Shown here: piece by piece, positions 1-64,000 of the stretch
Position numbering within the stretch: position 1 is the first letter of the stretch
Layout: each line of letters begins with the position of its first letter
Assembly (NCBI GenBank): GCA_017619675.1
Contig: JAFZRX010000008.1
Location: 119,162-183,161, forward strand
From: Bacteroidales bacterium
GTDB lineage: Bacteria > Bacteroidota > Bacteroidia > Bacteroidales > UBA932
Reading direction: 5' to 3'
Length of the DNA stretch: 64,000 nucleotides
Position numbers and translations under genes: made by a program
Notes under the pieces: model-generated
What the model was told of the DNA's origin: nothing
Database searches by the model: none
The model's input: the letters and a program-made list of their open reading frames with translations, nothing else

Positions 1-444
1 AAGACAGTCATTTTAAAATATACGAAATCTGATGGAACTACCCTTGACCTAGGTAATTGGTACACTTGTAACTATGGTTGTTCTGTCCCGGAAGAACCCG
101 GTAATACATATGGATATGGAGAGTTAGATGTTCAATTCCCTTCATATGAGGCCTTAGGGGCTATTTGGGGATGGTTTGATGTCCCATGGTATCTGTCATC
201 TATCCACGGTAATTATGGCTGGGTAATTGAATCAGATCTGGGAGGAGTTGTTTTCGTTCCTGTTCAGAGTTGGGCACCGGGCTCTCATCTTATTTCTACT
301 TACACAATGTATTGGGGAATGGGTGAATGTTATGCTTCCCTGCATCAAGGCTTTACAAGCCAATACTATGTTACCAGTGATGCTCCAGGTGGTTATCAGT
401 TCGACCCGACAGCAAAATGTTTGGCTCGTCCCGTTAAGCCCTGA
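1..444 (+). CDS. C-terminal part of a probable surface protein
   Basis: An open frame enters from the left edge and stops at TGA 442-444, giving the last 147 residues of a protein whose start lies outside the window. The tail is rich in Tyr, Trp and Gly and ends in LARPVKP, which resembles the ending of the next gene (FCPVRLIKK). Such endings recall the C-terminal Fibrobacter-paralogous type domain found on many Bacteroidales lipoproteins, but that is my inference. The gene runs in the same direction as the downstream lipoprotein, 26 bp before its ATG. Function unknown. Confidence 0.55.
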   Translation, partial: KTVILKYTKSDGTTLDLGNWYTCNYGCSVPEEPGNTYGYGELDVQFPSYEALGAIWGWFDVPWYLSSIHGNYGWVIESDLGGVVFVPVQSWAPGSHLISTYTMYWGMGECYASLHQGFTSQYYVTSDAPGGYQFDPTAKCLARPVKP

Positions 445-470
445 CGCAATTCTTGAATAATAAGGTTCAT

Positions 471-2240
471 ATGAAAAAGATATTTGGATTGCTGTTGTGT
501 GCAGCGGCAGTATTGACAGTTTCCTGCGAGAGACAGGAGCAGCCTTTCGGCTTTGGTAATAAAGGAAAGGCAGTGAAGTTTACCACATCAGTGGGAACAA
601 AGACAGCCCTTCAGGGCTATGCCCAGGGCGGCGTGGAGGCCGTGCTCTGGGAAGACGGTGACGTGTTCACCGTCTGGAGCGAGCAAGCCTCCGTTGCCGA
701 CAGCGACCAGAAGTGGGCGGACTACAAGGTGACTGCGCCCGCCGGCGTGGCCACAGCCGTCAACCCCGCCACAGAGGGGGTTGAACTGCTGTGGGGAGAA
801 GGCGCGCACACCTTCTTCGCCGGCTACCCCGCAGGCAAGCTGCAGGGCGACAAGCTATCGGCCAACATCCCTTCAAGCCAGAAGCTTAACAAGCTTGACG
901 ACTACGTCTTCGGCCCGGCGCTGTCGGAGATCGGCTACATGGCCGCCTCCGCCCAGGCGCAGCCCGATGCCGCCACCGTAAACCTGGCATTCAAGCCCCT
1001 CTTCAGCGTATTTGAGTTCATCGTGAGCGCAGGTGAGACCGCCGAGGTCAACGTCACCGACTTCCGCCTGGGCGTCCAGGAGGGCTCCAAGGTTGTGCTC
1101 GCCGGTGGCTTCGCCGCCAACCTTTCCGCCCAGGCCGCCCCGGAAATAGTCGTAGACTATTCCGGTACCTCCGGAGAAATCAAGGCCCAGCTGGGCGACG
1201 GCTCCGGCGTTAAACTGCTCCAGGGCCAGACCCTGACGGTATCCGTCATTGCCCTGCCCCTGGACCTGAGCGCCCTCATCGCATACTTTACCGTAGACGG
1301 CAAAGAGGTAGCGGTACCTCTGGTAAAGAAGGACGGATCGCCCATCCTGTTCCCCGCGGGGCAGAAGGCGCGCGTCACCGCCCTTGGCGTGCTTGCGCCG
1401 CAGACCCCGCCCACCCCTCCTACCCCCGCTGACCCTGTGGTCATCACCGTAGAGATAAACGGCATCCCCGTCACGGATTACGACCTCAGCAAAGAGCCGG
1501 ATCCGGGCCCGGAACTGGATTATAGCGGTCCTTTTGGAGAATTATATCTGACCAGGGGTTACCTGAAAGAGACGGAAGACGGTTATTCTCTTAGCGGAAA
1601 TGACCAGTTAGAGGTCCTGAAGTATTATCAATATTGTGATGCATTCTCCAACGTCCCGTTTCCACGCTATTATCACAGGTTCAGGTGGTCGGAGCCCCCG
1701 GGAGGTACCGGTCCGGACGTCATTGAAGGATACGTGCTCCCTTCACTTGAACAGTACCAGACAATCTTAGGAATAGGTGCTGATGCCCGTCAAGGCGCAA
1801 CTGTTAACGGTGTTTCAGGAAAACACTATGCGGCAGTGGCAGTGGACCTTACAGGTTCTGAATACGAGTCCTATGGACTGTCTGGAAACAATACCATCAA
1901 CGGACTCCTTCTGTTCCCTGACGGCGCTACCTTCAATTGTGCGGAATTGACATCGTTCGATAACCCTCAGACCCTGAACGCCATCACATATGAGAAATAC
2001 CTGGCATTGTGTGCCGGAACAAAGGGCTGCCTGTTCCTTCCATGTGCCGGAAAGATGTATCAGGATGTGAGTTGGTCTGAACCCATAGGTTTCTATCTGA
2101 CCTCATCACGTTCCAATGAGAATTATTCAAGCATGAGGTATGTATTGGAGTTCCATTTGGGAGGCTCTGACGCCCAGATAACAGAATTTGATACAGGAGG
2201 CTCTCCTCAGTTCTGCCCTGTACGCCTGATTAAGAAATAA
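471..2240 (+). CDS. Fimbrillin-like surface lipoprotein
   Basis: A 589-residue predicted lipoprotein. The ATG at 471 is preferred over one at 453 because it opens directly on a signal peptide (MKKIFGLLLC...) with a lipobox cysteine at about residue 19 in VSCERQ. Residues about 30-305 have the fimbrillin-like pattern seen in Bacteroidales adhesin families: TKTAL, then a WEDGD motif, then beta-rich repeats. A Pro-rich linker (PPTPPTPADP) leads to a C-terminal domain of about 260 residues ending in VRLIKK, similar to the tail of the preceding gene. The N-terminal half is much more GC-rich than the C-terminal domain, which suggests domain shuffling. The role is probably adhesion or surface structure; the ligand is unknown. 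Confidence 0.7.
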   Translation: MKKIFGLLLCAAAVLTVSCERQEQPFGFGNKGKAVKFTTSVGTKTALQGYAQGGVEAVLWEDGDVFTVWSEQASVADSDQKWADYKVTAPAGVATAVNPATEGVELLWGEGAHTFFAGYPAGKLQGDKLSANIPSSQKLNKLDDYVFGPALSEIGYMAASAQAQPDAATVNLAFKPLFSVFEFIVSAGETAEVNVTDFRLGVQEGSKVVLAGGFAANLSAQAAPEIVVDYSGTSGEIKAQLGDGSGVKLLQGQTLTVSVIALPLDLSALIAYFTVDGKEVAVPLVKKDGSPILFPAGQKARVTALGVLAPQTPPTPPTPADPVVITVEINGIPVTDYDLSKEPDPGPELDYSGPFGELYLTRGYLKETEDGYSLSGNDQLEVLKYYQYCDAFSNVPFPRYYHRFRWSEPPGGTGPDVIEGYVLPSLEQYQTILGIGADARQGATVNGVSGKHYAAVAVDLTGSEYESYGLSGNNTINGLLLFPDGATFNCAELTSFDNPQTLNAITYEKYLALCAGTKGCLFLPCAGKMYQDVSWSEPIGFYLTSSRSNENYSSMRYVLEFHLGGSDAQITEFDTGGSPQFCPVRLIKK

Positions 2241-2245
2241 AACCG

Positions 2246-2253
2246 TATCTTTG
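2246..2253 (+). promoter_or_regulatory. -7 box TATCTTTG upstream of capsule phosphatase
   Basis: This is an exact match to the Bacteroidales -7 consensus TAnnTTTG, ending 7 bp before the ATG at 2261. No convincing -33 TTTG is visible. If used, transcription would start almost on the start codon. Confidence 0.4.
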
Positions 2254-2260
2254 CTGAACC

Positions 2261-2974
2261 ATGTGGCCGTTCAGCAGGAAATATTCCATTTTGGAAAGCG
2301 GTATCCTTGAAGGAGGAACCGACTGGCACTGCCATATACTTCCAGGGGTTGACGACGGTATCCGTACCGTCCGGGAGTCCCTGGAAGTATTGTCATTCTA
2401 TGAGCAGACCGGTATCCGTGACGTGTGGCTGACCCCGCACATCATGGAGGACTGCCCCAACGGCACGGCGGAGCTGCAGGAGCGCTTCGCAGCCCTGCAG
2501 GCCGCCTACCGTGGCGGCATCACCCTCCATCTGGGTGCGGAGAACATGATGGACAATCTGTTCGCAAGCCGGCTGGCGGAAGGGGACCTTCTGACGGTTG
2601 GGGAGCCAGCAATGACCCTGGTGGAGACATCGTACTATAATCCGCCAATGGGGTTCGAGGATACGCTGAACGATATGATCCTGCAGGGGCGCCGGCCCCT
2701 TCTGGCGCACCCGGAGAGGTATGTCTACATGGAGGAGCGTGACTATGTGCGCCTGAAGCAAGCCGGCGTGCTCTTCCAGCTGAACCTGATGTCCCTGGCG
2801 GGCATGTACGGGGAGCCCGCCGCGCATACGGCCGCCCGCCTTCTGCAGGGCGGCATGTATGACTTCGCGGGATCGGACCTGCACCGCCTGGGCCCCTGGA
2901 AACACGCCATCGGCCAGAAAGTCCTCTCAAAATCCCAAGTCGCCGCCCTCCGCACCCTCTGCACCTCCCGTTAG
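2261..2974 (+). CDS. CpsB/CapC-family (YwqE-like) tyrosine-protein phosphatase
   Basis: A 237-residue PHP-superfamily protein. Metal-binding motifs are visible: DWHCHILPGVDDG near residue 21, TPH near 58, GAEN near 92, an AHPERY motif near 150 and GSDLHR near 205. This is the pattern of the Mn-dependent phosphatases CpsB/CapC/YwqE, which dephosphorylate the tyrosine cluster of bacterial tyrosine kinases controlling capsule assembly. The matching kinase gene (Wzc type) is at 7843-10266, so the two probably form a kinase/phosphatase pair, although the transposase gene and the UpxY promoter lie between them. Length is near the family norm of about 240-255 residues. Confidence 0.88.
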   Translation: MWPFSRKYSILESGILEGGTDWHCHILPGVDDGIRTVRESLEVLSFYEQTGIRDVWLTPHIMEDCPNGTAELQERFAALQAAYRGGITLHLGAENMMDNLFASRLAEGDLLTVGEPAMTLVETSYYNPPMGFEDTLNDMILQGRRPLLAHPERYVYMEERDYVRLKQAGVLFQLNLMSLAGMYGEPAAHTAARLLQGGMYDFAGSDLHRLGPWKHAIGQKVLSKSQVAALRTLCTSR

Positions 2975-3006
2975 CCCCCTTCTCTGTTCTCTTCCGTTTT
3001 ATAGAG

Positions 3007-3108
3007 CTGGCAGCTAAAGAACTGAATTACAGCAAGTTGATAGAACCCAGACCCCCTGTTTTGGGAGGAAGTGGGCTCTTTTATCTTGCTGATAACCAAC
3101 CAGTTATC
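3007..3108 (+). repeat. Left flank of the RAYT gene: direct repeat plus imperfect hairpin
   Basis: The element begins with CTGGCAGCTAAA (3007-3018), repeated exactly at 4110-4121 on the other side of the transposase. An imperfect stem follows (arms 3027-3049 and 3072-3095, core AGCAAG/CTTGCT and CCCA/TGGG). The element ends with CAACCAGTTATC at 3097-3108, a 12-mer found again at 63723-63734 beside another hairpin. Palindromic repeats around a Y1 single-domain transposase are typical of REP/RAYT systems. Confidence 0.55.
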
Positions 3109-3160
3109 TGCCAGCCACGCAGATAAACGTTTAAAAAGAATCACGAACCCCCTTTTCTAA

Positions 3161-3168
3161 TATCTTTG
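3161..3168 (+). promoter_or_regulatory. -7 box TATCTTTG for the RAYT gene
   Basis: An exact TAnnTTTG match lies 24 bp before the ATG at 3193. No clear -33 element is seen. Confidence 0.4.
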
Positions 3169-3192
3169 TCAAGTCATGTGAAAGGTAGATAG

Positions 3193-4107
3193 ATGGGGAA
3201 AGATTACAGAAAATATCGTGATGGTAGTCTTCATCACGTTTTTTGCAAAGCAGTTGACGGAAATATCCTGTTCTATTCGGTCCAGGACTGCATCTTTTAC
3301 TTGACACTGTATTATGTCCTGGCCAAAAGGTATGGGATAAAGACGCTTGCATTTGGAATAATGCCTAATCATGTCCATTCTTTTGAACGGGCTCCGTCTC
3401 TGAAGAAATTCAACCTGTTTCACTGTCGGTTGAATTCAGAATTCACTCAAGGATATAACAAACAACATAACCGGTCCGGTGCCGTTTTTATGAAACCTTT
3501 CGGCTATGCGCCCAAAACCGTAGGTAAGGTGATAAGGGATTGTATATCATATATCGCCAATAATCCCGTGGCCGGAAACCAGGTTTCGAGAGTAGAAGAA
3601 TCAAAATGGAACCTTGTGGGATATTGGAAATCTGACCATCCGTTTTCTGAAAAGATCCAGTTGGAGAAGGTATCTCGTAGAATGAGAAGAGCTGTTGAGA
3701 AACTCCGCCAATATCATAGGGATAACTGTCCGTTGGACTATACCCGACAAAGGGAGTTATTCAAAGAACTGACGTCAAAGGAGAAATACCAACTGATAGA
3801 TAGGATTGTGTCTATGTACAACTGTCTGGATTATGACGCCGCAGCCAGTTACTATAATGGAGATTTTGCTAATGCAATCATTTCTATATCAGCCAATTCA
3901 GGAAAAGAACATGATGTCCCGGACGATTACGAGGACTACAGTGTTTATAATAAGATGATTCAGATTGCCACCAGTTGCGGAATAGCTCCGCTGACTTGCA
4001 ATTATGAAAATAGCCCAGCCGATATGATTAATGACCTGAAGAATCTATTCCGAAAGGCCGGATTTCAGGCCAGGCAGATTCAAAAGTTTCTGCATCTGAA
4101 GAGGTAG
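3193..4107 (+). CDS. Y1 transposase of the REP-associated (RAYT / IS200-like) class
   Basis: A 304-residue protein. The HUH-type metal motif is visible as MPNHVHSF near residue 57, and the catalytic tyrosine is probably in GYNKQHNRSGAVF near residue 90-100, as in RAYT enzymes that nick and rejoin single-stranded DNA at palindromic REP repeats. The C-terminal half (about 170-304) is a basic helical region that classical IS200 TnpA (about 150 residues) lacks. No tnpB is present. Direct repeats of 12 bp at 3007 and 4110, plus hairpins, flank the gene. It stands between the phosphatase gene and the capsule promoter and appears intact. It may be domesticated rather than an active insertion sequence. 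Confidence 0.82.
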   Translation: MGKDYRKYRDGSLHHVFCKAVDGNILFYSVQDCIFYLTLYYVLAKRYGIKTLAFGIMPNHVHSFERAPSLKKFNLFHCRLNSEFTQGYNKQHNRSGAVFMKPFGYAPKTVGKVIRDCISYIANNPVAGNQVSRVEESKWNLVGYWKSDHPFSEKIQLEKVSRRMRRAVEKLRQYHRDNCPLDYTRQRELFKELTSKEKYQLIDRIVSMYNCLDYDAAASYYNGDFANAIISISANSGKEHDVPDDYEDYSVYNKMIQIATSCGIAPLTCNYENSPADMINDLKNLFRKAGFQARQIQKFLHLKR

Positions 4108-4109
4108 GA

Positions 4110-4186
4110 CTGGCAGCTAAACTTCTGATTAACAGCCAACTAAAGAATAGGCACTCTCTATGGTTTGTAGGGTGGTGGGGTGGGGG
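4110..4186 (+). repeat. Right flank of the RAYT gene with direct repeat and G-run
   Basis: CTGGCAGCTAAA at 4110-4121 repeats 3007-3018. It is followed by CTGATTAACAGCCAACTAAAG (4125-4145), which resembles CTGATAATCAGCCA at 63649-63662. A G-rich run (4170-4186, four G tracts but one only GG) ends the segment and might form a weak quadruplex. Confidence 0.45.
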
Positions 4187-4266
4187 TAACTTGTTGAGAT
4201 TCAAGAAAATAAGTGCCAGGACCTAAGGAAGGAACGGGGGAGAGAGGAGTGAAAGGGCGACAAAGA

Positions 4267-4298
4267 TTTGTCTTTTGTAATTATTTTCGGTATTTTTA
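4267..4298 (+). promoter_or_regulatory. Candidate capsule-operon promoter
   Basis: TTTG at 4267-4270, a 20-bp spacer and TATTTTTA at 4291-4298 (7 of 8 with TAnnTTTG) fit the Bacteroidales primary sigma pattern. It lies about 150 bp before upxY, leaving room for the untranslated leader on which UpxY-type regulators act. I do not see a pair of inverted repeats bracketing it, so inversion control is not supported. Confidence 0.5.
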
Positions 4299-4444
4299 CA
4301 ATTAATACACCTATAGGTGTATCCGGATGGGAGAATTCCTCTCTTGGATAGGAGCCGGGTCTCCTGTCTGTATCGTCGGGAGCAAACAACGTTCAGCTGC
4401 CGACACTCCAATTATACCCTTTACAGAAACCAAACCCGCACCCG
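4299..4444 (+). promoter_or_regulatory. upxY leader with an 18-bp perfect palindrome
   Basis: The leader contains ATACACCTATAGGTGTAT (4305-4322), a perfect palindrome beginning just 6 bp after the -7 box, so it lies at or beside the probable start of transcription. A small hairpin-prone stretch (GGAGCCGGGTCTCC, 4351-4364) follows. By analogy with Bacteroides fragilis capsule loci this leader is where premature termination and UpxY recruitment would occur. The palindrome could instead be an operator. Confidence 0.4.
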
Positions 4445-5086
4445 TTGGAAAACTGTACTACAGACCAAAAACCTGATTCAATAGGAATTCTGGACACCAC
4501 TCCGAATCAGAGAGAGTGTGTAAAAACAGACCAGAAAGAAAGATTGGAAGTGGACCAGAGAGATGTTGAGGAAGGGGAGAAGAAGGATAAGAGGAATTGG
4601 TACGCGATCAGAGTGTTCAATAACCATATCTTCCGGATCAAGGAGGAGTTGGACAACATTGGCGTGCAGACTTACATGGCACTGAAGAAGGCGTTGAAGC
4701 CGGGTATGCGGACGGTACAGTTGGCGCCGTCGCTGTTGTTCGTGCGGTGGGATGCGGAGAGGCTGTCGGCTTTCAAGCAGAAGCATTTCAGCGAAATCAT
4801 GGTATACAGGAAGGCGGAGGGGACGGAGCCGGCGGTGATTGATGAGAAGGAGATGGAGATGTTCATGCTGGTGACATCGGCGCTGGGAGGGATGGATGTT
4901 GAGGTGACGGACAGGGTGTTCGACTTTCAGCAAGGAGAGAGGGTGCGCGTGACGGAGGGGCCGTTCAAGGGGGCGGAAGGAATTGTAAAGAGAATCAAGA
5001 AGGACCGCAAGCTGTTGATAGAGGTGAGCGGAGTTGTGGTGGTGGCCGTGTCCCACATACCCGGCCAGTTCCTGGAAAGAATTTAG
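4445..5086 (+). CDS. upxY: UpxY-family NusG-like capsule antiterminator
   Basis: A 213-residue NusG paralogue. The NGN domain starts at about residue 51 (NWYAIRVFNN) and the KOW motif is at about 165-195 (GERVRVTEGPFKGAEG). UpxY proteins bind RNA polymerase at their own capsule leader and let it read through the long operon; here the gene heads such an operon, 16 bp before the next gene. No in-frame ATG exists between the upstream stop (4349-4351) and the NGN domain, so a TTG start at 4445 or one slightly downstream (4544) must be used. The polar 50-residue N-terminal extension is longer than I expect for the family. Confidence 0.88.
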   Translation: MENCTTDQKPDSIGILDTTPNQRECVKTDQKERLEVDQRDVEEGEKKDKRNWYAIRVFNNHIFRIKEELDNIGVQTYMALKKALKPGMRTVQLAPSLLFVRWDAERLSAFKQKHFSEIMVYRKAEGTEPAVIDEKEMEMFMLVTSALGGMDVEVTDRVFDFQQGERVRVTEGPFKGAEGIVKRIKKDRKLLIEVSGVVVVAVSHIPGQFLERI

Positions 5087-5102
5087 ATACTAAGACCAAT
5101 AT

Positions 5103-6986
5103 ATGACCATCAGATCAATTATCCAGTCAATTGTTCAGAGATTAAAGAGGAGTTATATGAGCCGTAGTTCCATCTTTGTGATGGACCTGCTGCTGTCAAT
5201 GCTGGCGTCAGTGGTAGCGGCTTTCTTCGCGGATATAGTACTGGGACATTTCCATATATTCCCGCTGGGAGAGCCCCGGCTTAAAGCGTGGTATGTTGCG
5301 GTGGGGGCGGTGGCATCGGCAATTGCGTTCCTGTTGTTCAAGACATACAGGATAGTGATCAGGAGACTGGTTGTAAAGGATATGCTGGCCTTTGCGGGAG
5401 CGGCTGCCATAAAGGGAATCCTGATGCTGCTGGTTACGTATCTGGTGAACCGCTGGGCCAGGTCAATGATATTGATCATAACCTTTGACGCACTGGCAAC
5501 GGTATTCCTGCTGGTGTTCGTGAGGGTGTTGATGATCCTGATATGGGAGCACTTCAACCGCAGGATCCAGGAGAAGTACAAATACAAAAGAGTAATACTT
5601 TACGGCACATCGGACAAGAGCGTGGCCAATATAGTGCGCCTTCAGAATTCCACCCACTACAAGGTGGTGGGATTCCTGGATGAAGGCGCCGCGGGCAGGA
5701 CAATAGAGGGCCTGCCGGTCCTGGTGGCCAAGGATGATGCCACCATGGAGAAGGCCCTCCTGGACAACCGCATAGACGCCGTCCTGTTCCCGTCGGACAA
5801 GGCGGCGCAGGCGGAAGAGAACAGGCTGATCCACTTCTGCGCTCTGAAAGGCATCCAATGCCTTGTAGTGCCGTCAGTGGATGAAGTTGTGGAAGGCGAG
5901 GCTATCCTCCGTCCGCGGGAAATCAAGATCGAGGACCTGCTGGGCAGGGAGGAGATACAGATTTCGCTGGACGCCATAGCCGAGAACTTCCGGGGGAAGA
6001 CCGTCATGGTGACGGGCGCCGCCGGCTCAATCGGTTCCGAGCTGTGCAGACAGCTCGCAACCCTGGGCGCCGGCCGCCTTGTCCTCTATGACAATGCTGA
6101 AACCCCCATGCACAACCTCCGCCTGGAACTGGAGGACCGCTTCCCGCACCTGGACTTCGCCCTGATCATAGGCGACGTGCGGCACCTGGAGCGGCTTGAC
6201 TACGCCTTCCGGACGTACCGTCCGCAGGTCGTATTCCACGCCGCCGCCTACAAGCACGTCCCCCTCATGGAAGAGAACCCCTGCGAAGCCGTCCTTGTGA
6301 ATGTCTACGGCACCCGCAACGTCGCAGACAAATGCCTTGAATACGGCACGGAAGCCATGGTCATGATCTCCACGGACAAGGCCGTCAACCCTACCAGCGT
6401 GATGGGCTGCACCAAGCGCCTCGCGGAGATCTATGTCCAGTCCCTCTCCCTTGCCAAGAAGGGCACCCGCTTCGTTACCACCCGTTTTGGCAACGTCCTC
6501 GGTTCCAACGGCTCGGTAATCCCCCGTTTCAAGGAGCAGATAGCCAAAGGCGGCCCCGTCACCGTCACCCACCCGGAAATCAACCGCTTCTTCATGACCA
6601 TCCCCGAGGCCTGCCGCCTTGTAATGGAAGCCGCCACAATGAGCCGTGAGAACCAGATCTTTGTCTTTGACATGGGCACCCCCGTCAAGATAGCGGACCT
6701 GGCCAAACGAATGATACGCCTTGCCGGCTTTGAACCGGACAAGGACATCAAGATAGAATACACCGGCCTCCGCCCCGGCGAAAAACTCTACGAGGAAGTC
6801 CTGGCCACCGACGAGAACTCCCTCCCGTCGTTCCACCCCCGCATCAGAATCGCTAAAGTACGCAACTACGAATACGAAACCATGGATCCAATATTCAAGA
6901 AATTGGATAAACTCGCCCGCGAAGTAGATGTCCCGGCCGTGATGTCTCTGATGGAAGAAATCGTCCCTGAATACAATAAAAAATAA
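5103..6986 (+). CDS. CapD/WbpM/PglF-type membrane UDP-sugar 4,6-dehydratase
   Basis: A 627-residue protein of the long CapD class. Residues about 25-150 hold four hydrophobic segments. A CoA-binding-like Rossmann region follows (RVILYGTSDKS near 165), then the SDR catalytic domain from about 300 with the NAD motif GAAGSIGSE and STDKA, where the usual YxxxK is replaced by MGCTK. Enzymes of this type convert UDP-GlcNAc to the 4-keto-6-deoxy sugar that starts bacillosamine, QuiNAc or FucNAc branches. It probably supplies a precursor to the DegT aminotransferase at 30695. It lies second in the capsule operon, 6 bp before the export gene. Confidence 0.9.
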   Translation: MTIRSIIQSIVQRLKRSYMSRSSIFVMDLLLSMLASVVAAFFADIVLGHFHIFPLGEPRLKAWYVAVGAVASAIAFLLFKTYRIVIRRLVVKDMLAFAGAAAIKGILMLLVTYLVNRWARSMILIITFDALATVFLLVFVRVLMILIWEHFNRRIQEKYKYKRVILYGTSDKSVANIVRLQNSTHYKVVGFLDEGAAGRTIEGLPVLVAKDDATMEKALLDNRIDAVLFPSDKAAQAEENRLIHFCALKGIQCLVVPSVDEVVEGEAILRPREIKIEDLLGREEIQISLDAIAENFRGKTVMVTGAAGSIGSELCRQLATLGAGRLVLYDNAETPMHNLRLELEDRFPHLDFALIIGDVRHLERLDYAFRTYRPQVVFHAAAYKHVPLMEENPCEAVLVNVYGTRNVADKCLEYGTEAMVMISTDKAVNPTSVMGCTKRLAEIYVQSLSLAKKGTRFVTTRFGNVLGSNGSVIPRFKEQIAKGGPVTVTHPEINRFFMTIPEACRLVMEAATMSRENQIFVFDMGTPVKIADLAKRMIRLAGFEPDKDIKIEYTGLRPGEKLYEEVLATDENSLPSFHPRIRIAKVRNYEYETMDPIFKKLDKLAREVDVPAVMSLMEEIVPEYNKK

Positions 6987-6992
6987 CACAAT

Positions 6993-7829
6993 ATGAAAAG
7001 CAGTCTCACAATCCTACGGGGCTTGGCGCTAGCGGCAGCGCTTGCAGCGCTGGCCTCCTGCGCAACCCCCAAGAACATCGCCTACTTCCAGGACGCCAAC
7101 AATGGCTCCACCATGACAGTAGACCAGATTCAGCCAATCCGCATCAAACCGGCTGACCAGATATCAATCATTGTCAATGCCCTTGACCCTAATGTATCGG
7201 CGATGTTCAACCTGCCATACTACTCCAACAGGATAGGGGAGACGCAATCGTTGACCGCCACTACCGGATCATCATTCTCCTCCGCGACAAACATTTCCGG
7301 ATACACGGTAGATCCTGATGGTTATATAGACTTCCCGGTCATTGGCAAGGTCCAACTCTCCGGCAAGACCCGCCAGGAAGCAACTGAATACATCAAGGAG
7401 CTCCTCATAGCCAGCCGCCAAATCAAAGATCCGGTGGTCACAATAGAGTTCATGAACCTTGGTTTCTCAGTCCTTGGTGAGGTCACCCGCCCAGGCCGTT
7501 TCAAGATTGACCGAGACTACTTCACCGTCCTGGACGCCATTGGCCTCGCAGGAGACCTGACCATCAACGGTCAGCGTGAAGACATCACCGTACTCCGTCA
7601 GGACGGCGACAACCAGCACATCTACAAGCTGAACCTCCTGCGGGCACGCCAACTTTACACCTCTCCCGCTTACTACGTACAGCAGGGAGACGTCATCTAC
7701 GTAACGCCTAATGATCGCCGCCGCCGTGACTCCACTGTTAACGGCAACAACGTCCGCAGTTCATCCTTCTGGCTGTCCCTGGCATCGCTGGGAACATCCA
7801 TCGCCCTGTTAGTTTTGAGATTATTATAA
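6993..7829 (+). CDS. wza: Wza-type polysaccharide export lipoprotein
   Basis: A 278-residue protein with a signal peptide and lipobox (ASCATPK, cysteine about residue 23). The poly-export domain follows (RIKPADQISIIV near 50) with an SLBB-like region near 155-230 (GFSVLGEVTRPGRF). A hydrophobic C-terminal helix (SFWLSLASLGTSIALLVL) is typical of Bacteroidales members. It would form the outer-membrane polysaccharide channel working with the Wzc-type kinase 13 bp downstream. Closest functional family: Wza/KpsD. Confidence 0.9.
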   Translation: MKSSLTILRGLALAAALAALASCATPKNIAYFQDANNGSTMTVDQIQPIRIKPADQISIIVNALDPNVSAMFNLPYYSNRIGETQSLTATTGSSFSSATNISGYTVDPDGYIDFPVIGKVQLSGKTRQEATEYIKELLIASRQIKDPVVTIEFMNLGFSVLGEVTRPGRFKIDRDYFTVLDAIGLAGDLTINGQREDITVLRQDGDNQHIYKLNLLRARQLYTSPAYYVQQGDVIYVTPNDRRRRDSTVNGNNVRSSSFWLSLASLGTSIALLVLRLL

Positions 7830-7842
7830 CCCTACCACTCAT

Positions 7843-10266
7843 ATGGAATACGACAACAATATCAACCGTGAAAGCTTCCAGGAACAGGAAGAGAGTTCCC
7901 TTTCCTTCAAGGACATATGGGCTCTTTGCATAGGCCATTGGAAATGGTTTGTCCTTTCCCTTGCAGCCTGCCTGCTAATAGCAACGGCATACATAATCAG
8001 GACCGTTCCGGTTTACACCCGCCACGCCTCAGTCCTTATCAAGCAAGACCGTAAGTCCGGCACCGTGGCAGGAGACGTATCCACCGCGTTCACCGATATG
8101 GGCCTTGGAATGTCCCAGGTTAACGTGAACAACGAAATCATCAACTTCACCTCTCCGGACCTGATGCTCCAGGTAGTCCAGAACCTGAACCTTGACGTTG
8201 ACTACAAAGTACAGGGCCTGCGTTACAAGTACACCATATACGGCAGTTCCCTCCCCGTCCAGGTCCAGTTCCTGGACCTTGCCCGCAACGAGGGCGCCAG
8301 CCTGACCCTTGAGCATAAAGGCGGCAATTCCGTATCTCTCTACGCTTTTGCAAAGGGTAAAGAGAAACTGGGAACATCCACCATCTCTGCCGCCTACGGC
8401 GACACCGTATCCACCCCTCTGGGCCGTATCCTGGTTACCCACTCCCAGTATGCGGAGAAGGAGTTGGACCGACCTCTCCTTGTAACCCGCTCCAGCATCC
8501 AGGGAACTGCGCGTTCCTGCCTGAGCCGCCTTTCGGCCGAACTCAACGGCAAGAACACCACCGTCATCGACCTCAATTACAAGGACGTCAACACCCAGCG
8601 TGCTGAAGACGTCCTCCAGATGATTATCAATGTCTATAACGAGAACTGGATCAAGGACAAGAACCAGATAACCACTTCCACCAACGAGTTCATCGCAGAG
8701 CGCCTCCGTATCATCGAAGAGGAGCTTGGCAGCGTGGACGAGAGCATCACATCGTACAGAAGTACCCACATGCTCCCGGACAACACCACCGCCGCCCAGA
8801 TGGACATGCAGATGTCCGCCCAGGCCGGTCAGCACATCCTTGAACTGAACAACCAGCTTTCAATAGCAAGGTTCCTGCAGTCCGACATCAGAGGCGCATC
8901 TCCTGGCGCCCTCCTACCTGCAAACGTAGGTCTGGACGACCCCTACACCCAGTCCCAGATCAATCAGTTCAACACCACCATGCTGCAGCGCAACCGTCTG
9001 GTTGAGAGCTCCTCGGAGGAAAACCTCCTCGTCCGCGACCTGGACCAGCAGCTCGCTTCGCTGCGCACCACCATCCTCAGTTCCCTTGACAACTACATCA
9101 AGTCCCTGAACATCCAGATCCAGTCCAACCAGCAGGCGCAGCGCTCATCGCAGGCGCGCGTCAGCGACATCCCTCTGCAAGCCGGCCGCCTGCTCAGTGA
9201 CGAGCGCCAGCAAATGGTCAAGGAGAACCTCTACCTCTACCTCCTTCAAAAGCGTGAAGAGAACGAGCTTTCCCAGGCCTTCACCGCCTACAATACGCGA
9301 GTAGTCGCTTCGCCTTCCGGCTCCAGCTCTCCCGTTGCCCCCAACAAAAAGATGATTTACCTCATAGCGCTTCTTCTTGGCCTGGCGATACCGTTCATGT
9401 GGTTCTACCTCAAGGAAGTCCTTAACACGTCCGTACGTGGCCGAAAAGACCTTGAAAACCTCTCTGCGCCGTTCCTTGGCGAACTCCCTGACTCCTTCCG
9501 CAAGAAAGGCCTCATCAAGAAGCCTCTCCGAATCAGCGACAAACCCGAAGACCGCAAGATTGTAGTCAAGCCTCACAGCCGTAACGTCATCAACGAGGCC
9601 TTCCGCGTTGTCCGCACCAACCTTGAATTCATGGAAGGCAAAGACCCTGGCAGCAAGGTCCTCATGGTAACATCCTTCAATGTTGGATCCGGGAAGACCT
9701 TCGTATCAGTTAACCTTGGAACCTCCCTTGCCATCAAGGGTAAAAAGGTAATAGTAGTAGACCTTGACCTCCGCAAGCGCTCCCTGAGCTCCTTTGCAGA
9801 CCAGCCAAAGAAAGGCGTATCGGACTACCTCAACTCCCAGACCGACGACTGGCAGGCCCTCATAGTCCATAAGGAAGACAACATCCCCGACATCCTCCCC
9901 GTTGGCACTATGCCTCCGAACCCCGCCGAACTCCTCGCCGAGCAGCGCCTTGCCGAACTCCTTGACAACCTCCGCACCAAGTACGACTACATAATCCTTG
10001 ACTGCCCTCCAATAGAGATAGTCACCGATGCAGACCTCATAGCCCCGCTTGCAGATACCACAATCTTCATCATCCGCGCCGGCCTCCTGGAGCGCTCAAT
10101 GCTGAGCCAGGTAGAAAAGTACTACACCACCAAGAAGTACAACAACATGGCTCTCCTCCTCAACGGCACCGACACCTCCGGCCGCTACGGCTACAAGTAT
10201 GGCTACAAGTACGGTTACAAATACGGCTACCACTACGGCAAATACGCCTCCGACAAAGAAGATTAA
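7843..10266 (+). CDS. wzc: Wzc-type capsular chain-length regulator and BY-kinase
   Basis: An 807-residue protein. A Wzz-type domain with a first TM near 32-52 is followed by a long coiled periplasmic region, a GNVR-like segment and a second TM near 507-525. The cytoplasmic BY-kinase domain shows Walker A (NVGSGKT near 618), A' (VIVVDLDLRK near 640) and Walker B (YIILDCPP near 722). The C-terminus is a tyrosine cluster made of repeated YGYK units, the autophosphorylation tail. It controls polymerisation and export of capsule, and its likely phosphatase is the CpsB-like protein at 2261. After this gene composition falls sharply to AT-rich. Confidence 0.93.
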   Translation: MEYDNNINRESFQEQEESSLSFKDIWALCIGHWKWFVLSLAACLLIATAYIIRTVPVYTRHASVLIKQDRKSGTVAGDVSTAFTDMGLGMSQVNVNNEIINFTSPDLMLQVVQNLNLDVDYKVQGLRYKYTIYGSSLPVQVQFLDLARNEGASLTLEHKGGNSVSLYAFAKGKEKLGTSTISAAYGDTVSTPLGRILVTHSQYAEKELDRPLLVTRSSIQGTARSCLSRLSAELNGKNTTVIDLNYKDVNTQRAEDVLQMIINVYNENWIKDKNQITTSTNEFIAERLRIIEEELGSVDESITSYRSTHMLPDNTTAAQMDMQMSAQAGQHILELNNQLSIARFLQSDIRGASPGALLPANVGLDDPYTQSQINQFNTTMLQRNRLVESSSEENLLVRDLDQQLASLRTTILSSLDNYIKSLNIQIQSNQQAQRSSQARVSDIPLQAGRLLSDERQQMVKENLYLYLLQKREENELSQAFTAYNTRVVASPSGSSSPVAPNKKMIYLIALLLGLAIPFMWFYLKEVLNTSVRGRKDLENLSAPFLGELPDSFRKKGLIKKPLRISDKPEDRKIVVKPHSRNVINEAFRVVRTNLEFMEGKDPGSKVLMVTSFNVGSGKTFVSVNLGTSLAIKGKKVIVVDLDLRKRSLSSFADQPKKGVSDYLNSQTDDWQALIVHKEDNIPDILPVGTMPPNPAELLAEQRLAELLDNLRTKYDYIILDCPPIEIVTDADLIAPLADTTIFIIRAGLLERSMLSQVEKYYTTKKYNNMALLLNGTDTSGRYGYKYGYKYGYKYGYHYGKYASDKED

Positions 10267-10290
10267 TTTTAATTACAAATTTGAAAGGGT

Positions 10291-10890
10291 ATGAGTAAGT
10301 TTGGAAAATTTATTAAGCAGATAAACAGGCCCTTCAGCGTAATCCCTTTGCATAAAATGGCCTTCTTCCTATGGGGCTCATTTACATTGTTTGGTGGTTT
10401 AATAGGTATTATAGTCAGCATACTTAAGCACTGGCTATTCGCTGGATGTTCTTTCCCTGAGGCTGTGTTTATAGAAACTCAGAATGGCTCGTTCTATACT
10501 TACTCCATTGCAATGTTAGCAGCTGTTTTGAGTACTGTCTTCATTAACTTTTCAGAGCAGCAAGAAATTGCGTTTAGAAGATACAAGATACCAACGATAA
10601 CCTTTTGTATATTCGTCCTCTTTTTTGGAGGCATCTTCTACGCTCTTAGTTTTGATTCTAAAGCCACGGGGACCGTTTATAACGCCTATTCTGGCTTTGT
10701 GATTGACTGGAAACAATTAGTTGTTTTTATCCTGTCAATGATACTCTCCATTTATTCTTTCTGTGTGTGCAGATTAGATCAGCATTCTGATGAGTTCCAA
10801 GATATTGCGGATAACTATAACACTACCACAGAGTTAGATGATTCTATAGAGAATTACTTAGATATATTTGATCAGAATAACTTAAACTAG
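10291..10890 (+). CDS. Four-TM membrane protein of unknown family (cassette A)
   Basis: A 199-residue protein with four hydrophobic segments at about 24-46, 70-90, 104-125 and 145-164, and an acidic, Asn-rich cytoplasmic tail. I do not recognise the family. It is AT-rich compared with the kinase gene 24 bp upstream and is followed 5 bp later by a 138-residue gene and then by a P-loop NTPase. KAP-type NTPases usually carry their own TM insertions; this one does not, so this protein may be the detached membrane partner. That is inference from neighbourhood. Confidence 0.55.
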   Translation: MSKFGKFIKQINRPFSVIPLHKMAFFLWGSFTLFGGLIGIIVSILKHWLFAGCSFPEAVFIETQNGSFYTYSIAMLAAVLSTVFINFSEQQEIAFRRYKIPTITFCIFVLFFGGIFYALSFDSKATGTVYNAYSGFVIDWKQLVVFILSMILSIYSFCVCRLDQHSDEFQDIADNYNTTTELDDSIENYLDIFDQNNLN

Positions 10891-10895
10891 CATAC

Positions 10896-11312
10896 ATGAG
10901 CCTTATTCGTTCTTTCGAGATATTTCTCGAGCAAAATAATACTCCAATTCATCAAAAAGATGAAAAAAGAATAGTCTTCAAAAAGGATGATCTTTATTAT
11001 GTATTTCTTTATGATGATCAAGACCCTGTTTATTTTCGGTTAGTTTTACCGAAAGTAGACTCTATTGATAATTCTGATGGAGAGAAACTTCAAAAGCTGT
11101 TTAATTTGTCTGCGAAGTACAAGGGCGGCCAAATATATCTATTTGATAAAGATGTTTGGCTTTCCGTTGAATTATTTGTCATTGATCCAGAAATTGATAC
11201 CTCACCCTTATATAAACGAGCATTAGATATTTTGAAAAGCATGTATGATGATTATCGTCGGCTCTTTAATGAAATAGATGATAATGGAGAGGAAGAAAAG
11301 AAGGAGGAATAA
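10896..11312 (+). CDS. Small acidic protein, unknown (cassette A)
   Basis: A 138-residue soluble protein, strongly charged, alternating beta-like stretches (YVFLYDDQDPVYFRLVLP, IYLFDKDVWLSVELFVID) with a helical acidic C-terminus ending EEEKKEE. The fold suggestion is a small alpha/beta sensor or chaperone-like domain, but I cannot name a family. It starts 5 bp after the four-TM gene and shares its AT-rich composition, so the two are probably co-transcribed. No catalytic motif is visible. Confidence 0.5.
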   Translation: MSLIRSFEIFLEQNNTPIHQKDEKRIVFKKDDLYYVFLYDDQDPVYFRLVLPKVDSIDNSDGEKLQKLFNLSAKYKGGQIYLFDKDVWLSVELFVIDPEIDTSPLYKRALDILKSMYDDYRRLFNEIDDNGEEEKKEE

Positions 11313-11437
11313 ATACACTTGTTTCTTAAAGACTTTGGAATAGAGTAATTGAGAAGTAATTCATGTATTGTTATCGAGAATGACTCAACCATTTATAAGA
11401 GTAAAGATGAATAGACCTTTATTCAAATAAGAATAAT

Positions 11438-12796
11438 ATGGAAGAAGAATTTCGTATAGATATAACTCCGCAATTGGAGGATTTCGCTCATCAACTTGAG
11501 AGGGACAACCGTGTAGTATTCTCTGCAGGGTTTGGTGATGGAAAGACTTTTTTTCTAGATGAGTTTAAGAAGAAGTATAGTAAAGACTACTTCTTTTTCA
11601 CAGTATACCCTGTAAACTATGTTATCAGCGAAAATGAGCATATCATTGAGTATATAAAGAGGGATATTCTAATTCAGCTTGCTGATGACCAAGGCTTATA
11701 CTATGATAAGATTAAGCCCAAAGAGGTATTGAAAGCTATAGCAAATAGTTTTTCAATAAAAGATATAGCTTCTTTTGCTCTCGGTTTCCCTTTTTTGTCA
11801 AAGCTTTCTTCCTCACTCGCTAGTGTAGAAGTTTCTTCTCTAGGTTCTGTTGCCGAACAACTCAGCGAGTCGCATTACTCAACAAACAAATACCGAGATA
11901 GTTTCAATTATCGGGGTTCTATTTATGAAAGTGATGCATATACCTCCTTCATTGCTCGTTCTCTTGAAAACCTACGGAAACTTGATGGCCGTAAGACAGT
12001 CCTTATTATAGAAGATTTAGATAGGATAGAACCAGGAAAGATTTTCAATATCTTGAACGTTTTTGCAGCCCATGTAGATAGACATTTTGTGTCAAAGACA
12101 AGTGATAAGACTGAGAATAAATTCGGTTTTGACAAGATAATCACAGTAATGGATAATGTCAAAGTAGAGAAGTGTTTCAATCATCTCTATGGAGAAGACC
12201 AAAATTATCAAGGTTATATATCTAAGTTTATGGAATCACGCCCATTTGAGTATTCCATAAAACAACTAGCAGTTCATTCAGTATCAAGAAAACTGTATGA
12301 CCAATTACTTCTAAAAGAAGATTATCCTCAAGTACTGGATGTTATTAACGCATTGCTCATAGATAGAAGCATCAGAGATTTAGAGAGGATTTATAATTAT
12401 AATCCAATAGACCAAATTAGATCTGATGCCGACAGGCAAATAGGAAACTACCGTATTTCAAAACAGTCTCCACTTTTCAAATATGAAGCGTATGATATCG
12501 TTTTCAAAATAGATTTGCTTGGAGCTTTATTAACAGGCAGTAATAGAGTTACTAATGATTATGTGTATTATCAACTAACAGCAACATATGCATCATTAGC
12601 ACATAACAAAACAGTAAATTTGGCTCTATCACATGATCTATATAGATTCTATGAAGAATACGATAATCAAGGGTTTCTCTATACCTCTGTGGAAAAAACA
12701 TATACCGTGAATCCTCCTTATGGTAAAGAGTATTCTTTAAAATCCAGTGAGGTTGAGCGTGTTAGAAATCAAATCAGAGAGATGTGTTTCCAATAA
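11438..12796 (+). CDS. KAP-like P-loop NTPase (cassette A)
   Basis: A 452-residue protein with Walker A GFGDGKTFFLDEF near residue 29-41 and Walker B VLIIEDLDRIEP near 190-200. Together with the long helical C-terminal half (about 260-452), this fits P-loop NTPases of the KAP/STAND group, many of which are found in phage-exclusion contexts. Between Walker A and B a Ser/Leu-rich segment (about 108-145) could associate with membrane but is not a clear TM helix. The 125-bp gap before it shows no exact TAnnTTTG box. The gene ends 38 bp before the true start of fnlA, so the whole cassette is inserted between wzc and fnlA. Confidence 0.6.
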   Translation: MEEEFRIDITPQLEDFAHQLERDNRVVFSAGFGDGKTFFLDEFKKKYSKDYFFFTVYPVNYVISENEHIIEYIKRDILIQLADDQGLYYDKIKPKEVLKAIANSFSIKDIASFALGFPFLSKLSSSLASVEVSSLGSVAEQLSESHYSTNKYRDSFNYRGSIYESDAYTSFIARSLENLRKLDGRKTVLIIEDLDRIEPGKIFNILNVFAAHVDRHFVSKTSDKTENKFGFDKIITVMDNVKVEKCFNHLYGEDQNYQGYISKFMESRPFEYSIKQLAVHSVSRKLYDQLLLKEDYPQVLDVINALLIDRSIRDLERIYNYNPIDQIRSDADRQIGNYRISKQSPLFKYEAYDIVFKIDLLGALLTGSNRVTNDYVYYQLTATYASLAHNKTVNLALSHDLYRFYEEYDNQGFLYTSVEKTYTVNPPYGKEYSLKSSEVERVRNQIREMCFQ

Positions 12797-12834
12797 GAGT
12801 CACATTTTTCATTAGAATTAATATCAAACCACAT

Positions 12835-13860
12835 ATGTCCATTTTCCAAGACAAAGTCCTGATGATCACTGGCGGCACCGGCTCCTTTGGAAACGCAGTC
12901 CTCAAGCGTTTCCTAGCCACCGACATCAAAGAGATCAGAATCTTCTCACGCGACGAGAAAAAACAGGATGACATGCGCCACGAATACCAGGCTGCCTACC
13001 CTGACGTGGCAAACAAGATTAAGTTTTACATAGGCGACGTCCGCGACAAATCCTCTTTGAAGGCCGCAGTACATGGAGTAGATTACATCTTCCACGCCGC
13101 AGCCCTCAAGCAGGTCCCCAGTTGCGAATTCTTCCCCATGGAAGCCGTCAAGACCAACGTGATCGGCACTGACAACGTCCTTGACGCCGCCATAGAAGAG
13201 GGCGTCAAGTGCGTCATCTGCCTCTCCACGGACAAAGCCGCCTACCCCATAAATGCCATGGGCATAAGTAAAGCTCTCGAGGAAAAAGTCGCCGTAGCCA
13301 AGAGCCGCAACTCCTTGAACACAAGGATTTGCTGCACCCGCTACGGTAACGTCATGTGCTCCCGTGGCTCCGTCATCCCTCTCTGGATAGACCAAATCAA
13401 AAACGGGCAGCCCATCACAATCACCGAGCCCACCATGACCCGCTTCATCATGTCCCTAGACGAAGCCATCGACCTGGTTCTCTTCGCCTTTGAATACGGT
13501 CAGAACGGCGATATCCTGGTCCAGAAGGCCCCTGCCTGCACCATCCAGACCCAGGCCGAAGCCGTCTGCGAGCTCTTCGGCGGCAACAAGGCCGACATCA
13601 AGGTCATCGGCATCCGCCACGGCGAAAAGCTCTACGAAACCCTCCTCACCAAAGAGGAATGCGCAAAGGCCGAAGACCTTGGCAACTTCTACCGCGTCCC
13701 CGCCGACAACCGCACCCTCAACTACGACAAATACTTCACCGAAGGCAACCTCAACGCCGTCACCATAGAGGAGTTCAACTCAAATAATACCCGGCGGCTG
13801 ACCCTGGAAGAAACTAAAGCCAAGATTGCATTCCTGGATATTATAAAGAATGATTATTAA
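12835..13860 (+). CDS. fnlA: FnlA/CapE/WbjB UDP-GlcNAc 4,6-dehydratase/5-epimerase
   Basis: A 341-residue short-form SDR. The ATG at 12835 (MSIFQDKVLMITGG) is preferred; upstream in-frame codons to 12784 lack family resemblance. The NAD motif is GGTGSFG near residue 13 and the catalytic region is LSTDKAAYPINAMGISKALEE (SxxK with the MGISK element). The C-terminal GIRHGEKLYETL segment is characteristic. The enzyme performs the first step to UDP-L-FucNAc; FnlB and FnlC are at 48535-50893. A degenerate partial second copy lies at 16350-16589. GC-rich compared with the cassettes on both sides. Confidence 0.92.
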   Translation: MSIFQDKVLMITGGTGSFGNAVLKRFLATDIKEIRIFSRDEKKQDDMRHEYQAAYPDVANKIKFYIGDVRDKSSLKAAVHGVDYIFHAAALKQVPSCEFFPMEAVKTNVIGTDNVLDAAIEEGVKCVICLSTDKAAYPINAMGISKALEEKVAVAKSRNSLNTRICCTRYGNVMCSRGSVIPLWIDQIKNGQPITITEPTMTRFIMSLDEAIDLVLFAFEYGQNGDILVQKAPACTIQTQAEAVCELFGGNKADIKVIGIRHGEKLYETLLTKEECAKAEDLGNFYRVPADNRTLNYDKYFTEGNLNAVTIEEFNSNNTRRLTLEETKAKIAFLDIIKNDY

Positions 13861-13970
13861 GGAGTATACTACTTTGTATAGTTTAGCCTGTGTGTACTGC
13901 GGATTTAGGAAGACATCTAAGCCAGATGAAAGTAAGATAATAAGGGAATCTAATCTTGATGAGATAGTAT

Positions 13971-14786
13971 ATGGCTGTTACTATGATTAGAGATATTCAA
14001 AACGAGATTTGCGGTGCCATAGAAGAGGCTTATGATGTCATTAGCAAGAGAGACTATAATGCATTTATTCTGTTGATAGGACGGGCAGAAATCCAGAAGG
14101 GACTTAAAGCTATAGTTGGAACAGACTTGGTTATGGAGTATAAATGGGATATCTACCTTGACGAAACACGTTCCCAATTCTATATCAATTATCTTAATAA
14201 AAATTACTCTAGAGATGGTTATGATTACCCCCAAGAGACCGCCATTAACGATATAACAACTGAGATGATCATCTATTCCCATTTGTGGGACTCGAACTAT
14301 TTTATGAAATCACTCTATAGGATTGCGGCCATTATTGCGGGAAAAGGATATATATGGGAATCCGTTCTTCCTAATAGAGAAGTGCATATTCATTTTAGAG
14401 ATAATGTTATTAAGCCACTGAAGGACAACAAGTTAAGACTTGGAGATATTATAGAGAAAGCGTATCATTCAAGTATTAGGAATGCCTTTGCACATTCACG
14501 CTATCACATAGACTTATGTACAAGGAGGATAGATATTCGTCCCAAAAGTGGTTACAATAGTTTTTCTTTTAAGGAATTTCAGCAGATATTTCTCTATTCC
14601 TCCATTTTAATGAACAAGATGGAGAACTATCAGGAGATGAACCATAACGAGGCTGCGAGAAAGAATACAGCACTTACTGAGCCATTCCTTACTCCTGATG
14701 GAGTCAAGGTACAAGTGTTTGGCAGAATGATTCAGAGAGGAGAAGAACAGTATCCCGAGTTTAGATTAGCAAGAATAATAGAATAA
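13971..14786 (+). CDS. HEPN-domain protein (cassette B)
   Basis: A 271-residue, mainly helical protein. Near residue 174 it has RNAFAH inside SSIRNAFAHSRY, an exact RxxxxH signature of HEPN ribonucleases, where the Arg and His form the RNase site. The rest (membrane-free, many aromatic residues) is not assignable to a named family. It begins a three-gene AT-rich group (18 bp to the next gene) inserted between fnlA and a broken fnlA copy. HEPN proteins are frequent toxins or effectors in abortive infection and toxin-antitoxin systems, so a defence role is the leading inference. An alternative start is the ATG at 13983. Confidence 0.6.
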   Translation: MAVTMIRDIQNEICGAIEEAYDVISKRDYNAFILLIGRAEIQKGLKAIVGTDLVMEYKWDIYLDETRSQFYINYLNKNYSRDGYDYPQETAINDITTEMIIYSHLWDSNYFMKSLYRIAAIIAGKGYIWESVLPNREVHIHFRDNVIKPLKDNKLRLGDIIEKAYHSSIRNAFAHSRYHIDLCTRRIDIRPKSGYNSFSFKEFQQIFLYSSILMNKMENYQEMNHNEAARKNTALTEPFLTPDGVKVQVFGRMIQRGEEQYPEFRLARIIE

Positions 14787-14803
14787 ACATTACAATTAGA
14801 AAT

Positions 14804-15733
14804 ATGTCTAAGAAAATAACTCTTTACGCGTATTCGATTGAGAATGAGGATATCTCTCGTCCTTATTCTGATTTTGCACAAAAATTCCATGAAAAACTGA
14901 GTACTACTAAAACAATTCGTCAGAGGTATTATGAAGTCAATACTGAGACAAAAGAAGTTGATGTGTTGTCGAAGTCAGTATGTATGGAAGGAAACATAGT
15001 TTATGGTGCCTTGATGCGTGTCATACCATCTAAAGAAATGCCAGGCCTTCCTGAAGATTATCTTGATAAAGAGGAGATCTCGTTTTCAGAACTCGAGGGG
15101 GCAGGAGTTAATAATGGTAAGATGTCTTGTAAAGACTTGTATTATTTTATACTCGACAACAAGCATGTGGTTACAACTATTCCCAATTCTCGGATATCAC
15201 GGTTTCGTGCTTTTGTGAACCATTTTCTTGGGACAGATTTGTCAGGCAATTTATACAGATTCTCTATTATGATTACACAACCAGAGAATATATTATTGCA
15301 AGACCTGACTAAGATAGAATTTGCAGGGGTAAACCATTCGATAGAATCTTCTAATCAACAAAAAAGTGTTGGTACTCAAGTGTTAGGTATTGCCAAAGAG
15401 ATGCTTCATTCGTTACTGGGCGAAACAGATATTCAGCCCCTTTTAGATAAAAAAATACTCACAGCCAATCTTGTGGTAAAGTTTACAGATAAGGGGAAGA
15501 AAAAAATGAATGAAGATGAGGTCAAACGAGCAATGAGTGCTGTTATAACTAACCTCTCGGAGAATGAAGATGTCAAGTTTTTAACAAAAGATAATAAAAG
15601 AATTAAGGCTGGTGAGACAATACTGATTCATTCTATAGATGTTGATGAAGTAGATAATGGATTGTTGAATGAGATAGATTTGAAAGGCCAGATGCAGGCA
15701 TATCTGAAAGAAATAGTCAATTTGGGTCTATGA
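14804..15733 (+). CDS. Cassette B second protein, unknown soluble family
   Basis: A 309-residue protein without signal peptide or TM segment. It opens with a beta-strand (KITLYAYSIE), has a central alpha/beta region and a C-terminal part with a repeated beta/helix organisation and the basic stretch FTDKGKKKMNEDEVKRAM near 226. The layout of an N-terminal binding-type domain followed by a helical end resembles several uncharacterised defence-associated families, but I cannot name one. The last codons overlap the start of the next gene (ATG at 15730), indicating translational coupling. Confidence 0.5.
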   Translation: MSKKITLYAYSIENEDISRPYSDFAQKFHEKLSTTKTIRQRYYEVNTETKEVDVLSKSVCMEGNIVYGALMRVIPSKEMPGLPEDYLDKEEISFSELEGAGVNNGKMSCKDLYYFILDNKHVVTTIPNSRISRFRAFVNHFLGTDLSGNLYRFSIMITQPENILLQDLTKIEFAGVNHSIESSNQQKSVGTQVLGIAKEMLHSLLGETDIQPLLDKKILTANLVVKFTDKGKKKMNEDEVKRAMSAVITNLSENEDVKFLTKDNKRIKAGETILIHSIDVDEVDNGLLNEIDLKGQMQAYLKEIVNLGL

Positions 15734-16194
15734 AAAAATATATTATTCTAATTGCAGTTTACTTCTTTGCTGGTTTTTTGCTGGCAAATTGTCAAGTGCC
15801 AAGTTCATTGGTAAATACTTTATACACTTTATCAGGTATTATGTTCTCTGTCGGGATGAGTTTGATAGTTGCAGCTAATACTCAAAACATTAGGAATCCT
15901 GATGCCAAGAAAGAAGTACAAGACAATCTCAACGCTCTATTATATCGGTATATTGCCAATTTTCTTACGCTTACAGCAATTTTTGCAGTAACCTTAATAT
16001 TTAAGGTTGATGATAAAGAAAGGTTCCAAGTCCTTTCTTTCAATGTAGGGCATAAAGAATTCGTTTTCAATTATCCTGCGGCTCTTGTGGCATTGGAGAT
16101 AGTGTGTATTCTTTACTACATTATTAATATGATGGATACTCGAAAACAGTTTCAAGACATTGAAACAAAGATAGATCAGGAACAATCAAAATGA
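15730..16194 (+). CDS. Cassette B four-TM membrane protein
   Basis: A 154-residue protein with hydrophobic segments at about 3-20, 31-50, 72-92 and 112-132 and a short charged C-terminal tail. It overlaps the upstream gene by 4 bp, so the soluble protein and this membrane protein are surely made together. A pairing of HEPN effector, soluble partner and small membrane protein is consistent with membrane-linked anti-phage systems, but no homologue is recognised. The first segment could be read as a signal peptide; the LANCQ sequence at residues 18-22 is only a weak lipobox. Confidence 0.5.
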   Translation: MKKYIILIAVYFFAGFLLANCQVPSSLVNTLYTLSGIMFSVGMSLIVAANTQNIRNPDAKKEVQDNLNALLYRYIANFLTLTAIFAVTLIFKVDDKERFQVLSFNVGHKEFVFNYPAALVALEIVCILYYIINMMDTRKQFQDIETKIDQEQSK

Positions 16195-16349
16195 ATTGTC
16201 TCAGAACGGTCTTCTTTTTTGTAGCTTTCCCCGTTTATAGTGCAGGTAATAGGTTAACATATAAACCATATTACGATAATAGGGAAGTAGATTTATATAG
16301 GACTGTATGCATCATACAGAAAGCAATAGAATAGCTGGATGAGCGTAGC

Positions 16350-16589
16350 CAGAACGGCGACATCCTGGTCCTAAAGGCTCCAGCCAGCACTATCCAGACC
16401 TAGGTCGAAGACCTTGGCAACTTCTACCGTGTCCCCGCCGACAACCGCACCCTCAACTACAACAAATACTTCTCCGAAAGCAACCTCAAGGCCGTCACCA
16501 TAGAGGAGTTCAACTCCAATAACACCCGGTGGCTGAATCCGCAAAAGGCAAAAGAAAAGATAGCGGCGTTAGAGTATCTTAACCAATAA
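16350..16589 (+). pseudogene. Degenerate C-terminal fragment of a second fnlA
   Basis: This stretch is clearly related to fnlA codons around 13501-13860. It starts at the equivalent of QNGDILV and reads in frame to TAA at 16587. Three defects show it is dead: no N-terminal three-quarters, an in-frame TAG at 16400-16402 where fnlA has CAG, and a deletion of about 110 bp joining the two copies of a GCCGAAG-like microhomology. Its last codons (AKEKIAALEYLNQ) differ from the intact copy, so it came from a divergent allele. The rest of the 16195-16791 gap is AT-rich; a small stem CTGTATG/CATACAG at 16303-16319 is the only other structure I see. Confidence 0.85.
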
Positions 16590-16791
16590 CAATAACAAAG
16601 AATGTAGAAATACTAAACCTTTTAGTAGAGCCATATTAGTTTAATATACAAATTATGGTTACAAGCGCTATTTAAAGAAAGTGCCAATAGAATTGCCTCA
16701 AAGGGACAATATATACAACATGATGTAATTCAAATGATTCTATTGGTTGTCTATCGAGGAACCTTAGGTATGGGAAAATAGCATTTATGAT

Positions 16792-17901
16792 ATGAACACA
16801 ACACAACATAAGTTAAGGCGCAATTGGAAAAAAAGAAGTCATAATTTTATTATTGAAAAGCAGAAGCGAAGAGCCGCTAAAATAATACGTCAACAGCGTA
16901 AAAAGAAAAGGCGCAAAGGAGCTTTCATAATTAATAGTGAAACAAGGGAAGGAAAACTAAGTAAATTATTTGCAGGATATAAGTTGATAGATGCTCCAAA
17001 TAACTTGTCTTTACTCAACAATGAGAAAGAAACGTTGAACTTCCTTCAGGCATTACAAGTAAATTATGATCAAAGACAAAAAGTTGCCGTATTGCTTGAT
17101 AATGTAAAAGAAATTACAACAGATGCCATAGTTGTACTGTTATCAAATATGGTTCACTATAAAGCGGCGAGGATAGGCTTTAATGGGACAAGACCTAATG
17201 ATCAAAGAATTAGAGCTATATTTGAAGCTTCAGGTTTTTTTAAATATTTATATGGTTTTGCGATTCCCGAGCAGGATACTTATTCATTCAAGAAAATGAA
17301 TAACTATATTTACACTCATGGACAGAAGACTGTGGATGCTAGTTTGGCTGATGATTTAGTAAAATATGCCAGTGAAATTGTATGGGGAGAGGCACGTCGA
17401 TGTCCTGGGATTCAGCGTACTTTAGTAGAATTGATGCACAACACTTACGATCACGCAGGGGAAGAAAAAGGAGAAAAGCACTGGTGGCTCTCTGTAGAAC
17501 ATAACACAGAAGCCCACGAGGCAACTTTTTCTTTTATTGATTTCGGAGTAGGTATCTTTAGAAGCCTTGAAAATAAGAAACCAGGTGAGCCGCTTTACGG
17601 GGCGATGGATTACATTAAACAGCATTTTCCTTTAATTAAAACGCAGGTAGATCGCTTACGTCTTATCTTGGAAGGTAAACTTGTTGAATCTCAATCTAAC
17701 GAGTATTTTAGAGGAAAAGGGTTAGCAAATACGTTTACACGTTTTAATAAAAATCAAATATCAGATCTAGCAATAATATCTAATTATTCATCCATTCGTG
17801 CTGCCAACGAAGACTATCATTCTATAAAGAACGAATTTTTGGGAACTTTTATTTCATTCAAAATGAATTCTAACACTTATTCATTAAAATGGGAAATTTA
17901 G
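16792..17901 (+). CDS. STAS-like plus GHKL ATPase protein (cassette C)
   Basis: A 369-residue protein. Residues 1-45 are very basic (KKRRKK runs), suggesting nucleic-acid contact. About 95-165 resembles a STAS fold (VAVLLDNVKEITTDAIVVLL). The C-terminal part is a GHKL/histidine-kinase-type ATPase: N box LVELMHNTYDHAG near 206, G1 box IDFGVGIF near 249 and G2-like FRGKGLANTF near 303. No phospho-acceptor His or sensor domain is present. The gene overlaps the next one by 13 bp. The ATPase/STAS pairing recalls partner-switching modules, but no sigma factor or PP2C is nearby; the context suggests a conflict system. Confidence 0.62.
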   Translation: MNTTQHKLRRNWKKRSHNFIIEKQKRRAAKIIRQQRKKKRRKGAFIINSETREGKLSKLFAGYKLIDAPNNLSLLNNEKETLNFLQALQVNYDQRQKVAVLLDNVKEITTDAIVVLLSNMVHYKAARIGFNGTRPNDQRIRAIFEASGFFKYLYGFAIPEQDTYSFKKMNNYIYTHGQKTVDASLADDLVKYASEIVWGEARRCPGIQRTLVELMHNTYDHAGEEKGEKHWWLSVEHNTEAHEATFSFIDFGVGIFRSLENKKPGEPLYGAMDYIKQHFPLIKTQVDRLRLILEGKLVESQSNEYFRGKGLANTFTRFNKNQISDLAIISNYSSIRAANEDYHSIKNEFLGTFISFKMNSNTYSLKWEI

Positions 17902-18230
17902 TATTAAGTATCGCAAAAGAATATTCTCGATGCCCAGGAGCACGGTACGAAAGAGAAGGTGATTATTCTGGCGAAAGATTTAGAGAAACGTTACTCTATC
18001 CGAGATTAAAGCAGGCAATTGAAGAAGGGGTGAAATTAGAGGTAATCCTTGATGGTTCTGCTGGTTATAGTACCTCTTTCATTGAGGAATCGTTTGGTGG
18101 CTTGATAAGAACAAATAAATTGACGCTTAAACAGTTAGAGGACAATCTCATCATTATTTCCGAAGAGGATCCGTCTTACCTAGATGATATTAAAAAATAT
18201 TTGAACAATGCGTGGGCGCACAGTTGTTAG
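17889..18230 (+). CDS. STAS-like DUF4325 protein (cassette C)
   Basis: A 113-residue protein whose central segment (VILDGSAGYSTSFIEESFGGLIR, about residues 51-74) matches my memory of the DUF4325/STAS-like family, small proteins commonly encoded beside GHKL ATPases. It starts inside the end of the ATPase gene and its own end overlaps the next gene by 23 bp, so the three are translationally coupled. The likely role is a regulatory partner of the ATPase, by analogy with anti-anti-sigma switches; this is inference. Confidence 0.65.
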   Translation: MGNLVLSIAKEYSRCPGARYEREGDYSGERFRETLLYPRLKQAIEEGVKLEVILDGSAGYSTSFIEESFGGLIRTNKLTLKQLEDNLIIISEEDPSYLDDIKKYLNNAWAHSC

Positions 18231-18819
18231 TATATTGGTAGGAGTTGCTAGTTTTATTATAGGGTGGACTCTATGTGCATCGTTTAATGATTTGTCCTAT
18301 TTTTCACTCGACCAGTCAATAAGCGTGGCAGATGTTTTGTCAATTGTCGTAAATATTCTGCTAGCAATTCTTGTGGCAGTTATGATTGAGCGAGGGATGC
18401 AGAACCAGAGAGTTGAGAAAGATTTTTTTATCTCTGAATTAAACGAAGCGCAACAATCATTTTCCGATTTAGAGAGAATGTGTTCTCGAAACAATTCTCT
18501 TTCTTTACAATTGACAGTATATGAAGTAGAAAAAGCAAAAAAGAATCTCGTTAGAATGTGGAATAATATGGGAGAACAGGAAGGAAATTTCCATAAAAAG
18601 CACAATGATGAGTTTTTGACCTTAATTCAGAACATTAAGACTCTGAATACGCAGTTTTCTGATTCAAATTATTATAAAGATAAAACAGGCTATAAGCCCA
18701 TAACGATAAAGAGAAATCATATTTATTTGAACAATACTGTCAAGCAAGAAATAGGGCGAACTTTTAGCATAATAAAGGATGCTATTTTTCAATTAAAAAT
18801 AGCAATTAACAATATTTGA
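18208..18819 (+). CDS. Two-TM protein with cytoplasmic coiled coil (cassette C)
   Basis: A 203-residue protein with TM segments at about 7-27 and 43-62, followed by a long charged, heptad-like region (about 65-203). No enzymatic motif is visible. It overlaps the STAS-like gene by 23 bp. The arrangement of ATPase, STAS switch and membrane coiled-coil protein suggests signalling to, or damage of, the membrane. I do not recognise the family. Confidence 0.5.
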   Translation: MRGRTVVSILVGVASFIIGWTLCASFNDLSYFSLDQSISVADVLSIVVNILLAILVAVMIERGMQNQRVEKDFFISELNEAQQSFSDLERMCSRNNSLSLQLTVYEVEKAKKNLVRMWNNMGEQEGNFHKKHNDEFLTLIQNIKTLNTQFSDSNYYKDKTGYKPITIKRNHIYLNNTVKQEIGRTFSIIKDAIFQLKIAINNI

Positions 18820-19151
18820 AAGAATCGATACTTTTTAAGTTTATTCTTTCAATGGAGTCTTGATAAGAAGGATTTTCCAATCGAATAGGAGACAGAATAC
18901 CATTGATAAAAGACTATTTAACTTTATCTACTTCTTTCTCCTTCAACAATTAAGAAAGGAGATAATCTTATACTAGTTTTTGGGACCCTGCCAGAGGCGA
19001 TTAAAATGTGCCTTTTGGTGAAGGAGTTCCAGTAGTATCCTGAGGCATTTGAAACAATTGTGCGAAAAAGAGGATAACTCTGGGAGATGTGACAATACTC
19101 AAAGTTTAGATAGTGAGTTTAAAGGTAGTCAAAGGTATCGAAATAGATAAT
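18820..19151 (+). other. Gap between cassette C and capsule assembly genes
   Basis: About 330 bp of AT-rich sequence. A short stretch near 19012-19095 reads as protein-like (VPFGEGVPVV) but is broken by stops, so it may be a gene relic. No exact TAnnTTTG box or clear terminator is seen. Confidence 0.3.
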
Positions 19152-19991
19152 ATGGCAGTATATACCTCTGAAGAATTAAGAGCGGTTCAGCTGATAGAAT
19201 TGGAGGCGCTAAAGGAAGTTGTTAGAGTTTGCGATAAACTATCAATAGAGTGTTTTCTGGTTGGCGGCTCTTGTCTTGGTGCAATGCGTCATGGCGGGTT
19301 TATTCCATGGGATGACGATATAGATGTAGGAATGAGGAGAGAAGATTACGATCGTTTTCTTAAAGAGGCACCGTCTATCTTAAATAACAGGTTCTTTCTA
19401 CAAACGCCTTATACCGACAAGAATAGTGCTTATAGTTATGCGAAAGTCCGAGTAAACGGGACAATGTTCGTCGAGTACTGTAATAGAAAGAATAAAATGC
19501 ATCAGGGCATTTATTGTGATGTTTTTCCTTTTGACAATGTACCTGATGATGACACAAAGAATAAGAAGCAGTTTGTTCGCTTTACGCGTTTAAACTATAT
19601 CTTTTTTTATCGGCAAACTCCGGACGTGTCTTGCCCTCCAAACAGCATAAGGGATCATTTTAAGAGTATTGTTCGTAAGGTTATGCATTATTCTTTAGTG
19701 CTATTTACTAATAAGGAAAGACTATATAGATCTCTATTATCTACAGCAACAGAATACAACGGTAAGGAACAATCATCAGTTGCTTGTTTACACTTCCCTA
19801 AATGGAAGGGAGACGAGATTCTTTTATCAGATTTATATCCTCTAAAAAGTGTTCAATTTGAAGGGATTACAGTCAAAGTCCCAAGAAATGCAGAAAAGTA
19901 TCTTACAACACATTATGGGGATTGGAGAACGTTGCCACCGGAAAGTCAACAAGTAGGGCATAAACCGTATAGAGTAGAGATTTCTAGTTAG
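19152..19991 (+). CDS. LicD-family phosphotransferase
   Basis: A 279-residue protein with the LicD nucleotidyltransferase signature: GGSCLGAMRHGGF, then PWDDDIDVG near residue 54-62, and IYCDVFPFDNV near 123. LicD proteins attach phosphocholine or another phospho-substituent to surface glycans. The start is placed at ATG 19152 (MAVYTSEELRAVQLIELE), matching the usual LicD opening; an in-frame GTG at 19113 would add 13 residues. It is the first capsule assembly gene after the inserted cassettes, followed after 45 bp by the flippase. The phospho-donor cannot be told from sequence. Confidence 0.87.
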   Translation: MAVYTSEELRAVQLIELEALKEVVRVCDKLSIECFLVGGSCLGAMRHGGFIPWDDDIDVGMRREDYDRFLKEAPSILNNRFFLQTPYTDKNSAYSYAKVRVNGTMFVEYCNRKNKMHQGIYCDVFPFDNVPDDDTKNKKQFVRFTRLNYIFFYRQTPDVSCPPNSIRDHFKSIVRKVMHYSLVLFTNKERLYRSLLSTATEYNGKEQSSVACLHFPKWKGDEILLSDLYPLKSVQFEGITVKVPRNAEKYLTTHYGDWRTLPPESQQVGHKPYRVEISS

Positions 19992-20036
19992 TTTTTGCTT
20001 TACAATTATTCTTCTTTGATGGCTCAAAGGTTATAA

Positions 20037-21365
20037 ATGGGTTTACTTGAGAAGTTATCTGTCTTTGTAGTAAAAGGCATTGACCGGTTAAAACAATCTG
20101 ATCTATTCAAAGGTTTTGCTGTGACTACTATCGGAAGTGGCTTGTCCAAAGCCATAATGATAGCAGCCACTTTTTATTGTACCCACAAATTAACTCAAGC
20201 AGAATTTGGAGAATTCTCTTTTATCAACAACACGTTGATAATGATTCTAACCATTTGTGCATCGAATTTTTCCCGTCTTTGTACAAAGTTCGCCACTGAA
20301 GCACACGATTCCAAGGCATCACTTCAGAGACTTTTCATTCTCTTTTTATTCTCCTTGACGGCATGTCTCTTAGCAGGGCTACTAATACTTCTGGTCCCAG
20401 ATAGTATTCTTGAGAGGGTATTTGGCAGTTCTTCAATGCTGTCATTTCTTAGATTTGCTGCTCTGTTATTGCCTTTATTTATGCTAAACCCCTTAATAGA
20501 AGGTGTCCTCAGGGGTTTAATGAGGTTTAAATTAATAAGTACAATCCAAGTATTTGCAGCTCTTTTCTATTTGATTGTTATAATACTTGGCATCTCACTA
20601 GGAGGAGTAAATGGAGCATTGTATGCGCTCTTAATCTACTATTCTGCTTTTGCAATTACCTTTTTTGTATGCTTGATAAAAATAGCACCTCCATCTTCTT
20701 TCGCCCAAAAGTTAAAAGGTTTCATAGAGGAAAGGGGAGTTATTACCAAAATGGTATTACCTGTCTTTATTGCTTCTTTTGTTGAAGCGCCAATGTTCTG
20801 GATACTCCAGGTGCTATTAACCAAATATGACACAGTCGCTTCTGTAGGAGGTATGACGGTGATGAAACAAGTCAGAAACTTCGCTTTGCTAATACCTAAT
20901 TACTTTTTCAATACATACATTGCTTTTGCCGGAAAAAAGAATGCCGAGAAAGACTACTTGGGATACTTTAATCAGTTTGATAAATTGATTAGATATTTTC
21001 TTTTGCTCGGTCTTTTCTTTTTTGTTGTCTTTTCCATATTTAGTAAACCAATCCTGTGGCTTTATCGACCAGAGTATGTGGCCAGTTGGAAGAGCTTATG
21101 CATTTCTAATGCGTGCATACCGATAGCTTTATTGTTAAGTCTTGTAAGAACAGACCTGATACTACAAGAGCATCAAAGAGCACTTCTAATAATCTCCATA
21201 ATATGGAATCTAGCATGGATAGCTGTTTTCTTGTTGTTAGTTAACCAATCAGTTATTCCATTAGAGGCCTTTTTTTATGGAGAGTTAGTTGCTGTATCCG
21301 TACAACTATTGAGTTGCTATCTAATCTATCATCGAGACAAAACCACACTATTAAATGCTGAATAA
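20037..21365 (+). CDS. wzx: Wzx-type polysaccharide flippase
   Basis: A 442-residue integral membrane protein with about 12 hydrophobic segments throughout and short charged loops, the size and pattern of O-antigen/capsule flippases of the MOP superfamily. The N-terminal region (TTIGSGLSKAIMIAATFYCTHKLTQAEFG) is typical of the polysaccharide biosynthesis branch. It would move lipid-linked repeat units across the inner membrane for the Wzy polymerase at 22661. Its stop codon region overlaps the start of the next glycosyltransferase at 21365. Confidence 0.9.
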   Translation: MGLLEKLSVFVVKGIDRLKQSDLFKGFAVTTIGSGLSKAIMIAATFYCTHKLTQAEFGEFSFINNTLIMILTICASNFSRLCTKFATEAHDSKASLQRLFILFLFSLTACLLAGLLILLVPDSILERVFGSSSMLSFLRFAALLLPLFMLNPLIEGVLRGLMRFKLISTIQVFAALFYLIVIILGISLGGVNGALYALLIYYSAFAITFFVCLIKIAPPSSFAQKLKGFIEERGVITKMVLPVFIASFVEAPMFWILQVLLTKYDTVASVGGMTVMKQVRNFALLIPNYFFNTYIAFAGKKNAEKDYLGYFNQFDKLIRYFLLLGLFFFVVFSIFSKPILWLYRPEYVASWKSLCISNACIPIALLLSLVRTDLILQEHQRALLIISIIWNLAWIAVFLLLVNQSVIPLEAFFYGELVAVSVQLLSCYLIYHRDKTTLLNAE

Positions 21366-22648
21366 TGGACGGTCAAGAAAGAAGAATTAAAATAGTTGCA
21401 GCCCATCCTGGTAGGCAGCATTCTTTTCGTGTGGCAACAGCGTTAAAAGAAGCAGGATTGTTGTACAAATATGCCACAACGGTTTATGATAAGGACACAT
21501 CATTCTTGATGAGAGTTGTTAAAAAACTTCTCAATAAAAATAATCTGGCTAGAGCGAATAAAAGGAAATGTCCTTCTCTCCAGGATGAGGATGTTATTCA
21601 ATTCTGCGAATTCGGAGGATTGCTTCTTTTATTGATGATCAGATTAGATAAAAGCCATATTATCAGCAACTGGTATGGTGGACGAATATCTGTTAGATTC
21701 CAAAAGAGATTAACCCGTTTTATTATAAAAGAGAACGTGGATATGGTTATTTCCTATGACACGAACTCTAAGGTCTTGTTTCAATTGTTAAAAGAGAAAG
21801 CTCCTAAAACCATCTTAGTTATGGATAATGCACACCCTAACAGGCATTATCTGAATTATGATTATCATCGTTATTGGGATAGTTGTGGAGGTTTTGCGGA
21901 GACCCTTAAAGCTTGCGGTTATCTTGTTGATGAAAAGACAGCGCAATCTTTTGGGGACGAAATAAAAATGGCTGATTATCACATAGTTGCTTCCTCTTAT
22001 AGCAAAGAAGCATTGCTATTTGATGGTGTTAAGCCAGAGAGAATATTCAAGATTCCTTATGGTGTTGATTCGAATCGCTTTATTAATTCAGACAGGTCTT
22101 ATGCTATAGGGAAACTCAATGTTTTATTCGTTGGAGAAGTTAATCAGAGGAAAGGAATTCGTCAAGTACTTGAGGCGGCCAAGATAATAAGTTCTCCAGA
22201 TGTTGTGTTTAATATTGTAGGATCAGGATCAGACCATTGCAAGTACTTATACGAACCATACAAGCAATATGTAAATCTTTGGGGATTTGTTTCATATGAT
22301 GAGTTATTAAGGCAATTCCGGGAAAACCACCTTTTTCTATTTCCCACGATGGGAGAGGGCTTCGGCTTAGTCTTATTAGAAGCGATGGCGGCAGGATTAC
22401 CTGTTATTACAACGGCAAACTGCGGAGGTGCAGATATCGTGGAGGAGGGAACTAACGGTTTCATTGTTTCGGTTGGGAGTACAGAAGAGATAGTCAAAGT
22501 TTTATCCTGGGCGAAAGAGCATCCCGATAAACTAGAAGAGATGTCAAAAGCGGCAAGGGAAACAGCTCATAAATATACGTGGGAAAGATATAACCAAGGA
22601 ATAGTAGATGCGGTTAATAGAATCTATCTAAGCGCTCAAGAAGGATAG
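21365..22648 (+). CDS. GT4-family glycosyltransferase
   Basis: A 427-residue GT-B enzyme. The C-terminal donor domain shows VLFVGEVNQRKGIRQVLEAA near 258 and the GT4 EX7E-type motif EGFGLVLLEAMAAGLP near 335. The N-terminal acceptor domain is unusual in carrying a Lys-rich insertion and a DNAHPNRHY segment near 157. It starts on the last base of the flippase stop region, so it is coupled to it. It probably adds one sugar of the capsule repeat; donor and linkage unknown. Confidence 0.85.
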   Translation: MDGQERRIKIVAAHPGRQHSFRVATALKEAGLLYKYATTVYDKDTSFLMRVVKKLLNKNNLARANKRKCPSLQDEDVIQFCEFGGLLLLLMIRLDKSHIISNWYGGRISVRFQKRLTRFIIKENVDMVISYDTNSKVLFQLLKEKAPKTILVMDNAHPNRHYLNYDYHRYWDSCGGFAETLKACGYLVDEKTAQSFGDEIKMADYHIVASSYSKEALLFDGVKPERIFKIPYGVDSNRFINSDRSYAIGKLNVLFVGEVNQRKGIRQVLEAAKIISSPDVVFNIVGSGSDHCKYLYEPYKQYVNLWGFVSYDELLRQFRENHLFLFPTMGEGFGLVLLEAMAAGLPVITTANCGGADIVEEGTNGFIVSVGSTEEIVKVLSWAKEHPDKLEEMSKAARETAHKYTWERYNQGIVDAVNRIYLSAQEG

Positions 22649-22660
22649 TCGGAACTTGGC

Positions 22661-23932
22661 ATGTTACAACCATTATCGATTCTTTTCATTGTTATACTTG
22701 CCATCCTTATAGGAATTCAACTGACAAGAGCATTTGTCTCTCCAGATAAGGCGAAGATATGGTCTCCTTTAACCTTTATTGGAGCGACTTTGGTGTATTA
22801 TATTATTATACCATCTCTTTTTTCAATGAAAGGATATCAGATCAGTAATATCAAAGGGCAGTGGCTTTTTTATTTGAGCGCAGTTCTTTTTTACTGTTTT
22901 GTGTTAGTGGGTTTTCATGTCCAAGTTAAGGGACGATTTCCTAGGTGGAACAAATTGATAACCTCAAACAAAGTGGTGTCGTATGGTTTGTTTCTATTCG
23001 TAATAGCTCTTTTGTGTTATATTCCATTTAGAGGTTTTCGAACAACATTATGGGATAGTGATGCAACGCTTGTAACTGAAAGGACAGGTTTTGTCAGCTA
23101 TTTTATAGATTTAATATCGCTTCTATGTGCCTCTTGCGGATTATTATTGATGGGAGCAAAAAAAGGTGTCAAAATATTAAATCTGTTTTTATTTTTAGGG
23201 GTTTTATATCTAACATTTGTGGTATATGTGGTTGCAGGATTTAGATTTCGCTTAGTCTATCTTGTACTAATACTATTTACTATATATCATCTATACTCAA
23301 GGCCTAAGAGAGTCAATTTTCTTCTTATCTTGGGAGTGGGAATTCCGATCTTCTTCTTATTTGCCGCAATGGATACGTCTCGTAATTACGGAAGAGGACT
23401 TAATAGAGAATCATTACAAGAAATAACCATTGATGAGATGGAAAAAGGATCTCGTGAAAATGCGGCTGTTTTGTATTTTTCCACTCTATGTACGGATTAT
23501 TATAATGACACTAAAGAATATGTTGGATTTGAGCCAATAATTAATGCTGTATTTATGCCTTTCCCACGAGCTCTTTTCCCATGGAAACCTGAAGGCCTTT
23601 ATATTAGGGAAGCACAATTAAAGACACTAGGATCTTATGATGCGGGTGCCGCATTCTTGAGTTTTACGGAAGGTTTTATCTCTTTTGGCTGGTTTGGTGT
23701 GGTATTATATGGGTTCCTAATAGGACTTCTCTCAAGTCTGTTCTGGAGAAACTATGATGAGAACCGGGGATCAATAGGAGCAATTTTGCTTCTTGCCTTA
23801 TTCAACGGTTTTTGTTATCAATGGGTTTCAAGGGGTTATTTAGGAGGGAATCTTAATAGTTTCCTTTATTTTGTCATAGTCCCGTTCTGGTTGTTGTCTA
23901 TAGCTAAGTTCTTTAAGAGGAAGGTTCAGTAG
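22661..23932 (+). CDS. wzy: Wzy-type O-antigen/capsule polymerase
   Basis: A 423-residue membrane protein with about ten TM segments and one long extracytoplasmic loop (about residues 245-330, including RNYGRGLNRESLQEI and PFPRALFPWKPEG). That loop is the usual mark of oligosaccharide repeat-unit polymerases. Sequence similarity in this family is always weak; the call rests on topology, length and position between flippase and glycosyltransferases. It would join repeat units in the periplasm, with chain length set by the Wzc-type protein. Confidence 0.8.
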   Translation: MLQPLSILFIVILAILIGIQLTRAFVSPDKAKIWSPLTFIGATLVYYIIIPSLFSMKGYQISNIKGQWLFYLSAVLFYCFVLVGFHVQVKGRFPRWNKLITSNKVVSYGLFLFVIALLCYIPFRGFRTTLWDSDATLVTERTGFVSYFIDLISLLCASCGLLLMGAKKGVKILNLFLFLGVLYLTFVVYVVAGFRFRLVYLVLILFTIYHLYSRPKRVNFLLILGVGIPIFFLFAAMDTSRNYGRGLNRESLQEITIDEMEKGSRENAAVLYFSTLCTDYYNDTKEYVGFEPIINAVFMPFPRALFPWKPEGLYIREAQLKTLGSYDAGAAFLSFTEGFISFGWFGVVLYGFLIGLLSSLFWRNYDENRGSIGAILLLALFNGFCYQWVSRGYLGGNLNSFLYFVIVPFWLLSIAKFFKRKVQ

Positions 23933-23948
23933 CTATTCTATTTAGATT

Positions 23949-25076
23949 ATGAAGAATGTCTTTGTGCAGAATATCATTTCTCCCTATAGGAATCGTTTTT
24001 TCTGTGCATTAAATAAAGAAGACTTTGATTTCTCTGTTTACTATATGGGGTACACAGAACCAGATAGGAACTGGGATACGTCCAAAATAGAAAGACAGTA
24101 CAATAGTTGGGTAGATACAAAAGGACTATATCTTAAGATAGGGGCTTTAGGAGGACATTTTAACCCCAGGTTAGTTTGGAAAGTATTAGTAGATAAGAAT
24201 ATCAAAAATATTATTCTCGCTGTTTCTTGGAATGATCCCAATATCCTGTTAATCACACTTGTAAAAAGATTGCATTTGACCAAGAAAAAGCTTCATTTTT
24301 GGGCAGAAGCTAATTATACTGCATCTTGGACAAACAAACACAATTCAAGGCTAAAGTGGTGGCTAAAGAGAAGTGTGTTTAATGCAATAGACGGGGCCCT
24401 CATCATTCCTGGAAAAATGTCAAAGATAACTTTTGAAAAATGGGACATAAACAATAAACAGTTCATATATCTCCCAAATACGATAGATGACACTTCCTTG
24501 CATTTTGAACCCAGTTTAAGAAATACAGATGACTTGCCTGTTTTCATCATGCCGATAAGAATTATTGAAAGAGTAAAGGGGGGCCTTAATTTTTTTGAAG
24601 CAATAGGGAAAGAGAATGTTGTACGGGCGCAGTTTATTATTGCTGGAGATGGCGAAGATAAGGATAAGTTCATAGATTATATAAAGGATAATGGCTTTGA
24701 GTCTAATATCAATTTGATGGGCTTTTGTGATTCATTCAAAATGTCAGAGTTATATAGTAAGGCCAATGCTTTTATTCTTCCTTCTTTTTCCGATCCGTCT
24801 CCATTGAGTCTTGTTGAAGCGTTATATTTTCATTTACCCGTTCTATGTTCTGATCATTGTGGGAATCATTTTGAAGCTGTAGAAGATGGCGATAATGGTC
24901 TAACTTTTTCCCCTCTTAGTCCAGATTCTATTAAACTACAATTTGAGCGTTTTATGTTAATGAGAGATAAATGGGAGAGAATGGGAGAGAGAAGCGCTGA
25001 AATCTATAAGGAGAGATTTAATACTGTTTCTGTAATAAAGCAATTTGTAGCAGATTATTCAAAAGTGTCTTTCTAG
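23949..25076 (+). CDS. GT4-family glycosyltransferase
   Basis: A 375-residue GT-B enzyme. It opens with an acceptor-domain start (VQNIISPYRNRFF), typical of capsule GT4s. In the donor domain the pattern FIIAGDGEDKDKFIDYI near 218 and FILPSFSDPSPLSLVEALYF near 275 gives the EX7E-like site, with Asp/Pro-Ser replacing the first Glu, a common variant. AT-rich, 16 bp after the polymerase gene and 13 bp before the next glycosyltransferase. Substrate unknown. Confidence 0.83.
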   Translation: MKNVFVQNIISPYRNRFFCALNKEDFDFSVYYMGYTEPDRNWDTSKIERQYNSWVDTKGLYLKIGALGGHFNPRLVWKVLVDKNIKNIILAVSWNDPNILLITLVKRLHLTKKKLHFWAEANYTASWTNKHNSRLKWWLKRSVFNAIDGALIIPGKMSKITFEKWDINNKQFIYLPNTIDDTSLHFEPSLRNTDDLPVFIMPIRIIERVKGGLNFFEAIGKENVVRAQFIIAGDGEDKDKFIDYIKDNGFESNINLMGFCDSFKMSELYSKANAFILPSFSDPSPLSLVEALYFHLPVLCSDHCGNHFEAVEDGDNGLTFSPLSPDSIKLQFERFMLMRDKWERMGERSAEIYKERFNTVSVIKQFVADYSKVSF

Positions 25077-25089
25077 ATAATTATTATCT

Positions 25090-26307
25090 ATGCCTACTGT
25101 ATTGCATATCAATGTTGCAAAGAATATTGGCTCGACGGGAAGGATTGTAGAACAACTATGTATTCTTGCTAGGACGCATGGATGGGACTCATATGTCGCA
25201 CATGGGTATAGGTATGAAGATAAAGGAGAGGTCAAAGGTATTTTGGTTTCGGGTGCCTATGGAGAGTATCGGCATTACCTTAGAAGTCTTCTTTTAGATG
25301 GCCAAGGTCTGGGATCTAAGAAAGAAACAAGAGATTTGGTTAATTGGATACAAAAGGTTAGACCAGATATTGTTCATTTACACAATATTCACGGATATTA
25401 TATCAACTACCCGATTCTATTTAGGTATTTGTCAGAAAATAGCATACCTATAGTATGGACGTTACATGATTGCTGGCCTTTCACTGGACATTGTGCGTAT
25501 TTCGACCTTATAAGTTGTGAGAAGTGGGAAACACAATGTGATAATTGCCCTCAAAAGGAAAAGTATCCAAAAGCGCTAATTGATAGATCAAAGAGGAACT
25601 ATGAGTTAAAAAAACAATTGTTCACATCTGTTCCAAACATGACAATTGTACCCGTTTCCGATTGGCTTCATGACTTAGTTACGAGATCATTTTTGTCCAA
25701 GTATCCAATCAAGACAATTCACAATGGAATAGATTTGAACATGTTCCGACCCACGGACAGCGATTTCAGAAAAAGAAATGCACTAGAGGGAAAGTTTTTG
25801 ATACTAGGAGTAGCTGATGGTTATGGGGAAAGAAAAGGGTTGTCAGACTTTAACATATTAAGTGAGAGATTTGGCTCGAGAGTAACAATTATTTTAGTTG
25901 GCCTGAATGAGAAAGATAAGAAAAGTGTTTCTCCAAGAATAATGGGAATGGGGCGTACGGCCAACCAGCAAGAATTGATAGAGATTTACTCATCAGCAGA
26001 TGTTTATATTAATCCTACTTACGAGGATAATTTCCCAACAACAAATCTTGAAGCTTTGGCATGTGGCACTCCTGTAATAACCTACCGCACTGGGGGAAGT
26101 CCGGAAGCGGTTGATGAAAGTACAGGCATTGTGATAGAAAAGGGTGATGTTGATGGCTTAGTCCGGGATATTGAAACAGTGAAAAGCAAAGGGAAAGCAT
26201 CCTATGAAAATGCTTGCAGGAAGAGAGCAGAAACGTTCTTTAATAAGCAAGAGCGATTTGGGGATTATATTAGGCTATATGAGGAACTGATAGCGAGGAA
26301 GCATTAA
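25090..26307 (+). CDS. GT4-family glycosyltransferase with Cys-rich acceptor domain
   Basis: A 405-residue GT-B enzyme. The acceptor domain has IVHLHNIHGYYINYPIL near 98, WTLHDCWPFTGHCAYFD near 123 and a Cys cluster (ISCEKWETQCDNCPQ) near 143 that is usual in this branch, known from colanic-acid type transferases. The donor domain has GYGERKGLSDF and the motif EDNFPTTNLEALACGTPVI near 322, where EX7E is visible. It lies in the main capsule operon, 13 bp after the previous transferase. Donor sugar unknown. Confidence 0.85.
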   Translation: MPTVLHINVAKNIGSTGRIVEQLCILARTHGWDSYVAHGYRYEDKGEVKGILVSGAYGEYRHYLRSLLLDGQGLGSKKETRDLVNWIQKVRPDIVHLHNIHGYYINYPILFRYLSENSIPIVWTLHDCWPFTGHCAYFDLISCEKWETQCDNCPQKEKYPKALIDRSKRNYELKKQLFTSVPNMTIVPVSDWLHDLVTRSFLSKYPIKTIHNGIDLNMFRPTDSDFRKRNALEGKFLILGVADGYGERKGLSDFNILSERFGSRVTIILVGLNEKDKKSVSPRIMGMGRTANQQELIEIYSSADVYINPTYEDNFPTTNLEALACGTPVITYRTGGSPEAVDESTGIVIEKGDVDGLVRDIETVKSKGKASYENACRKRAETFFNKQERFGDYIRLYEELIARKH

Positions 26308-26319
26308 TAATTGTTATAT

Positions 26320-26610
26320 ATGAAACCAATAGATTTTATTGCCAAGAACGGGATTGATTTTTTTACGAGTCATATAGGGGAAAAGATAACAGTCCGGTTA
26401 CTTTCAGATGATGAGTTTGTGTTTACGGGTTTTTTTACTGAAATTACACCAGAAGGGGAAAATCTGCCACTAATAGATGGTGTACTTATAGAGTTGCCTC
26501 AATTTAACTTGCATATGAAGTATGAAGATCCTGTTGAAGGCAAGATTGTGCCTATTAATTTCAACATCATTCTAATTGATGACATGAAAGATATTATATT
26601 CAACAAATAG
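26320..26610 (+). CDS. Small hypothetical protein
   Basis: A 96-residue protein (start chosen at ATG 26320; a TTG at 26311 is the only upstream option). It is predicted soluble, with alternating beta-strands (KITVRLLSDDEFVFTGFFTEI) and an acidic C-terminus. No family is recognised. It lies between a glycosyltransferase and an epimerase gene in the same direction, so it belongs to the capsule transcription unit. Confidence 0.5.
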   Translation: MKPIDFIAKNGIDFFTSHIGEKITVRLLSDDEFVFTGFFTEITPEGENLPLIDGVLIELPQFNLHMKYEDPVEGKIVPINFNIILIDDMKDIIFNK

Positions 26611-26662
26611 AGTATGAGCATTTAGTCTAATGAGATTATAATATTAGCTAATCCTATAGGTA

Positions 26663-27670
26663 ATGATAATCGTAATTGGAGCAACAAGTTTTATAGGCGT
26701 ACATACTGTCACAGAATTGATTAATCAAGGATGTGAGGTTCTGGTAACTGGGCGAAATAACCGTTTCAAGGAGCATTATGATAAGCTTGGAGTCAAGTAT
26801 ATCAACCTTGATTTGAACAATGCTGAAGACTTTGAGAAGCTTCCAAAGAAGGATGTTGAAGGAGTGATTCTACTTGCTGGGTTGCTTCCGGCAAATGCAC
26901 CGGTTAATCTTGACGAAGATGAAAATGCGGCCGACTATTTCCAAGTCAATGTTATAGGAACAATAAATGTTCTGGAATATTGCCGCAAAAATGGTATTAA
27001 ACGCATTATTTCCACTTGTTCATATGCAGATGTTCGTGGGGCCTGGAGTGCAGAGAGAAGGATCACTGAAGAGGAGCCACGAGACTTCATCTTTACGGGT
27101 GATCATGCTGTGTATGTAATCTCAAAGAATGCTGCTAATGACGTTATGGAGTACTACAATCAGCAGCATGGGATGAAGAACGCAGTATTTAGACTTCCGA
27201 CCGTATTTGGTGTGACGCCCCATATGTCGCTTTTCGTAAATGGAGAGAGGAGAAAATCCGGATTCCAGATCTTTATGGAGAAAGCAGAGAAGGCAGAAGA
27301 CATTACAGTATTCGGTAATCCGAATATGATACGTGATGTCGCTTACGTAAAAGATGTTGCCCATGCTTTCTATCTTGCCTTGAAATCAGAGAATACATAC
27401 GGCCTCTATAATATGACAGCAGGCGGAGGTGTAACTCTCCAGGAACAGGCAGAAGTTATGAGAGATGTATTTGGCCCGGCAGATGGCCGCAGGAGCCGTA
27501 TTCTGTATAATCCAGAGATTCAGAATAATACCCCGTCGTATCTTTTCTCAATGGAGAAAGCGAAGAAGGATTTTGGCTTTGAACCAAAGTTCAAGACCTT
27601 CCGAGAGATGATGGTGGACTTCAAGAAAGACTGGGACAATAACCTTTATAGGGACCTTTTCAAGTACTAA
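26663..27670 (+). CDS. NAD-dependent epimerase/dehydratase (SDR)
   Basis: A 335-residue extended SDR. The NAD motif is GATSFIGVHT near residue 6, a variant of GxxGxxG. Catalytic YVISK sits near 152, with the upstream Ser in STCSYADVRG near 120. The closest general class is nucleotide-sugar epimerase/reductase of the WcaG type. It is followed 2 bp later by the initiating sugar transferase, suggesting that it makes or trims the first sugar-nucleotide, for example by reducing a 4-keto sugar. Exact reaction unknown. Confidence 0.8.
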   Translation: MIIVIGATSFIGVHTVTELINQGCEVLVTGRNNRFKEHYDKLGVKYINLDLNNAEDFEKLPKKDVEGVILLAGLLPANAPVNLDEDENAADYFQVNVIGTINVLEYCRKNGIKRIISTCSYADVRGAWSAERRITEEEPRDFIFTGDHAVYVISKNAANDVMEYYNQQHGMKNAVFRLPTVFGVTPHMSLFVNGERRKSGFQIFMEKAEKAEDITVFGNPNMIRDVAYVKDVAHAFYLALKSENTYGLYNMTAGGGVTLQEQAEVMRDVFGPADGRRSRILYNPEIQNNTPSYLFSMEKAKKDFGFEPKFKTFREMMVDFKKDWDNNLYRDLFKY

Positions 27671-27672
27671 TC

Positions 27673-28260
27673 ATGTACAAACACTTCTTTAAGAGAGTCA
27701 TTGATTTCCTTCTCTCTTTCATAGCATTGCCATTTGTTCTTCTGCTATGTGTGTTTGTATGGATAGCCGTCAAATGTGATGATGGTGGCCCTCTGTTTTA
27801 CATGGCATCTAGAATAGGAAAGGGAGGAAAAATCTTCAAAATGTTCAAATTCCGCAGCATGAAGGTCAATGCTCCGGATATCCGTTTGGAAGACGGTAGT
27901 ACATACAACGCTGCTGATGATCCTCGCGTTACCAAAGTTGGCAAGTTTCTCCGTAGTACCAGCTTGGATGAAGTCCCTCAATTATTAAATGTGTTTCTGG
28001 GACATATGGCATTGATAGGGCCCCGCCCGGATTCTGCCTTCTATTTAGAGCATTATACTCCAGAGGAAAGGATCATTCTAACAGTCCGTCCTGGAATTAC
28101 GGGGTGGAATCAGGCGATAAACCGCAATTCGGTTGGGACCAAAGAAAAGCTTCGGAATGACATCTATTATGTCCAACACTTGTCATTCTTATTTGACTTA
28201 AAAGTTATGTGGCTGACCATAAAAAAGGTCTTGTCACATAATGATGTTTACCGCGCGTAA
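27673..28260 (+). CDS. PglC-like initiating sugar-phosphate transferase
   Basis: A 195-residue monotopic phosphoglycosyl transferase, the short form. It has an N-terminal re-entrant hydrophobic helix (about 9-32), the basic motif FKFRSMK near 56, DEVPQLLNVFLG near 98-110 (catalytic Asp-Glu), and the GPRP motif near 117. It transfers a sugar-1-phosphate, often a diacetamido sugar or FucNAc precursor, to undecaprenyl phosphate, starting the repeat unit. Its partners are the SDR just upstream and the ATP-grasp enzyme starting immediately after its stop at 28261. Confidence 0.92.
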   Translation: MYKHFFKRVIDFLLSFIALPFVLLLCVFVWIAVKCDDGGPLFYMASRIGKGGKIFKMFKFRSMKVNAPDIRLEDGSTYNAADDPRVTKVGKFLRSTSLDEVPQLLNVFLGHMALIGPRPDSAFYLEHYTPEERIILTVRPGITGWNQAINRNSVGTKEKLRNDIYYVQHLSFLFDLKVMWLTIKKVLSHNDVYRA

Positions 28261-29451
28261 ATGAAAAAACTCCTAGTATTGGCTGCTGGTATTTTACAGA
28301 TTCCGGTTATTAAAAAAGCCCGGGAGATGGGGTATTATGTCTTGGCCGCTGACGGTAATCCTCTAGCAGTTGGTTTGAAGTACGCTGACAAACCAATAGT
28401 TGCCAATATTACTTCTGAAGAGGAAATGCTGAAGATAGCACGGGAGGAAATGATTGACGGGGTTATCCATCCTTGTTCAGAAGTCGCCATGAATGTGATG
28501 GGCCGTATCAATGACGAATTGGGCCTTCATGGTATTTCAAGAAATACGGCACTCAAAGCAACCAATAAACATTCGATGCGGAAAGCGTTTGAGGCATATG
28601 GAGCGCCTAGCCCTAAATTTTATTGTACAGCAAATGTGGATGAAGGATGGAGGCTGTTTCAGTCAATTGAAGGCAAGGCCATATTGAAGCCATCACGGAA
28701 TAGCGGCAGTCGTGGCGTTTCAGAAATAGACAAAAGCCTTTCTTATGACGGTTTTAAGCCGTTATTCAAACGCGCAAAGGAAGAAAGTCGAGATGATTCA
28801 GTGATGGTGGAGGAGTTTGTAGAAGGGCCGGAATTCAGCGTAGAAATCATCGTTTGGAATAAGGAAATAATCATCTTGCAAGTAACAGATAAAAAGACCT
28901 CTGAGGCGCCTTTCTTTGTTGAACTTGGGCATAGTCAACCATCATTATTTCCTAAGGAGATTGTTGAGGCTGTTAAGTCTGCTGCGGTTAAGGGTGTGGA
29001 AGCTTTGGGATTGAAAGATTGTGCTGCTCATGCCGAGGTAAAAGTTCAAAATGGGAAAGCCTACTTAATGGAGATAGGCGCTCGACTTGGAGGAGATTTC
29101 ATATCTACGGAGCTCACTCATTTGAGTACAGGTATTGATATGGTTGCTGCGGCAATTAATGTTTCATTGGGAGTCAAGCTTGATTTGAAACAGAAAGCAG
29201 AGCCACAAGGAGTTGCCATTAGATATTTCACACCAAAGCCAGGCATAGTTAAGGCTATTAATAATACCGAGTTGCTTAATGGACCTGGCATTTATGATGC
29301 CGAGATTTATGTTAAACCGGGAGATGAGGTTAGAGAAGTTAAATCCAGCCTAGACCGCTCCGGGCACGTAATAGTCACAGCGCCTTCTGCCCAAGAGGCT
29401 ATTGATAAGGCGGAAGAATTAGTCGAGAAAGTTAAGATCATTACGGCGTAA
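28261..29451 (+). CDS. ATP-grasp ligase of the capsule operon
   Basis: A 396-residue ATP-grasp protein. An N-terminal Rossmann-like pre-domain (LVLAAGILQIPVIKKAREMG) leads to the ATP-grasp core: lysine in AILKPSRNSGSRGV near 140, EEFVEGPEFSVEII near 186 and the metal-binding EIGARLGGDF near 270. A C-terminal carboxylase-like domain follows. Such enzymes in glycan operons may join an amino acid or carboxylate to an amino sugar. The gene starts on the base after the sugar-transferase stop and overlaps the next transferase, so it is tightly coupled. Substrate is unknown. Confidence 0.82.
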   Translation: MKKLLVLAAGILQIPVIKKAREMGYYVLAADGNPLAVGLKYADKPIVANITSEEEMLKIAREEMIDGVIHPCSEVAMNVMGRINDELGLHGISRNTALKATNKHSMRKAFEAYGAPSPKFYCTANVDEGWRLFQSIEGKAILKPSRNSGSRGVSEIDKSLSYDGFKPLFKRAKEESRDDSVMVEEFVEGPEFSVEIIVWNKEIIILQVTDKKTSEAPFFVELGHSQPSLFPKEIVEAVKSAAVKGVEALGLKDCAAHAEVKVQNGKAYLMEIGARLGGDFISTELTHLSTGIDMVAAAINVSLGVKLDLKQKAEPQGVAIRYFTPKPGIVKAINNTELLNGPGIYDAEIYVKPGDEVREVKSSLDRSGHVIVTAPSAQEAIDKAEELVEKVKIITA

Positions 29452-30689
29452 TGAAGATTCTGGAAATTCCGGCGTACTTTTATCCTGAAAGAGTGTCAAG
29501 TTCTCTTCTTGACGATCAACTTCATCAAGCTATTGCTGATGCGTGTTGTAATATGCTTTTGTATGTTCCAACACCTACCAGGAATGTTACACCAGAGGTT
29601 CGTAAAGAATACAAAAAGAAGAAAAAGGAAACCTTGTATGGTGGACATATGTCAGTTCATAGGTTTTCTTTGTACGGAGAAGAGAAGAAACCTTTTCTTA
29701 GAGCTCTGAGATATACGTTTGCTTGCATCAAGCAGTTTAATCGTTTGGTGTTCTGCAAAGAAGCAAGACTATGCGATGCTATGTTTATCACAAGCACACC
29801 TCCAATTAAAGGTGCTATGGCAAGCATTGCCAAGAAGTTCAATCATAAGCCGCTTATTTATAATCTTCAAGATATTTTCCCTGATTCATTAGTCGGTTCA
29901 GGTTTAGCTAAAAAGGGTGGTTTGCTTTGGAAGATAGGAAGAAAGATAGAGGATTTCACCTATCGTCATGCAGATAAGATCATTGTCATCTCCGAGGATT
30001 TCAAGAAGAATATCATGGCGAAGGGGGTTCCAGAGGAGAAGATAGAAGTCATCTACAACTGGGTGGATGCTGACAGTGTCAAGCCGGTGGAAAAGGCGGA
30101 GAATCCGCTTTTTGAGGAGTTCGGGTTGGATAGGGAGAAGTTTACGGTGGTGTATGCGGGGAATCTGGGGAATGCGCAGAATATAGGCATTATACTGGAT
30201 GCGGCAGCGAAGTTGCAGGAAATCCAGTTTGCGGTCTTTGGGACAGGGGGATTGGAGGAGGAGATTCGTTCTAGAATTGAGAAGGAAGGGTTGAAAAATG
30301 TGCATCTGAATCCCTTGCAGCCTATGGAGAGGGTGAGTCAGGTGTATAGCTTGGGCGACGCCTGCATCGTGTCCTGCAAAGCAGGGCTGGGAGGCAGTGC
30401 GATGCCCTCTAAGACGTGGAGCATAATGTCTTGCGGGCGCCCTGTTATCGCCAGTTTTGACGAAGGGGAGTTGAAGGACATCATTGAGAAGAATGAGTGC
30501 GGGGTGTTCTCTCACGCTAGTAATCTTCAAGAATTCGTAGAAGTAATTAAGATACTTGCAGCTAATCCCGCTCGTTGTGAAGAACTGGGCAAGAATGCTC
30601 GTAAGTTTATACTTAATAATCTGACAAAGGAAGTTGGGACTAAAAAATACGTGGATGTAATCAAGTCTTTCGAAAAGAAAGAGTCATAG
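29451..30689 (+). CDS. GT4 glycosyltransferase (WbuB-like)
   Basis: A 412-residue GT-B enzyme of the WbuB-like branch. The opening EIPAYFYPERVSSSLLDDQL matches the acceptor-domain start of these enzymes. The donor domain shows VVYAGNLGNAQNIGIILDAA near 226 and KAGLGGSAMPSKTWSIMSCG near 308, the WbuB-type replacement of the EX7E segment. WbuB transfers L-FucNAc, and the window also carries the UDP-L-FucNAc genes, so this enzyme is the best candidate FucNAc transferase. It overlaps the ATP-grasp gene by one base. Confidence 0.82.
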   Translation: MKILEIPAYFYPERVSSSLLDDQLHQAIADACCNMLLYVPTPTRNVTPEVRKEYKKKKKETLYGGHMSVHRFSLYGEEKKPFLRALRYTFACIKQFNRLVFCKEARLCDAMFITSTPPIKGAMASIAKKFNHKPLIYNLQDIFPDSLVGSGLAKKGGLLWKIGRKIEDFTYRHADKIIVISEDFKKNIMAKGVPEEKIEVIYNWVDADSVKPVEKAENPLFEEFGLDREKFTVVYAGNLGNAQNIGIILDAAAKLQEIQFAVFGTGGLEEEIRSRIEKEGLKNVHLNPLQPMERVSQVYSLGDACIVSCKAGLGGSAMPSKTWSIMSCGRPVIASFDEGELKDIIEKNECGVFSHASNLQEFVEVIKILAANPARCEELGKNARKFILNNLTKEVGTKKYVDVIKSFEKKES

Positions 30690-30694
30690 ATAGA

Positions 30695-31963
30695 ATGGAT
30701 CTCAAGTTAAGAAATATCCCTTTCTCGCCGCCGGACATGTCGGAGGCGGAGGTTGCGCAGGCGACTGAAGCGATTCGGTCCGGATGGATTACTACGGGGC
30801 CGCGTGTCAAGGAGTTTGAGCGGCGGATAGCCGGATACTGCGGCACAGCGAAAGCTGTGTGCCTGAACTCGGCGACGGCGGCCATGGAGATGGTGCTGCG
30901 GCTGATTGGCGTAAGGCCGGAGGACGAAGTAATCGTCCCGGCATACACGTATACAGCCACTGCGTCAGTGACACAGCACGTGGGCTGCCGCCTGGTGATG
31001 GTGGACTCCCAGCCGGACTGCGTAGAGATGGATTATGACTGCCTTGCCGATGCCATAACTGAGCGCACTAAAGTGATAATGCCCGTGGACCTTGGCGGAA
31101 TAATCTGCGACTATGACCGCATCTTTGAGATTGTTGAGGCCAAGAAGGGACTATTCAAGCCCACTAACGAGCTTCAGAAGAGATACGACCGTGTGATTAT
31201 TGCTGCCGATTGCGCCCACGCCTTTGGAGCGTTCCGCCATGGTGCCAAGGCTGGAGCAATTGCCGATTTCTCATCCTTCAGTTTCCACGCGGTAAAGAAC
31301 TTAACCACTGCCGAAGGCGGCGCCCTCACATGGAACTTGCCTTTTGGTGAAGAGCCTGTTTCCTACGATCAGGGGACCACGGTCCCTCCTATTGAAGGGG
31401 AGACCTGGAACGCATATCTGTACAGGGTAGCACAACTCTATTCTCTCCACGGCCAGAACAAAGACGCGCTTGCAAAGACCCAATTAGGCTCCTGGGAATA
31501 CGATGTAATAGGCCCCTGGTACAAATGCAATATGACCGACATCACCGCCGCCATTGGCCTTGCCCAATTGGACAGATACCTTGCCATGCTCGCCCGCAGA
31601 AAGGAGATCATAGAGCGCTATGATGCTGCCTTTGCAGACTTGCCGATAGCGGTCCTGAAACACTACGGAGAAGACTTCGCCGGCAGCGGCCACCTATACC
31701 TCACCCGCCTCATAGGCCTCACCGATACAGAGCGCCGGGAAATAATAGTAAAGATGGCCCAACGAGGCATCTCCTGCAACGTCCACTACAAACCGTTGCC
31801 CATGATGACCGCATACAAGGCCTTGGGCTTTGACATTAAAGACTTCCCCAGAGCCTACCACCTCTTTGAAAACGAAGTCACCCTCCCATTGCATACCCGT
31901 CTTAGTGACGAAGATATTGACTACGTCATCACCAACTACGCAGACATCATAAAGTCATCCTAA
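30695..31963 (+). CDS. DegT/DnrJ/EryC1-family PLP aminotransferase
   Basis: A 422-residue aminotransferase. The PLP lysine is in FHAVKNLTTAEGG near residue 202, preceded by AADCAHAFGA near 170 where the Asp contacts the pyridine nitrogen. The N-terminal SEAEVAQATEAIRSGWITTGP segment is diagnostic. It aminates a 4-keto-6-deoxy UDP-sugar, probably made by the CapD-type dehydratase at 5103, to give a 4-amino sugar such as a bacillosamine precursor. No acetyltransferase is seen beside it; the ATP-grasp enzyme could acylate the amine instead. Codon use shifts to GC-rich here. Confidence 0.9.
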   Translation: MDLKLRNIPFSPPDMSEAEVAQATEAIRSGWITTGPRVKEFERRIAGYCGTAKAVCLNSATAAMEMVLRLIGVRPEDEVIVPAYTYTATASVTQHVGCRLVMVDSQPDCVEMDYDCLADAITERTKVIMPVDLGGIICDYDRIFEIVEAKKGLFKPTNELQKRYDRVIIAADCAHAFGAFRHGAKAGAIADFSSFSFHAVKNLTTAEGGALTWNLPFGEEPVSYDQGTTVPPIEGETWNAYLYRVAQLYSLHGQNKDALAKTQLGSWEYDVIGPWYKCNMTDITAAIGLAQLDRYLAMLARRKEIIERYDAAFADLPIAVLKHYGEDFAGSGHLYLTRLIGLTDTERREIIVKMAQRGISCNVHYKPLPMMTAYKALGFDIKDFPRAYHLFENEVTLPLHTRLSDEDIDYVITNYADIIKSS

Positions 31964-31964
31964 T

Positions 31965-32255
31965 ATGCAGTACAAGGTTTCGGATAATAACATCCAGCTC
32001 AAGTCATCCTTTGAGGTAAGCAAAGAAGACTTCGAAAAGGTGTTAGCTGCTATCCGGGAGCAATATCCGAACTGCCAGGTATGGAACAGGTCCATTCGGT
32101 CACTCATGCGTGAGTGGGCAGCTCACAATGCCTTCCATGCTCTTGGTTTTATCCGCAAGAAAACAGCCGATACGGATCTGAACTGGCCACAGAGGTGGTA
32201 TACTCGGCTAGGATACACGATTGCGGGAGCAATTGTCTGGCCGTTTATCAAGTAA
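31965..32255 (+). CDS. Small hypothetical protein
   Basis: A 96-residue protein, basic, with a helical central part (RSIRSLMREWAAHNAFHALG) and a hydrophobic C-terminus (LGYTIAGAIVWPFIK) that could touch the membrane. It begins 1 bp after the aminotransferase and ends 9 bp before the VanZ-like gene. No family is recognised. Confidence 0.5.
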   Translation: MQYKVSDNNIQLKSSFEVSKEDFEKVLAAIREQYPNCQVWNRSIRSLMREWAAHNAFHALGFIRKKTADTDLNWPQRWYTRLGYTIAGAIVWPFIK

Positions 32256-32264
32256 GGAAGCGTT

Positions 32265-32834
32265 TTGTTAGACCATTTGCAGACATATATCAGAAACATC
32301 CTCTCCCATGTGCCGTGGTGGCACTGGGTGATAATGTGTGCGGTGGCGTTGGGCCTGGAGGCGGTGCTGTTGATCCGGAAAAGGAGATCGGTATATGGAG
32401 CTGTTGTTGTGGGGTTGACGGTGTTTGTGGGTTTGTTCCTGCTAGATACGGCGGTGTTTGTGCGGTATATGGGTTATTTCCCGCATGGCACGGGATATAA
32501 GTTTTCGCTTAGTTTACGTCGGTTATTTCCTTCTAATAAGATTGCTTTGACAGAAGTTATCGCCAATATGGCTGTGTTTGTTCCTTTTGGACTCTTTCTG
32601 TCTGAAGCTTTGTCTACGGGGCGGCGCCGTGCCGGGCGCTCCGGGTTCTGGCGCCAGGTTGGCGCTGTAACACTTGTGGGGTTGGCGCTATCGTTAGCCA
32701 TAGAGGTTCTTCAGCTGATGCTTGGCGTTGGAGTCTTTGAGGTTCAAGACCTGGTGCTCAACACCGCTGGAACCTTCATTGGAGCGGCGTTGGCGTTGCT
32801 TGTAAGGAGAGCGTTAAGGCGGAAACCCTCCTAA
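32265..32834 (+). CDS. VanZ-family membrane protein
   Basis: A 189-residue protein with TM segments at about 20-37, 43-66, 97-115, 130-148 and 155-175. The sequence LTEVIANMAVFVPFGLFLSE and the later IEVLQLMLGVGVFEVQDLVLNTAG are the VanZ-like signature (N..xFxPfG, E..Q.....R..D..D...N). Function is unknown outside teicoplanin resistance; many copies occur beside surface-glycan genes. The start is a TTG at 32265, as no ATG fits before the first TM. Confidence 0.85.
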   Translation: MLDHLQTYIRNILSHVPWWHWVIMCAVALGLEAVLLIRKRRSVYGAVVVGLTVFVGLFLLDTAVFVRYMGYFPHGTGYKFSLSLRRLFPSNKIALTEVIANMAVFVPFGLFLSEALSTGRRRAGRSGFWRQVGAVTLVGLALSLAIEVLQLMLGVGVFEVQDLVLNTAGTFIGAALALLVRRALRRKPS

Positions 32835-32872
32835 AGGGTGGTGGTTACTTCCTGTTAAATTTCTATGTTTGA

Positions 32873-33994
32873 TTGTTTGTCGTGATTGACAACGAAGTAA
32901 AAAAAGCTTTATTGACATTGGTGCGGTTGGGCATTGGGCATCCTGTTGAGGGAGCGCCGGAAGTTTGCGACTGGCCGGCCATCAAAACCTTAGCCGCTAA
33001 ACATGGTTTGACTGCGATAGTATTAGACGGCATTGAAACACTTCAGGCAGAGGAAAGACCTAATAGGGAGATTTTGATGCAGTGGATTGGGGAGGTGATG
33101 AAGGGATTTGAGAAGCGGCGCGAAAGATATCTTGCAACCATCGCCGAGTTGGCGGCCTTTTACAATAGCCATGGATTTAAAATGATGACCCTGAAGGGTC
33201 TTGCGTGCAGTTTGGACTGGCCCAGGCCGGAGCATAGATCATGTGGTGATATTGATATTTGGCAGTTTGGGATGCAGAAGGAAGCGGATGCGTTAGTGGA
33301 GAAAGAGAAGGGAATCAAGATAACGACGGCGCATCAGCACCATACGGAGTTCCATTGGAACGGCTTCCTGGTGGAGAACCATTATGACTTCATCAATGTG
33401 CATCATCATAGGTCCAACGCTGAGTTTGAGAGATTGCTGAAGGAGTTGGCGGCGGAGGAGAATATCGGCGCGGAAGCGCCAGACAGGGCCATTGGCAGCG
33501 TTGAGGTGAAGGGGGAGCGTGTGTATATGCCATCGGCAAATTTGCATACGCTGTTTGTGTTGAAGCATTTGATGTTGCACTTTGCATCGGAGCGTATTAT
33601 TTTGAGGCAGTTGCTGGATTGGGGATTCCATGTGAAGGCGCATACGGGAGAGATTGACTGGCCGTGGGTGCTGGAGGTACTGGAGAGGTTCGGGATGGTG
33701 CCGGCGTTCAGGGCGTTCAACGCTATTTGCGTGGAGGATCTTGGGTTTGACGCGAACATTTTCCCTGCGGAGCAGGCTCAGTGCGATGCGGCGCTCAAGG
33801 AGAGGGTGCTGAACGAAATCCTCTCGCCCGAGTTCGAGGGCGAGGCCCCCAAGGCGCTGCTTAAGCGCGTTGCCTTCAAGCTTCGCCGCTGGAAGGCCAA
33901 CGCCTGGAAGCACCGCCTCTGCTACAAAGATTCCATGTGGAGCGCATTTTGGAGCGGTGTGTGGAATCATTTGCTGAAGCCTAAGTCAATTTAG
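32873..33994 (+). CDS. Nucleotidyltransferase-like protein (NTP_transf_5 family)
   Basis: A 373-residue protein. The nucleotidyltransferase signature is present as MTLKGLACSLDWP followed by RSCGDIDIWQ, where the two Asp residues would bind metal (about residues 104-126). This family commonly accompanies PqqD-like and HPr-kinase-like proteins in lasso-type and related peptide clusters, and both occur here at 42968-44109. The start is uncertain: TTG 32873 or GTG 32882. It ends 45 bp before a short peptide gene with a YxxP motif, suggesting they work together. Confidence 0.75.
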   Translation: MFVVIDNEVKKALLTLVRLGIGHPVEGAPEVCDWPAIKTLAAKHGLTAIVLDGIETLQAEERPNREILMQWIGEVMKGFEKRRERYLATIAELAAFYNSHGFKMMTLKGLACSLDWPRPEHRSCGDIDIWQFGMQKEADALVEKEKGIKITTAHQHHTEFHWNGFLVENHYDFINVHHHRSNAEFERLLKELAAEENIGAEAPDRAIGSVEVKGERVYMPSANLHTLFVLKHLMLHFASERIILRQLLDWGFHVKAHTGEIDWPWVLEVLERFGMVPAFRAFNAICVEDLGFDANIFPAEQAQCDAALKERVLNEILSPEFEGEAPKALLKRVAFKLRRWKANAWKHRLCYKDSMWSAFWSGVWNHLLKPKSI

Positions 33995-34039
33995 GCATAT
34001 TGAGATTATTTGGAGTTTATTGCTATATAGCGACCAACT

Positions 34040-34186
34040 ATGGAAAAGAAGGAAAAACTTTACTACGAATCGCCTCTTTTACAAGTGATTGAGGTGGTTC
34101 CGGAAGGTATTGTCTGTATGACCGGTGACGACAATGAGGACATTGGCGGAGACGGTCCTGTTTACGGTGATGACGATTTCAATTAA
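34040..34186 (+). CDS. Short acidic peptide with YxxP leader-like motif
   Basis: A 48-residue peptide. Its N-terminal half holds YESPLLQVIEVV (YxxPxL pattern), then MTG, then a Gly/Asp-rich tail (GGDGPVYGDDDFN). The second short gene at 38077 has the same YE(S/T)PxxQVIxV motif but a different acidic tail. A conserved leader with a variable tail is what precursor peptides look like, and YxxPxL is the element of lasso leaders read by PqqD-like proteins. It lies 12 bp before a large lipoprotein gene, so an alternative is a small regulatory or secretion-linked peptide. Confidence 0.6.
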   Translation: MEKKEKLYYESPLLQVIEVVPEGIVCMTGDDNEDIGGDGPVYGDDDFN

Positions 34187-34198
34187 TAGAGCTGCCAT

Positions 34199-37100
34199 AT
34201 GAAAAAAAGAAGATTATTATGTGCAGCCGCAATCTGCCTTGCTGCATTAGTGTCCTGCCAGAAGCAAGGACCGGAGGTGCCTGTAGAGCCCACCAGCCAG
34301 GAAGAAAACCAGACGGAGCCAGTCACTCCGCCGGAAGAGGAACTTGTAGTATTCTCCGCTTCCACTGAAGCCCCGGGCACCCGTACCACTCTTTCCCATG
34401 ACGATGATAGCTGGCATGTATTGTGGGCCGAAGGGGATCAGATCAATATCAACGGCTATACGCTGACTCTCCAGAGTGAGAATCAACCCGCGGGATACGG
34501 TCCTGGATGCCCTAAAGGAACCTTTGTTGGCAGCAATCCACTTCCCGCCAGTACCAGTCCGTATTACAAGGCGATTTACCCCGCCACTCTCAGGGACAGG
34601 TACGGTTATTTCAACTTACCGGCCGAACAGCCCTACGTTGAAGGAGGCATAGCTGCCTTCCCCATGTATGCAGAATCTGACGACAACAATTTAACCTTCA
34701 AGAACCTCTGCGGTATAGTCATGCTCAACCTAAAGGGCGACAAGAGCGTAACCAGCATAGCTTTGGCCGACAAGGACGATACCCCCAAGCCAATGTCCGG
34801 CCGCTTCACCGTAGAGAATAACGCTGCCGTCCTCACAACTGGAATCAACGGAACGGCTGTGGTTTGCGATACCCCTGTAGCGCTGAATACAGATACCGCC
34901 ACCCCGTTCTTCCTAACTGTTCCCGCTGCCTCCTACGGTAAACTGTACATCATAATTGAAGCGTCCGACGGCACTATCTGCACCCTGACCAGCAACAAAG
35001 CCATCAATGTAGAAAGGAGCAAAGTCACCACCATCAACCTCTCCAACCTCACTTTCAAGGACGAGAGCGCTAAGATTACATATACTACTTCTGAAAAGAA
35101 CAGGCAGTATGGCAAATATAACGGAGGCGATGATGCTTCTGTTTTCGGAACCGGTCTTAAAGTTGTAAGTCACAGTTATGACTCAGAGTCCATGACAGGT
35201 GTAATTACTCTTGATGGCCCGATAACGACCATTGGTAACGACGCCTTCAGATATGGCACCAACAACGGATACATCAAGACGGTTACAATTCCAAATACTG
35301 TGACATCAGTTGGCTCTTATGCTTTTTATGGATGCCACAGATTGGAATCTTTCAATTTCCCCAGGGGCTTGACCACTATTGGAAGAGACGCTTTTGTCAA
35401 TTGTAGCAAATTCGTCCCTGATGATATGAGCCATATCACATCAATCGGAGAGGAAGCCTTCCAGCACATCGGCATCAGTGGTCCATTTACACTTCCGGAA
35501 GGACTGACTTATCTTGGGAGGAGAGCCTTCCATGATAATGACGGCCTTACGGAGGTGACAATAACCCATACTCCTGAAACGATGGGCATTGAAATATTTT
35601 CCAGCAGTAATAATATTACAACTGTAACATTTGCCGACGATATAGATATCCCTAACAATATGTTCAACGGTTGTGATAAACTCACAACAATTAATTTCGA
35701 TGCTGTTGTAACATCCATTGGCGTAGGTGCTTTTGGTTCCTGCCGAGCCTTGACATCCCTTACACTTCCTTCTTCCGTAACTTATATCGGAGAATCAGCT
35801 TTTGCTTATTGTTCAGGATTGGAGGAGTTCAATTTTTCAGACAATATCACTTATATTGGAGAAGGAGCTTTCTCTAATTGTACCTCTCTGGAAACAGTCG
35901 TTTTGCCGGCAAATCTTGAGACTATGTACAACAGATACCATTTTTCCGGTTGTACTTCTCTCAGAAGCGTTACTTTCCCGACTAATCCCAACTTTAAGAC
36001 CATCCCGTACCTATGCTTTGACGGCTGTACCAACCTGGTTTATACGGTAATTCCGTCTAATGTGACAAGTATATCAGATTTGGCTTTCAGGAATTGTGGA
36101 TTCACAGCGCTTCCTGAAGGATGGGGCAGGAGAAGCCTTTATGCTGATAATACAAACCCTTATAAAGGTTGTCCCATTGAATCCATTACGTTCCCGGATG
36201 ACTGGACTTCTGTGCCTACCAGTTTCTGCTGGGGTTGGAAGAAACTTAAAGAAGTTAATTTTGGATCAGGCGTTACTACCGTTGGCGGCAGTGCATTCCG
36301 CGAATGCACCTCGCTGACAGATGGAAGCAAGGTGGTCATTCCGTCTAATGTGACCTCTATTGGCAGTTACTGTTTCCATCAAACCGGATTAACAAGCTTG
36401 CCGTCAGGTATCAATAGGGCAGACATAACTATTAGCGATCATGCTTTCAGCAACATTCCACTTACATCTGTGGATGTTTCTAATTGGACAGAAATACCAA
36501 ACGGAGTATTCCAGGAATGCTCGTCTCTGCAAAGTGCAACTTTGGGCAGTTCCCTGACAGCTATCAAACAGTATGCTTTCTACCTGTGCACATCGTTCAA
36601 TAGCGTTACCCTACCCGCATCCCTCAACGAGATGGGAAACTACTGCTTCTTTAAAACAGCACTCACAGATATTCCGGCAGGTCTCCATGATTGTGCTTCA
36701 TTTGGCGAACATATTTTTGGAGAAACACCAATGACCAGCATTACCATGCCGGACGGGATGACAAAGATTCCTTCTTACATGTTCGGAAGTTGCGCTAGCC
36801 TTACGACGGTTGATCTTAATGACGTCACTACATTGGGGACTTATGCTTTCAGCAGTTGCTCATCCCTCTCTTCTGTGACCGCACCGTCTGTTGAGTCTGT
36901 GGGTCAATATGCGTTCAATAATAACAATGCTTTGCTGTCCATTGACCTTCCTTCGGTGAAGACCCTTGCTTCCAATGCCTTCAATTCTTGTCAAAATTTG
37001 CAAAGCGTTGATTTGGGGGCAAATATTCAGAGCATAGGAACGGATTGCTTCCATTCAAATCCTTCTTCCCTGGTGGCCATATATATTCGCAATGGTGCGG

Positions 37101-37894
37101 CTATTTGTTCGCTTACTGGCCGTCTCTCAGGATATTCATTAAATTCTGCTCTGCAAATCTTTGTGCCTGCACTTTTGTTGGATTCATATAAGGGAGCTCC
37201 CAAATGGATTGATTACAAGGATTATATCTATGGCATTGATGTTCCTGTTTCTATGACGCCAATCACCTCTATGAAACTTGATGATGGTAGTGTTCCATAC
37301 TACAGCATTGATGGTATCGTAAATGCTTTCAGCGAGAATGGTGGCACCCTCACTTTCCTTGAAGACATTACTCGCGAGTTAACTTTTACCGGAAACGCAA
37401 CAGGAGTCGTTGACATGAACGGCCATTCAACCAATAAAGTCTTCTGGATGCAGAACACAGAACGCGGCACAATCACCATCCGCAATGGCACCTTCACCCA
37501 GACAGGGGACTGCTTTGACGGAAAGACAGGCTTTAGCGACGGCTACGGTGGAACGATTATCCTTGAAAACATGACGGTCAAAGGAACCCTGTGGACAGAC
37601 AGCCATCCGTTTATCATCCGGAGCGGTGATTACAACCAGCTCCGCAATATGAAAAAGAATGATGTCACCTCTGCGGGATCAGGAACTATTACTATCGAAG
37701 GAGGTCGTTTCAAGAGTTTTTATAACTATACCACCAGCGGCTGGACCCTTGGGTCGTATACCATCTCCGGCGGCAAATTTGCCTTTGATCCTACAACGGC
37801 AACTAATGTAACCATTGCTGAAGGATACTCCGTGCAGACCAATACAGATAGTGACAGTAGCACTTATCCGTATATAGTCGCACCTACGCCATAA
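34199..37894 (+). CDS. BspA-like leucine-rich-repeat surface lipoprotein
   Basis: A 1231-residue lipoprotein. The signal peptide ends in ALVSCQK with the lipobox cysteine near residue 20. Residues about 50-295 are a fimbrillin-like domain (TRTTLSHDDD, WAEGDQININ). From about 310 to 1000 there are more than 20 LRR_5 (BspA-type) repeats with the recurring pattern IGxxAFxxCxxLxxVxLP. A beta-rich C-terminal part with GTITIRNGTF repeats (about 1040-1231) resembles parallel beta-helix rungs and is shared in style with the next lipoprotein. Proteins of this kind bind host or microbial partners at the surface. It is preceded by the short peptide gene. Confidence 0.88.
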   Translation: MKKRRLLCAAAICLAALVSCQKQGPEVPVEPTSQEENQTEPVTPPEEELVVFSASTEAPGTRTTLSHDDDSWHVLWAEGDQININGYTLTLQSENQPAGYGPGCPKGTFVGSNPLPASTSPYYKAIYPATLRDRYGYFNLPAEQPYVEGGIAAFPMYAESDDNNLTFKNLCGIVMLNLKGDKSVTSIALADKDDTPKPMSGRFTVENNAAVLTTGINGTAVVCDTPVALNTDTATPFFLTVPAASYGKLYIIIEASDGTICTLTSNKAINVERSKVTTINLSNLTFKDESAKITYTTSEKNRQYGKYNGGDDASVFGTGLKVVSHSYDSESMTGVITLDGPITTIGNDAFRYGTNNGYIKTVTIPNTVTSVGSYAFYGCHRLESFNFPRGLTTIGRDAFVNCSKFVPDDMSHITSIGEEAFQHIGISGPFTLPEGLTYLGRRAFHDNDGLTEVTITHTPETMGIEIFSSSNNITTVTFADDIDIPNNMFNGCDKLTTINFDAVVTSIGVGAFGSCRALTSLTLPSSVTYIGESAFAYCSGLEEFNFSDNITYIGEGAFSNCTSLETVVLPANLETMYNRYHFSGCTSLRSVTFPTNPNFKTIPYLCFDGCTNLVYTVIPSNVTSISDLAFRNCGFTALPEGWGRRSLYADNTNPYKGCPIESITFPDDWTSVPTSFCWGWKKLKEVNFGSGVTTVGGSAFRECTSLTDGSKVVIPSNVTSIGSYCFHQTGLTSLPSGINRADITISDHAFSNIPLTSVDVSNWTEIPNGVFQECSSLQSATLGSSLTAIKQYAFYLCTSFNSVTLPASLNEMGNYCFFKTALTDIPAGLHDCASFGEHIFGETPMTSITMPDGMTKIPSYMFGSCASLTTVDLNDVTTLGTYAFSSCSSLSSVTAPSVESVGQYAFNNNNALLSIDLPSVKTLASNAFNSCQNLQSVDLGANIQSIGTDCFHSNPSSLVAIYIRNGAAICSLTGRLSGYSLNSALQIFVPALLLDSYKGAPKWIDYKDYIYGIDVPVSMTPITSMKLDDGSVPYYSIDGIVNAFSENGGTLTFLEDITRELTFTGNATGVVDMNGHSTNKVFWMQNTERGTITIRNGTFTQTGDCFDGKTGFSDGYGGTIILENMTVKGTLWTDSHPFIIRSGDYNQLRNMKKNDVTSAGSGTITIEGGRFKSFYNYTTSGWTLGSYTISGGKFAFDPTTATNVTIAEGYSVQTNTDSDSSTYPYIVAPTP

Positions 37895-37928
37895 AAAGCC
37901 AAGATTGTAATACTATATATTGGCTCTG

Positions 37929-37951
37929 AAGGCAACTGCAGGGCCTTTTTT
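37929..37951 (+). terminator. Intrinsic terminator after the LRR lipoprotein
   Basis: Stem AAGGC/GCCTT (37929-37933 and 37943-37947) followed by a run of T residues, 35 bp after the stop of the LRR gene. Confidence 0.6.
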
Positions 37952-37991
37952 CATAAATCATTAACAATGAGGAATTAAAAGGTAATTTTTT

Positions 37992-38021
37992 ATTGGCTTT
38001 TATGAAAAATGACTAATTTTG
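37992..38021 (+). promoter_or_regulatory. Promoter of the second peptide-lipoprotein pair
   Basis: TAATTTTG (38014-38021) matches TAnnTTTG exactly. ATTG at 37992-37995 is a partial -33 element with an 18-bp spacer. It lies 55 bp before the peptide ATG at 38077. Confidence 0.55.
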
Positions 38022-38076
38022 TAGTCTGTACTGAACACTAAGCATATATAATTAATAACTAAATAATTACAGCATT

Positions 38077-38211
38077 ATGAAACAAGAGTATGAAGTTCTG
38101 AAACAGGAGTACGAAACTCCCGATGTGCAAGTCATCCTGGTTGAAACTAATGAAAGTATTCTGGAGACAACGGGAACTAATCCAGACGATCCAATTATTG
38201 ACCCAGACTAA
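38077..38211 (+). CDS. Second short acidic peptide with YxxP leader-like motif
   Basis: A 44-residue peptide. It has two near-repeats, QEYEVLKQEYETPDVQVILV, of which the second carries the YxxP motif aligned with YESPLLQVIEVV of the 34040 peptide. The tail is acidic and Pro/Asp-rich (TGTNPDDPIIDPD). It has its own promoter and lies 25 bp before the giant lipoprotein at 38237. The same gene order (peptide, then lipoprotein) occurs twice in 5 kb, so the pairing is not chance. Confidence 0.6.
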   Translation: MKQEYEVLKQEYETPDVQVILVETNESILETTGTNPDDPIIDPD

Positions 38212-38236
38212 TATCATCTAACAAAAGTTACTAGAT

Positions 38237-41200
38237 ATGCGTAATTTTCTAAAATGGACGGCTGTGCTCGTCCTGCTTTCCTTTTTTTCTTGTACCAAAG
38301 CGGAATATATCGGTGATACCCCTGATTTCAAAGAGGCTGGTGTTTTTGGCTATATAGCACCTGTTGTATTAGATGATGCTCCAGCCACAAAAGCTTCTGT
38401 TAATCCTTCTTCCTTGAGTTATTCTTTTGAAGTAGGGGACCGTATTAATATTTGGTCAAACTCCAACACACTTCTTCTTTATACAGTTGAAGAATTAAGA
38501 GATAATGGCCATGCTGTTTTCTCTGGTGGTGGATTCACTCTTACTGATGGTGAGACTTATTATTCCTCCGTTCCGTTAATAAGGAACCCAAGGGATGTAT
38601 ATCAAGCCATGACTGTAACATATGAAGGTCAGGTTCAGACAGCAAATAACGATGCTAATCATACTGCTGATTATACATATTGTTATGCTTCTGCTACTTG
38701 CAACAACGGAAACACATCCTTTGGATATGAGCGTTTAAATGCATACTTTCAGTTTATTATAACCCTTCCGGATGCTCTGACCCTTACAGAACTTTCCATT
38801 TCAGCTGCTAGTGAGGATTTCTTTGCAGTGAACGGAAGTCTTAATTTAACAAATGGCAGTTTTACCCCAGGAGAAAAAGCCGGAGTTATGACGTTGAAAC
38901 TCGGCAATGGCAATGAAGGTATAACAGTCTCTGACAAAGTATTGAAGGCGGCTCTTGCTGTTGCTCCTTGTGCTGCCGGCGAATATGTTATTCGAGTAAA
39001 AGCTTCAGACGGAAAAGTTTATACTAGTCCCAAGATTTCCAAGACAGCACTTGTTGAAAGTCATGTTAAACAGTTTGTTACAGAGGTATTCGAGGGCGAG
39101 AACCCTGCTGTAGCCCAGATTGGTGATGTTGTTTATTTCTCACTTGCTTCAGCTGTTGCCGCTGTTCCTGCAGGAACTCAGACAACCATTACTATGATTG
39201 GTAATGAGGATATCGAGGTAAATGGTTATGCTGTTACAATTGAGAGTGGAAAGGATGTTATCCTTGATCTTAACGGAAAGACTGTTACAGGATTATGTTC
39301 AAGCGGGGGGACATCTGCATTAATAAGGGTTCTCGGCACTCTTACAATTAATGACAGTGGATCTAACGGTAAATTGATTGGAGGCGCAGATCCTACTTGG
39401 ACCTGGGATGGTTCTGATGACTACACAGGAAGTTATGCGAGCAATACTATTCGCAATGAGGGAACTCTGATTGTTAATGGTGGAACGCTATATAATGCTA
39501 GCACTGGAAGCGCTGCTTACGCAATTGATAACTACAGTGCAGGCAAGGTAACGATCAATGGAGGTACCATTGATGCTAAAAAGGCATCTGCTATTCGCTT
39601 ATTCTATAATAATGGAGGAGTAGTTACCGTCAACGGAGGCTCGATAGGTCATTACACCGATGATGATAACTATAGCTACATGGGTATCCAGGCCATGGCG
39701 GGAACAAATGCAGTTATCAATGTTTCTGGCGGAACCATTTCAGGTATGTATGCTCTTTATTCAAGTGGAACAGGTTCAAGCGCAGTTACTATTACTGACG
39801 GATCATTTGATGGATATGTTGGATTTGGTTCAGATGGACCTACGAATCTCTCAATTTCTGGAGGTATGTTTAGTGAATGGGTAGGAACCTGGGGCTCTCA
39901 GCCTGGTTTTATTACAGGCGGTGTATTCGCTGAAGATCCTTCAGAGTCTGTGGCAGATGGATATATGGCAACAGCCAATACGGATCCTGCAACTATGGCT
40001 GATTATCCTTTCACTGTTGTAGAGGACACCAATGAATATGTTGCCAAGATCGGTAGCACAAAGTACTTGACTCTTGAAGCTGCAATTGCCGCTGTTCCAA
40101 CTGATGGAACAGCTACAACTATAAACTTGTTGTCAGATATAACCTTAGATGACTTACTGGTTATAGAAGGTGGAAAGAATGTCGTACTTGACCTTGGGGA
40201 AAATACATTAACAGGCGATATTGATCAGTATAATAGTATTCTTGAAGTCAAGAACGGAACACTGGCAGGAACTGCATATGTAAACGGCGGTACTTCAGGT
40301 ACAGAATATAACACCTTTACCCTTGCGGCTGACGCTACCATAGACAGTGACTATGCTATCATATTGTATCAATCAAGCAACAATACTGCATATGGTTCTA
40401 CCATAAACATTAACGGTACCGCCAACGGTATGGTGTGGGTGATGGGTAACATCACAGAAGGTAATAGCGTTGTTAACGTTAACAGCGGTGCAAGTATCAC
40501 AGGTGACGTTGGCGTTGCTCTCAATGGTTATGCAACTTTGAATGTTAATGACGGCGCCACTATTGTCGGGTCAGAGTCTGGTATAGAAGTTCGCGCTGGT
40601 AATCTCAATGTGATCGGAGGAACAATCTCTTCTACAGCAACTGAGTATTCAGTTAATCCTAGTGGTAGCGGAACAACTACTTTCGGCGCAGCAATCGCTG
40701 TGGCACAGCATAACACCAACTTGGCCATTAATACTACTGTTTCCGGTGCAACATTGTCTGGTATAAAGACAATTTCAGTAGCTGATCCTCAGGGAACTGG
40801 TATGGATAATGTGACCGTTACGGTTTCCGACACCTACTTAGGCAATAATGTAGCAATACCTGAAGGCTTTGATTGGGTAAGCAACGGTAATGGTACCAGC
40901 ACCCTTAAAGGCGTGACTAATGTTGCCAAGATAGGAAGTGTAGAGTACGAGTCTCTTGCAGATGCGATCGCTGCAGTTCCGGCTAACACGCAGACTACTA
41001 TCACAATGATAGGCAATGAAACCATCGAGGCCAATGCGGGCGTTACTATCCCTGCTGATAAGAACATTATTCTAGACCTGAACAGCAAGACCATCAAGGG
41101 TGTTGTTCAGAGTCCTGCCACTGCCCAAGTCATCTTGAATAAGGGTACACTCACCATCACAGATAGCAGTAATGAAACGAGTGGTACTTTAACCAATGAA

Positions 41201-42907
41201 GTTAGTGATGAAAATGCTGGTTCGCCAATGGATAAGAATTGGTATAGCAATGTTATAACCAATAATGGAACTCTTACCGTAAATGCTGGCAATATAGTCA
41301 ATACGGGCACAGGTGGAGCATGTTATGCTATAGATAATATAACCAATGGCACATCATGTACTCCAACTGTTAACATCGCAGGAGGTAATATCAGCGCAAA
41401 AAAGGTTGCGGTACGTATGTTCTGCAATAGCACTACTAACGTTAATACCGTTAACGTGACAGGTGGTAATATTAGTAGTGAACTTGCATATGGTATCCAA
41501 ACTCAACAGGCCAACAAGAATGCAAATAAGGCGGCATTGAATATCTCAGGCGGCACCATCAGTGGCCAATACGCATGGTGTGATTATGGCGACAAGAACA
41601 CTCCGACTCAATTTGATAATACCACTTACAGCATAACCGGTGGTTACTTCACAGGTGATTTATGGAGTTATGCAACATATTATTGCGGCATGGATGGCTT
41701 CATTTCAGGAGGTTATTTCAATCAAGCGGGTGGTGGAGATTTAGTTATCCCCGGTTTTGCTTTTGCTGAAAACACAGACGAAGAAACGAAGGAAACTTAT
41801 CCTTATACCATTGGTCTAGCAGAAGTTTATTACAGTTGGATAGACGGTGGTGTTGAAAGGGGAGAATATTGCCCCCTTTCTGCTCCATTTGTACAAGGCT
41901 GGTTAATGGACGGAGAATTCATAACCCTTCAAAAGAATGTTACTCTTACTGAGACCATTGCCTGCCAACTTGAAAGTGGATGTTTTTCTTTGACGTTAGG
42001 GGCGTACAACATCATCAAGGGCAACTATAGCATTTCTCTGAAGCCTGGAGTTAGCGTTAAGACTGATAAGCAAACGGCAGTCTTCTCCGCTCCTTCAGCT
42101 AGTTATATGATAGTTGAAACAGCAATTTCCGAGAGTGGTTTCAATTATCAGTATTCAGTTGTCCCTGTTGCGGCAACAGTGAATGGAGTTCAGTACGAGA
42201 CACTTGTTGATGCTGTTGCAGCGACAAGTTCAGGTACAATTACACTCGTGAACGATACTGCAGGTGCAGGTGTCTTTGTAGCACAAAATGAGAACAAGAA
42301 CATCATCATTGACTTTAATGGACACAGTTACACTGTTACTGGACCTGCAGTAGGATCAACAGGAACTGCGACTCAGGCACTCCATCTTGAGATGGGAAAC
42401 ACTGTTGTCATTAAGAATGGTACAGTTTCTTGTACTGCTGATTCCGGAGTAAGGATGTTGGTGCAGAACTATTGTAACCTTACGGTACAGAATATGGTTC
42501 TTGATGGAACAAATCTCCCCGGTGGCAATCGTTACACTTTGTCGAACAACTGCGGAACAGTATTGATTGACAATAGTACAATTAATGCTAATTCGGGAAA
42601 CTTTGCATTTGACGTTTGCCGCTACGCCAGCTATCCTTCAGTGAGCGTAACTGTTACGGGTAATAGCTCGATTAATGGCAATATTGAGTTTGATGCTAGA
42701 GACGGTGATCCTAAAGACGGCATCAGCCTTACCCTTTCATCTTGTTCTGTATCAGGAAGCCTGAATTTGACCTCAGGTGGTACAAGCGCATTGACCGCTC
42801 ACCCTGATAAGGCTACAATTACAAAGAGCGATGCTATCACGTTGGCTGCTCCTTCGGGTTGCAGTTGGGTAAGTAATGGTACAACCAGCACTCTCGTAGT
42901 TGACTAA
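38237..42907 (+). CDS. Giant beta-helix surface lipoprotein with four repeated modules
   Basis: A 1556-residue lipoprotein. A short signal peptide with lipobox FFSCTKAE (cysteine about residue 19) is followed by a fimbrillin-like region (about 45-290, FEVGDRINIWS). Four modules then begin with a shared opening of the type VAKIGSxxYxSLxxAIAAVP, near residues 293, 596, 895 and 1311. Each leads into parallel beta-helix-like rungs rich in GGTI, NGGT and SGGT. Modules 1 and 3 share an almost identical run (TQTTITMIGNE), showing recent duplication. It has a bidirectional terminator just after it. Likely adhesin or surface fibre; ligand unknown. Confidence 0.82.
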   Translation: MRNFLKWTAVLVLLSFFSCTKAEYIGDTPDFKEAGVFGYIAPVVLDDAPATKASVNPSSLSYSFEVGDRINIWSNSNTLLLYTVEELRDNGHAVFSGGGFTLTDGETYYSSVPLIRNPRDVYQAMTVTYEGQVQTANNDANHTADYTYCYASATCNNGNTSFGYERLNAYFQFIITLPDALTLTELSISAASEDFFAVNGSLNLTNGSFTPGEKAGVMTLKLGNGNEGITVSDKVLKAALAVAPCAAGEYVIRVKASDGKVYTSPKISKTALVESHVKQFVTEVFEGENPAVAQIGDVVYFSLASAVAAVPAGTQTTITMIGNEDIEVNGYAVTIESGKDVILDLNGKTVTGLCSSGGTSALIRVLGTLTINDSGSNGKLIGGADPTWTWDGSDDYTGSYASNTIRNEGTLIVNGGTLYNASTGSAAYAIDNYSAGKVTINGGTIDAKKASAIRLFYNNGGVVTVNGGSIGHYTDDDNYSYMGIQAMAGTNAVINVSGGTISGMYALYSSGTGSSAVTITDGSFDGYVGFGSDGPTNLSISGGMFSEWVGTWGSQPGFITGGVFAEDPSESVADGYMATANTDPATMADYPFTVVEDTNEYVAKIGSTKYLTLEAAIAAVPTDGTATTINLLSDITLDDLLVIEGGKNVVLDLGENTLTGDIDQYNSILEVKNGTLAGTAYVNGGTSGTEYNTFTLAADATIDSDYAIILYQSSNNTAYGSTININGTANGMVWVMGNITEGNSVVNVNSGASITGDVGVALNGYATLNVNDGATIVGSESGIEVRAGNLNVIGGTISSTATEYSVNPSGSGTTTFGAAIAVAQHNTNLAINTTVSGATLSGIKTISVADPQGTGMDNVTVTVSDTYLGNNVAIPEGFDWVSNGNGTSTLKGVTNVAKIGSVEYESLADAIAAVPANTQTTITMIGNETIEANAGVTIPADKNIILDLNSKTIKGVVQSPATAQVILNKGTLTITDSSNETSGTLTNEVSDENAGSPMDKNWYSNVITNNGTLTVNAGNIVNTGTGGACYAIDNITNGTSCTPTVNIAGGNISAKKVAVRMFCNSTTNVNTVNVTGGNISSELAYGIQTQQANKNANKAALNISGGTISGQYAWCDYGDKNTPTQFDNTTYSITGGYFTGDLWSYATYYCGMDGFISGGYFNQAGGGDLVIPGFAFAENTDEETKETYPYTIGLAEVYYSWIDGGVERGEYCPLSAPFVQGWLMDGEFITLQKNVTLTETIACQLESGCFSLTLGAYNIIKGNYSISLKPGVSVKTDKQTAVFSAPSASYMIVETAISESGFNYQYSVVPVAATVNGVQYETLVDAVAATSSGTITLVNDTAGAGVFVAQNENKNIIIDFNGHSYTVTGPAVGSTGTATQALHLEMGNTVVIKNGTVSCTADSGVRMLVQNYCNLTVQNMVLDGTNLPGGNRYTLSNNCGTVLIDNSTINANSGNFAFDVCRYASYPSVSVTVTGNSSINGNIEFDARDGDPKDGISLTLSSCSVSGSLNLTSGGTSALTAHPDKATITKSDAITLAAPSGCSWVSNGTTSTLVVD

Positions 42908-42926
42908 GTGCTTGATTCATATTAAA

Positions 42927-42963
42927 ACAAAGAACCCGGGCTATTAAGGCTCGGGTTCTTTGT
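42927..42963. terminator. Bidirectional terminator between convergent genes
   Basis: A 12-bp perfect stem (ACAAAGAACCCG/CGGGTTCTTTGT) with an AT-rich loop. It is flanked by A residues on the left and T residues on the right, so it can stop both the rightward lipoprotein and the leftward PqqD-like gene. Confidence 0.85.
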
Positions 42964-42967
42964 TTTC

Positions 42968-43234
42968 TTATTCTATGAGGCCTTGTTCTTGCCAGGTGGT
43001 GACCATTAGTTTGACGTCCTCCAAAGCACGATCTTCTGAGACTTCATATCGGTCTGTGAGCAAGGTTACAAGATCTTCTATGGTGAACTCTTGGCCTTGG
43101 ACTTGTTCCCAAAGGTAGGTAGCGGAGCCGTTCAGGGAGATAATCTTATCGTAGTTGATTTGGTCAAGACCTTCTCCAATTACTATATGTTCTCCGCAGA
43201 GGGTGCGGAGTGTGAAGCCGTCTTTGATTTTCAT
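42968..43234 (-). CDS. PqqD-like peptide-recognition protein
   Basis: An 88-residue protein (start at the ATG 43234, overlapping the upstream stop by 4 bp). The pattern GFTLRTLCGEHIVI, then LNGSATYLWEQVQGQEFTIEDLVTLLTDRYEV, then the C-terminal VKLMVTTWQEQGLIE is that of PqqD/RRE proteins, which hold the leader of ribosomal peptides for modifying enzymes. It is coupled to the HPr-kinase-like gene. The closest leader-like peptides are at 34040 and 38077. It ends 5 bp from the shared terminator. Confidence 0.85.
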   Translation of the reverse strand: MKIKDGFTLRTLCGEHIVIGEGLDQINYDKIISLNGSATYLWEQVQGQEFTIEDLVTLLTDRYEVSEDRALEDVKLMVTTWQEQGLIE

Positions 43235-44109
43235 ATTTGGCTGTTGTTTGTTACGGTTTGATAGCAAAGGAGGGCGGCTTCCTCATTGGGGAGGCACTCC
43301 AGGCGGTAATAAGGGGTTGTAGTGCAGACTCCTTCCATTGTGCGGTGCCACCCATCGGCAAAAGATTTCAAGGGACGGAATGCTGCGCATGATTCCAGCA
43401 GGGATCCGTAGGCTCTGATAACGGAGACTCGCTCAATCTTGTTGTACGGGGCTTGGCTCAGATGGACTATGGCGCCAACCGGGGCGTCTTGGCTTTTGTA
43501 ACACGGAGTTTTTCCGCTCCAAGGACTTCCGTAAATGCGGATGCTTTTGTCTGGGAGAAGGCGGAGTACGGGGAAGTCATCGTTCAGAAGTTCGGTGCCG
43601 GGGATATGCTTCAGCCAGAGTTGGCTGTGGGTGCTTTTTCCGGTGCCACTCTTGCCCAGGAACAGATAACCTTTGCCGTCTTGGATTACAACGGAAGAGT
43701 GTATTTGCAATGCTCCCAGATGGGCTGAGCTGAATGTGTAGAGCAGCTTCATTGCATTATCCAATGCGAAGACTTTCTCATGGGAGGATAACTCTATCTG
43801 GGCTTGTCTGAAAGACGCGTCCACCAGCATTCTTCCGGATACTGGGTTGCTGGGGAGTGACTGAAATTCAACCAAATAGCCGTTGTTCTGAGTATAAAGG
43901 GTAATGACGTGGAAACGAGGATCTTCCGGGGTTCTGTAGAGAAGTGTGCTGTCTGTTTCCGGTAGTTCTGACACAACTTTGAGATGGAAGATCTTTTCAG
44001 CGTCGTTTGGTTCTGTTTTGAAGGGGAGCAGGTTGGCCGGCTCAAAGGGCATGCCCTCTACCTCAAAGCAGAAATCCGCCACACGATATGTCTGAACGTC
44101 CCCGGTCAT
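43231..44109 (-). CDS. HPr-kinase-like P-loop protein
   Basis: A 292-residue protein, start placed at ATG 44109 (MTGDVQTYRVADF). The P-loop GKSGTGKST near residue 156 and the downstream LLNDDFPVLR and GSPWSGK segments match the HprK-related serine kinases that occur with PqqD-like and nucleotidyltransferase proteins. In the paeninodin lasso cluster such a kinase phosphorylates the precursor C-terminal serine. The two peptides here end in Asn or Asp, so a different acceptor or sugar/nucleotide target must be considered. It overlaps the PqqD-like gene in an ATGA junction. Confidence 0.83.
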   Translation of the reverse strand: MTGDVQTYRVADFCFEVEGMPFEPANLLPFKTEPNDAEKIFHLKVVSELPETDSTLLYRTPEDPRFHVITLYTQNNGYLVEFQSLPSNPVSGRMLVDASFRQAQIELSSHEKVFALDNAMKLLYTFSSAHLGALQIHSSVVIQDGKGYLFLGKSGTGKSTHSQLWLKHIPGTELLNDDFPVLRLLPDKSIRIYGSPWSGKTPCYKSQDAPVGAIVHLSQAPYNKIERVSVIRAYGSLLESCAAFRPLKSFADGWHRTMEGVCTTTPYYRLECLPNEEAALLCYQTVTNNSQI

Positions 44110-44113
44110 AACG

Positions 44114-44121
44114 CAAATATA
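44114..44121 (-). promoter_or_regulatory. -7 box TATATTTG for the HprK-PqqD pair
   Basis: Read on the minus strand this is an exact TAnnTTTG, ending 4 bp before the ATG at 44109. Transcription would start nearly on the start codon. No good -33 element is seen. Confidence 0.4.
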
Positions 44122-44154
44122 GAAACATTTGTCTCGTCTTGAGAATAGTTTACG

Positions 44155-44529
44155 AAAAAAGAGGGCCATCCTTGCGGACAGCCCTCCGGAGCCGAGACTC
44201 CTTCGGAGATGTAGGTGCAGCACCGGTCAAAGACCGATCAACCCATGACTCATACTACAGTTTTCGCCAGTGGGCTTTCACATGGATTCTTTTCCCGTTT
44301 TGAACTCTCCAGTAGGAGTGCACATAAACGGACCTGGCACTTGTACCTTGTACAGTGAGGTGAATGATGATAAGGCTTGTTATGGACATTATTCAAGATT
44401 ATTAATAGTGGAGCCCCCTCATTGACAACCCTGACTATCTCCGATAGATTAAAAAAGAGCACTGTACCCTCTCGGGTAACAATGCTCTTATGTCCATAAC
44501 AGGTCGCCTCCACGACCCTAATAATCTTG
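44155..44529 (-). ncRNA. Candidate structured RNA of about 375 nt
   Basis: A leftward transcript from the promoter at 44536-44565 would begin near 44529. Long complementary segments are visible: 44519-44529 with 44394-44404 (11 bp), 44508-44513 with 44408-44413 (6 bp), and 44490-44500 with 44379-44389 (11 bp). The order makes the first two nested and the third crossing, i.e. a pseudoknot or an alternative fold. A strong hairpin with GAGA loop (44455-44489) is followed by T residues on this strand, and a second hairpin (44161-44186) plus T-run closes the unit. It does not show the conserved cores of RNase P RNA or tmRNA that I can recall. Confidence 0.5.
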
Positions 44530-44535
44530 CTTTTG

Positions 44536-44565
44536 CAAAGATATAGATTTGTTTTTGAATACCAA
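44536..44565 (-). promoter_or_regulatory. Promoter for the candidate structured RNA
   Basis: On the minus strand TTGG (44562-44565), 18 bp, then TATCTTTG (44536-44543), an exact -7 match. It points left into the structured region. Confidence 0.55.
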
Positions 44566-44679
44566 GTAATAATTGACACTCAATCAAAAAAGTTCAATTA
44601 ACATTTTGTTATTGACATTTTGTTAATTGGAGGAAAGAGCCGTTGGGGGTGGGTGGTGGTTTCTTCTCAAATTTATTGC

Positions 44680-44687
44680 TAAATTTG
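44680..44687 (+). promoter_or_regulatory. -7 box TAAATTTG for the epimerase gene
   Basis: An exact TAnnTTTG match lies 19 bp before the ATG at 44707. A TTTC at 44660-44663 is a possible weak -33 element at 16 bp. Confidence 0.5.
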
Positions 44688-44706
44688 ATGAATTAAGTGA
44701 TTTATT

Positions 44707-45675
44707 ATGAAGATACTGGTGACCGGGGCGGCCGGGTTTATTGGGTCCAAGCTGGCGTATGAGCTAAAGCGGCGCGGAGATGATGTCGTTGGGGTGGATA
44801 ACTACAACGACTATTACGACGTGCGGCTGAAGGAGGCTCGCGTGCGGGAGTTTGGGCTGGCGGTTCGGCAAATGGATATTGCTGATAAGGCGGCGGTGGA
44901 TGAGTTGTTCGCAGCGGAGAAGTTTGACGCGGTGGTGAACCTGGCGGCGCAGGCGGGGGTTCGGTATTCGATTTTGAATCCCTATGCGTATGCGCAGAGC
45001 AATCTTATCGGGTTCCTGAATGTGCTGGAGGCGTGCAGGAGTTTTGGGGTGGGGCATTTGGTGTTCGCATCGTCATCAAGCGTGTATGGAATGAATGCTA
45101 AGGTGCCGTACTCGGAGGGGGACAAGGCGGATAACCCGGTGTCGCTTTATGGAGCTACAAAGAAGAGCAATGAATTGATGGCGCATGCATATTGCAAGTT
45201 GTATGGGATCAGCATGACGGGGTTGAGGTACTTTACGGTTTATGGGCCGTGGGGGAGGCCTGATATGGCTCCGATGCTGTTTGCTTCAGCAATCAGCAAG
45301 GGGGAGCCGATAAAGGTCTTTAACCACGGCGACATGATACGGGACTTCACATATATCGATGATATTGTGGAGGGGACGGTTCGGTGCGTTGATCATGTGC
45401 CGGAGCCGGATGAGAATGGACTTAGGTATAGGGTTTACAATATCGGGTGCTCGCATCCTGTGAAGTTGATGGACTTCATTGGGGAGCTGGAGCAGGCTTT
45501 GGGGAAGAAGGCGGTGATGGAGTTCCTGCCAATGCAGCCGGGGGATGTGTATCAGACTAATGCGGATACGTCCAGGCTGGAGGCAGAGGTGGGGTATAAG
45601 CCACAGGTGCTGCTGCATGACGGAATTGCCCGGTTTGTAGAGTGGTATAAGAGTGACAAGAATCCTTTGAAATAG
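44707..45675 (+). CDS. UDP-glucuronate 4-epimerase-like SDR
   Basis: A 322-residue extended SDR. The NAD motif is GAAGFIGSK near residue 7, VDNYNDYYDVRLKEAR follows, and the catalytic residues are ASSSSVYG near 121 and YGATKKSNE near 148. The combination with GPWGRPDMAPMLF near 180 is the pattern of the CapI/LpsL UDP-GlcA 4-epimerases that make UDP-galacturonate. The next two genes (GHMP kinase and nucleotidyltransferase) could supply a related sugar from salvage. It starts a GC-rich transcription unit. Confidence 0.88.
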   Translation: MKILVTGAAGFIGSKLAYELKRRGDDVVGVDNYNDYYDVRLKEARVREFGLAVRQMDIADKAAVDELFAAEKFDAVVNLAAQAGVRYSILNPYAYAQSNLIGFLNVLEACRSFGVGHLVFASSSSVYGMNAKVPYSEGDKADNPVSLYGATKKSNELMAHAYCKLYGISMTGLRYFTVYGPWGRPDMAPMLFASAISKGEPIKVFNHGDMIRDFTYIDDIVEGTVRCVDHVPEPDENGLRYRVYNIGCSHPVKLMDFIGELEQALGKKAVMEFLPMQPGDVYQTNADTSRLEAEVGYKPQVLLHDGIARFVEWYKSDKNPLK

Positions 45676-45696
45676 AGATAAAAGAGAGATTAAGAG

Positions 45697-45704
45697 TATA
45701 TTTG
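45697..45704 (+). promoter_or_regulatory. -7 box TATATTTG for the GHMP kinase
   Basis: An exact match 9 bp before the ATG at 45714. It overlaps the in-frame TTG at 45702, which argues for the ATG as the true start. Confidence 0.4.
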
Positions 45705-45713
45705 AGTGATAAG

Positions 45714-46886
45714 ATGAAGTGCGAAGAGAAATTTAAAAAGATATACGGCAGGGATCCGGAAGAGGTGTCCTTCTGCCCTTACAGGATATGCCCGATTGGG
45801 GCGCATTCTGACCATAATCTGGGCAAGATTACGGGATTGGCCCTTGATAGGGGAATCCACATTGCGTATTCGCCAAAGATGAATGGAGTGGTGGAGATGG
45901 CATCGTTGCAGTTTCCAAAGAGGGCGCAGTGGCATATCGCGTCAGTCCCCCCGCGTAAGCAAGGGGACTGGGCGGATTATCTGCGCGGCGCCACTTGGGC
46001 GCTGACCAAGATTTTCAGGCTGCAGGTGGGCGTTTGCGGTGTCATTGAGGGAACATTGCCAATAGGCGGTTTATCGTCCTCTGCGGCCGTAATAATAGCC
46101 TTTCTGAAGGCGTTGTGTAAGGTTAACGGAATTGTTCTTTCACAGCAGCAGTTGATTGATATTGCGTATGAGGCGGAGAAGAGTTATGTGGGAGTAAGCA
46201 TCGGTAAGTTGGACCAGAGCTGCGAGGTGCTGGGAAAGAAGAACCAACTGCTATATCTGGATACAAAGGATGGTTCTTATGAACTGATTCCGGAGAGCCC
46301 GGCCATGAAGCCGTATAAGATTGCCATATTCTATTCCGGCCTGGAGCATAGTTTGGTTGGATCCAAATACAATATGCGGGTGGATGAGCTGCGCGCGGGG
46401 GTATACGCGCTGCAGGCGTTCGCGGGGCTGGAGTATGGGAAGTTCGGTGAGGCCATGGCGCGTAATGTCCCGCGCGCTGTGTACGAGGAGTTCAAAGGCC
46501 GTCTGCCGGAGCCGTGGGCCAAGCGCTGCGAGCACTGGTACACGGAGTTCGAGCGCGTAGAGAAGGGAGCGGAGGCTTGGCGCCGCGGCGACATAGAGGA
46601 ATACGGCCGGCTGTCGTTTGAGTCCGGCTGGAGCAGCATACATAACTGGGAGTCCGGTGCGCCGGAACAGATCAGGCTGTATGAGATAATGCGGGAGACC
46701 GAGGGCATTTACGGCGGCCGCTTCAGCGGCGCGGGCTTCAAGGGCTGCTGCATGGCGCTGATAGATCCGGTCTTTGAGGAATCCATAAAGAAGACCGTTA
46801 CGGAGGCCTATCTGAAGTCCTTCCCCGAGATGACCGGAAAGTACGATGTATTCATTTGCGGCAGCGCAGACGGAGTAGGAATATGA
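45714..46886 (+). CDS. GHMP-family sugar kinase (galactokinase/galacturonokinase-like)
   Basis: A 390-residue kinase. The substrate loop CPYRICPIGAHSDHN near residue 20 replaces the galactokinase GRVNLIGEHTDY pattern. The ATP motif PIGGLSSSAAV is near 121 and the C-terminal motif GRFSGAGFKGCC near 340. This divergence, seen in uronic-acid kinases of plants and bacteria, and the adjacent uronate epimerase suggest a uronate or related sugar as substrate, but galactose cannot be excluded. The ATG at 45714 is chosen. The stop overlaps the next start (ATGA). Confidence 0.8.
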   Translation: MKCEEKFKKIYGRDPEEVSFCPYRICPIGAHSDHNLGKITGLALDRGIHIAYSPKMNGVVEMASLQFPKRAQWHIASVPPRKQGDWADYLRGATWALTKIFRLQVGVCGVIEGTLPIGGLSSSAAVIIAFLKALCKVNGIVLSQQQLIDIAYEAEKSYVGVSIGKLDQSCEVLGKKNQLLYLDTKDGSYELIPESPAMKPYKIAIFYSGLEHSLVGSKYNMRVDELRAGVYALQAFAGLEYGKFGEAMARNVPRAVYEEFKGRLPEPWAKRCEHWYTEFERVEKGAEAWRRGDIEEYGRLSFESGWSSIHNWESGAPEQIRLYEIMRETEGIYGGRFSGAGFKGCCMALIDPVFEESIKKTVTEAYLKSFPEMTGKYDVFICGSADGVGI

Positions 46887-47617
46887 AGTGTTTGATCCTG
46901 GCGGCGGGTTATGCTACCCGGTTGTATCCTTTGACGGAGAACTTCCCCAAGCCTTTGCTGAAGGTGGGGGAGAAGGCCATCCTGGACTGGTTGATTGACG
47001 ATTTGTCCGGGAGCGGCAAGGTTGACGGATACATTGTGGTGACTAACCATAGGTTCGCTTCCCTGTTCAGGGAGTGGGCCGCGGGGCGCCTGGAGAGTAT
47101 CACTGTCTTGGACGACGGCACGGAGTCCAACGAGACTCGGCTGGGCGCCGTGCGGGACATCCAGTTTGCCATTGACGAATGCGGCCTGGATGACGATCTG
47201 CTGGTCATGGCAGGGGACAACCTGCTGTCTTTCAGTCTGTGTGATTTCCTGGACTATTTTGCGCAGAAAGGCACTTCCTGCGTTATGCGATACTTTGAGC
47301 CCGATGAGGCGCGCCTGCACCGCTGTGGTGTCCTGGAAGTTGGCGCGGATGGAAGGATTTTCTCCATGGAGGAGAAACCGGCTGAGCCGCGCAGCCATTG
47401 GTGCTGTCCGCCGTTCTATGCATACAAGCGGAAGGACGCGGCCCGCGTGGCGGAGGCTTTGGCCGACGGCTGCGGCGCGGACGCTCCCGGCAGTCTGGTA
47501 GCATGGCTGTGCCAGCATGTTATAATGCATGCCTGGGAGATGCCGGGACCGCGATATGATATAGGCACACTGGAGAGCTATCAGGCTGTCCAGGAAATAT
47601 TTGAGAATAACGATTAG
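46883..47617 (+). CDS. Sugar-1-phosphate nucleotidyltransferase
   Basis: A 244-residue protein with the NTP-transferase signature LILAAGYATRLYPLTENFPKP at the N-terminus and VMAGDNLLSF near 110 for the metal-binding Asp. Coupled (4-bp overlap) to the GHMP kinase, it would turn the sugar-1-phosphate into an NDP-sugar. The C-terminal GPRYDIGTLESYQAVQEIF is typical of RfbA/GlmU-like short forms. Nucleotide preference unknown. Start at ATG 46883. Confidence 0.85.
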   Translation: MKCLILAAGYATRLYPLTENFPKPLLKVGEKAILDWLIDDLSGSGKVDGYIVVTNHRFASLFREWAAGRLESITVLDDGTESNETRLGAVRDIQFAIDECGLDDDLLVMAGDNLLSFSLCDFLDYFAQKGTSCVMRYFEPDEARLHRCGVLEVGADGRIFSMEEKPAEPRSHWCCPPFYAYKRKDAARVAEALADGCGADAPGSLVAWLCQHVIMHAWEMPGPRYDIGTLESYQAVQEIFENND

Positions 47618-47620
47618 ACT

Positions 47621-48538
47621 ATGGGAAAGAACAGGGTACTGGTCCTTGGAAACGGATTTGATTTGGATTTGGGGTATCCCACGGCGTATGGGGACTTCAA
47701 GTTGCCGTTCAACACAAAGGCAAAGGATTGCCATAGGCTTGGTAAGTTCCTGCTTCATTGCAAGAAGGTGAAGCAGTGGGGAAGCCTGGAGAAGGTCCTG
47801 ACGGAGTACGGCCGCATAGATCCGGAGAAGGAGTACCAGGACCTGATGAATATGGTGTCGTTCCCTGGGTCAAAGCTGGTTAACAAGGCTTTCGGGCAGA
47901 TATTCAAGAAGACCTCCAGGGCCGTCAGGAACAGGAACAAGCATGTTCCGGGGGACCAGGTGGACTTTGAGCGGCTGCGCAACAGGCTCGCGGCGTACGT
48001 CAAATCGATAGATTTGAGTAAGCCCCGCGAGGAGTCTGCAGCCGCCCGTTTGTTGAAGGCTGTTACCTTTGACAAGGTATACAGCTTCAACTTCACGGAC
48101 CTTGCGGAAATCGGGAAAGCGCTGGGAGTGGATATGGCATCGGCACAGTATGTCCACGGTTGCGCTGCGCAGGGAAGTGCGGTGATGGGCGCCGGAGACT
48201 ACGCGGATCTTAGGGCCAACGCCAGTTATCTGTACAAGGCTGCGGATGAGAAGTATCGGGCAACGGATTTGATGGAGGCCCTGGATGAATGCGATGAGGT
48301 GTATTTCTACGGCCTGTCGTTCTCCAAGGTGGATTACCCGTACTTTGAGGACTTCTTTAAGAAGATTGCCGACGGAGATTACGGCGCAGACAGGAAAGTC
48401 ATCCGCATTTATACCTATGACGATGACTCCCGCATGGATGTGCTGTACAATCTCCGCCAGATGGCCGGCAGCCTGACCAAACTGCAGGGCTATGCTGACA
48501 TAGAAATAGTTAAGACTAAAGATAATTCCAAGATATGA
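47621..48538 (+). CDS. AbiH-family abortive-infection protein
   Basis: A 305-residue protein opening VLVLGNGFDLDLGYPTAYGDF, the GNGFD signature of the AbiH family (phage abortive infection, first known from Lactococcus). VYSFNFTDL near 150 and VHGCAAQG near 178 fit the later conserved motifs. The mode of action of AbiH is not established. It sits between two sugar-nucleotide genes, 3 bp after one and overlapping fnlB by 4 bp, so it is transcribed with capsule genes. Codon use is like its neighbours, so this is not a recent insertion. Confidence 0.8.
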   Translation: MGKNRVLVLGNGFDLDLGYPTAYGDFKLPFNTKAKDCHRLGKFLLHCKKVKQWGSLEKVLTEYGRIDPEKEYQDLMNMVSFPGSKLVNKAFGQIFKKTSRAVRNRNKHVPGDQVDFERLRNRLAAYVKSIDLSKPREESAAARLLKAVTFDKVYSFNFTDLAEIGKALGVDMASAQYVHGCAAQGSAVMGAGDYADLRANASYLYKAADEKYRATDLMEALDECDEVYFYGLSFSKVDYPYFEDFFKKIADGDYGADRKVIRIYTYDDDSRMDVLYNLRQMAGSLTKLQGYADIEIVKTKDNSKI

Positions 48539-49731
48539 AGATACTGGTTACCGGAGCAAAGGGGTTCGTAGGAAAGAACCTTTGCGCACAGTTGAAGAAT
48601 ATCCGTGACGGAAAGGCGCGGAATTATGGGGTTGATGTGGAGGAGGTTTTCGAGTACGATGTGGACAGCGAGCCCCTGAAACTGGATGAGTATTGCGCGG
48701 CGGCGGACTTCGTGTTCAATTTGGCGGGAGTGAATCGGCCGAAGGATCCAAAGGAGTTCAAGGCGGGGAACGTGGACTTCGCGACCACGCTGCTGGAGAC
48801 GCTGCGCAGGCACGGGAACAAATGTCCCGTGATGCTTGCGTCCAGCCAGCAGGCGTCGCTCGCCGGGCGCTTCGGCAACAGCGAGTATGGCCGAAGCAAG
48901 AAGGCGGGCGAGGAGCTGTTCTTCAAGTACGCTGCTGAAACTGGGGCGAGGGTGCTGGTGTATAGGTTCCCTAACCTCTTTGGAAAATGGTGTCGGCCCA
49001 ATTACAATAGCGTGGTGGCTACGTTCTGCAATGCCATAGCCAATGATTTGCCGTATACCGTGAATGATTCTTCAGTGCAGCTGGATCTCCTGTACATAGA
49101 TGATTTGGTGGACGAGATGATCGCATGCTTGAAGGGGAAGGAGCATAGGTGCGAGTATGACGGCATGGGTGCGTTCCCAATGAAGGATGGCAAATACTGT
49201 TATGTGCCCACTACGCATAAGGCTACGCTGGGAGAGATTGTGGACTTGCTCCATAAATTCGATGACCAGCGGAAGACTTTGATAGTGCCGGATATCCCGG
49301 CGGGGAGCTTTGCGAAGAAATTGTACAGTACATTCCTGAGCTATTTGCCGGCTTCCAAAGTGGCCATTCCGCTCAAGACTAACGTTGATGCACGCGGGTC
49401 GTTCACGGAGGTTTTGAAGTTCTTGGGGAACGGACAGTTCAGCGTGAATGTATCCAATCCTGGGGTGACCAAAGGGCAGCACTGGCACAATACTAAATGG
49501 GAGTTCTTCATTGTTGTGAGCGGTACCGCTTTGATCAGGGAAAGGAAGATTGGTTCTCACGAGGTGTTTGAGTTCGAAGTCTCCGGCAAGGAACTGAAGG
49601 CCGTCCACATGCTTCCGGGCTATACGCACAAAATTATTAACCAGAGCAAGACTGAGCCTCTGGTAACCCTCATGTGGGCCAACGAAATATTCGATCCAAA
49701 CAAACCTGACACATATTCAGAAAACGTATAG
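48535..49731 (+). CDS. fnlB: FnlB/CapF/WbjC bifunctional reductase-epimerase
   Basis: A 398-residue two-domain enzyme. The N-terminal SDR domain (GAKGFVGKN near residue 7, YGRSKKAGEEL near 119) reduces the 4-keto sugar. The C-terminal cupin-like domain (KGQHWHNTKWEFF near 310, with His residues for metal) catalyses epimerisation, as in CapF. It is the second enzyme of the UDP-L-FucNAc route, working on the FnlA product. It overlaps AbiH by 4 bp and is followed after 1 bp by fnlC. Confidence 0.92.
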   Translation: MKILVTGAKGFVGKNLCAQLKNIRDGKARNYGVDVEEVFEYDVDSEPLKLDEYCAAADFVFNLAGVNRPKDPKEFKAGNVDFATTLLETLRRHGNKCPVMLASSQQASLAGRFGNSEYGRSKKAGEELFFKYAAETGARVLVYRFPNLFGKWCRPNYNSVVATFCNAIANDLPYTVNDSSVQLDLLYIDDLVDEMIACLKGKEHRCEYDGMGAFPMKDGKYCYVPTTHKATLGEIVDLLHKFDDQRKTLIVPDIPAGSFAKKLYSTFLSYLPASKVAIPLKTNVDARGSFTEVLKFLGNGQFSVNVSNPGVTKGQHWHNTKWEFFIVVSGTALIRERKIGSHEVFEFEVSGKELKAVHMLPGYTHKIINQSKTEPLVTLMWANEIFDPNKPDTYSENV

Positions 49732-49732
49732 T

Positions 49733-50893
49733 ATGGCACAATTCAAAGAGAATGGGAAGCTGAAGCTTCTGATAATTGTGGGCACGCGCCCGGAGATAAT
49801 ACGCCTGTCAGCGGTGATAGGCAAGTGCAGGAAGTATTTCGACTGCCTGCTGGCACATACGGGACAGAACTATGATTATAGCCTTAACGGTGTGTTCTTC
49901 AAGGACCTGGGCCTGGCGGCGCCGGACGTTTATCTGGATGCGGTGGGGTCTGACCTGGGGGAGACAATGGGAAATATCATCGACAAGAGTTATAAGTTGA
50001 TGGTTGAGGTGAAGCCGGATGCGGTGCTGGTGTTGGGTGATACCAACAGTTGCCTGAGCGTGATCGGCGCAAAGCGCCTGCATATTCCAATCTTCCACAT
50101 GGAGGCTGGGAACAGGTGCAAGGACGAGTGCCTCCCGGAGGAGACCAACAGGCGGATCGTGGACATCATATCGGACGTGAATATGGCGTACAGCGAGCAC
50201 GCGCGGCGGTATCTGGCCGAGTGCGGGGTGCCGCGGGAGAGGACGTACGTGACGGGAAGCCCTATGGCGGAGGTGCTGCGGGCGAACTTGGACGCAATTG
50301 AGGCCAGCGACGTACACGCGCGGCTGGGGCTGGAGAAAGGGAAGTACATTTTGCTGAGTGCGCATCGGGAAGAGAATATCGACACGGAGAAGAATTTCCT
50401 GAGTCTGTTCAGCGCGATAAATGCGCTGGCGGCGAAGTACGATATGCCGGTGCTGTACAGCTGCCATCCGCGTTCGCGGAAGCGGCTGGAAGCATCCGGT
50501 TTCCAGCTGGATCCGCGGGTGATCAGGCACGAGCCGCTCGGCTTCCATGATTATAACTGCCTGCAGATGAATGCATTTGCTGTTGTAAGTGACAGCGGGA
50601 CTCTGCCGGAGGAGAGTTCGTTCTTTACATCCATAGGGAAGCCGTTCCCGGCGGTATGCATCCGCACCAGCACGGAACGACCGGAGGCGCTGGACAAGGC
50701 GTGCTTCTTCATTGCGGGCATTGATTCCCACAGCCTGCTGCAGGCTGTGGACACTGCCGTGGCAATGAACGCTGCCGGCGACCATGGCGTTCCCGTTCCG
50801 GATTATCTGGACGAGAACGTTTCTACTAAAGTGGTGAAAATCATACAGTCATACACAGGCATCGTCAATAAAATGGTTTGGAGAAAAGATTAA
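49733..50893 (+). CDS. fnlC: FnlC/CapG-type UDP-sugar 2-epimerase
   Basis: A 386-residue non-hydrolysing UDP-N-acetylsugar 2-epimerase. The signature VGTRPEIIRLSAVI is at the N-terminus, VLVLGDTNSCLSVI near 95, HMEAGNRCKDECLPEETNRR near 122 and SDSGTLPEESSFF near 284. In this context (directly after fnlB) it is the last enzyme of the UDP-L-FucNAc pathway rather than a ManNAc-forming WecB. It ends the capsule biosynthesis block; the OmpA-family gene downstream has its own promoter. Confidence 0.9.
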   Translation: MAQFKENGKLKLLIIVGTRPEIIRLSAVIGKCRKYFDCLLAHTGQNYDYSLNGVFFKDLGLAAPDVYLDAVGSDLGETMGNIIDKSYKLMVEVKPDAVLVLGDTNSCLSVIGAKRLHIPIFHMEAGNRCKDECLPEETNRRIVDIISDVNMAYSEHARRYLAECGVPRERTYVTGSPMAEVLRANLDAIEASDVHARLGLEKGKYILLSAHREENIDTEKNFLSLFSAINALAAKYDMPVLYSCHPRSRKRLEASGFQLDPRVIRHEPLGFHDYNCLQMNAFAVVSDSGTLPEESSFFTSIGKPFPAVCIRTSTERPEALDKACFFIAGIDSHSLLQAVDTAVAMNAAGDHGVPVPDYLDENVSTKVVKIIQSYTGIVNKMVWRKD

Positions 50894-50906
50894 AACACTA
50901 TATTTG
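50877..50906 (+). promoter_or_regulatory. Strong promoter of the OmpA-family gene
   Basis: TTTG (50877-50880), 18-bp spacer and TATATTTG (50899-50906), both exact. It lies 23 bp before the ATG and overlaps the end of fnlC. Confidence 0.8.
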
Positions 50907-50929
50907 TATATTCTAACATTACAGAAGAT

Positions 50930-52105
50930 ATGAAAAGACTTTTCGTTATTATGATTGCTGCTTTGGCACTGGTATTCAGTGCTCAGGCGCAGGTTAAATC
51001 TGAATTCAATCCGGGATGGAACCTTACCGTCCAGGGTGGAGTTAATTACACCTCTTCTAATCGATGGGCTATTGATCATTGGCATCATTTCACTTCCAAT
51101 GGACAGGTAGCCCTTGGATATAAGTTCTCTCCGGTATTTGGTCTTCGTGGTGTATGGACCGGCCCTATCGCGGCATTCCCTACCAATGAAGGAAAGGATA
51201 TGGGAACAATGCATTATCTGCAGTTAGGCGCTGACGCAGTGTTTGACCTGCTCAATATCTTCAATTATAATCCTACCCGCTTCATTAGCCCGTATGCTTT
51301 CTTAGGAGCGGCAGGTAACTATCGTTTTGAAACAACTGATGCTAAGGGATTCTTTGGACCTGCGGTTCGCGCCGGTCTTGGATTCGCTTTCCGTCTGGAC
51401 GACGTTGCTAAACTTGTCATTGAGTTGAATGACAATGCGCTTAGCAACAAGTTCAACACTCTTGACGATAATGAGATTTTCGCAGCCGATGTCCTTAATT
51501 GGAAGAGGCCTTTCAAGTGGGATGACAATTTCTCCGCTTTGGTTGGTTTGCAGTTTGACCTGAGTTCAGGAAGGACTTCAAGGCCTATTGTTGATCCTGG
51601 ATATAGCGCTCCTATCGTTGAGGCCGAGGCGGAGGCTGCGAGGCTGGCCGCGGAGCGCGCAGCCGCTGAAAGGGCTGCCGCAGAGCGTGCCGCAGCCGAG
51701 CGTGCAGCCGCAGAGCGCGCCGCCGCGGAGCGTGCAGCAGCTGAAGCTGCCGCCCGTGCCGCGCAGCAGCGTCCCGCCGCTCCCGCTTCAATCACCGAGA
51801 GCGTTTACTTTGACCTGAACAAGTCCGTCCTCAAGGCCGACCAGCAGTCAAAGATCGACAACCTCATCTCCTACCTGAGGCAGAATCCTACCGCCAATGT
51901 AACTATCACCGGCTACGCCGACAAGGCCACCGGAACCGCATCCCGCAACATGACCCTCTCAGAGCAGCGTGCAAACGTTGTCAAGAAGGCCCTCACAGAT
52001 GCAGGCATCTCAGCCAGCCGCATCACCACGGAATACTATGGCGACACCCAGCAGGTATCAGCCGTTCCTGAGATGAACCGCGTTGCTGTCTGCGTTACCA
52101 AGTAA
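50930..52105 (+). CDS. OmpA-family outer-membrane protein
   Basis: A 391-residue protein. Signal peptide MKRLFVIMIAALALVFSAQAQ; an eight-strand type beta-barrel region about 22-215; an Ala/Glu/Arg coiled linker (repeated AAERAA, about 225-280); and a C-terminal OmpA peptidoglycan-binding domain (SVYFDLNKSVLKADQ near 290, NVTITGYADKATGTASRN near 322). It would tie the outer membrane to peptidoglycan. The barrel is AT-richer than the repeated linker, which is GC-rich. It has its own promoter and a terminator after the stop. Confidence 0.9.
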   Translation: MKRLFVIMIAALALVFSAQAQVKSEFNPGWNLTVQGGVNYTSSNRWAIDHWHHFTSNGQVALGYKFSPVFGLRGVWTGPIAAFPTNEGKDMGTMHYLQLGADAVFDLLNIFNYNPTRFISPYAFLGAAGNYRFETTDAKGFFGPAVRAGLGFAFRLDDVAKLVIELNDNALSNKFNTLDDNEIFAADVLNWKRPFKWDDNFSALVGLQFDLSSGRTSRPIVDPGYSAPIVEAEAEAARLAAERAAAERAAAERAAAERAAAERAAAERAAAEAAARAAQQRPAAPASITESVYFDLNKSVLKADQQSKIDNLISYLRQNPTANVTITGYADKATGTASRNMTLSEQRANVVKKALTDAGISASRITTEYYGDTQQVSAVPEMNRVAVCVTK

Positions 52106-52125
52106 TTGGTTGGAGGACTTGTAAT

Positions 52126-52158
52126 AAAAAAGGATGACCATTTGGCCATCCTTTTTTT
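52126..52158. terminator. Bidirectional terminator
   Basis: An 11-bp stem AAAAAAGGATG/CATCCTTTTTT with an inner 3-bp stem, between the convergent OmpA-family and HAD genes. Confidence 0.85.
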
Positions 52159-52159
52159 G

Positions 52160-52804
52160 TTATAGAATGTCTTTCAGTTCCGGGAAGGAGTCCACTATAA
52201 AGTCCGGGTTCTCTGCGCTGAGCTGGGCTCTGGAGTGGTTCCCGAAGGTGACTCCGCAGGTGTGGCAGCCGGCGTTCTTGGCCATCTGCAGGTCGTAGAT
52301 TGTGTCGCCTACAACCAGGGCCTGGTCGCCGCTGACCTGAAATTTGTCAAGGAGGATCAGGGCCAGGTCCGGGGCCGGTTTGTGGTTGGGGGTGCTCTCC
52401 ACGCTGGTCATGTGGGTGAAGTACTGGGCTATGTCCATCTTGTCCAGCAGGTACACCAGGGTGCGGCGGCTGCGGGAGGTGGCGATGCCAAGTTGGTACC
52501 CCTTATCGTACAGATACTGAAGAGTATCCTTTGTCCCCGGGAAGGGGACTATATAGTCGAAGGCTATTTCATCGAAGAGGCGCCGATAGGTGGACACGGC
52601 TTCGTCCAGGATGCCTTCGGGGAGGCGGCAGCCCACGCGGAGCGAGTCGCGCAGGGCCAGGCCTATGCCCTGGCGCATCTGCGACTCGCCGCCTTCCGGC
52701 TCGGGGAGCCCCAGCTCCCGGAGCATTGCATGCTCCGTCCGCAGGATCCCCTCCGCCGTATCCGCCAGCGTCCCGTCAAAATCAAAAATCACACACTTAA
52801 TCAT
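52160..52804 (-). CDS. HAD-superfamily phosphatase (Gph/PpaX-like)
   Basis: A 214-residue HAD hydrolase with motif I DFDGTLADT at residues 8-16, motif II in IATSRSRR near 107, motif III lysine in NHKPAPDL near 140 and motif IV GDTIYDLQMA near 163. The cap domain size is that of phosphoglycolate phosphatase or pyrophosphatase PpaX. Substrate cannot be told. It diverges from the DUF3667 gene with a shared promoter region of 54 bp. Confidence 0.85.
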   Translation of the reverse strand: MIKCVIFDFDGTLADTAEGILRTEHAMLRELGLPEPEGGESQMRQGIGLALRDSLRVGCRLPEGILDEAVSTYRRLFDEIAFDYIVPFPGTKDTLQYLYDKGYQLGIATSRSRRTLVYLLDKMDIAQYFTHMTSVESTPNHKPAPDLALILLDKFQVSGDQALVVGDTIYDLQMAKNAGCHTCGVTFGNHSRAQLSAENPDFIVDSFPELKDIL

Positions 52805-52811
52805 ATCGGCC

Positions 52812-52836
52812 CAAAGGTAAGAAATTATTATCTTTG
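52812..52836. promoter_or_regulatory. Divergent -7 boxes of the HAD and DUF3667 genes
   Basis: TACCTTTG on the minus strand (52812-52819) ends 7 bp before the HAD start codon at 52804. TATCTTTG on the plus strand (52829-52836) is 22 bp before the ATG at 52859. Both are exact matches. Confidence 0.55.
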
Positions 52837-52858
52837 AAAAACTATCCTGAACGCCGGA

Positions 52859-53800
52859 ATGAAAATACTGTCCAAATGGATAAGGCCCAGGCTGCGTCTG
52901 TGGGCCATTTACAGCAAGCTGGGCTATGTGCCATGGCGTGAGCCCCGTGCTTTAAAAGAAAGCAAGGGGGGTATGTTCAAAGGCTCGGGCCAGGCTATCA
53001 TCCCGTTCCTGAACAATGACGCAAAGCGCACCTTCTCCCACATTCTCCTCAGGCCGGGGTATATGATCCGGGACTACATTGGCGGCCAGCACGAACGGTA
53101 CCTTGCTCCATTCACCGCCCTGTTGGTGTTCTATTCCGTATTCACCCTGCTGGTTGCCGTGGTGCATCCTGAGTCAATGAAGGAAACCTTGAGCGGGGGA
53201 CTGGTGGAAATCCTCAAGGAAGGGAACATTCAGGATGAACTTACCGCAGACATTGAGGTTAACGGAAAACCCTTCCAGATTGACAGTATTGAGAACAGTT
53301 CCCGTGTGAAAGAAATGGCCTGGTCAATTGTAAATACACTGGCACAGTCTGTTGCCATCACCCATCTGGACCAGTTCCCGGAACTTGCCGATACTCCCTG
53401 GAAAGAGTCTCTTGCCGCGGTGGAGGGCGAACTTCGAAGCAAAGGCATCCCGCTGTTCCTCCAGAATTTCTTCCTTCTATGGATTGCCATGATATGGCTT
53501 CTCAAGAAGAAATACGGAGTAAGCGTTTCAGGAGCGGCGGCGGCATCGGCCTACGTGCTGTGCCAGTTCTGTATTTTCATGTTCCTTGCAGTGATCTTTT
53601 CTTTGGGGAAGAAAACGGAACTGGGTGCTCTCGTGATGGGAATACTGTTGTTCATCGACTACCGCCAGTGGCTGGGGGTCAGTTACAGGAAGGCCTTTGG
53701 GCTCTCGCTCAAGACAGGGATTATCTACGCTCTCCTCTGCACCCTCTTCTACATTCTCATAGCCGCAGTCATCGTCTCCATCGGCCTCCTCCGCGCCTGA
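52859..53800 (+). CDS. DUF3667-family membrane protein
   Basis: A 313-residue protein. The N-terminal third contains RTFSHILLRPGYMIRDYIGG and HERYLAPFTALLVFYSVF (about residues 58-100), the conserved core of DUF3667, here without the usual N-terminal zinc ribbon. TM segments are near 85-103, 197-215, 225-246, 250-265 and 285-308. Function unknown; common in Bacteroidetes. A strong terminator follows at 53833. Confidence 0.75.
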   Translation: MKILSKWIRPRLRLWAIYSKLGYVPWREPRALKESKGGMFKGSGQAIIPFLNNDAKRTFSHILLRPGYMIRDYIGGQHERYLAPFTALLVFYSVFTLLVAVVHPESMKETLSGGLVEILKEGNIQDELTADIEVNGKPFQIDSIENSSRVKEMAWSIVNTLAQSVAITHLDQFPELADTPWKESLAAVEGELRSKGIPLFLQNFFLLWIAMIWLLKKKYGVSVSGAAAASAYVLCQFCIFMFLAVIFSLGKKTELGALVMGILLFIDYRQWLGVSYRKAFGLSLKTGIIYALLCTLFYILIAAVIVSIGLLRA

Positions 53801-53832
53801 CGTCCCACTCATTAATATAGGTGCAAGGCACC

Positions 53833-53864
53833 AAAAATGGCATCTCATCCGAGATGCCATTTTT
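53833..53864 (+). terminator. Intrinsic terminator
   Basis: A perfect 14-bp stem (AAAAATGGCATCTC/GAGATGCCATTTTT) with a 4-nt loop, closing the DUF3667 transcript. Confidence 0.85.
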
Positions 53865-53866
53865 GT

Positions 53867-53880
53867 GTGCCCGGGGCCGG
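53867..53880 (+). repeat. 14-bp copy of a tRNA-Leu 3' end
   Basis: GTGCCCGGGGCCGG here is identical to 54890-54903, where it covers the 3' end of the tRNA-Leu gene (acceptor strand). The two copies are direct repeats about 1.0 kb apart and bracket the frameshifted gene at 54180. This is the arrangement left by tRNA-targeting integration, but no integrase is present between them. Confidence 0.5.
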
Positions 53881-53985
53881 AGCTAAGTGGTCGGGGGCTA
53901 TCGTGAGTTGTTAATTTCTATTTAAGGTATTGACTTCCCGGTGGTTACGCTGATATTCGTTGTGGTATAATAACTCCCAGAAATG

Positions 53986-54028
53986 GTGACCGAAAGTGGC
54001 CGAATCTGAAGAGAAGTGACCGAAAGTG
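53986..54028 (+). repeat. Pair of 13-bp repeats GTGACCGAAAGTG
   Basis: Exact copies at 53986-53998 and 54016-54028, 30 bp apart, with AGAAATG(G/A)T beside them. They lie in the otherwise gene-free 53801-54179 gap, which also has a small stem CTTGCA/TGCAAG at 54114-54130 just before the next gene. They could be regulator-binding sites or part of a mobile-element end. Confidence 0.4.
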
Positions 54029-54179
54029 ACCAGAAATGATCACCTTTGATAGTTAGAGAAATCGGAGTTTAATGGTGCTTTGTGTCCGTTTCCGGGACAA
54101 CATTTTGTTTAATCTTGCAGTATATGCAAGAATTAGCGTTGATTAAGATTATTGTTCTAGAAATAAGATTGTCGTTAAT

Positions 54180-54723
54180 ATGAATAAACGCCTTGTGTTA
54201 TTGTCTTGTTTTCTCCTGGTTTCTGTGGTTGCTTATGCACAGTATCCATATAAATGGCAAATCGGTGGTACAATGGGGATGGGAGGTACAATCTATACGG
54301 GTGGGGGCGACCCAACGATGAGTATGACGATCGGCTTCAATAAGGCTGTCCAAAATACAAAGTGGAGATGGAAGTATTGAAGCAGGAATTATGAATCAGG
54401 GAATAGTGGATTATTTCTTTGAAGATGATGCGCCCGACATATTTGTCCGTCCGAACTTCGAGTACGTTGGAGTCATTGCTGATTATAGTCTCTTCTCGAA
54501 GGGAGAAGGATTTAACATTTTTGCAAGGGGTGGCTTTGCTCCTGCCCATCAAAGAGATTTATATGTTTATCATTCCGAAGACAGATTCACCGCCTTGGGA
54601 TTGATTGGTGTCGGAGCTGACTATTATTGGAGTAAAGTAATGATTACCGGCTATATATCAACAAGTGGTATTGTCACAATACAAGTTGGTTATGGCTGGT
54701 GGTTTGGTAAAAGATGCAAATGA
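54180..54723 (+). pseudogene. Frameshifted small outer-membrane protein gene
   Basis: The first reading frame (54180-54380) gives a signal peptide (MNKRLVLLSCFLLVSVVAYAQ) and the start of a beta-rich protein. It stops near 54378. The +1 frame continues without a stop to 54723 and its translation (GSIEAGIMNQGIVDYFF, later GVGADYYWSKVMITGYIS) reads as the rest of the same barrel. One indel near 54360 would restore a protein of about 180 residues. Either a sequencing error or a real break. It lies between the two tRNA-end repeats. Confidence 0.7.
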
Positions 54724-54830
54724 AAACACCCGCTTTGATATAATCCTATAACTTCGGATTTATCGGTCTCCTGGTATAATATTCAGGGTGGGGAGGTGAC
54801 AAAATAGTGACCAATTATAGATGATAAAAT

Positions 54831-54880
54831 AATAAGACCCTATAAGATGATTGAAAATCAATGACTTACAGGGTCTTATT
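54831..54880. terminator. Terminator between the barrel gene and tRNA-Leu
   Basis: An 11-bp stem AATAAGACCCT/AGGGTCTTATT with an inner hairpin ATTGA/TCAAT, usable from both sides. The remaining 54724-54830 sequence is AT-rich with nothing recognisable. Confidence 0.75.
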
Positions 54881-54890
54881 ACTTTTCTCG

Positions 54891-54975
54891 TGCCCGGGGC
54901 CGGGCTCGAACCGGCACGTCTTTAAGGGACAATGGATTTTGAGTCCATCGCGTCTACCAATTCCGCCACTCGGGC
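54891..54975 (-). tRNA. tRNA-Leu (anticodon CAA)
   Basis: An 85-nt class II tRNA on the minus strand. Anticodon stem ATGGA/TCCAT with loop CTCAAAA gives CAA, reading UUG. The T arm GGTTCGAGCC is present; CCA is not encoded. The acceptor stem has an A-C mismatch at the sixth pair, which might reflect replacement of the 3' end by an integrated element. Confidence 0.92.
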
Positions 54976-55059
54976 TTGTGGTTTGGCTTTGGGATGTCAA
55001 AGGTATTGAAAAATCTGTAATTATCAAATTTGGATGGACGGAGATTCCTGAATTAAATG

Positions 55060-55067
55060 TAAATTTG
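55060..55067 (+). promoter_or_regulatory. -7 box TAAATTTG of the suf operon
   Basis: An exact match ending 8 bp before the sufB ATG at 55076. No -33 TTTG lies at normal spacing. Confidence 0.45.
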
Positions 55068-55075
55068 TATTCTAT

Positions 55076-56518
55076 ATGAGTACGGACAAGGAATTCATAA
55101 AGGGGATAACCCAGCAGGAATACAAGGAGGGATTCGTGACGGACGTGGAACAGGAGTTTGTTCCAAAGGGCCTGAACGAGGACATCATCCGTCTCATATC
55201 CCGCAAGAAGGAAGAGCCCCAGTGGCTGCTGGACTTCCGCCTGGACGCGTTCCGCAAGTGGCAGAAGATGAAGCAGCCGGACTGGGGGCATCTGACGCTT
55301 CCGCCAATAGATTATCAGGACATCATCTACTATGCGGCCCCAAAGAAAGATTCCGAGAGGCCCAAGGAGATAGATCCCGCCCTGGCGGAGACTTTCGAGA
55401 AGCTGGGAATCCCGCTTCACGAAAGGGAGGCCCTGGCGGGCGTGGTGGCGGTGGACGCGGTCTTCGACTCCGTGTCAGTGACCACCACCTTCCGCAAGAC
55501 GCTTGAGGAGAGGGGCATCATATTCTGCTCTTTCTCAGAGGCGGTGAAGGAACACCCGGACCTGGTACGCAAGTACCTGGCCAGCGTGGTTCCGGTGGGG
55601 GACAACTTCTTTGCGGCGCTCAACTCAGCAGTGTTCAGCGACGGTTCGTTCTGCTATATTCCAAAGGGGGTTCACTGCCCGATGGACCTGTCCAGTTACT
55701 TCCGCATCAACGCCAGCGGAACGGGGCAGTTCGAAAGGACCCTCATAGTGGCGGAGGAAGGGGCCACGCTGAGCTATATGGAGGGCTGCACCGCCCCTAT
55801 GAGGGACGAGAACCAGCTCCATGCCGCGGTGGTTGAAATCGTGGTAGAAAAGGATGCGGACGTCAAGTACTCCACCGTCCAGAACTGGTATCCGGGCGAT
55901 GCGCAGGGCCGCGGAGGAATCCTGAACCTGGTGACCAAGCGCGGCATCTGCAAGGGCAGCGGAAGCCATCTGAGCTGGACGCAGGTGGAGACGGGTTCGG
56001 CAGTTACGTGGAAGTATCCCAGCACTATCCTGATGGGGGACAACTCCACATCGGAGTTCTACTCGGTGGCGCTGACAAACAACTATCAGCAGGCCGATAC
56101 GGGCACCAAGATGATCCACATAGGCCGGAATACGCGCAGCCGCATCGTGTCCAAGGGCATATCCGCGGGCCGCTCGCAGAACAGCTACCGCGGCCTGGTG
56201 CGGATGAACCCCGGGGCGCAGAACGCGAGGAACTATTCGCAGTGCGACAGCCTGCTCATAGGCTCGCTCTGCGGCGCCCACACCTTCCCGGTGATCGACA
56301 ACCAGAACCCCACGGCCACGGTAGAGCACGAAGCCACCACCTCCAAGATCAGCGAGGACCAGCTCTTCTACTGCAACCAGAGGGGCATAGCCGCGGAGGA
56401 TGCGGTTGGACTGATAGTCAACGGCTACGCCAAGGAGGTGCTTTCAAGGCTTCCGATGGAGTTCGCCGTTGAGGCACAGAAACTTTTGCAGGTGTCCCTG
56501 GAGGGGGCCGTAGGTTAG
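55076..56518 (+). CDS. sufB: Fe-S cluster scaffold SufB
   Basis: A 480-residue SufB. Conserved segments include [23 protein letters not shown] (about 180-205) and, near the C-terminus, [21 protein letters not shown], containing the conserved cysteine, followed by [23 protein letters not shown]. SufB with SufC and SufD builds Fe-S clusters. Full length for the family. It starts an operon that continues into pnuC 3 bp later. Confidence 0.96.
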
Positions 56519-56521
56519 TAT

Positions 56522-57154
56522 ATGGAATGGGTCAACTATACGCTCTTTACGCTTGGGAACGATACCCCGGTGCTCCTGATAGACGTCATTGCGTCTGTCC
56601 TGGGCCTGACGTGCGTGTTCTTGGCGGGGCGCAATTCCAAATACAACTTCTGGGTAGGATACCTGTATACAACGGCCCTGTTCCTGATGTTCTGGAACAA
56701 GAACCTGTACGCCAGCCTGCTGCTGCAGCCGGTGTCCCTCGCCATCAATGTCCTTGGACATTGGCGATGGACGCACCCGCGCAGCGGCGAGGAAAGCGCG
56801 GCGGACAGCAAGGCCCTGAAGGTCAGCAAGCTGACCTGGGCCGAGCGGGCCATCGCCGTTTCCGCAGTGTTTTTGGTGGCGGGCCTGTGGGGCTGGATAC
56901 TGAACCGGCTGTTCCCGGCGGATCCGCACCCGTATCTAGATTCACTGGTTACGGTGCTGATCCTGATGGCCCAGCTGCTGTCATCCCTCAAGAAATGGGA
57001 CTGCTGGATTGCCTGGATATTGGTGAACATTGCCCAGATAGCCCTGCACCTGTCCGTAGGACATGTATTTATGCCAATTGTGTGCACCCTCTACCTGGTC
57101 AACGGCATCTGGTCAATGGTCAGCTGGAATAAATTGTATATGAAAAATGAATAG
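56522..57154 (+). CDS. pnuC: PnuC-family nicotinamide riboside transporter
   Basis: A 210-residue membrane protein with about seven hydrophobic segments. The pattern VLGLTCVFLAGRNSKYNFWVGYLYT near residue 26, then WNKNLYASLLLQ and WDCWIAWILVNIAQIALH near 160, is the PnuC signature. It imports nicotinamide riboside or a similar vitamin precursor. Its location between sufB and sufC is unusual. It overlaps the next gene by 8 bp. Confidence 0.87.
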   Translation: MEWVNYTLFTLGNDTPVLLIDVIASVLGLTCVFLAGRNSKYNFWVGYLYTTALFLMFWNKNLYASLLLQPVSLAINVLGHWRWTHPRSGEESAADSKALKVSKLTWAERAIAVSAVFLVAGLWGWILNRLFPADPHPYLDSLVTVLILMAQLLSSLKKWDCWIAWILVNIAQIALHLSVGHVFMPIVCTLYLVNGIWSMVSWNKLYMKNE

Positions 57155-57710
57155 GAAGTTATTCATAACGGTACTGTTGCTGGCGCTGCCGCTATTTGCG
57201 GCCCGCGCCCAGGAGTTCGACCCAGAGCACCGCTACGGCATGGAGGTGTGGGCGGGCCTGTCTCCGGTGCAGACCCTTCTGGAAAAATACCAGAAGGAAC
57301 TGCCGGAAGGGTCCGAGTACGTCAACAAGATTGGCCCGGCGGTCACGGCGTCGTTCATCTTTGACCTGAACGACAAGTGGACCCTGCAGGGAGGACTGAA
57401 CGTGTCCAGGGCCAGGTATGACATCACCACGCCGGAGGGAGCGCCGTTCTCTGACAACGCAACGCCTACCCTGACCTTCCTGTTCAACACCAGGTACAAT
57501 TGGCTCAGCAAGCCGCATGTCAGGATGTATTCCGGAGTGGGCTTTGGAATGACCAACAAGGTCATGCTGGCGGTGTTCTTCCCATCGCCAATCCCAATCA
57601 TTACTCCGTTGGGCATCAACGTAGGCACACAACGCATTTACCTTAGCGCCGAGGTCACGGCCGGAGCCGGTTCCACCGGCGGAGTGGCCGGCATTGGACT
57701 CAGATTCTAG
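57147..57710 (+). CDS. Small outer-membrane beta-barrel protein
   Basis: A 187-residue protein with signal peptide (MNRKLFITVLLLALPLFAARAQ) and alternating amphipathic strands ending in a terminal aromatic residue (GIGLRF), typical of outer-membrane barrels. It overlaps pnuC by 8 bp and precedes sufC by 3 bp. It could pass a vitamin or metal to PnuC, but this is inference from adjacency only. Confidence 0.7.
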   Translation: MNRKLFITVLLLALPLFAARAQEFDPEHRYGMEVWAGLSPVQTLLEKYQKELPEGSEYVNKIGPAVTASFIFDLNDKWTLQGGLNVSRARYDITTPEGAPFSDNATPTLTFLFNTRYNWLSKPHVRMYSGVGFGMTNKVMLAVFFPSPIPIITPLGINVGTQRIYLSAEVTAGAGSTGGVAGIGLRF

Positions 57711-57713
57711 ATT

Positions 57714-58460
57714 ATGGAAAAAGTATTGCTGAAAATAGAGAACCTGCACGCCGGAATAGCCGGCAAGGAGATACTCAAGGGCATTGACCTGACTATTTAC
57801 GAAGGCGAAGTTCACGCCCTGATGGGGCCGAACGGCGCCGGCAAGAGCACGCTTTCAGCCGTGCTCACCGGGCGCCCGGACTTCGTTGTCACGGAGGGCA
57901 GCGTTACCTTCCGCGGCCAGGACCTGCTGGCCATGGCTCCGGAGGAGCGCGCCTGGGCGGGCCTGTTCCTGTCGTTCCAGTATCCCATCGAGATCCCTGG
58001 CGTGAGCATCTCCAACTTCATGAAGTCCGCCATCAACGCGAAGCGCAAGGCGCAGGGGCTCAAGGATATCGCCCCCGGCGATTACCTCCGCCTCCTCAAG
58101 GAGAAGATGGCCATGGTAAAGATGAAAGGAGAGTTTGCCAAGAGGGATGTGAACGTGGGCTTCTCCGGAGGAGAGAAAAAGCGCAACGAGATATTCCAGA
58201 TGGCAATGCTGGAGCCGGTGCTGTCCATTTTGGATGAAACCGACAGCGGCCTGGACGTAGATGCATTGAAGATAGTGTCGGACGGCGTGAACGCACTGCG
58301 TTCGCCCCAGACCGGTTTTATAGTCATAACCCACTATCCGTCGCTCCTTGAGAGCATGAACCCGGATGCGGTGCACGTCCTGAAGAACGGACGCATAGCC
58401 TGTACCGGCGGTATGGAAGTGGCCCAGAAAGTACAGACTGAAGGATTCGAGAGTTTCTGA
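57714..58460 (+). CDS. sufC: Fe-S assembly ATPase SufC
   Basis: A 248-residue ABC-type ATPase: Walker A GPNGAGKST near residue 39, signature FSGGEKKRNEI near 147 and Walker B SILDETDSGLD near 168. It powers the SufBCD scaffold. Its stop shares a base with the sufD start. Confidence 0.96.
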   Translation: MEKVLLKIENLHAGIAGKEILKGIDLTIYEGEVHALMGPNGAGKSTLSAVLTGRPDFVVTEGSVTFRGQDLLAMAPEERAWAGLFLSFQYPIEIPGVSISNFMKSAINAKRKAQGLKDIAPGDYLRLLKEKMAMVKMKGEFAKRDVNVGFSGGEKKRNEIFQMAMLEPVLSILDETDSGLDVDALKIVSDGVNALRSPQTGFIVITHYPSLLESMNPDAVHVLKNGRIACTGGMEVAQKVQTEGFESF

Positions 58461-59068
58461 TGGCGCCAAAGGTTTACATAGTTGGCAAGGACCCAATCCC
58501 GCGCAAGGTTATCCTGGACGAAGGCCAGGAACTGGACATCATATTCGTGGTGCTGCCGGGGGAGGACTGCGGCCTGGCCATGGATGTTGAACTGGACGCA
58601 CCGGGCGCCAGTGCAACCATCCGCGGCCTGTACCTGGCTAACGGCAGCCAGAAGGTGGACATCACGCTGAACGTGCGCCACAACGCGGGCGGCTGCCACA
58701 GCCGCCAGCTGGTGAAGGGCATAGCCTCCGGCAATGCCCGGGCCAGCTTCTACGGCCGCATCTACGTGGCGCAGGACGCCCAGAAGACCAAGGCCTACCA
58801 GGAGAACCATAACATACTGGCCAGCGACAAGGCCAGGATTGACACCAATCCGCAGCTGGAAATCTACGCCGATGACGTAGAGTGCTCCCACGGCGCCACA
58901 ATAGGCCGCCTGAATCCGGACGAGCAGTTCTACATGCGGTCCAGGGGCATCCCCGAGGCCGAGGCCCGGGTGCTCCAGATGATATCTTTCCTCGCTCCCG
59001 TAGCGGGATTATTGCCGGAAGACCTTGCCGCTGAAGTATATGATAGCCTATCCAAATGTCAAGATTAA
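58460..59068 (+). CDS. sufD: Short SufD
   Basis: A 202-residue protein homologous to the C-terminal beta-helix core of SufD, ending with VECSHGATIGRLNPDEQFYMRSRGI and the helical tail. The conserved His of the SHGATIG motif is kept. Usual SufD is 420-450 residues; the N-terminal domain is absent and no upstream in-frame coding is available since sufC occupies it. A complete short gene is more likely than damage because the frame is clean and tightly coupled to sufC and ispE. Confidence 0.88.
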   Translation: MAPKVYIVGKDPIPRKVILDEGQELDIIFVVLPGEDCGLAMDVELDAPGASATIRGLYLANGSQKVDITLNVRHNAGGCHSRQLVKGIASGNARASFYGRIYVAQDAQKTKAYQENHNILASDKARIDTNPQLEIYADDVECSHGATIGRLNPDEQFYMRSRGIPEAEARVLQMISFLAPVAGLLPEDLAAEVYDSLSKCQD

Positions 59069-59786
59069 CGTCGGGCTTCACGTCCTGCGCAAGCGTCCTG
59101 ACGGCTACCACGACCTGGAGACGCTCTTCCTGCCCATACGGGACATCCACGATGTCCTGGAGATTGAGGAGGCGGGGGAGTTCTCCTTTGACGGCGAAGG
59201 CGTCACCTGGGAGAACGACCTCACGGTGCAGGCGTATCGGCTCCTGAAAGCCGATTACGATCTGCCCCCGGTGGCCATCCGCCTGGCGAAGCGCGCCCCC
59301 GTGGGCGCGGGCCTTGGCGGAGGCTCCGCGGACGCGGCCTTCGCCCTGATGATGCTTGACAGCATCTTCGGGCTCGGCCTGGGCCGCGAGCGCCTGGCCT
59401 CCTACGCCGCGCGCCTGGGAAGCGACTGCGCCTTCTTCATTTACAATGAACCGATGGTGGGCCGTGGCCGCGGCGAAGTGCTGACGCCCTTCCCGCTGGA
59501 CCTTGACGCCTACCGCATCGACATTGAAATACCGCAGGGCGTCAGCGTGAGCACGCGCGAGGCCTACGGCGGGATCGTACCCCGCGAAAGGCTTACGCCT
59601 ATCGAGAGCATACTCTCCCGCCCCGTAGCCCAGTGGCGCGGTGAACTGCTCAACGACTTCGAGCCGCAGGTCTTCGCCTTGCACCCGGAACTTGCGGCTA
59701 TAAAAGAGCGCTTTTACGCCTCCGGCGCGCTCTACGCCGCAATGTCCGGCTCCGGCTCCGCCATTTATGGAATATTTGAAAAATAA
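59040..59786 (+). CDS. ispE: 4-diphosphocytidyl-2-C-methyl-D-erythritol kinase IspE
   Basis: A 248-residue GHMP kinase. N-terminal PNVKINVGLHVLRKRPDGYHDLET is the IspE opening, the ATP motif PVGAGLGGGSADAA is near residue 85 and AAMSGSGSAIYGIF is at the C-terminus. It phosphorylates CDP-ME in the non-mevalonate isoprenoid pathway. The ATG at 59040 is preferred; the gene overlaps sufD by 29 bp. Confidence 0.94.
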   Translation: MIAYPNVKINVGLHVLRKRPDGYHDLETLFLPIRDIHDVLEIEEAGEFSFDGEGVTWENDLTVQAYRLLKADYDLPPVAIRLAKRAPVGAGLGGGSADAAFALMMLDSIFGLGLGRERLASYAARLGSDCAFFIYNEPMVGRGRGEVLTPFPLDLDAYRIDIEIPQGVSVSTREAYGGIVPRERLTPIESILSRPVAQWRGELLNDFEPQVFALHPELAAIKERFYASGALYAAMSGSGSAIYGIFEK

Positions 59787-59792
59787 TTAGAT

Positions 59793-60467
59793 ATGAAAAC
59801 CAATCAAGATTACAAAAACGCCGCCCTGGCTGCCCTGAAGGGCAACTGGGCTCCCGCCGTACTCTATGTGGTACTTTTGTCAGTAGTGGTTGTTGCCATT
59901 GCAGGTTCACAATCCTTTTTCTCCACTTCATTGGACCCTACGGACGTTGCCGTCGTTCCCATACTCGTGGGATTGATGGGCGGATCCCTCATCGTCAACA
60001 TCTTCTTTTCCTATCCGCTGGCATATATCGGAAACTATAACGCATTCAGGCTCCTTTATGAGAACGGGGACGACAACATAATCTCGAACGGATTCTCCCT
60101 GCCGTTCAAGAACTACCTGCACAACGTATGGGTATGTTTCCTGATGATGCTCAAGATTTTCCTCTGGACCCTGCTGCTGTTCATACCGGGAATCTACAAG
60201 GCCCTGCAGTATTCTATGACTCCGTACATTGCCGTGGAGCATCCTGAACTGTCCGCGCTGGAGACAATAGATATGAGCCGCCAGATGATGAAGGGCCACG
60301 TATGGGACCTTTTCCTTCTGGGACTCAGTTTCATTGGCTGGGTATTCCTGGCACTCCTGACACTGGGAATAGGATTCTTCTGGCTGGTGCCTTACATGCA
60401 GACATCCTTCGCCGCTTTCTACGGCGATCTCAAAGCAGAGTATCTGGTAGGAAATACGGAGGCCTAA
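59793..60467 (+). CDS. DUF975-family membrane protein
   Basis: A 224-residue protein with TM segments at about 22-42, 55-80, 115-135 and 165-200. The motif SRQMMKGHVWDLFLLGLSFIGW near 166 is the DUF975 signature. Function unknown. It ends with a 4-bp convergent overlap with rimM. Confidence 0.8.
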   Translation: MKTNQDYKNAALAALKGNWAPAVLYVVLLSVVVVAIAGSQSFFSTSLDPTDVAVVPILVGLMGGSLIVNIFFSYPLAYIGNYNAFRLLYENGDDNIISNGFSLPFKNYLHNVWVCFLMMLKIFLWTLLLFIPGIYKALQYSMTPYIAVEHPELSALETIDMSRQMMKGHVWDLFLLGLSFIGWVFLALLTLGIGFFWLVPYMQTSFAAFYGDLKAEYLVGNTEA

Positions 60468-60943
60468 ACCTCCAGGATGCCGTCCGGCAGGTTCATTTCC
60501 AGGACCTTTGCCCTGGCGTCCATCCTTACGATAAGATCTTCATGGAGCGGGACAAGTACCGCTCCTTTTTTTGTCTGCACCTCTATGCAGGGGTTGGCCG
60601 TGATGTCGTAGAAATCCGTGATGGGGCCCACTCCCTTCAGGGTCCAGCCTATCAGGGCGGCCAGGTCCTGGGAAGGATCGTCCTCCTCTTCCAGGTCCAT
60701 GTACACGGCGCGGCCAACCAGTTCCTCAGCGTCTTCCAGGCAGTTCACATCGTTCAGTGTGACGATGGCTTTGTCCATGCCGCGGCGCCTGAGGCTTTGA
60801 ATGAAGAACGGAACCGGGAGTTCATCGAAATAGATGAAAACCGGTTCCGTTGTGTCTATGTCTTCCGGGTTCATTCCGCGGAATCCCATCAGGATACCGC
60901 CGTCAGTCCCGTGGGACTTGAGAACTTTTGCAACCTGAAGCAT
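60464..60943 (-). CDS. rimM: 16S rRNA processing protein RimM
   Basis: A 159-residue protein in two parts: an N-terminal PRC-like RimM domain beginning LQVAKVLKSHGTDGGILM and a C-terminal PRC barrel (LIGWTLKGVGPITDFYD, then VLVPLHEDLIVRMD). It helps mature the 30S head near S19. It follows rpsP after 3 bp on the same strand, the usual partnership. Confidence 0.9.
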   Translation of the reverse strand: MLQVAKVLKSHGTDGGILMGFRGMNPEDIDTTEPVFIYFDELPVPFFIQSLRRRGMDKAIVTLNDVNCLEDAEELVGRAVYMDLEEEDDPSQDLAALIGWTLKGVGPITDFYDITANPCIEVQTKKGAVLVPLHEDLIVRMDARAKVLEMNLPDGILEV

Positions 60944-60946
60944 CGA

Positions 60947-61492
60947 TTAAGCCTCTGCAGGGGCTTCCTCAGGGGCTTCCTCAGTGGCTTCGGCAGCGGC
61001 GGCTGCGGCAGCCTCTTCGGCAGCCTTGATCTCAGCCTCCCTCTTCTTTGCAAGAGCCTCGGCCTTAGCGGCGGCAACCTTTGCCTCAGCGGCGATTGCT
61101 TCCTTGGCCTTCTTCTCAGCGTCCTTTGCAAGACCTTCCTTCTTTGCATTTACCTTGGCGTCCCTCTGAGCTTTCCACTCGTTCCATTTCTGGTCTGCCT
61201 GCTCCTGGGTAAGGGCTCCCTTTGCTACACCGCCGTCAAGGTGGTTGCGGAGGAGTACACCCTCGTAGGAGAGGATGCGCCTGGCAACAAGTGAAGGCTC
61301 TGCTCCAACCTTGAGCCATGCAAGTGCGCGCTCTGAATTGAGAACGATGGTTGCAGGGTTGGTGTTGGGGTTGTATGAGCCGATCTGCTCAATGTAACGT
61401 CCGTCGCGTGGTGCGCGAGAATCTGCCACTACAATGTGGAAGAATGCGAAATTCTTCTTTCCGTGGCGCTGTAAACGAATCTTAACAGCCAT
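60947..61492 (-). CDS. rpsP: Ribosomal protein S16
   Basis: A 181-residue S16. Residues 1-85 are the standard protein ([20 protein letters not shown], then [14 protein letters not shown]). The rest is an Ala/Lys/Glu-rich tail with mixed charge, longer than the 80-90 residue S16 of most bacteria but of the sort seen in Bacteroidetes. Start at 61492. Confidence 0.95.
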
Positions 61493-61556
61493 TGTGAATC
61501 TGTTTTTAAAGGATTAATAATTATTAGCATATTCCTTTCTACCCGAGAAAGGACTG

Positions 61557-61593
61557 CAAAGATAGAAAAAAAAGTCTAAAATCATTATATTTG
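61557..61593. promoter_or_regulatory. Divergent -7 boxes of rpsP and the esterase
   Basis: TATCTTTG on the minus strand (61557-61564) serves rpsP. TATATTTG on the plus strand (61586-61593) lies 24 bp before the esterase ATG. Both are exact. Confidence 0.6.
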
Positions 61594-61616
61594 AATAACA
61601 TAACCAACTAATAATT

Positions 61617-63161
61617 ATGAGAAAGGCCCTGAGATTGATTTTTGTCCTGGCAGTGCTGGCCTTGGCGGCCTGCGCCAAGAAGGATCCACTGGTAGTTAAG
61701 ACTGAGGCGGGATACGTCCGCGGTTTCTATGAGGACGGGATGCTGTCCTTCCGCTCCATCCCTTACATGAAGGCGGAAAGGTTCATGCCGCCGGAGAAAC
61801 CGGACAAGTGGGACGGCATAAAAGACTGCCTGCAGTACCCTCCGCAGGCCACGCAGTGGGTGAACGGGCGCGCAATGCCGGACAGCGTGATGTCCGAGCA
61901 GGGCGCCTGCTACCTCAATGTGTGGACTGACGGCTCCAAGCAGAAAAAGCCGGTCATAGTGTGGCTGCACGGAGGCGGATTCGCTTCGGGTTCGGGAAAC
62001 GCGTCGCCGTTCTATACGGGAAAGACGCTGGCGCGCAAGGGTACCGTCTGCGTTACAATCAATCACAGGCTTGACATACTGGGTTACCTGGACCTGTCGG
62101 CCGCATCGGACAAGTACAAATATTCCGCAAATGTGGGAATGATGGACGTTGTGGCCGCACTGCAGTGGGTTCACGACAACATAGCCGCCTTTGGCGGTGA
62201 CCCGGACAACGTTACGGTGTTCGGGGAATCCGGCGGCGGCGGAAAGGTGGGCACGCTGATGTGCATGCCGTCCGCCAAGGGCCTGTTCCATAAGGCCATC
62301 ATCATGAGCGGAACCATTATCAACATAATGACGCAGGAGATGTCGCAGGCCCTGGGCCTGGCCATGCTGGACCAGTTCGGCCTCACAAAGGACCAGGTCG
62401 ATGAGCTGCAGAAGGTTCCGTACGAGGACCTCTACCGCACAGGGCAGCGGGCCATGGCTGCGAGCATCGGCATCCGGCCGGTGGGAAGCCCCAAGATGTG
62501 GGGCTTCGGCCCGGCGCCGGATGGCGAAGTGCTGCTCCAGCAGCCCTTCGGCCCCGCGTTCAGCCCCGTCTCCGACGACGTCCCCCTGATTATAGGCACC
62601 ACCTTCAACGAACTCCAGCGCTCCTACTACGCGCAGAAGGATATGACCTTGGACCAGGCCAAGGACATCCTTCGCGCCACGTACGGAGACCAGACCGACG
62701 CCTACGTGGAGGCCTTTGGCAAGGCCTATCCGGGCTTCATCCCGCAGGATCTGGTTTCTGTCGATCAGATGTTCCGTCCCAGGACCCTCCGCACCTCCGA
62801 CGCCCGCGCTGACCAGCACGTGGCTCCTGTGTACGTGTACATGTTCGGCTGGAAGTCCCCGGTCCGCGGCGGCACTGCCGGCGCCGCGCACGGGTACGAA
62901 CTGCCGTTCGTCTTCGGAAACCCTGACATGGGGGAGAACATCGTTGGCGAGCTGACGCCTTCCGTAATTGACCTTGCAGACAAGATGAGTTCCGTCTGGG
63001 TGAACTTCGCCAAGACCGGCGATCCCAACGTGGAGGGCCTCCCTCACTGGGAGCCCTACAAGAGTTCCGGGGGCGCAATCATGTACTTTGACAACACCAG
63101 TTCCATCAAATACGACTATGACCGTGACCTGGTCACCATCATGCAGTCCGTAATGGAGTGA
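61617..63161 (+). CDS. Carboxylesterase type B lipoprotein
   Basis: A 514-residue predicted lipoprotein (lipobox AACAKK, cysteine about residue 19). The alpha/beta-hydrolase type B pattern is clear: WLHGGGFASGSGN near 118 for the oxyanion hole, nucleophile serine in FGESGGGGKV near 205, and a late catalytic His in HGYELPFVFGN near 427. It would hydrolyse ester bonds of imported or host-derived compounds, or acetylated glycans, at the cell surface or in the periplasm. Substrate unknown. It has its own promoter. Confidence 0.87.
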   Translation: MRKALRLIFVLAVLALAACAKKDPLVVKTEAGYVRGFYEDGMLSFRSIPYMKAERFMPPEKPDKWDGIKDCLQYPPQATQWVNGRAMPDSVMSEQGACYLNVWTDGSKQKKPVIVWLHGGGFASGSGNASPFYTGKTLARKGTVCVTINHRLDILGYLDLSAASDKYKYSANVGMMDVVAALQWVHDNIAAFGGDPDNVTVFGESGGGGKVGTLMCMPSAKGLFHKAIIMSGTIINIMTQEMSQALGLAMLDQFGLTKDQVDELQKVPYEDLYRTGQRAMAASIGIRPVGSPKMWGFGPAPDGEVLLQQPFGPAFSPVSDDVPLIIGTTFNELQRSYYAQKDMTLDQAKDILRATYGDQTDAYVEAFGKAYPGFIPQDLVSVDQMFRPRTLRTSDARADQHVAPVYVYMFGWKSPVRGGTAGAAHGYELPFVFGNPDMGENIVGELTPSVIDLADKMSSVWVNFAKTGDPNVEGLPHWEPYKSSGGAIMYFDNTSSIKYDYDRDLVTIMQSVME

Positions 63162-63176
63162 TTTTTTGCGGAATTG

Positions 63177-63207
63177 TTTGCGAATTAAATAAAAAGAAGT
63201 ATTTTTG
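63177..63207 (+). promoter_or_regulatory. Promoter of tRNA-Leu
   Basis: TTTG (63177-63180), 19-bp spacer and TATTTTTG (63200-63207), both exact, 30 bp before the tRNA. Confidence 0.8.
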
Positions 63208-63237
63208 CAGTCCCTAAAGACATATAGGTCTACAACT

Positions 63238-63320
63238 GCGGCAGTGGTGAAATGGTAGACACGCTACTTTGAGGGGGTAGTGGGCATTGGCCTGTGTGAG
63301 TTCGAGTCTCACCTGCCGCA
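63238..63320 (+). tRNA. tRNA-Leu (anticodon GAG)
   Basis: An 83-nt class II tRNA. Acceptor stem GCGGCAG/CTGCCGC, anticodon loop TTGAGGG giving GAG (reads CUC/CUU), variable arm and T arm GAGTTCGAGTCTC. CCA is not encoded. Confidence 0.93.
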
Positions 63321-63321
63321 C

Positions 63322-63355
63322 AAAAAAGCAACATCTGAAATGATGTTGCTTTTTT
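63322..63355 (+). terminator. Terminator of tRNA-Leu
   Basis: A perfect 14-bp stem AAAAAAGCAACATC/GATGTTGCTTTTTT right after the tRNA. Confidence 0.88.
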
Positions 63356-63357
63356 GT

Positions 63358-63365
63358 TATATTTG
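63358..63365 (+). promoter_or_regulatory. -7 box TATATTTG of the small membrane protein
   Basis: An exact match 25 bp before the ATG at 63391. It directly follows the tRNA terminator. Confidence 0.45.
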
Positions 63366-63390
63366 TATGGTTAGATTAGATTATTTAGAT

Positions 63391-63615
63391 ATGAAACGAA
63401 CATTCTTAGAGAAACTTATTGTGGTCATTGCCTGGGCAGGTTTGGTAGGTGGTATCCTTTTCAGCATCCTCTACAGCAAAGGAATCTTGGAGTCTGGAGC
63501 TGATATGAGTTTTCCAACCGGAATTGCCTGTCTGCTCGGAGGAGTTTTCGCCTCTGTATGCTTCTGGGCCGTCCTCCTGGAGCTAATCTCCATCTCCGAC
63601 CGCCTCAAAAAATAG
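63391..63615 (+). CDS. Small two-TM protein, unknown
   Basis: A 74-residue protein with hydrophobic segments at about 8-28 and 42-65. The ATG at 63391 is chosen because it avoids reading through the tRNA and lies after a promoter box. No family is recognised. Confidence 0.55.
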   Translation: MKRTFLEKLIVVIAWAGLVGGILFSILYSKGILESGADMSFPTGIACLLGGVFASVCFWAVLLELISISDRLKK

Positions 63616-63648
63616 ACATTCCTTCAATTTGCCGTGGTGCGTAAGGCC

Positions 63649-63734
63649 CTGATAATCAGCCAAATCAACTAATCGATACCCTTCATTTTGAGTGGTATCA
63701 GACTGCTCATTATTTTGAATATCAACCAGTTATC
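63649..63734 (+). repeat. REP-like element related to the RAYT flanks
   Basis: CTGATAATCAGCCA (63649-63662) resembles the right flank of the RAYT gene. A stem GATACC/GGTATC (63675-63680 and 63694-63699) follows. CAACCAGTTATC (63723-63734) repeats 3097-3108 exactly. This distant copy supports a repeat family served by the transposase at 3193. Confidence 0.5.
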
Positions 63735-63794
63735 CGCCACCTGTTTTTTCGGCCTGTCTTAGACATATTCAACCATTACAACTGATCCAGTCCC

Positions 63795-63918
63795 GGCGAA
63801 GGGAGGTGGTGCCTGAAAAACCTTCCGCTTCGCTCCATCCCGTCTGGCGCAAGCGCCATCCACCCGTTCACGAGGCCACGGGCGGCCACGGGTTTTCCAG
63901 GCACCACCTCCCTTCGCC
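63795..63918 (+). repeat. Foldback element with 28-bp inverted arms
   Basis: The left arm (63795-63822) and right arm (63891-63918) are reverse complements with one mismatch. Between them a short perfect stem TGGCGC/GCGCCA and other GC-rich pairing are visible. It could be a MITE, a repeat-derived hairpin or a large terminator. No coding content. Confidence 0.7.
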
Positions 63919-64000
63919 ACCCCCTCCCAAACTCCACCCCCTCCCAAACTCCACCCCCTCCCAAACTCCACCCCCTCCCAAACTCCACCCCCTCCCAAAC
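63917..64000 (+). repeat. Tandem repeat, 17-bp unit
   Basis: CCACCCCCTCCCAAACT repeats about 4.9 times to the window edge with no mismatch seen. It begins at the right end of the foldback. The complementary strand is G-rich with runs of five G, so it could form quadruplex structures. The array continues beyond the window. Confidence 0.85.

Follow-up and report, generated by a model that had tools for sequence, protein, structure and literature searches.

In the stretch of DNA analysed here (64 000 nucleotides, called the window throughout), three consecutive genes stand between capsule genes, and the second and third of them probably constitute a Rex-like phage-exclusion module of two genes, which has moved out of a prophage context and into a capsule locus. 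Genes 2 and 3 are conserved together as a tightly coupled pair which, by analogy with characterized exclusion systems, probably makes infected cells shut down. Gene 1 would be a neighbouring gene for a HEPN-type RNase, probably recruited separately and perhaps co-transcribed with the pair. Few phenomena of phage exclusion have been known for as long as Rex, yet relatives of Rex are thinly known; the pair represents a second family that occupies the rexAB position but is distinct in sequence. The features of the locus are given in Table 1.

Table 1. The three genes and the two fnlA-like borders in the window.
Feature	Position	Strand	Description
Gene 1 / protein 1	13971-14786	+	271 aa; HEPN-type RxxxxHS motif (R170, H175); possible accessory or independent RNase toxin
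Gene 2 / protein 2	14804-15733	+	309 aa, soluble; RexA position; proposed sensor / DNA-binding dimer
Gene 3 / protein 3	15730-16194	+	154 aa, four hydrophobic segments; RexB position; proposed channel / effector
Intact fnlA-like UDP-sugar dehydratase gene	12835-13860	+	Left border, outside the system; PF02719, TIGR04130 below cut-off
3' remnant of another, diverged fnlA-like gene	16350-16564	+	Right border of the insert, outside the system; blastn

The three open reading frames recognized in the initial annotation were found as described. They are regarded as real, because their lengths far exceed those expected by chance (the probability of an open frame at the local GC content of 35% is 3e-10 for 271 codons, 1e-11 for 309 codons and 4e-6 for 154 codons) and because homologues were found for each of the three proteins. 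Genes 1 and 2 lie on the same strand with a gap of 17 bp; the coupling of genes 2 and 3 that had been reported is an overlap of 4 nt. Protein 3, annotated as having four transmembrane segments, does contain four hydrophobic segments (residues 5-23, 31-49, 75-93 and 117-135). None of the three proteins reached a curated cut-off in Pfam or NCBIfam, and searches of PADLOC and PHROGs gave no significant match. No terminator-like site was found on the + strand between positions 13700 and 16900 using a simple consensus scan, and a promoter scan was uninformative (14 sites versus 11.2 in shuffled sequences). No repressor adjoins the pair in the window, and no phage genes are in view around the trio.

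The trio had been placed between fnlA and a broken copy of fnlA, and both borders were confirmed. The upstream gene matches PF02719 and scores 509.9 bits against the FnlA model TIGR04130; since this is under the equivalog cut-off of 730, it is labelled FnlA-like. The downstream remnant is real though diverged, with two blastn blocks (16350-16410 and 16402-16564) that match the 3' portion of the intact gene at 85 and 88% identity, respectively; about 105 bp of the intact gene is absent between the blocks. The presence of one intact and one diverged fnlA-like copy suggests that the stretch was assembled via recombination at fnlA between capsule loci. The description of the trio as AT-rich holds (35.5% GC), but this composition is not special, the GC content of 19113-26307 being 37%. 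Between wzc and the capsule genes that follow, three groups of genes are AT-rich (34-36% GC): the trio and those at 10291-12796 and 16792-18819.

When protein 2 was compared with 50 697 phage records using tblastn, two matches were obtained, each with 98% coverage: one in Acinetobacter phage TCUAN1, at 27% identity, and one in Escherichia phage PhiR68_2, at 23%. Protein 3 matched the same two phages, in each case beside the relative of protein 2. Scans of viral and genome contigs with the single protein 2 sequence gave no match, nor did scans of plasmids; a three-row protein 2 profile matched 29 viral contigs (from 156 candidate stretches), and a protein 3 profile matched 55 (from 144 candidate stretches), partly the same contigs as for protein 2. 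An 18-row profile matched five named genome contigs (from 163 candidates), namely those of Photorhabdus, Leminorella, Aggregatibacter and one Orbaceae bacterium (two contigs); copies identical to the proteins of Photorhabdus and Aggregatibacter also occur in viral contigs. The PhiR68_2 pair is present at an identity of at least 99% in 42 of 5426 complete E. coli genomes, always in the chromosome, and at least one of these copies is interrupted by an IS1 element. Four of 395 genomes of the class Bacteroidia match the protein 2 profile (the genome of the window, G737 and two matched only as fragments with a stop), as do four of 246 genomes of the family of G737 (one as a fragment). Among 101 relatives and 393 genomes of the order, which are overlapping samples that both include the genome of the window, protein 2 matched this genome alone. 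Members of the pair family were seen in Escherichia, Acinetobacter, Pasteurellaceae, Orbaceae and Bacteroidota.

A gene for protein 3 adjoins gene 2 in all 46 distinct relatives, a count that owes something to selection because protein 3 had itself served to find part of the loci; relative to the end of gene 2, the start of the protein 3 gene lies between 77 nt upstream and 3 nt downstream. The 46 relatives were obtained by merging 97 protein 2 ORFs by their last 250 aa, with ORFs of less than 280 aa (pieces such as L032, L047 and L090) dropped and the fragment-hit loci of G472, G747 and G908 left aside. Where loci were found by protein 2 alone (40, some on the same contig), protein 3 is present in 37, and in the other three (L023, L032 and L036, two of them from one contig) the contig ends too early. 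In the protein 3 family the residues G36-I-M-F-S40 and G42 are invariant in all 40 aligned rows. The window protein 2 shares 22-32% identity with its relatives in pairwise alignments and forms a long branch that is weakly grouped with the protein of G909 (84/50); its function may therefore have shifted. Weak matches to UPF0240, DUF5079, CSN8 and other library models, all below cut-off, were rejected as chance since any one of them was common to at most three family members. A further model, phrog_3482 (function unknown), matched 11 of 39 protein 2 relatives and adds no function. One protein 3 gene was observed without a detectable protein 2 (L080, 4974-5441), behind a gene that by eye resembles a hexapeptide acetyltransferase.

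The position of the relatives is that of rexA-rexB in lambda. In PhiR68_2 the gene order is cro, cI, the pair, one small gene and gam-bet-exo; the pair follows cI immediately, and cro, cII, O and P lie beyond cI. In TCUAN1 the pair is preceded by one gene of 71 aa, which itself comes after a LexA-like repressor. When compared with the lambda layout (cI-rexA-rexB), these are the places where lambda keeps its rex genes. Of the 44 distinct pair loci in which the upstream sequence exceeds 1 kb, 30 have a CI-like gene within 1 kb upstream on the same strand, as found using a profile built from up to 11 repressors of the pair loci themselves, which therefore count themselves. A recognized CI-like gene is absent from the other 14 loci, as it is from the window copy, which is not one of the 44. 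Because the repressors vary widely between loci, as judged by eye, the pair looks like a movable module that holds its position rather than a passenger of one phage lineage. In Bacteroidota the pair of G909 lies among phage genes (terminase and AntA/KilAC antirepressor by Pfam) and the surroundings of the G868 pair look phage-like by eye and include, by Pfam, genes for an AAA and a DUF3164 protein. The pair of G737 (L117, 8384-13825) lies beside genes for a UvrD-like helicase, DarT and an ADP-ribosylglycohydrolase, and this setting is defence-like.

In layout and probable action the pair is Rex-like, rather than a proven member of the RexA family. Both in lambda and in the window a soluble protein is followed by a small membrane protein with four segments, of 279 and 144 aa for RexA and RexB and of 309 and 154 aa here, and the relatives of the pair lie mostly behind a CI-type repressor in prophages. 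The order of soluble protein and membrane protein downstream of a CI-type repressor is thus found in the family; it is not found in the window copy, which differs from lambda in having neither an adjoining repressor nor phage genes in view. Further differences are that rexA and rexB are 15 bp apart, whereas most pairs of the family overlap, and that similarity to the RexA or RexB sequences was not detectable. In PhiR68_2, protein 3 has only three hydrophobic segments above the threshold used.

The solved structure of RexA (8twq) has a two-domain, RdgC-like fold. Comparison of a 39-row protein 2 alignment with four RexA sequences, and of protein 3 with RexB, in hhalign gave probabilities of 0.1-0.2%; the local/global scores were 13.3 for protein 2 with RexA (12.5 for the reversed control) and 11.0 for protein 3 with RexB (14.0), and protein 2 with the actinophage proteins scored 14.7 (17.7). 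Profile alignment gave z values of 1.7 for protein 2 with RexA and 1.2 for protein 3 with RexB, the latter score being reached by 18 of 150 shuffles. The best alignment of protein 2 with RexA ends at column 154 of the protein 2 profile and residue 119 of RexA and has a similar strand-helix pattern by eye, but it was not counted because 10 of 150 shuffles scored as high. Lambda RexA against CarolAnn gp44, Sbash gp30 and Sejanus gp46 gave a z of 0.2 in the same profile alignment and no signal in hhalign, and since the actinophage RexA homologues thus fail as well, sequence comparison with RexA lacks power. No model of RexA, RexB or DUF4747 in Pfam, and none of RexA or RexB in PHROGs, matched any of 39 protein 2 members (E ≤ 0.1 in Pfam, E ≤ 0.01 in PHROGs) or 40 protein 3 members; lambda RexA and RexB, used as a positive control, matched their Pfam/PHROG models.

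Among the actinophages, CarolAnn gp44-gp43 and Sbash gp30-gp31 are likewise pairs of a soluble and a membrane protein encoded by overlapping genes, and in CarolAnn genes 43 and 44 overlap by 26 nt and adjoin the repressor. They differ in that the CarolAnn proteins are longer (370 and 178 aa) and share no detectable sequence similarity with the pair. According to the CarolAnn report, both genes are needed for defence and toxicity is triggered by a phage protein (PMC6426606); RexA, CarolAnn gp44 and Sbash gp30 are described as DNA-binding dimers in a further paper (PMC11077077). The overlapping exclusion genes of phage Fc02 were considered and set apart by description, as they encode small proteins and lie upstream of the repressor (PMC9936078). 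The Rex-like reading is thus supported by position, coupling, protein sizes and topology, by the precedent of CarolAnn and by the phage-like or defence-like settings in Bacteroidota. None of the titles and abstract openings listed in one open-access library for Rex exclusion, Kiwa, HEPN, capsule-locus defence and PhiR68 names the pair. PhiR68_2 itself served as a test phage in a paper on the nuclease SNIPE, and the pair is unmentioned in the part of that paper available (PMC13190303).

By analogy with RexAB and the actinophage pairs, protein 2 would be a dimer in the cytoplasm, sensing either phage DNA or a product of infection and then switching on protein 3. Protein 3 would in turn depolarize the inner membrane and collapse the membrane potential, and the infection would be halted together with the cell. 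The membrane-linked anti-phage role proposed in the initial annotation gains support from the rexA-rexB layout and the position in prophage relatives. The family as a whole gives a tractable set for studying the cooperation of a sensor with a membrane protein.

Protein 1 is of a separate Bacteroidia family. The RxxxxH motif is linked to HEPN RNases, and the form RNAFAH seen in protein 1 is in frame, as annotated. In the Bacteroidia sample, ten other genomes of 395 were matched at E ≤ 0.01. Eight of the 11 matches outside the window were aligned, L113-L115 (weak and with stops) being left out, and L116, the match of which stops short of the motif, was omitted from the final eight-row alignment. 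The seven relatives retained (278-338 aa) share 17-22% identity with the window protein, and R170, H175 and S176 (RxxxxHS) are invariant in all eight rows, so that in every member arginine and histidine stand exactly five residues apart, as in HEPN RNases. The residue after the arginine is asparagine in seven of the eight rows, and there are eight further invariant columns elsewhere in the alignment. Invariance of the motif at such low identity supports a working RxxxxH site of the HEPN type; protein 1 differs from known HEPN RNases in having no significant match to a Pfam family or to a PDB sequence. No match to protein 1 was found in viral contigs or phages, and plasmids gave a single weak match (E of 0.3). 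In one locus (L109, 1189-3121) a relative of protein 1 adjoins a protein that by eye looks like an MNT-type nucleotidyltransferase, a usual partner of HEPN toxins.

The three genes had been read in the initial annotation as a HEPN-led cassette, and this reading gained no support from the loci searched, where the three genes fail the annotation's own test of travelling together elsewhere. Among ORFs of at least 40 aa in the available flanks of the pair loci (101, partly redundant), no match to the protein 1 profile was found at E ≤ 0.1, and none of the ten further genomes that carry a relative of protein 1 is among those that protein 2 matched (the class samples comprise 395 genomes each and were taken as the same draw, as the listed handles agree). 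Taken together, these results indicate that the trio does not travel together in the data searched; the window is the only locus seen with all three genes, whereas genes 2 and 3 are paired in every distinct relative. A single three-part system, in which the Rex-like pair would sense infection and the HEPN protein would be the effector RNase, with cleavage of RNA acting in concert with damage to the membrane, is on these grounds rather unlikely, despite the short gap between genes 1 and 2 on one strand, the lack of a terminator-like site in the scan and the invariant R170 and H175. A hybrid is also unlikely: here a Rex-like pair of sensor and channel, freed from prophages, would have been joined to the HEPN RNase to form a chromosomal defence that combines depolarization with RNA cleavage and is traded with capsule loci among strains. 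Under the preferred reading, that of a Rex-like pair with a separately recruited neighbour, the HEPN protein may still add RNA cleavage as an extra effector, or it may be a toxin in its own right that arrived on the same piece of DNA. In the window the pair has a possible RNase gene as its neighbour and no phage genes around it, and a combined mechanism is testable there.

The remaining explanations concern what the pair itself does. It might mainly tune the lysogeny switch of a prophage, a role described for RexA, with exclusion as a side effect and the window copy as a stranded, useless remnant. The repressor near the pair in 30 of 44 loci and the long branch of the window protein 2 are in keeping with this, but outside prophages there is no switch to tune, the pair of G737 lies beside a DarT gene and both frames in the window are open and coupled, and we consider it improbable. 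Kiwa, to which the initial annotation had likened the layout in outline only, also joins a membrane protein to a soluble partner; by position it is not the nearest comparison. KwaA has four transmembrane segments, and kwaA comes first in the Kiwa gene order, opposite to the order here. The PADLOC library, which presumably holds Kiwa models, gave no match to a Kiwa-named model for the three window proteins or for 39 protein 2 relatives, in a search run with no positive control. According to a review, a membrane KwaA tetramer acts with DNA-binding KwaB dimers (PMC12904381), and on this pattern protein 3 would sense DNA injection and hold protein 2, which would bind incoming DNA and block replication without killing the cell. 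The layout of a four-segment membrane protein with a soluble DNA-binding dimer would suit such a mechanism; the relatives of the pair, however, occupy the immunity-region position of rexAB, and a Kiwa-like action is very doubtful. That the trio serves capsule synthesis or export, as its location between fnlA and other capsule genes might imply, can be given almost no credence, as the phage relatives lie among phage genes.

Other genes of the window were noted in passing. The AT-rich group at 10291-12796, between wzc and fnlA, encodes proteins of 199 aa (looks membrane-bound by eye) and 138 aa and a KAP-type P-loop NTPase of 452 aa; the NTPase has one other match, a weak one, among 101 genomes (its own included). 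The group at 16792-18819 encodes proteins of 369 aa (no Pfam match), 113 aa (DUF4325, STAS-like) and 203 aa (looks membrane-bound by eye), and relatives of the 369-aa protein occur in two others of the 101 genomes (its own included). Upstream of the capsule genes, at 3193-4107, lies a gene that by eye looks like a REP-associated (Y1) transposase.
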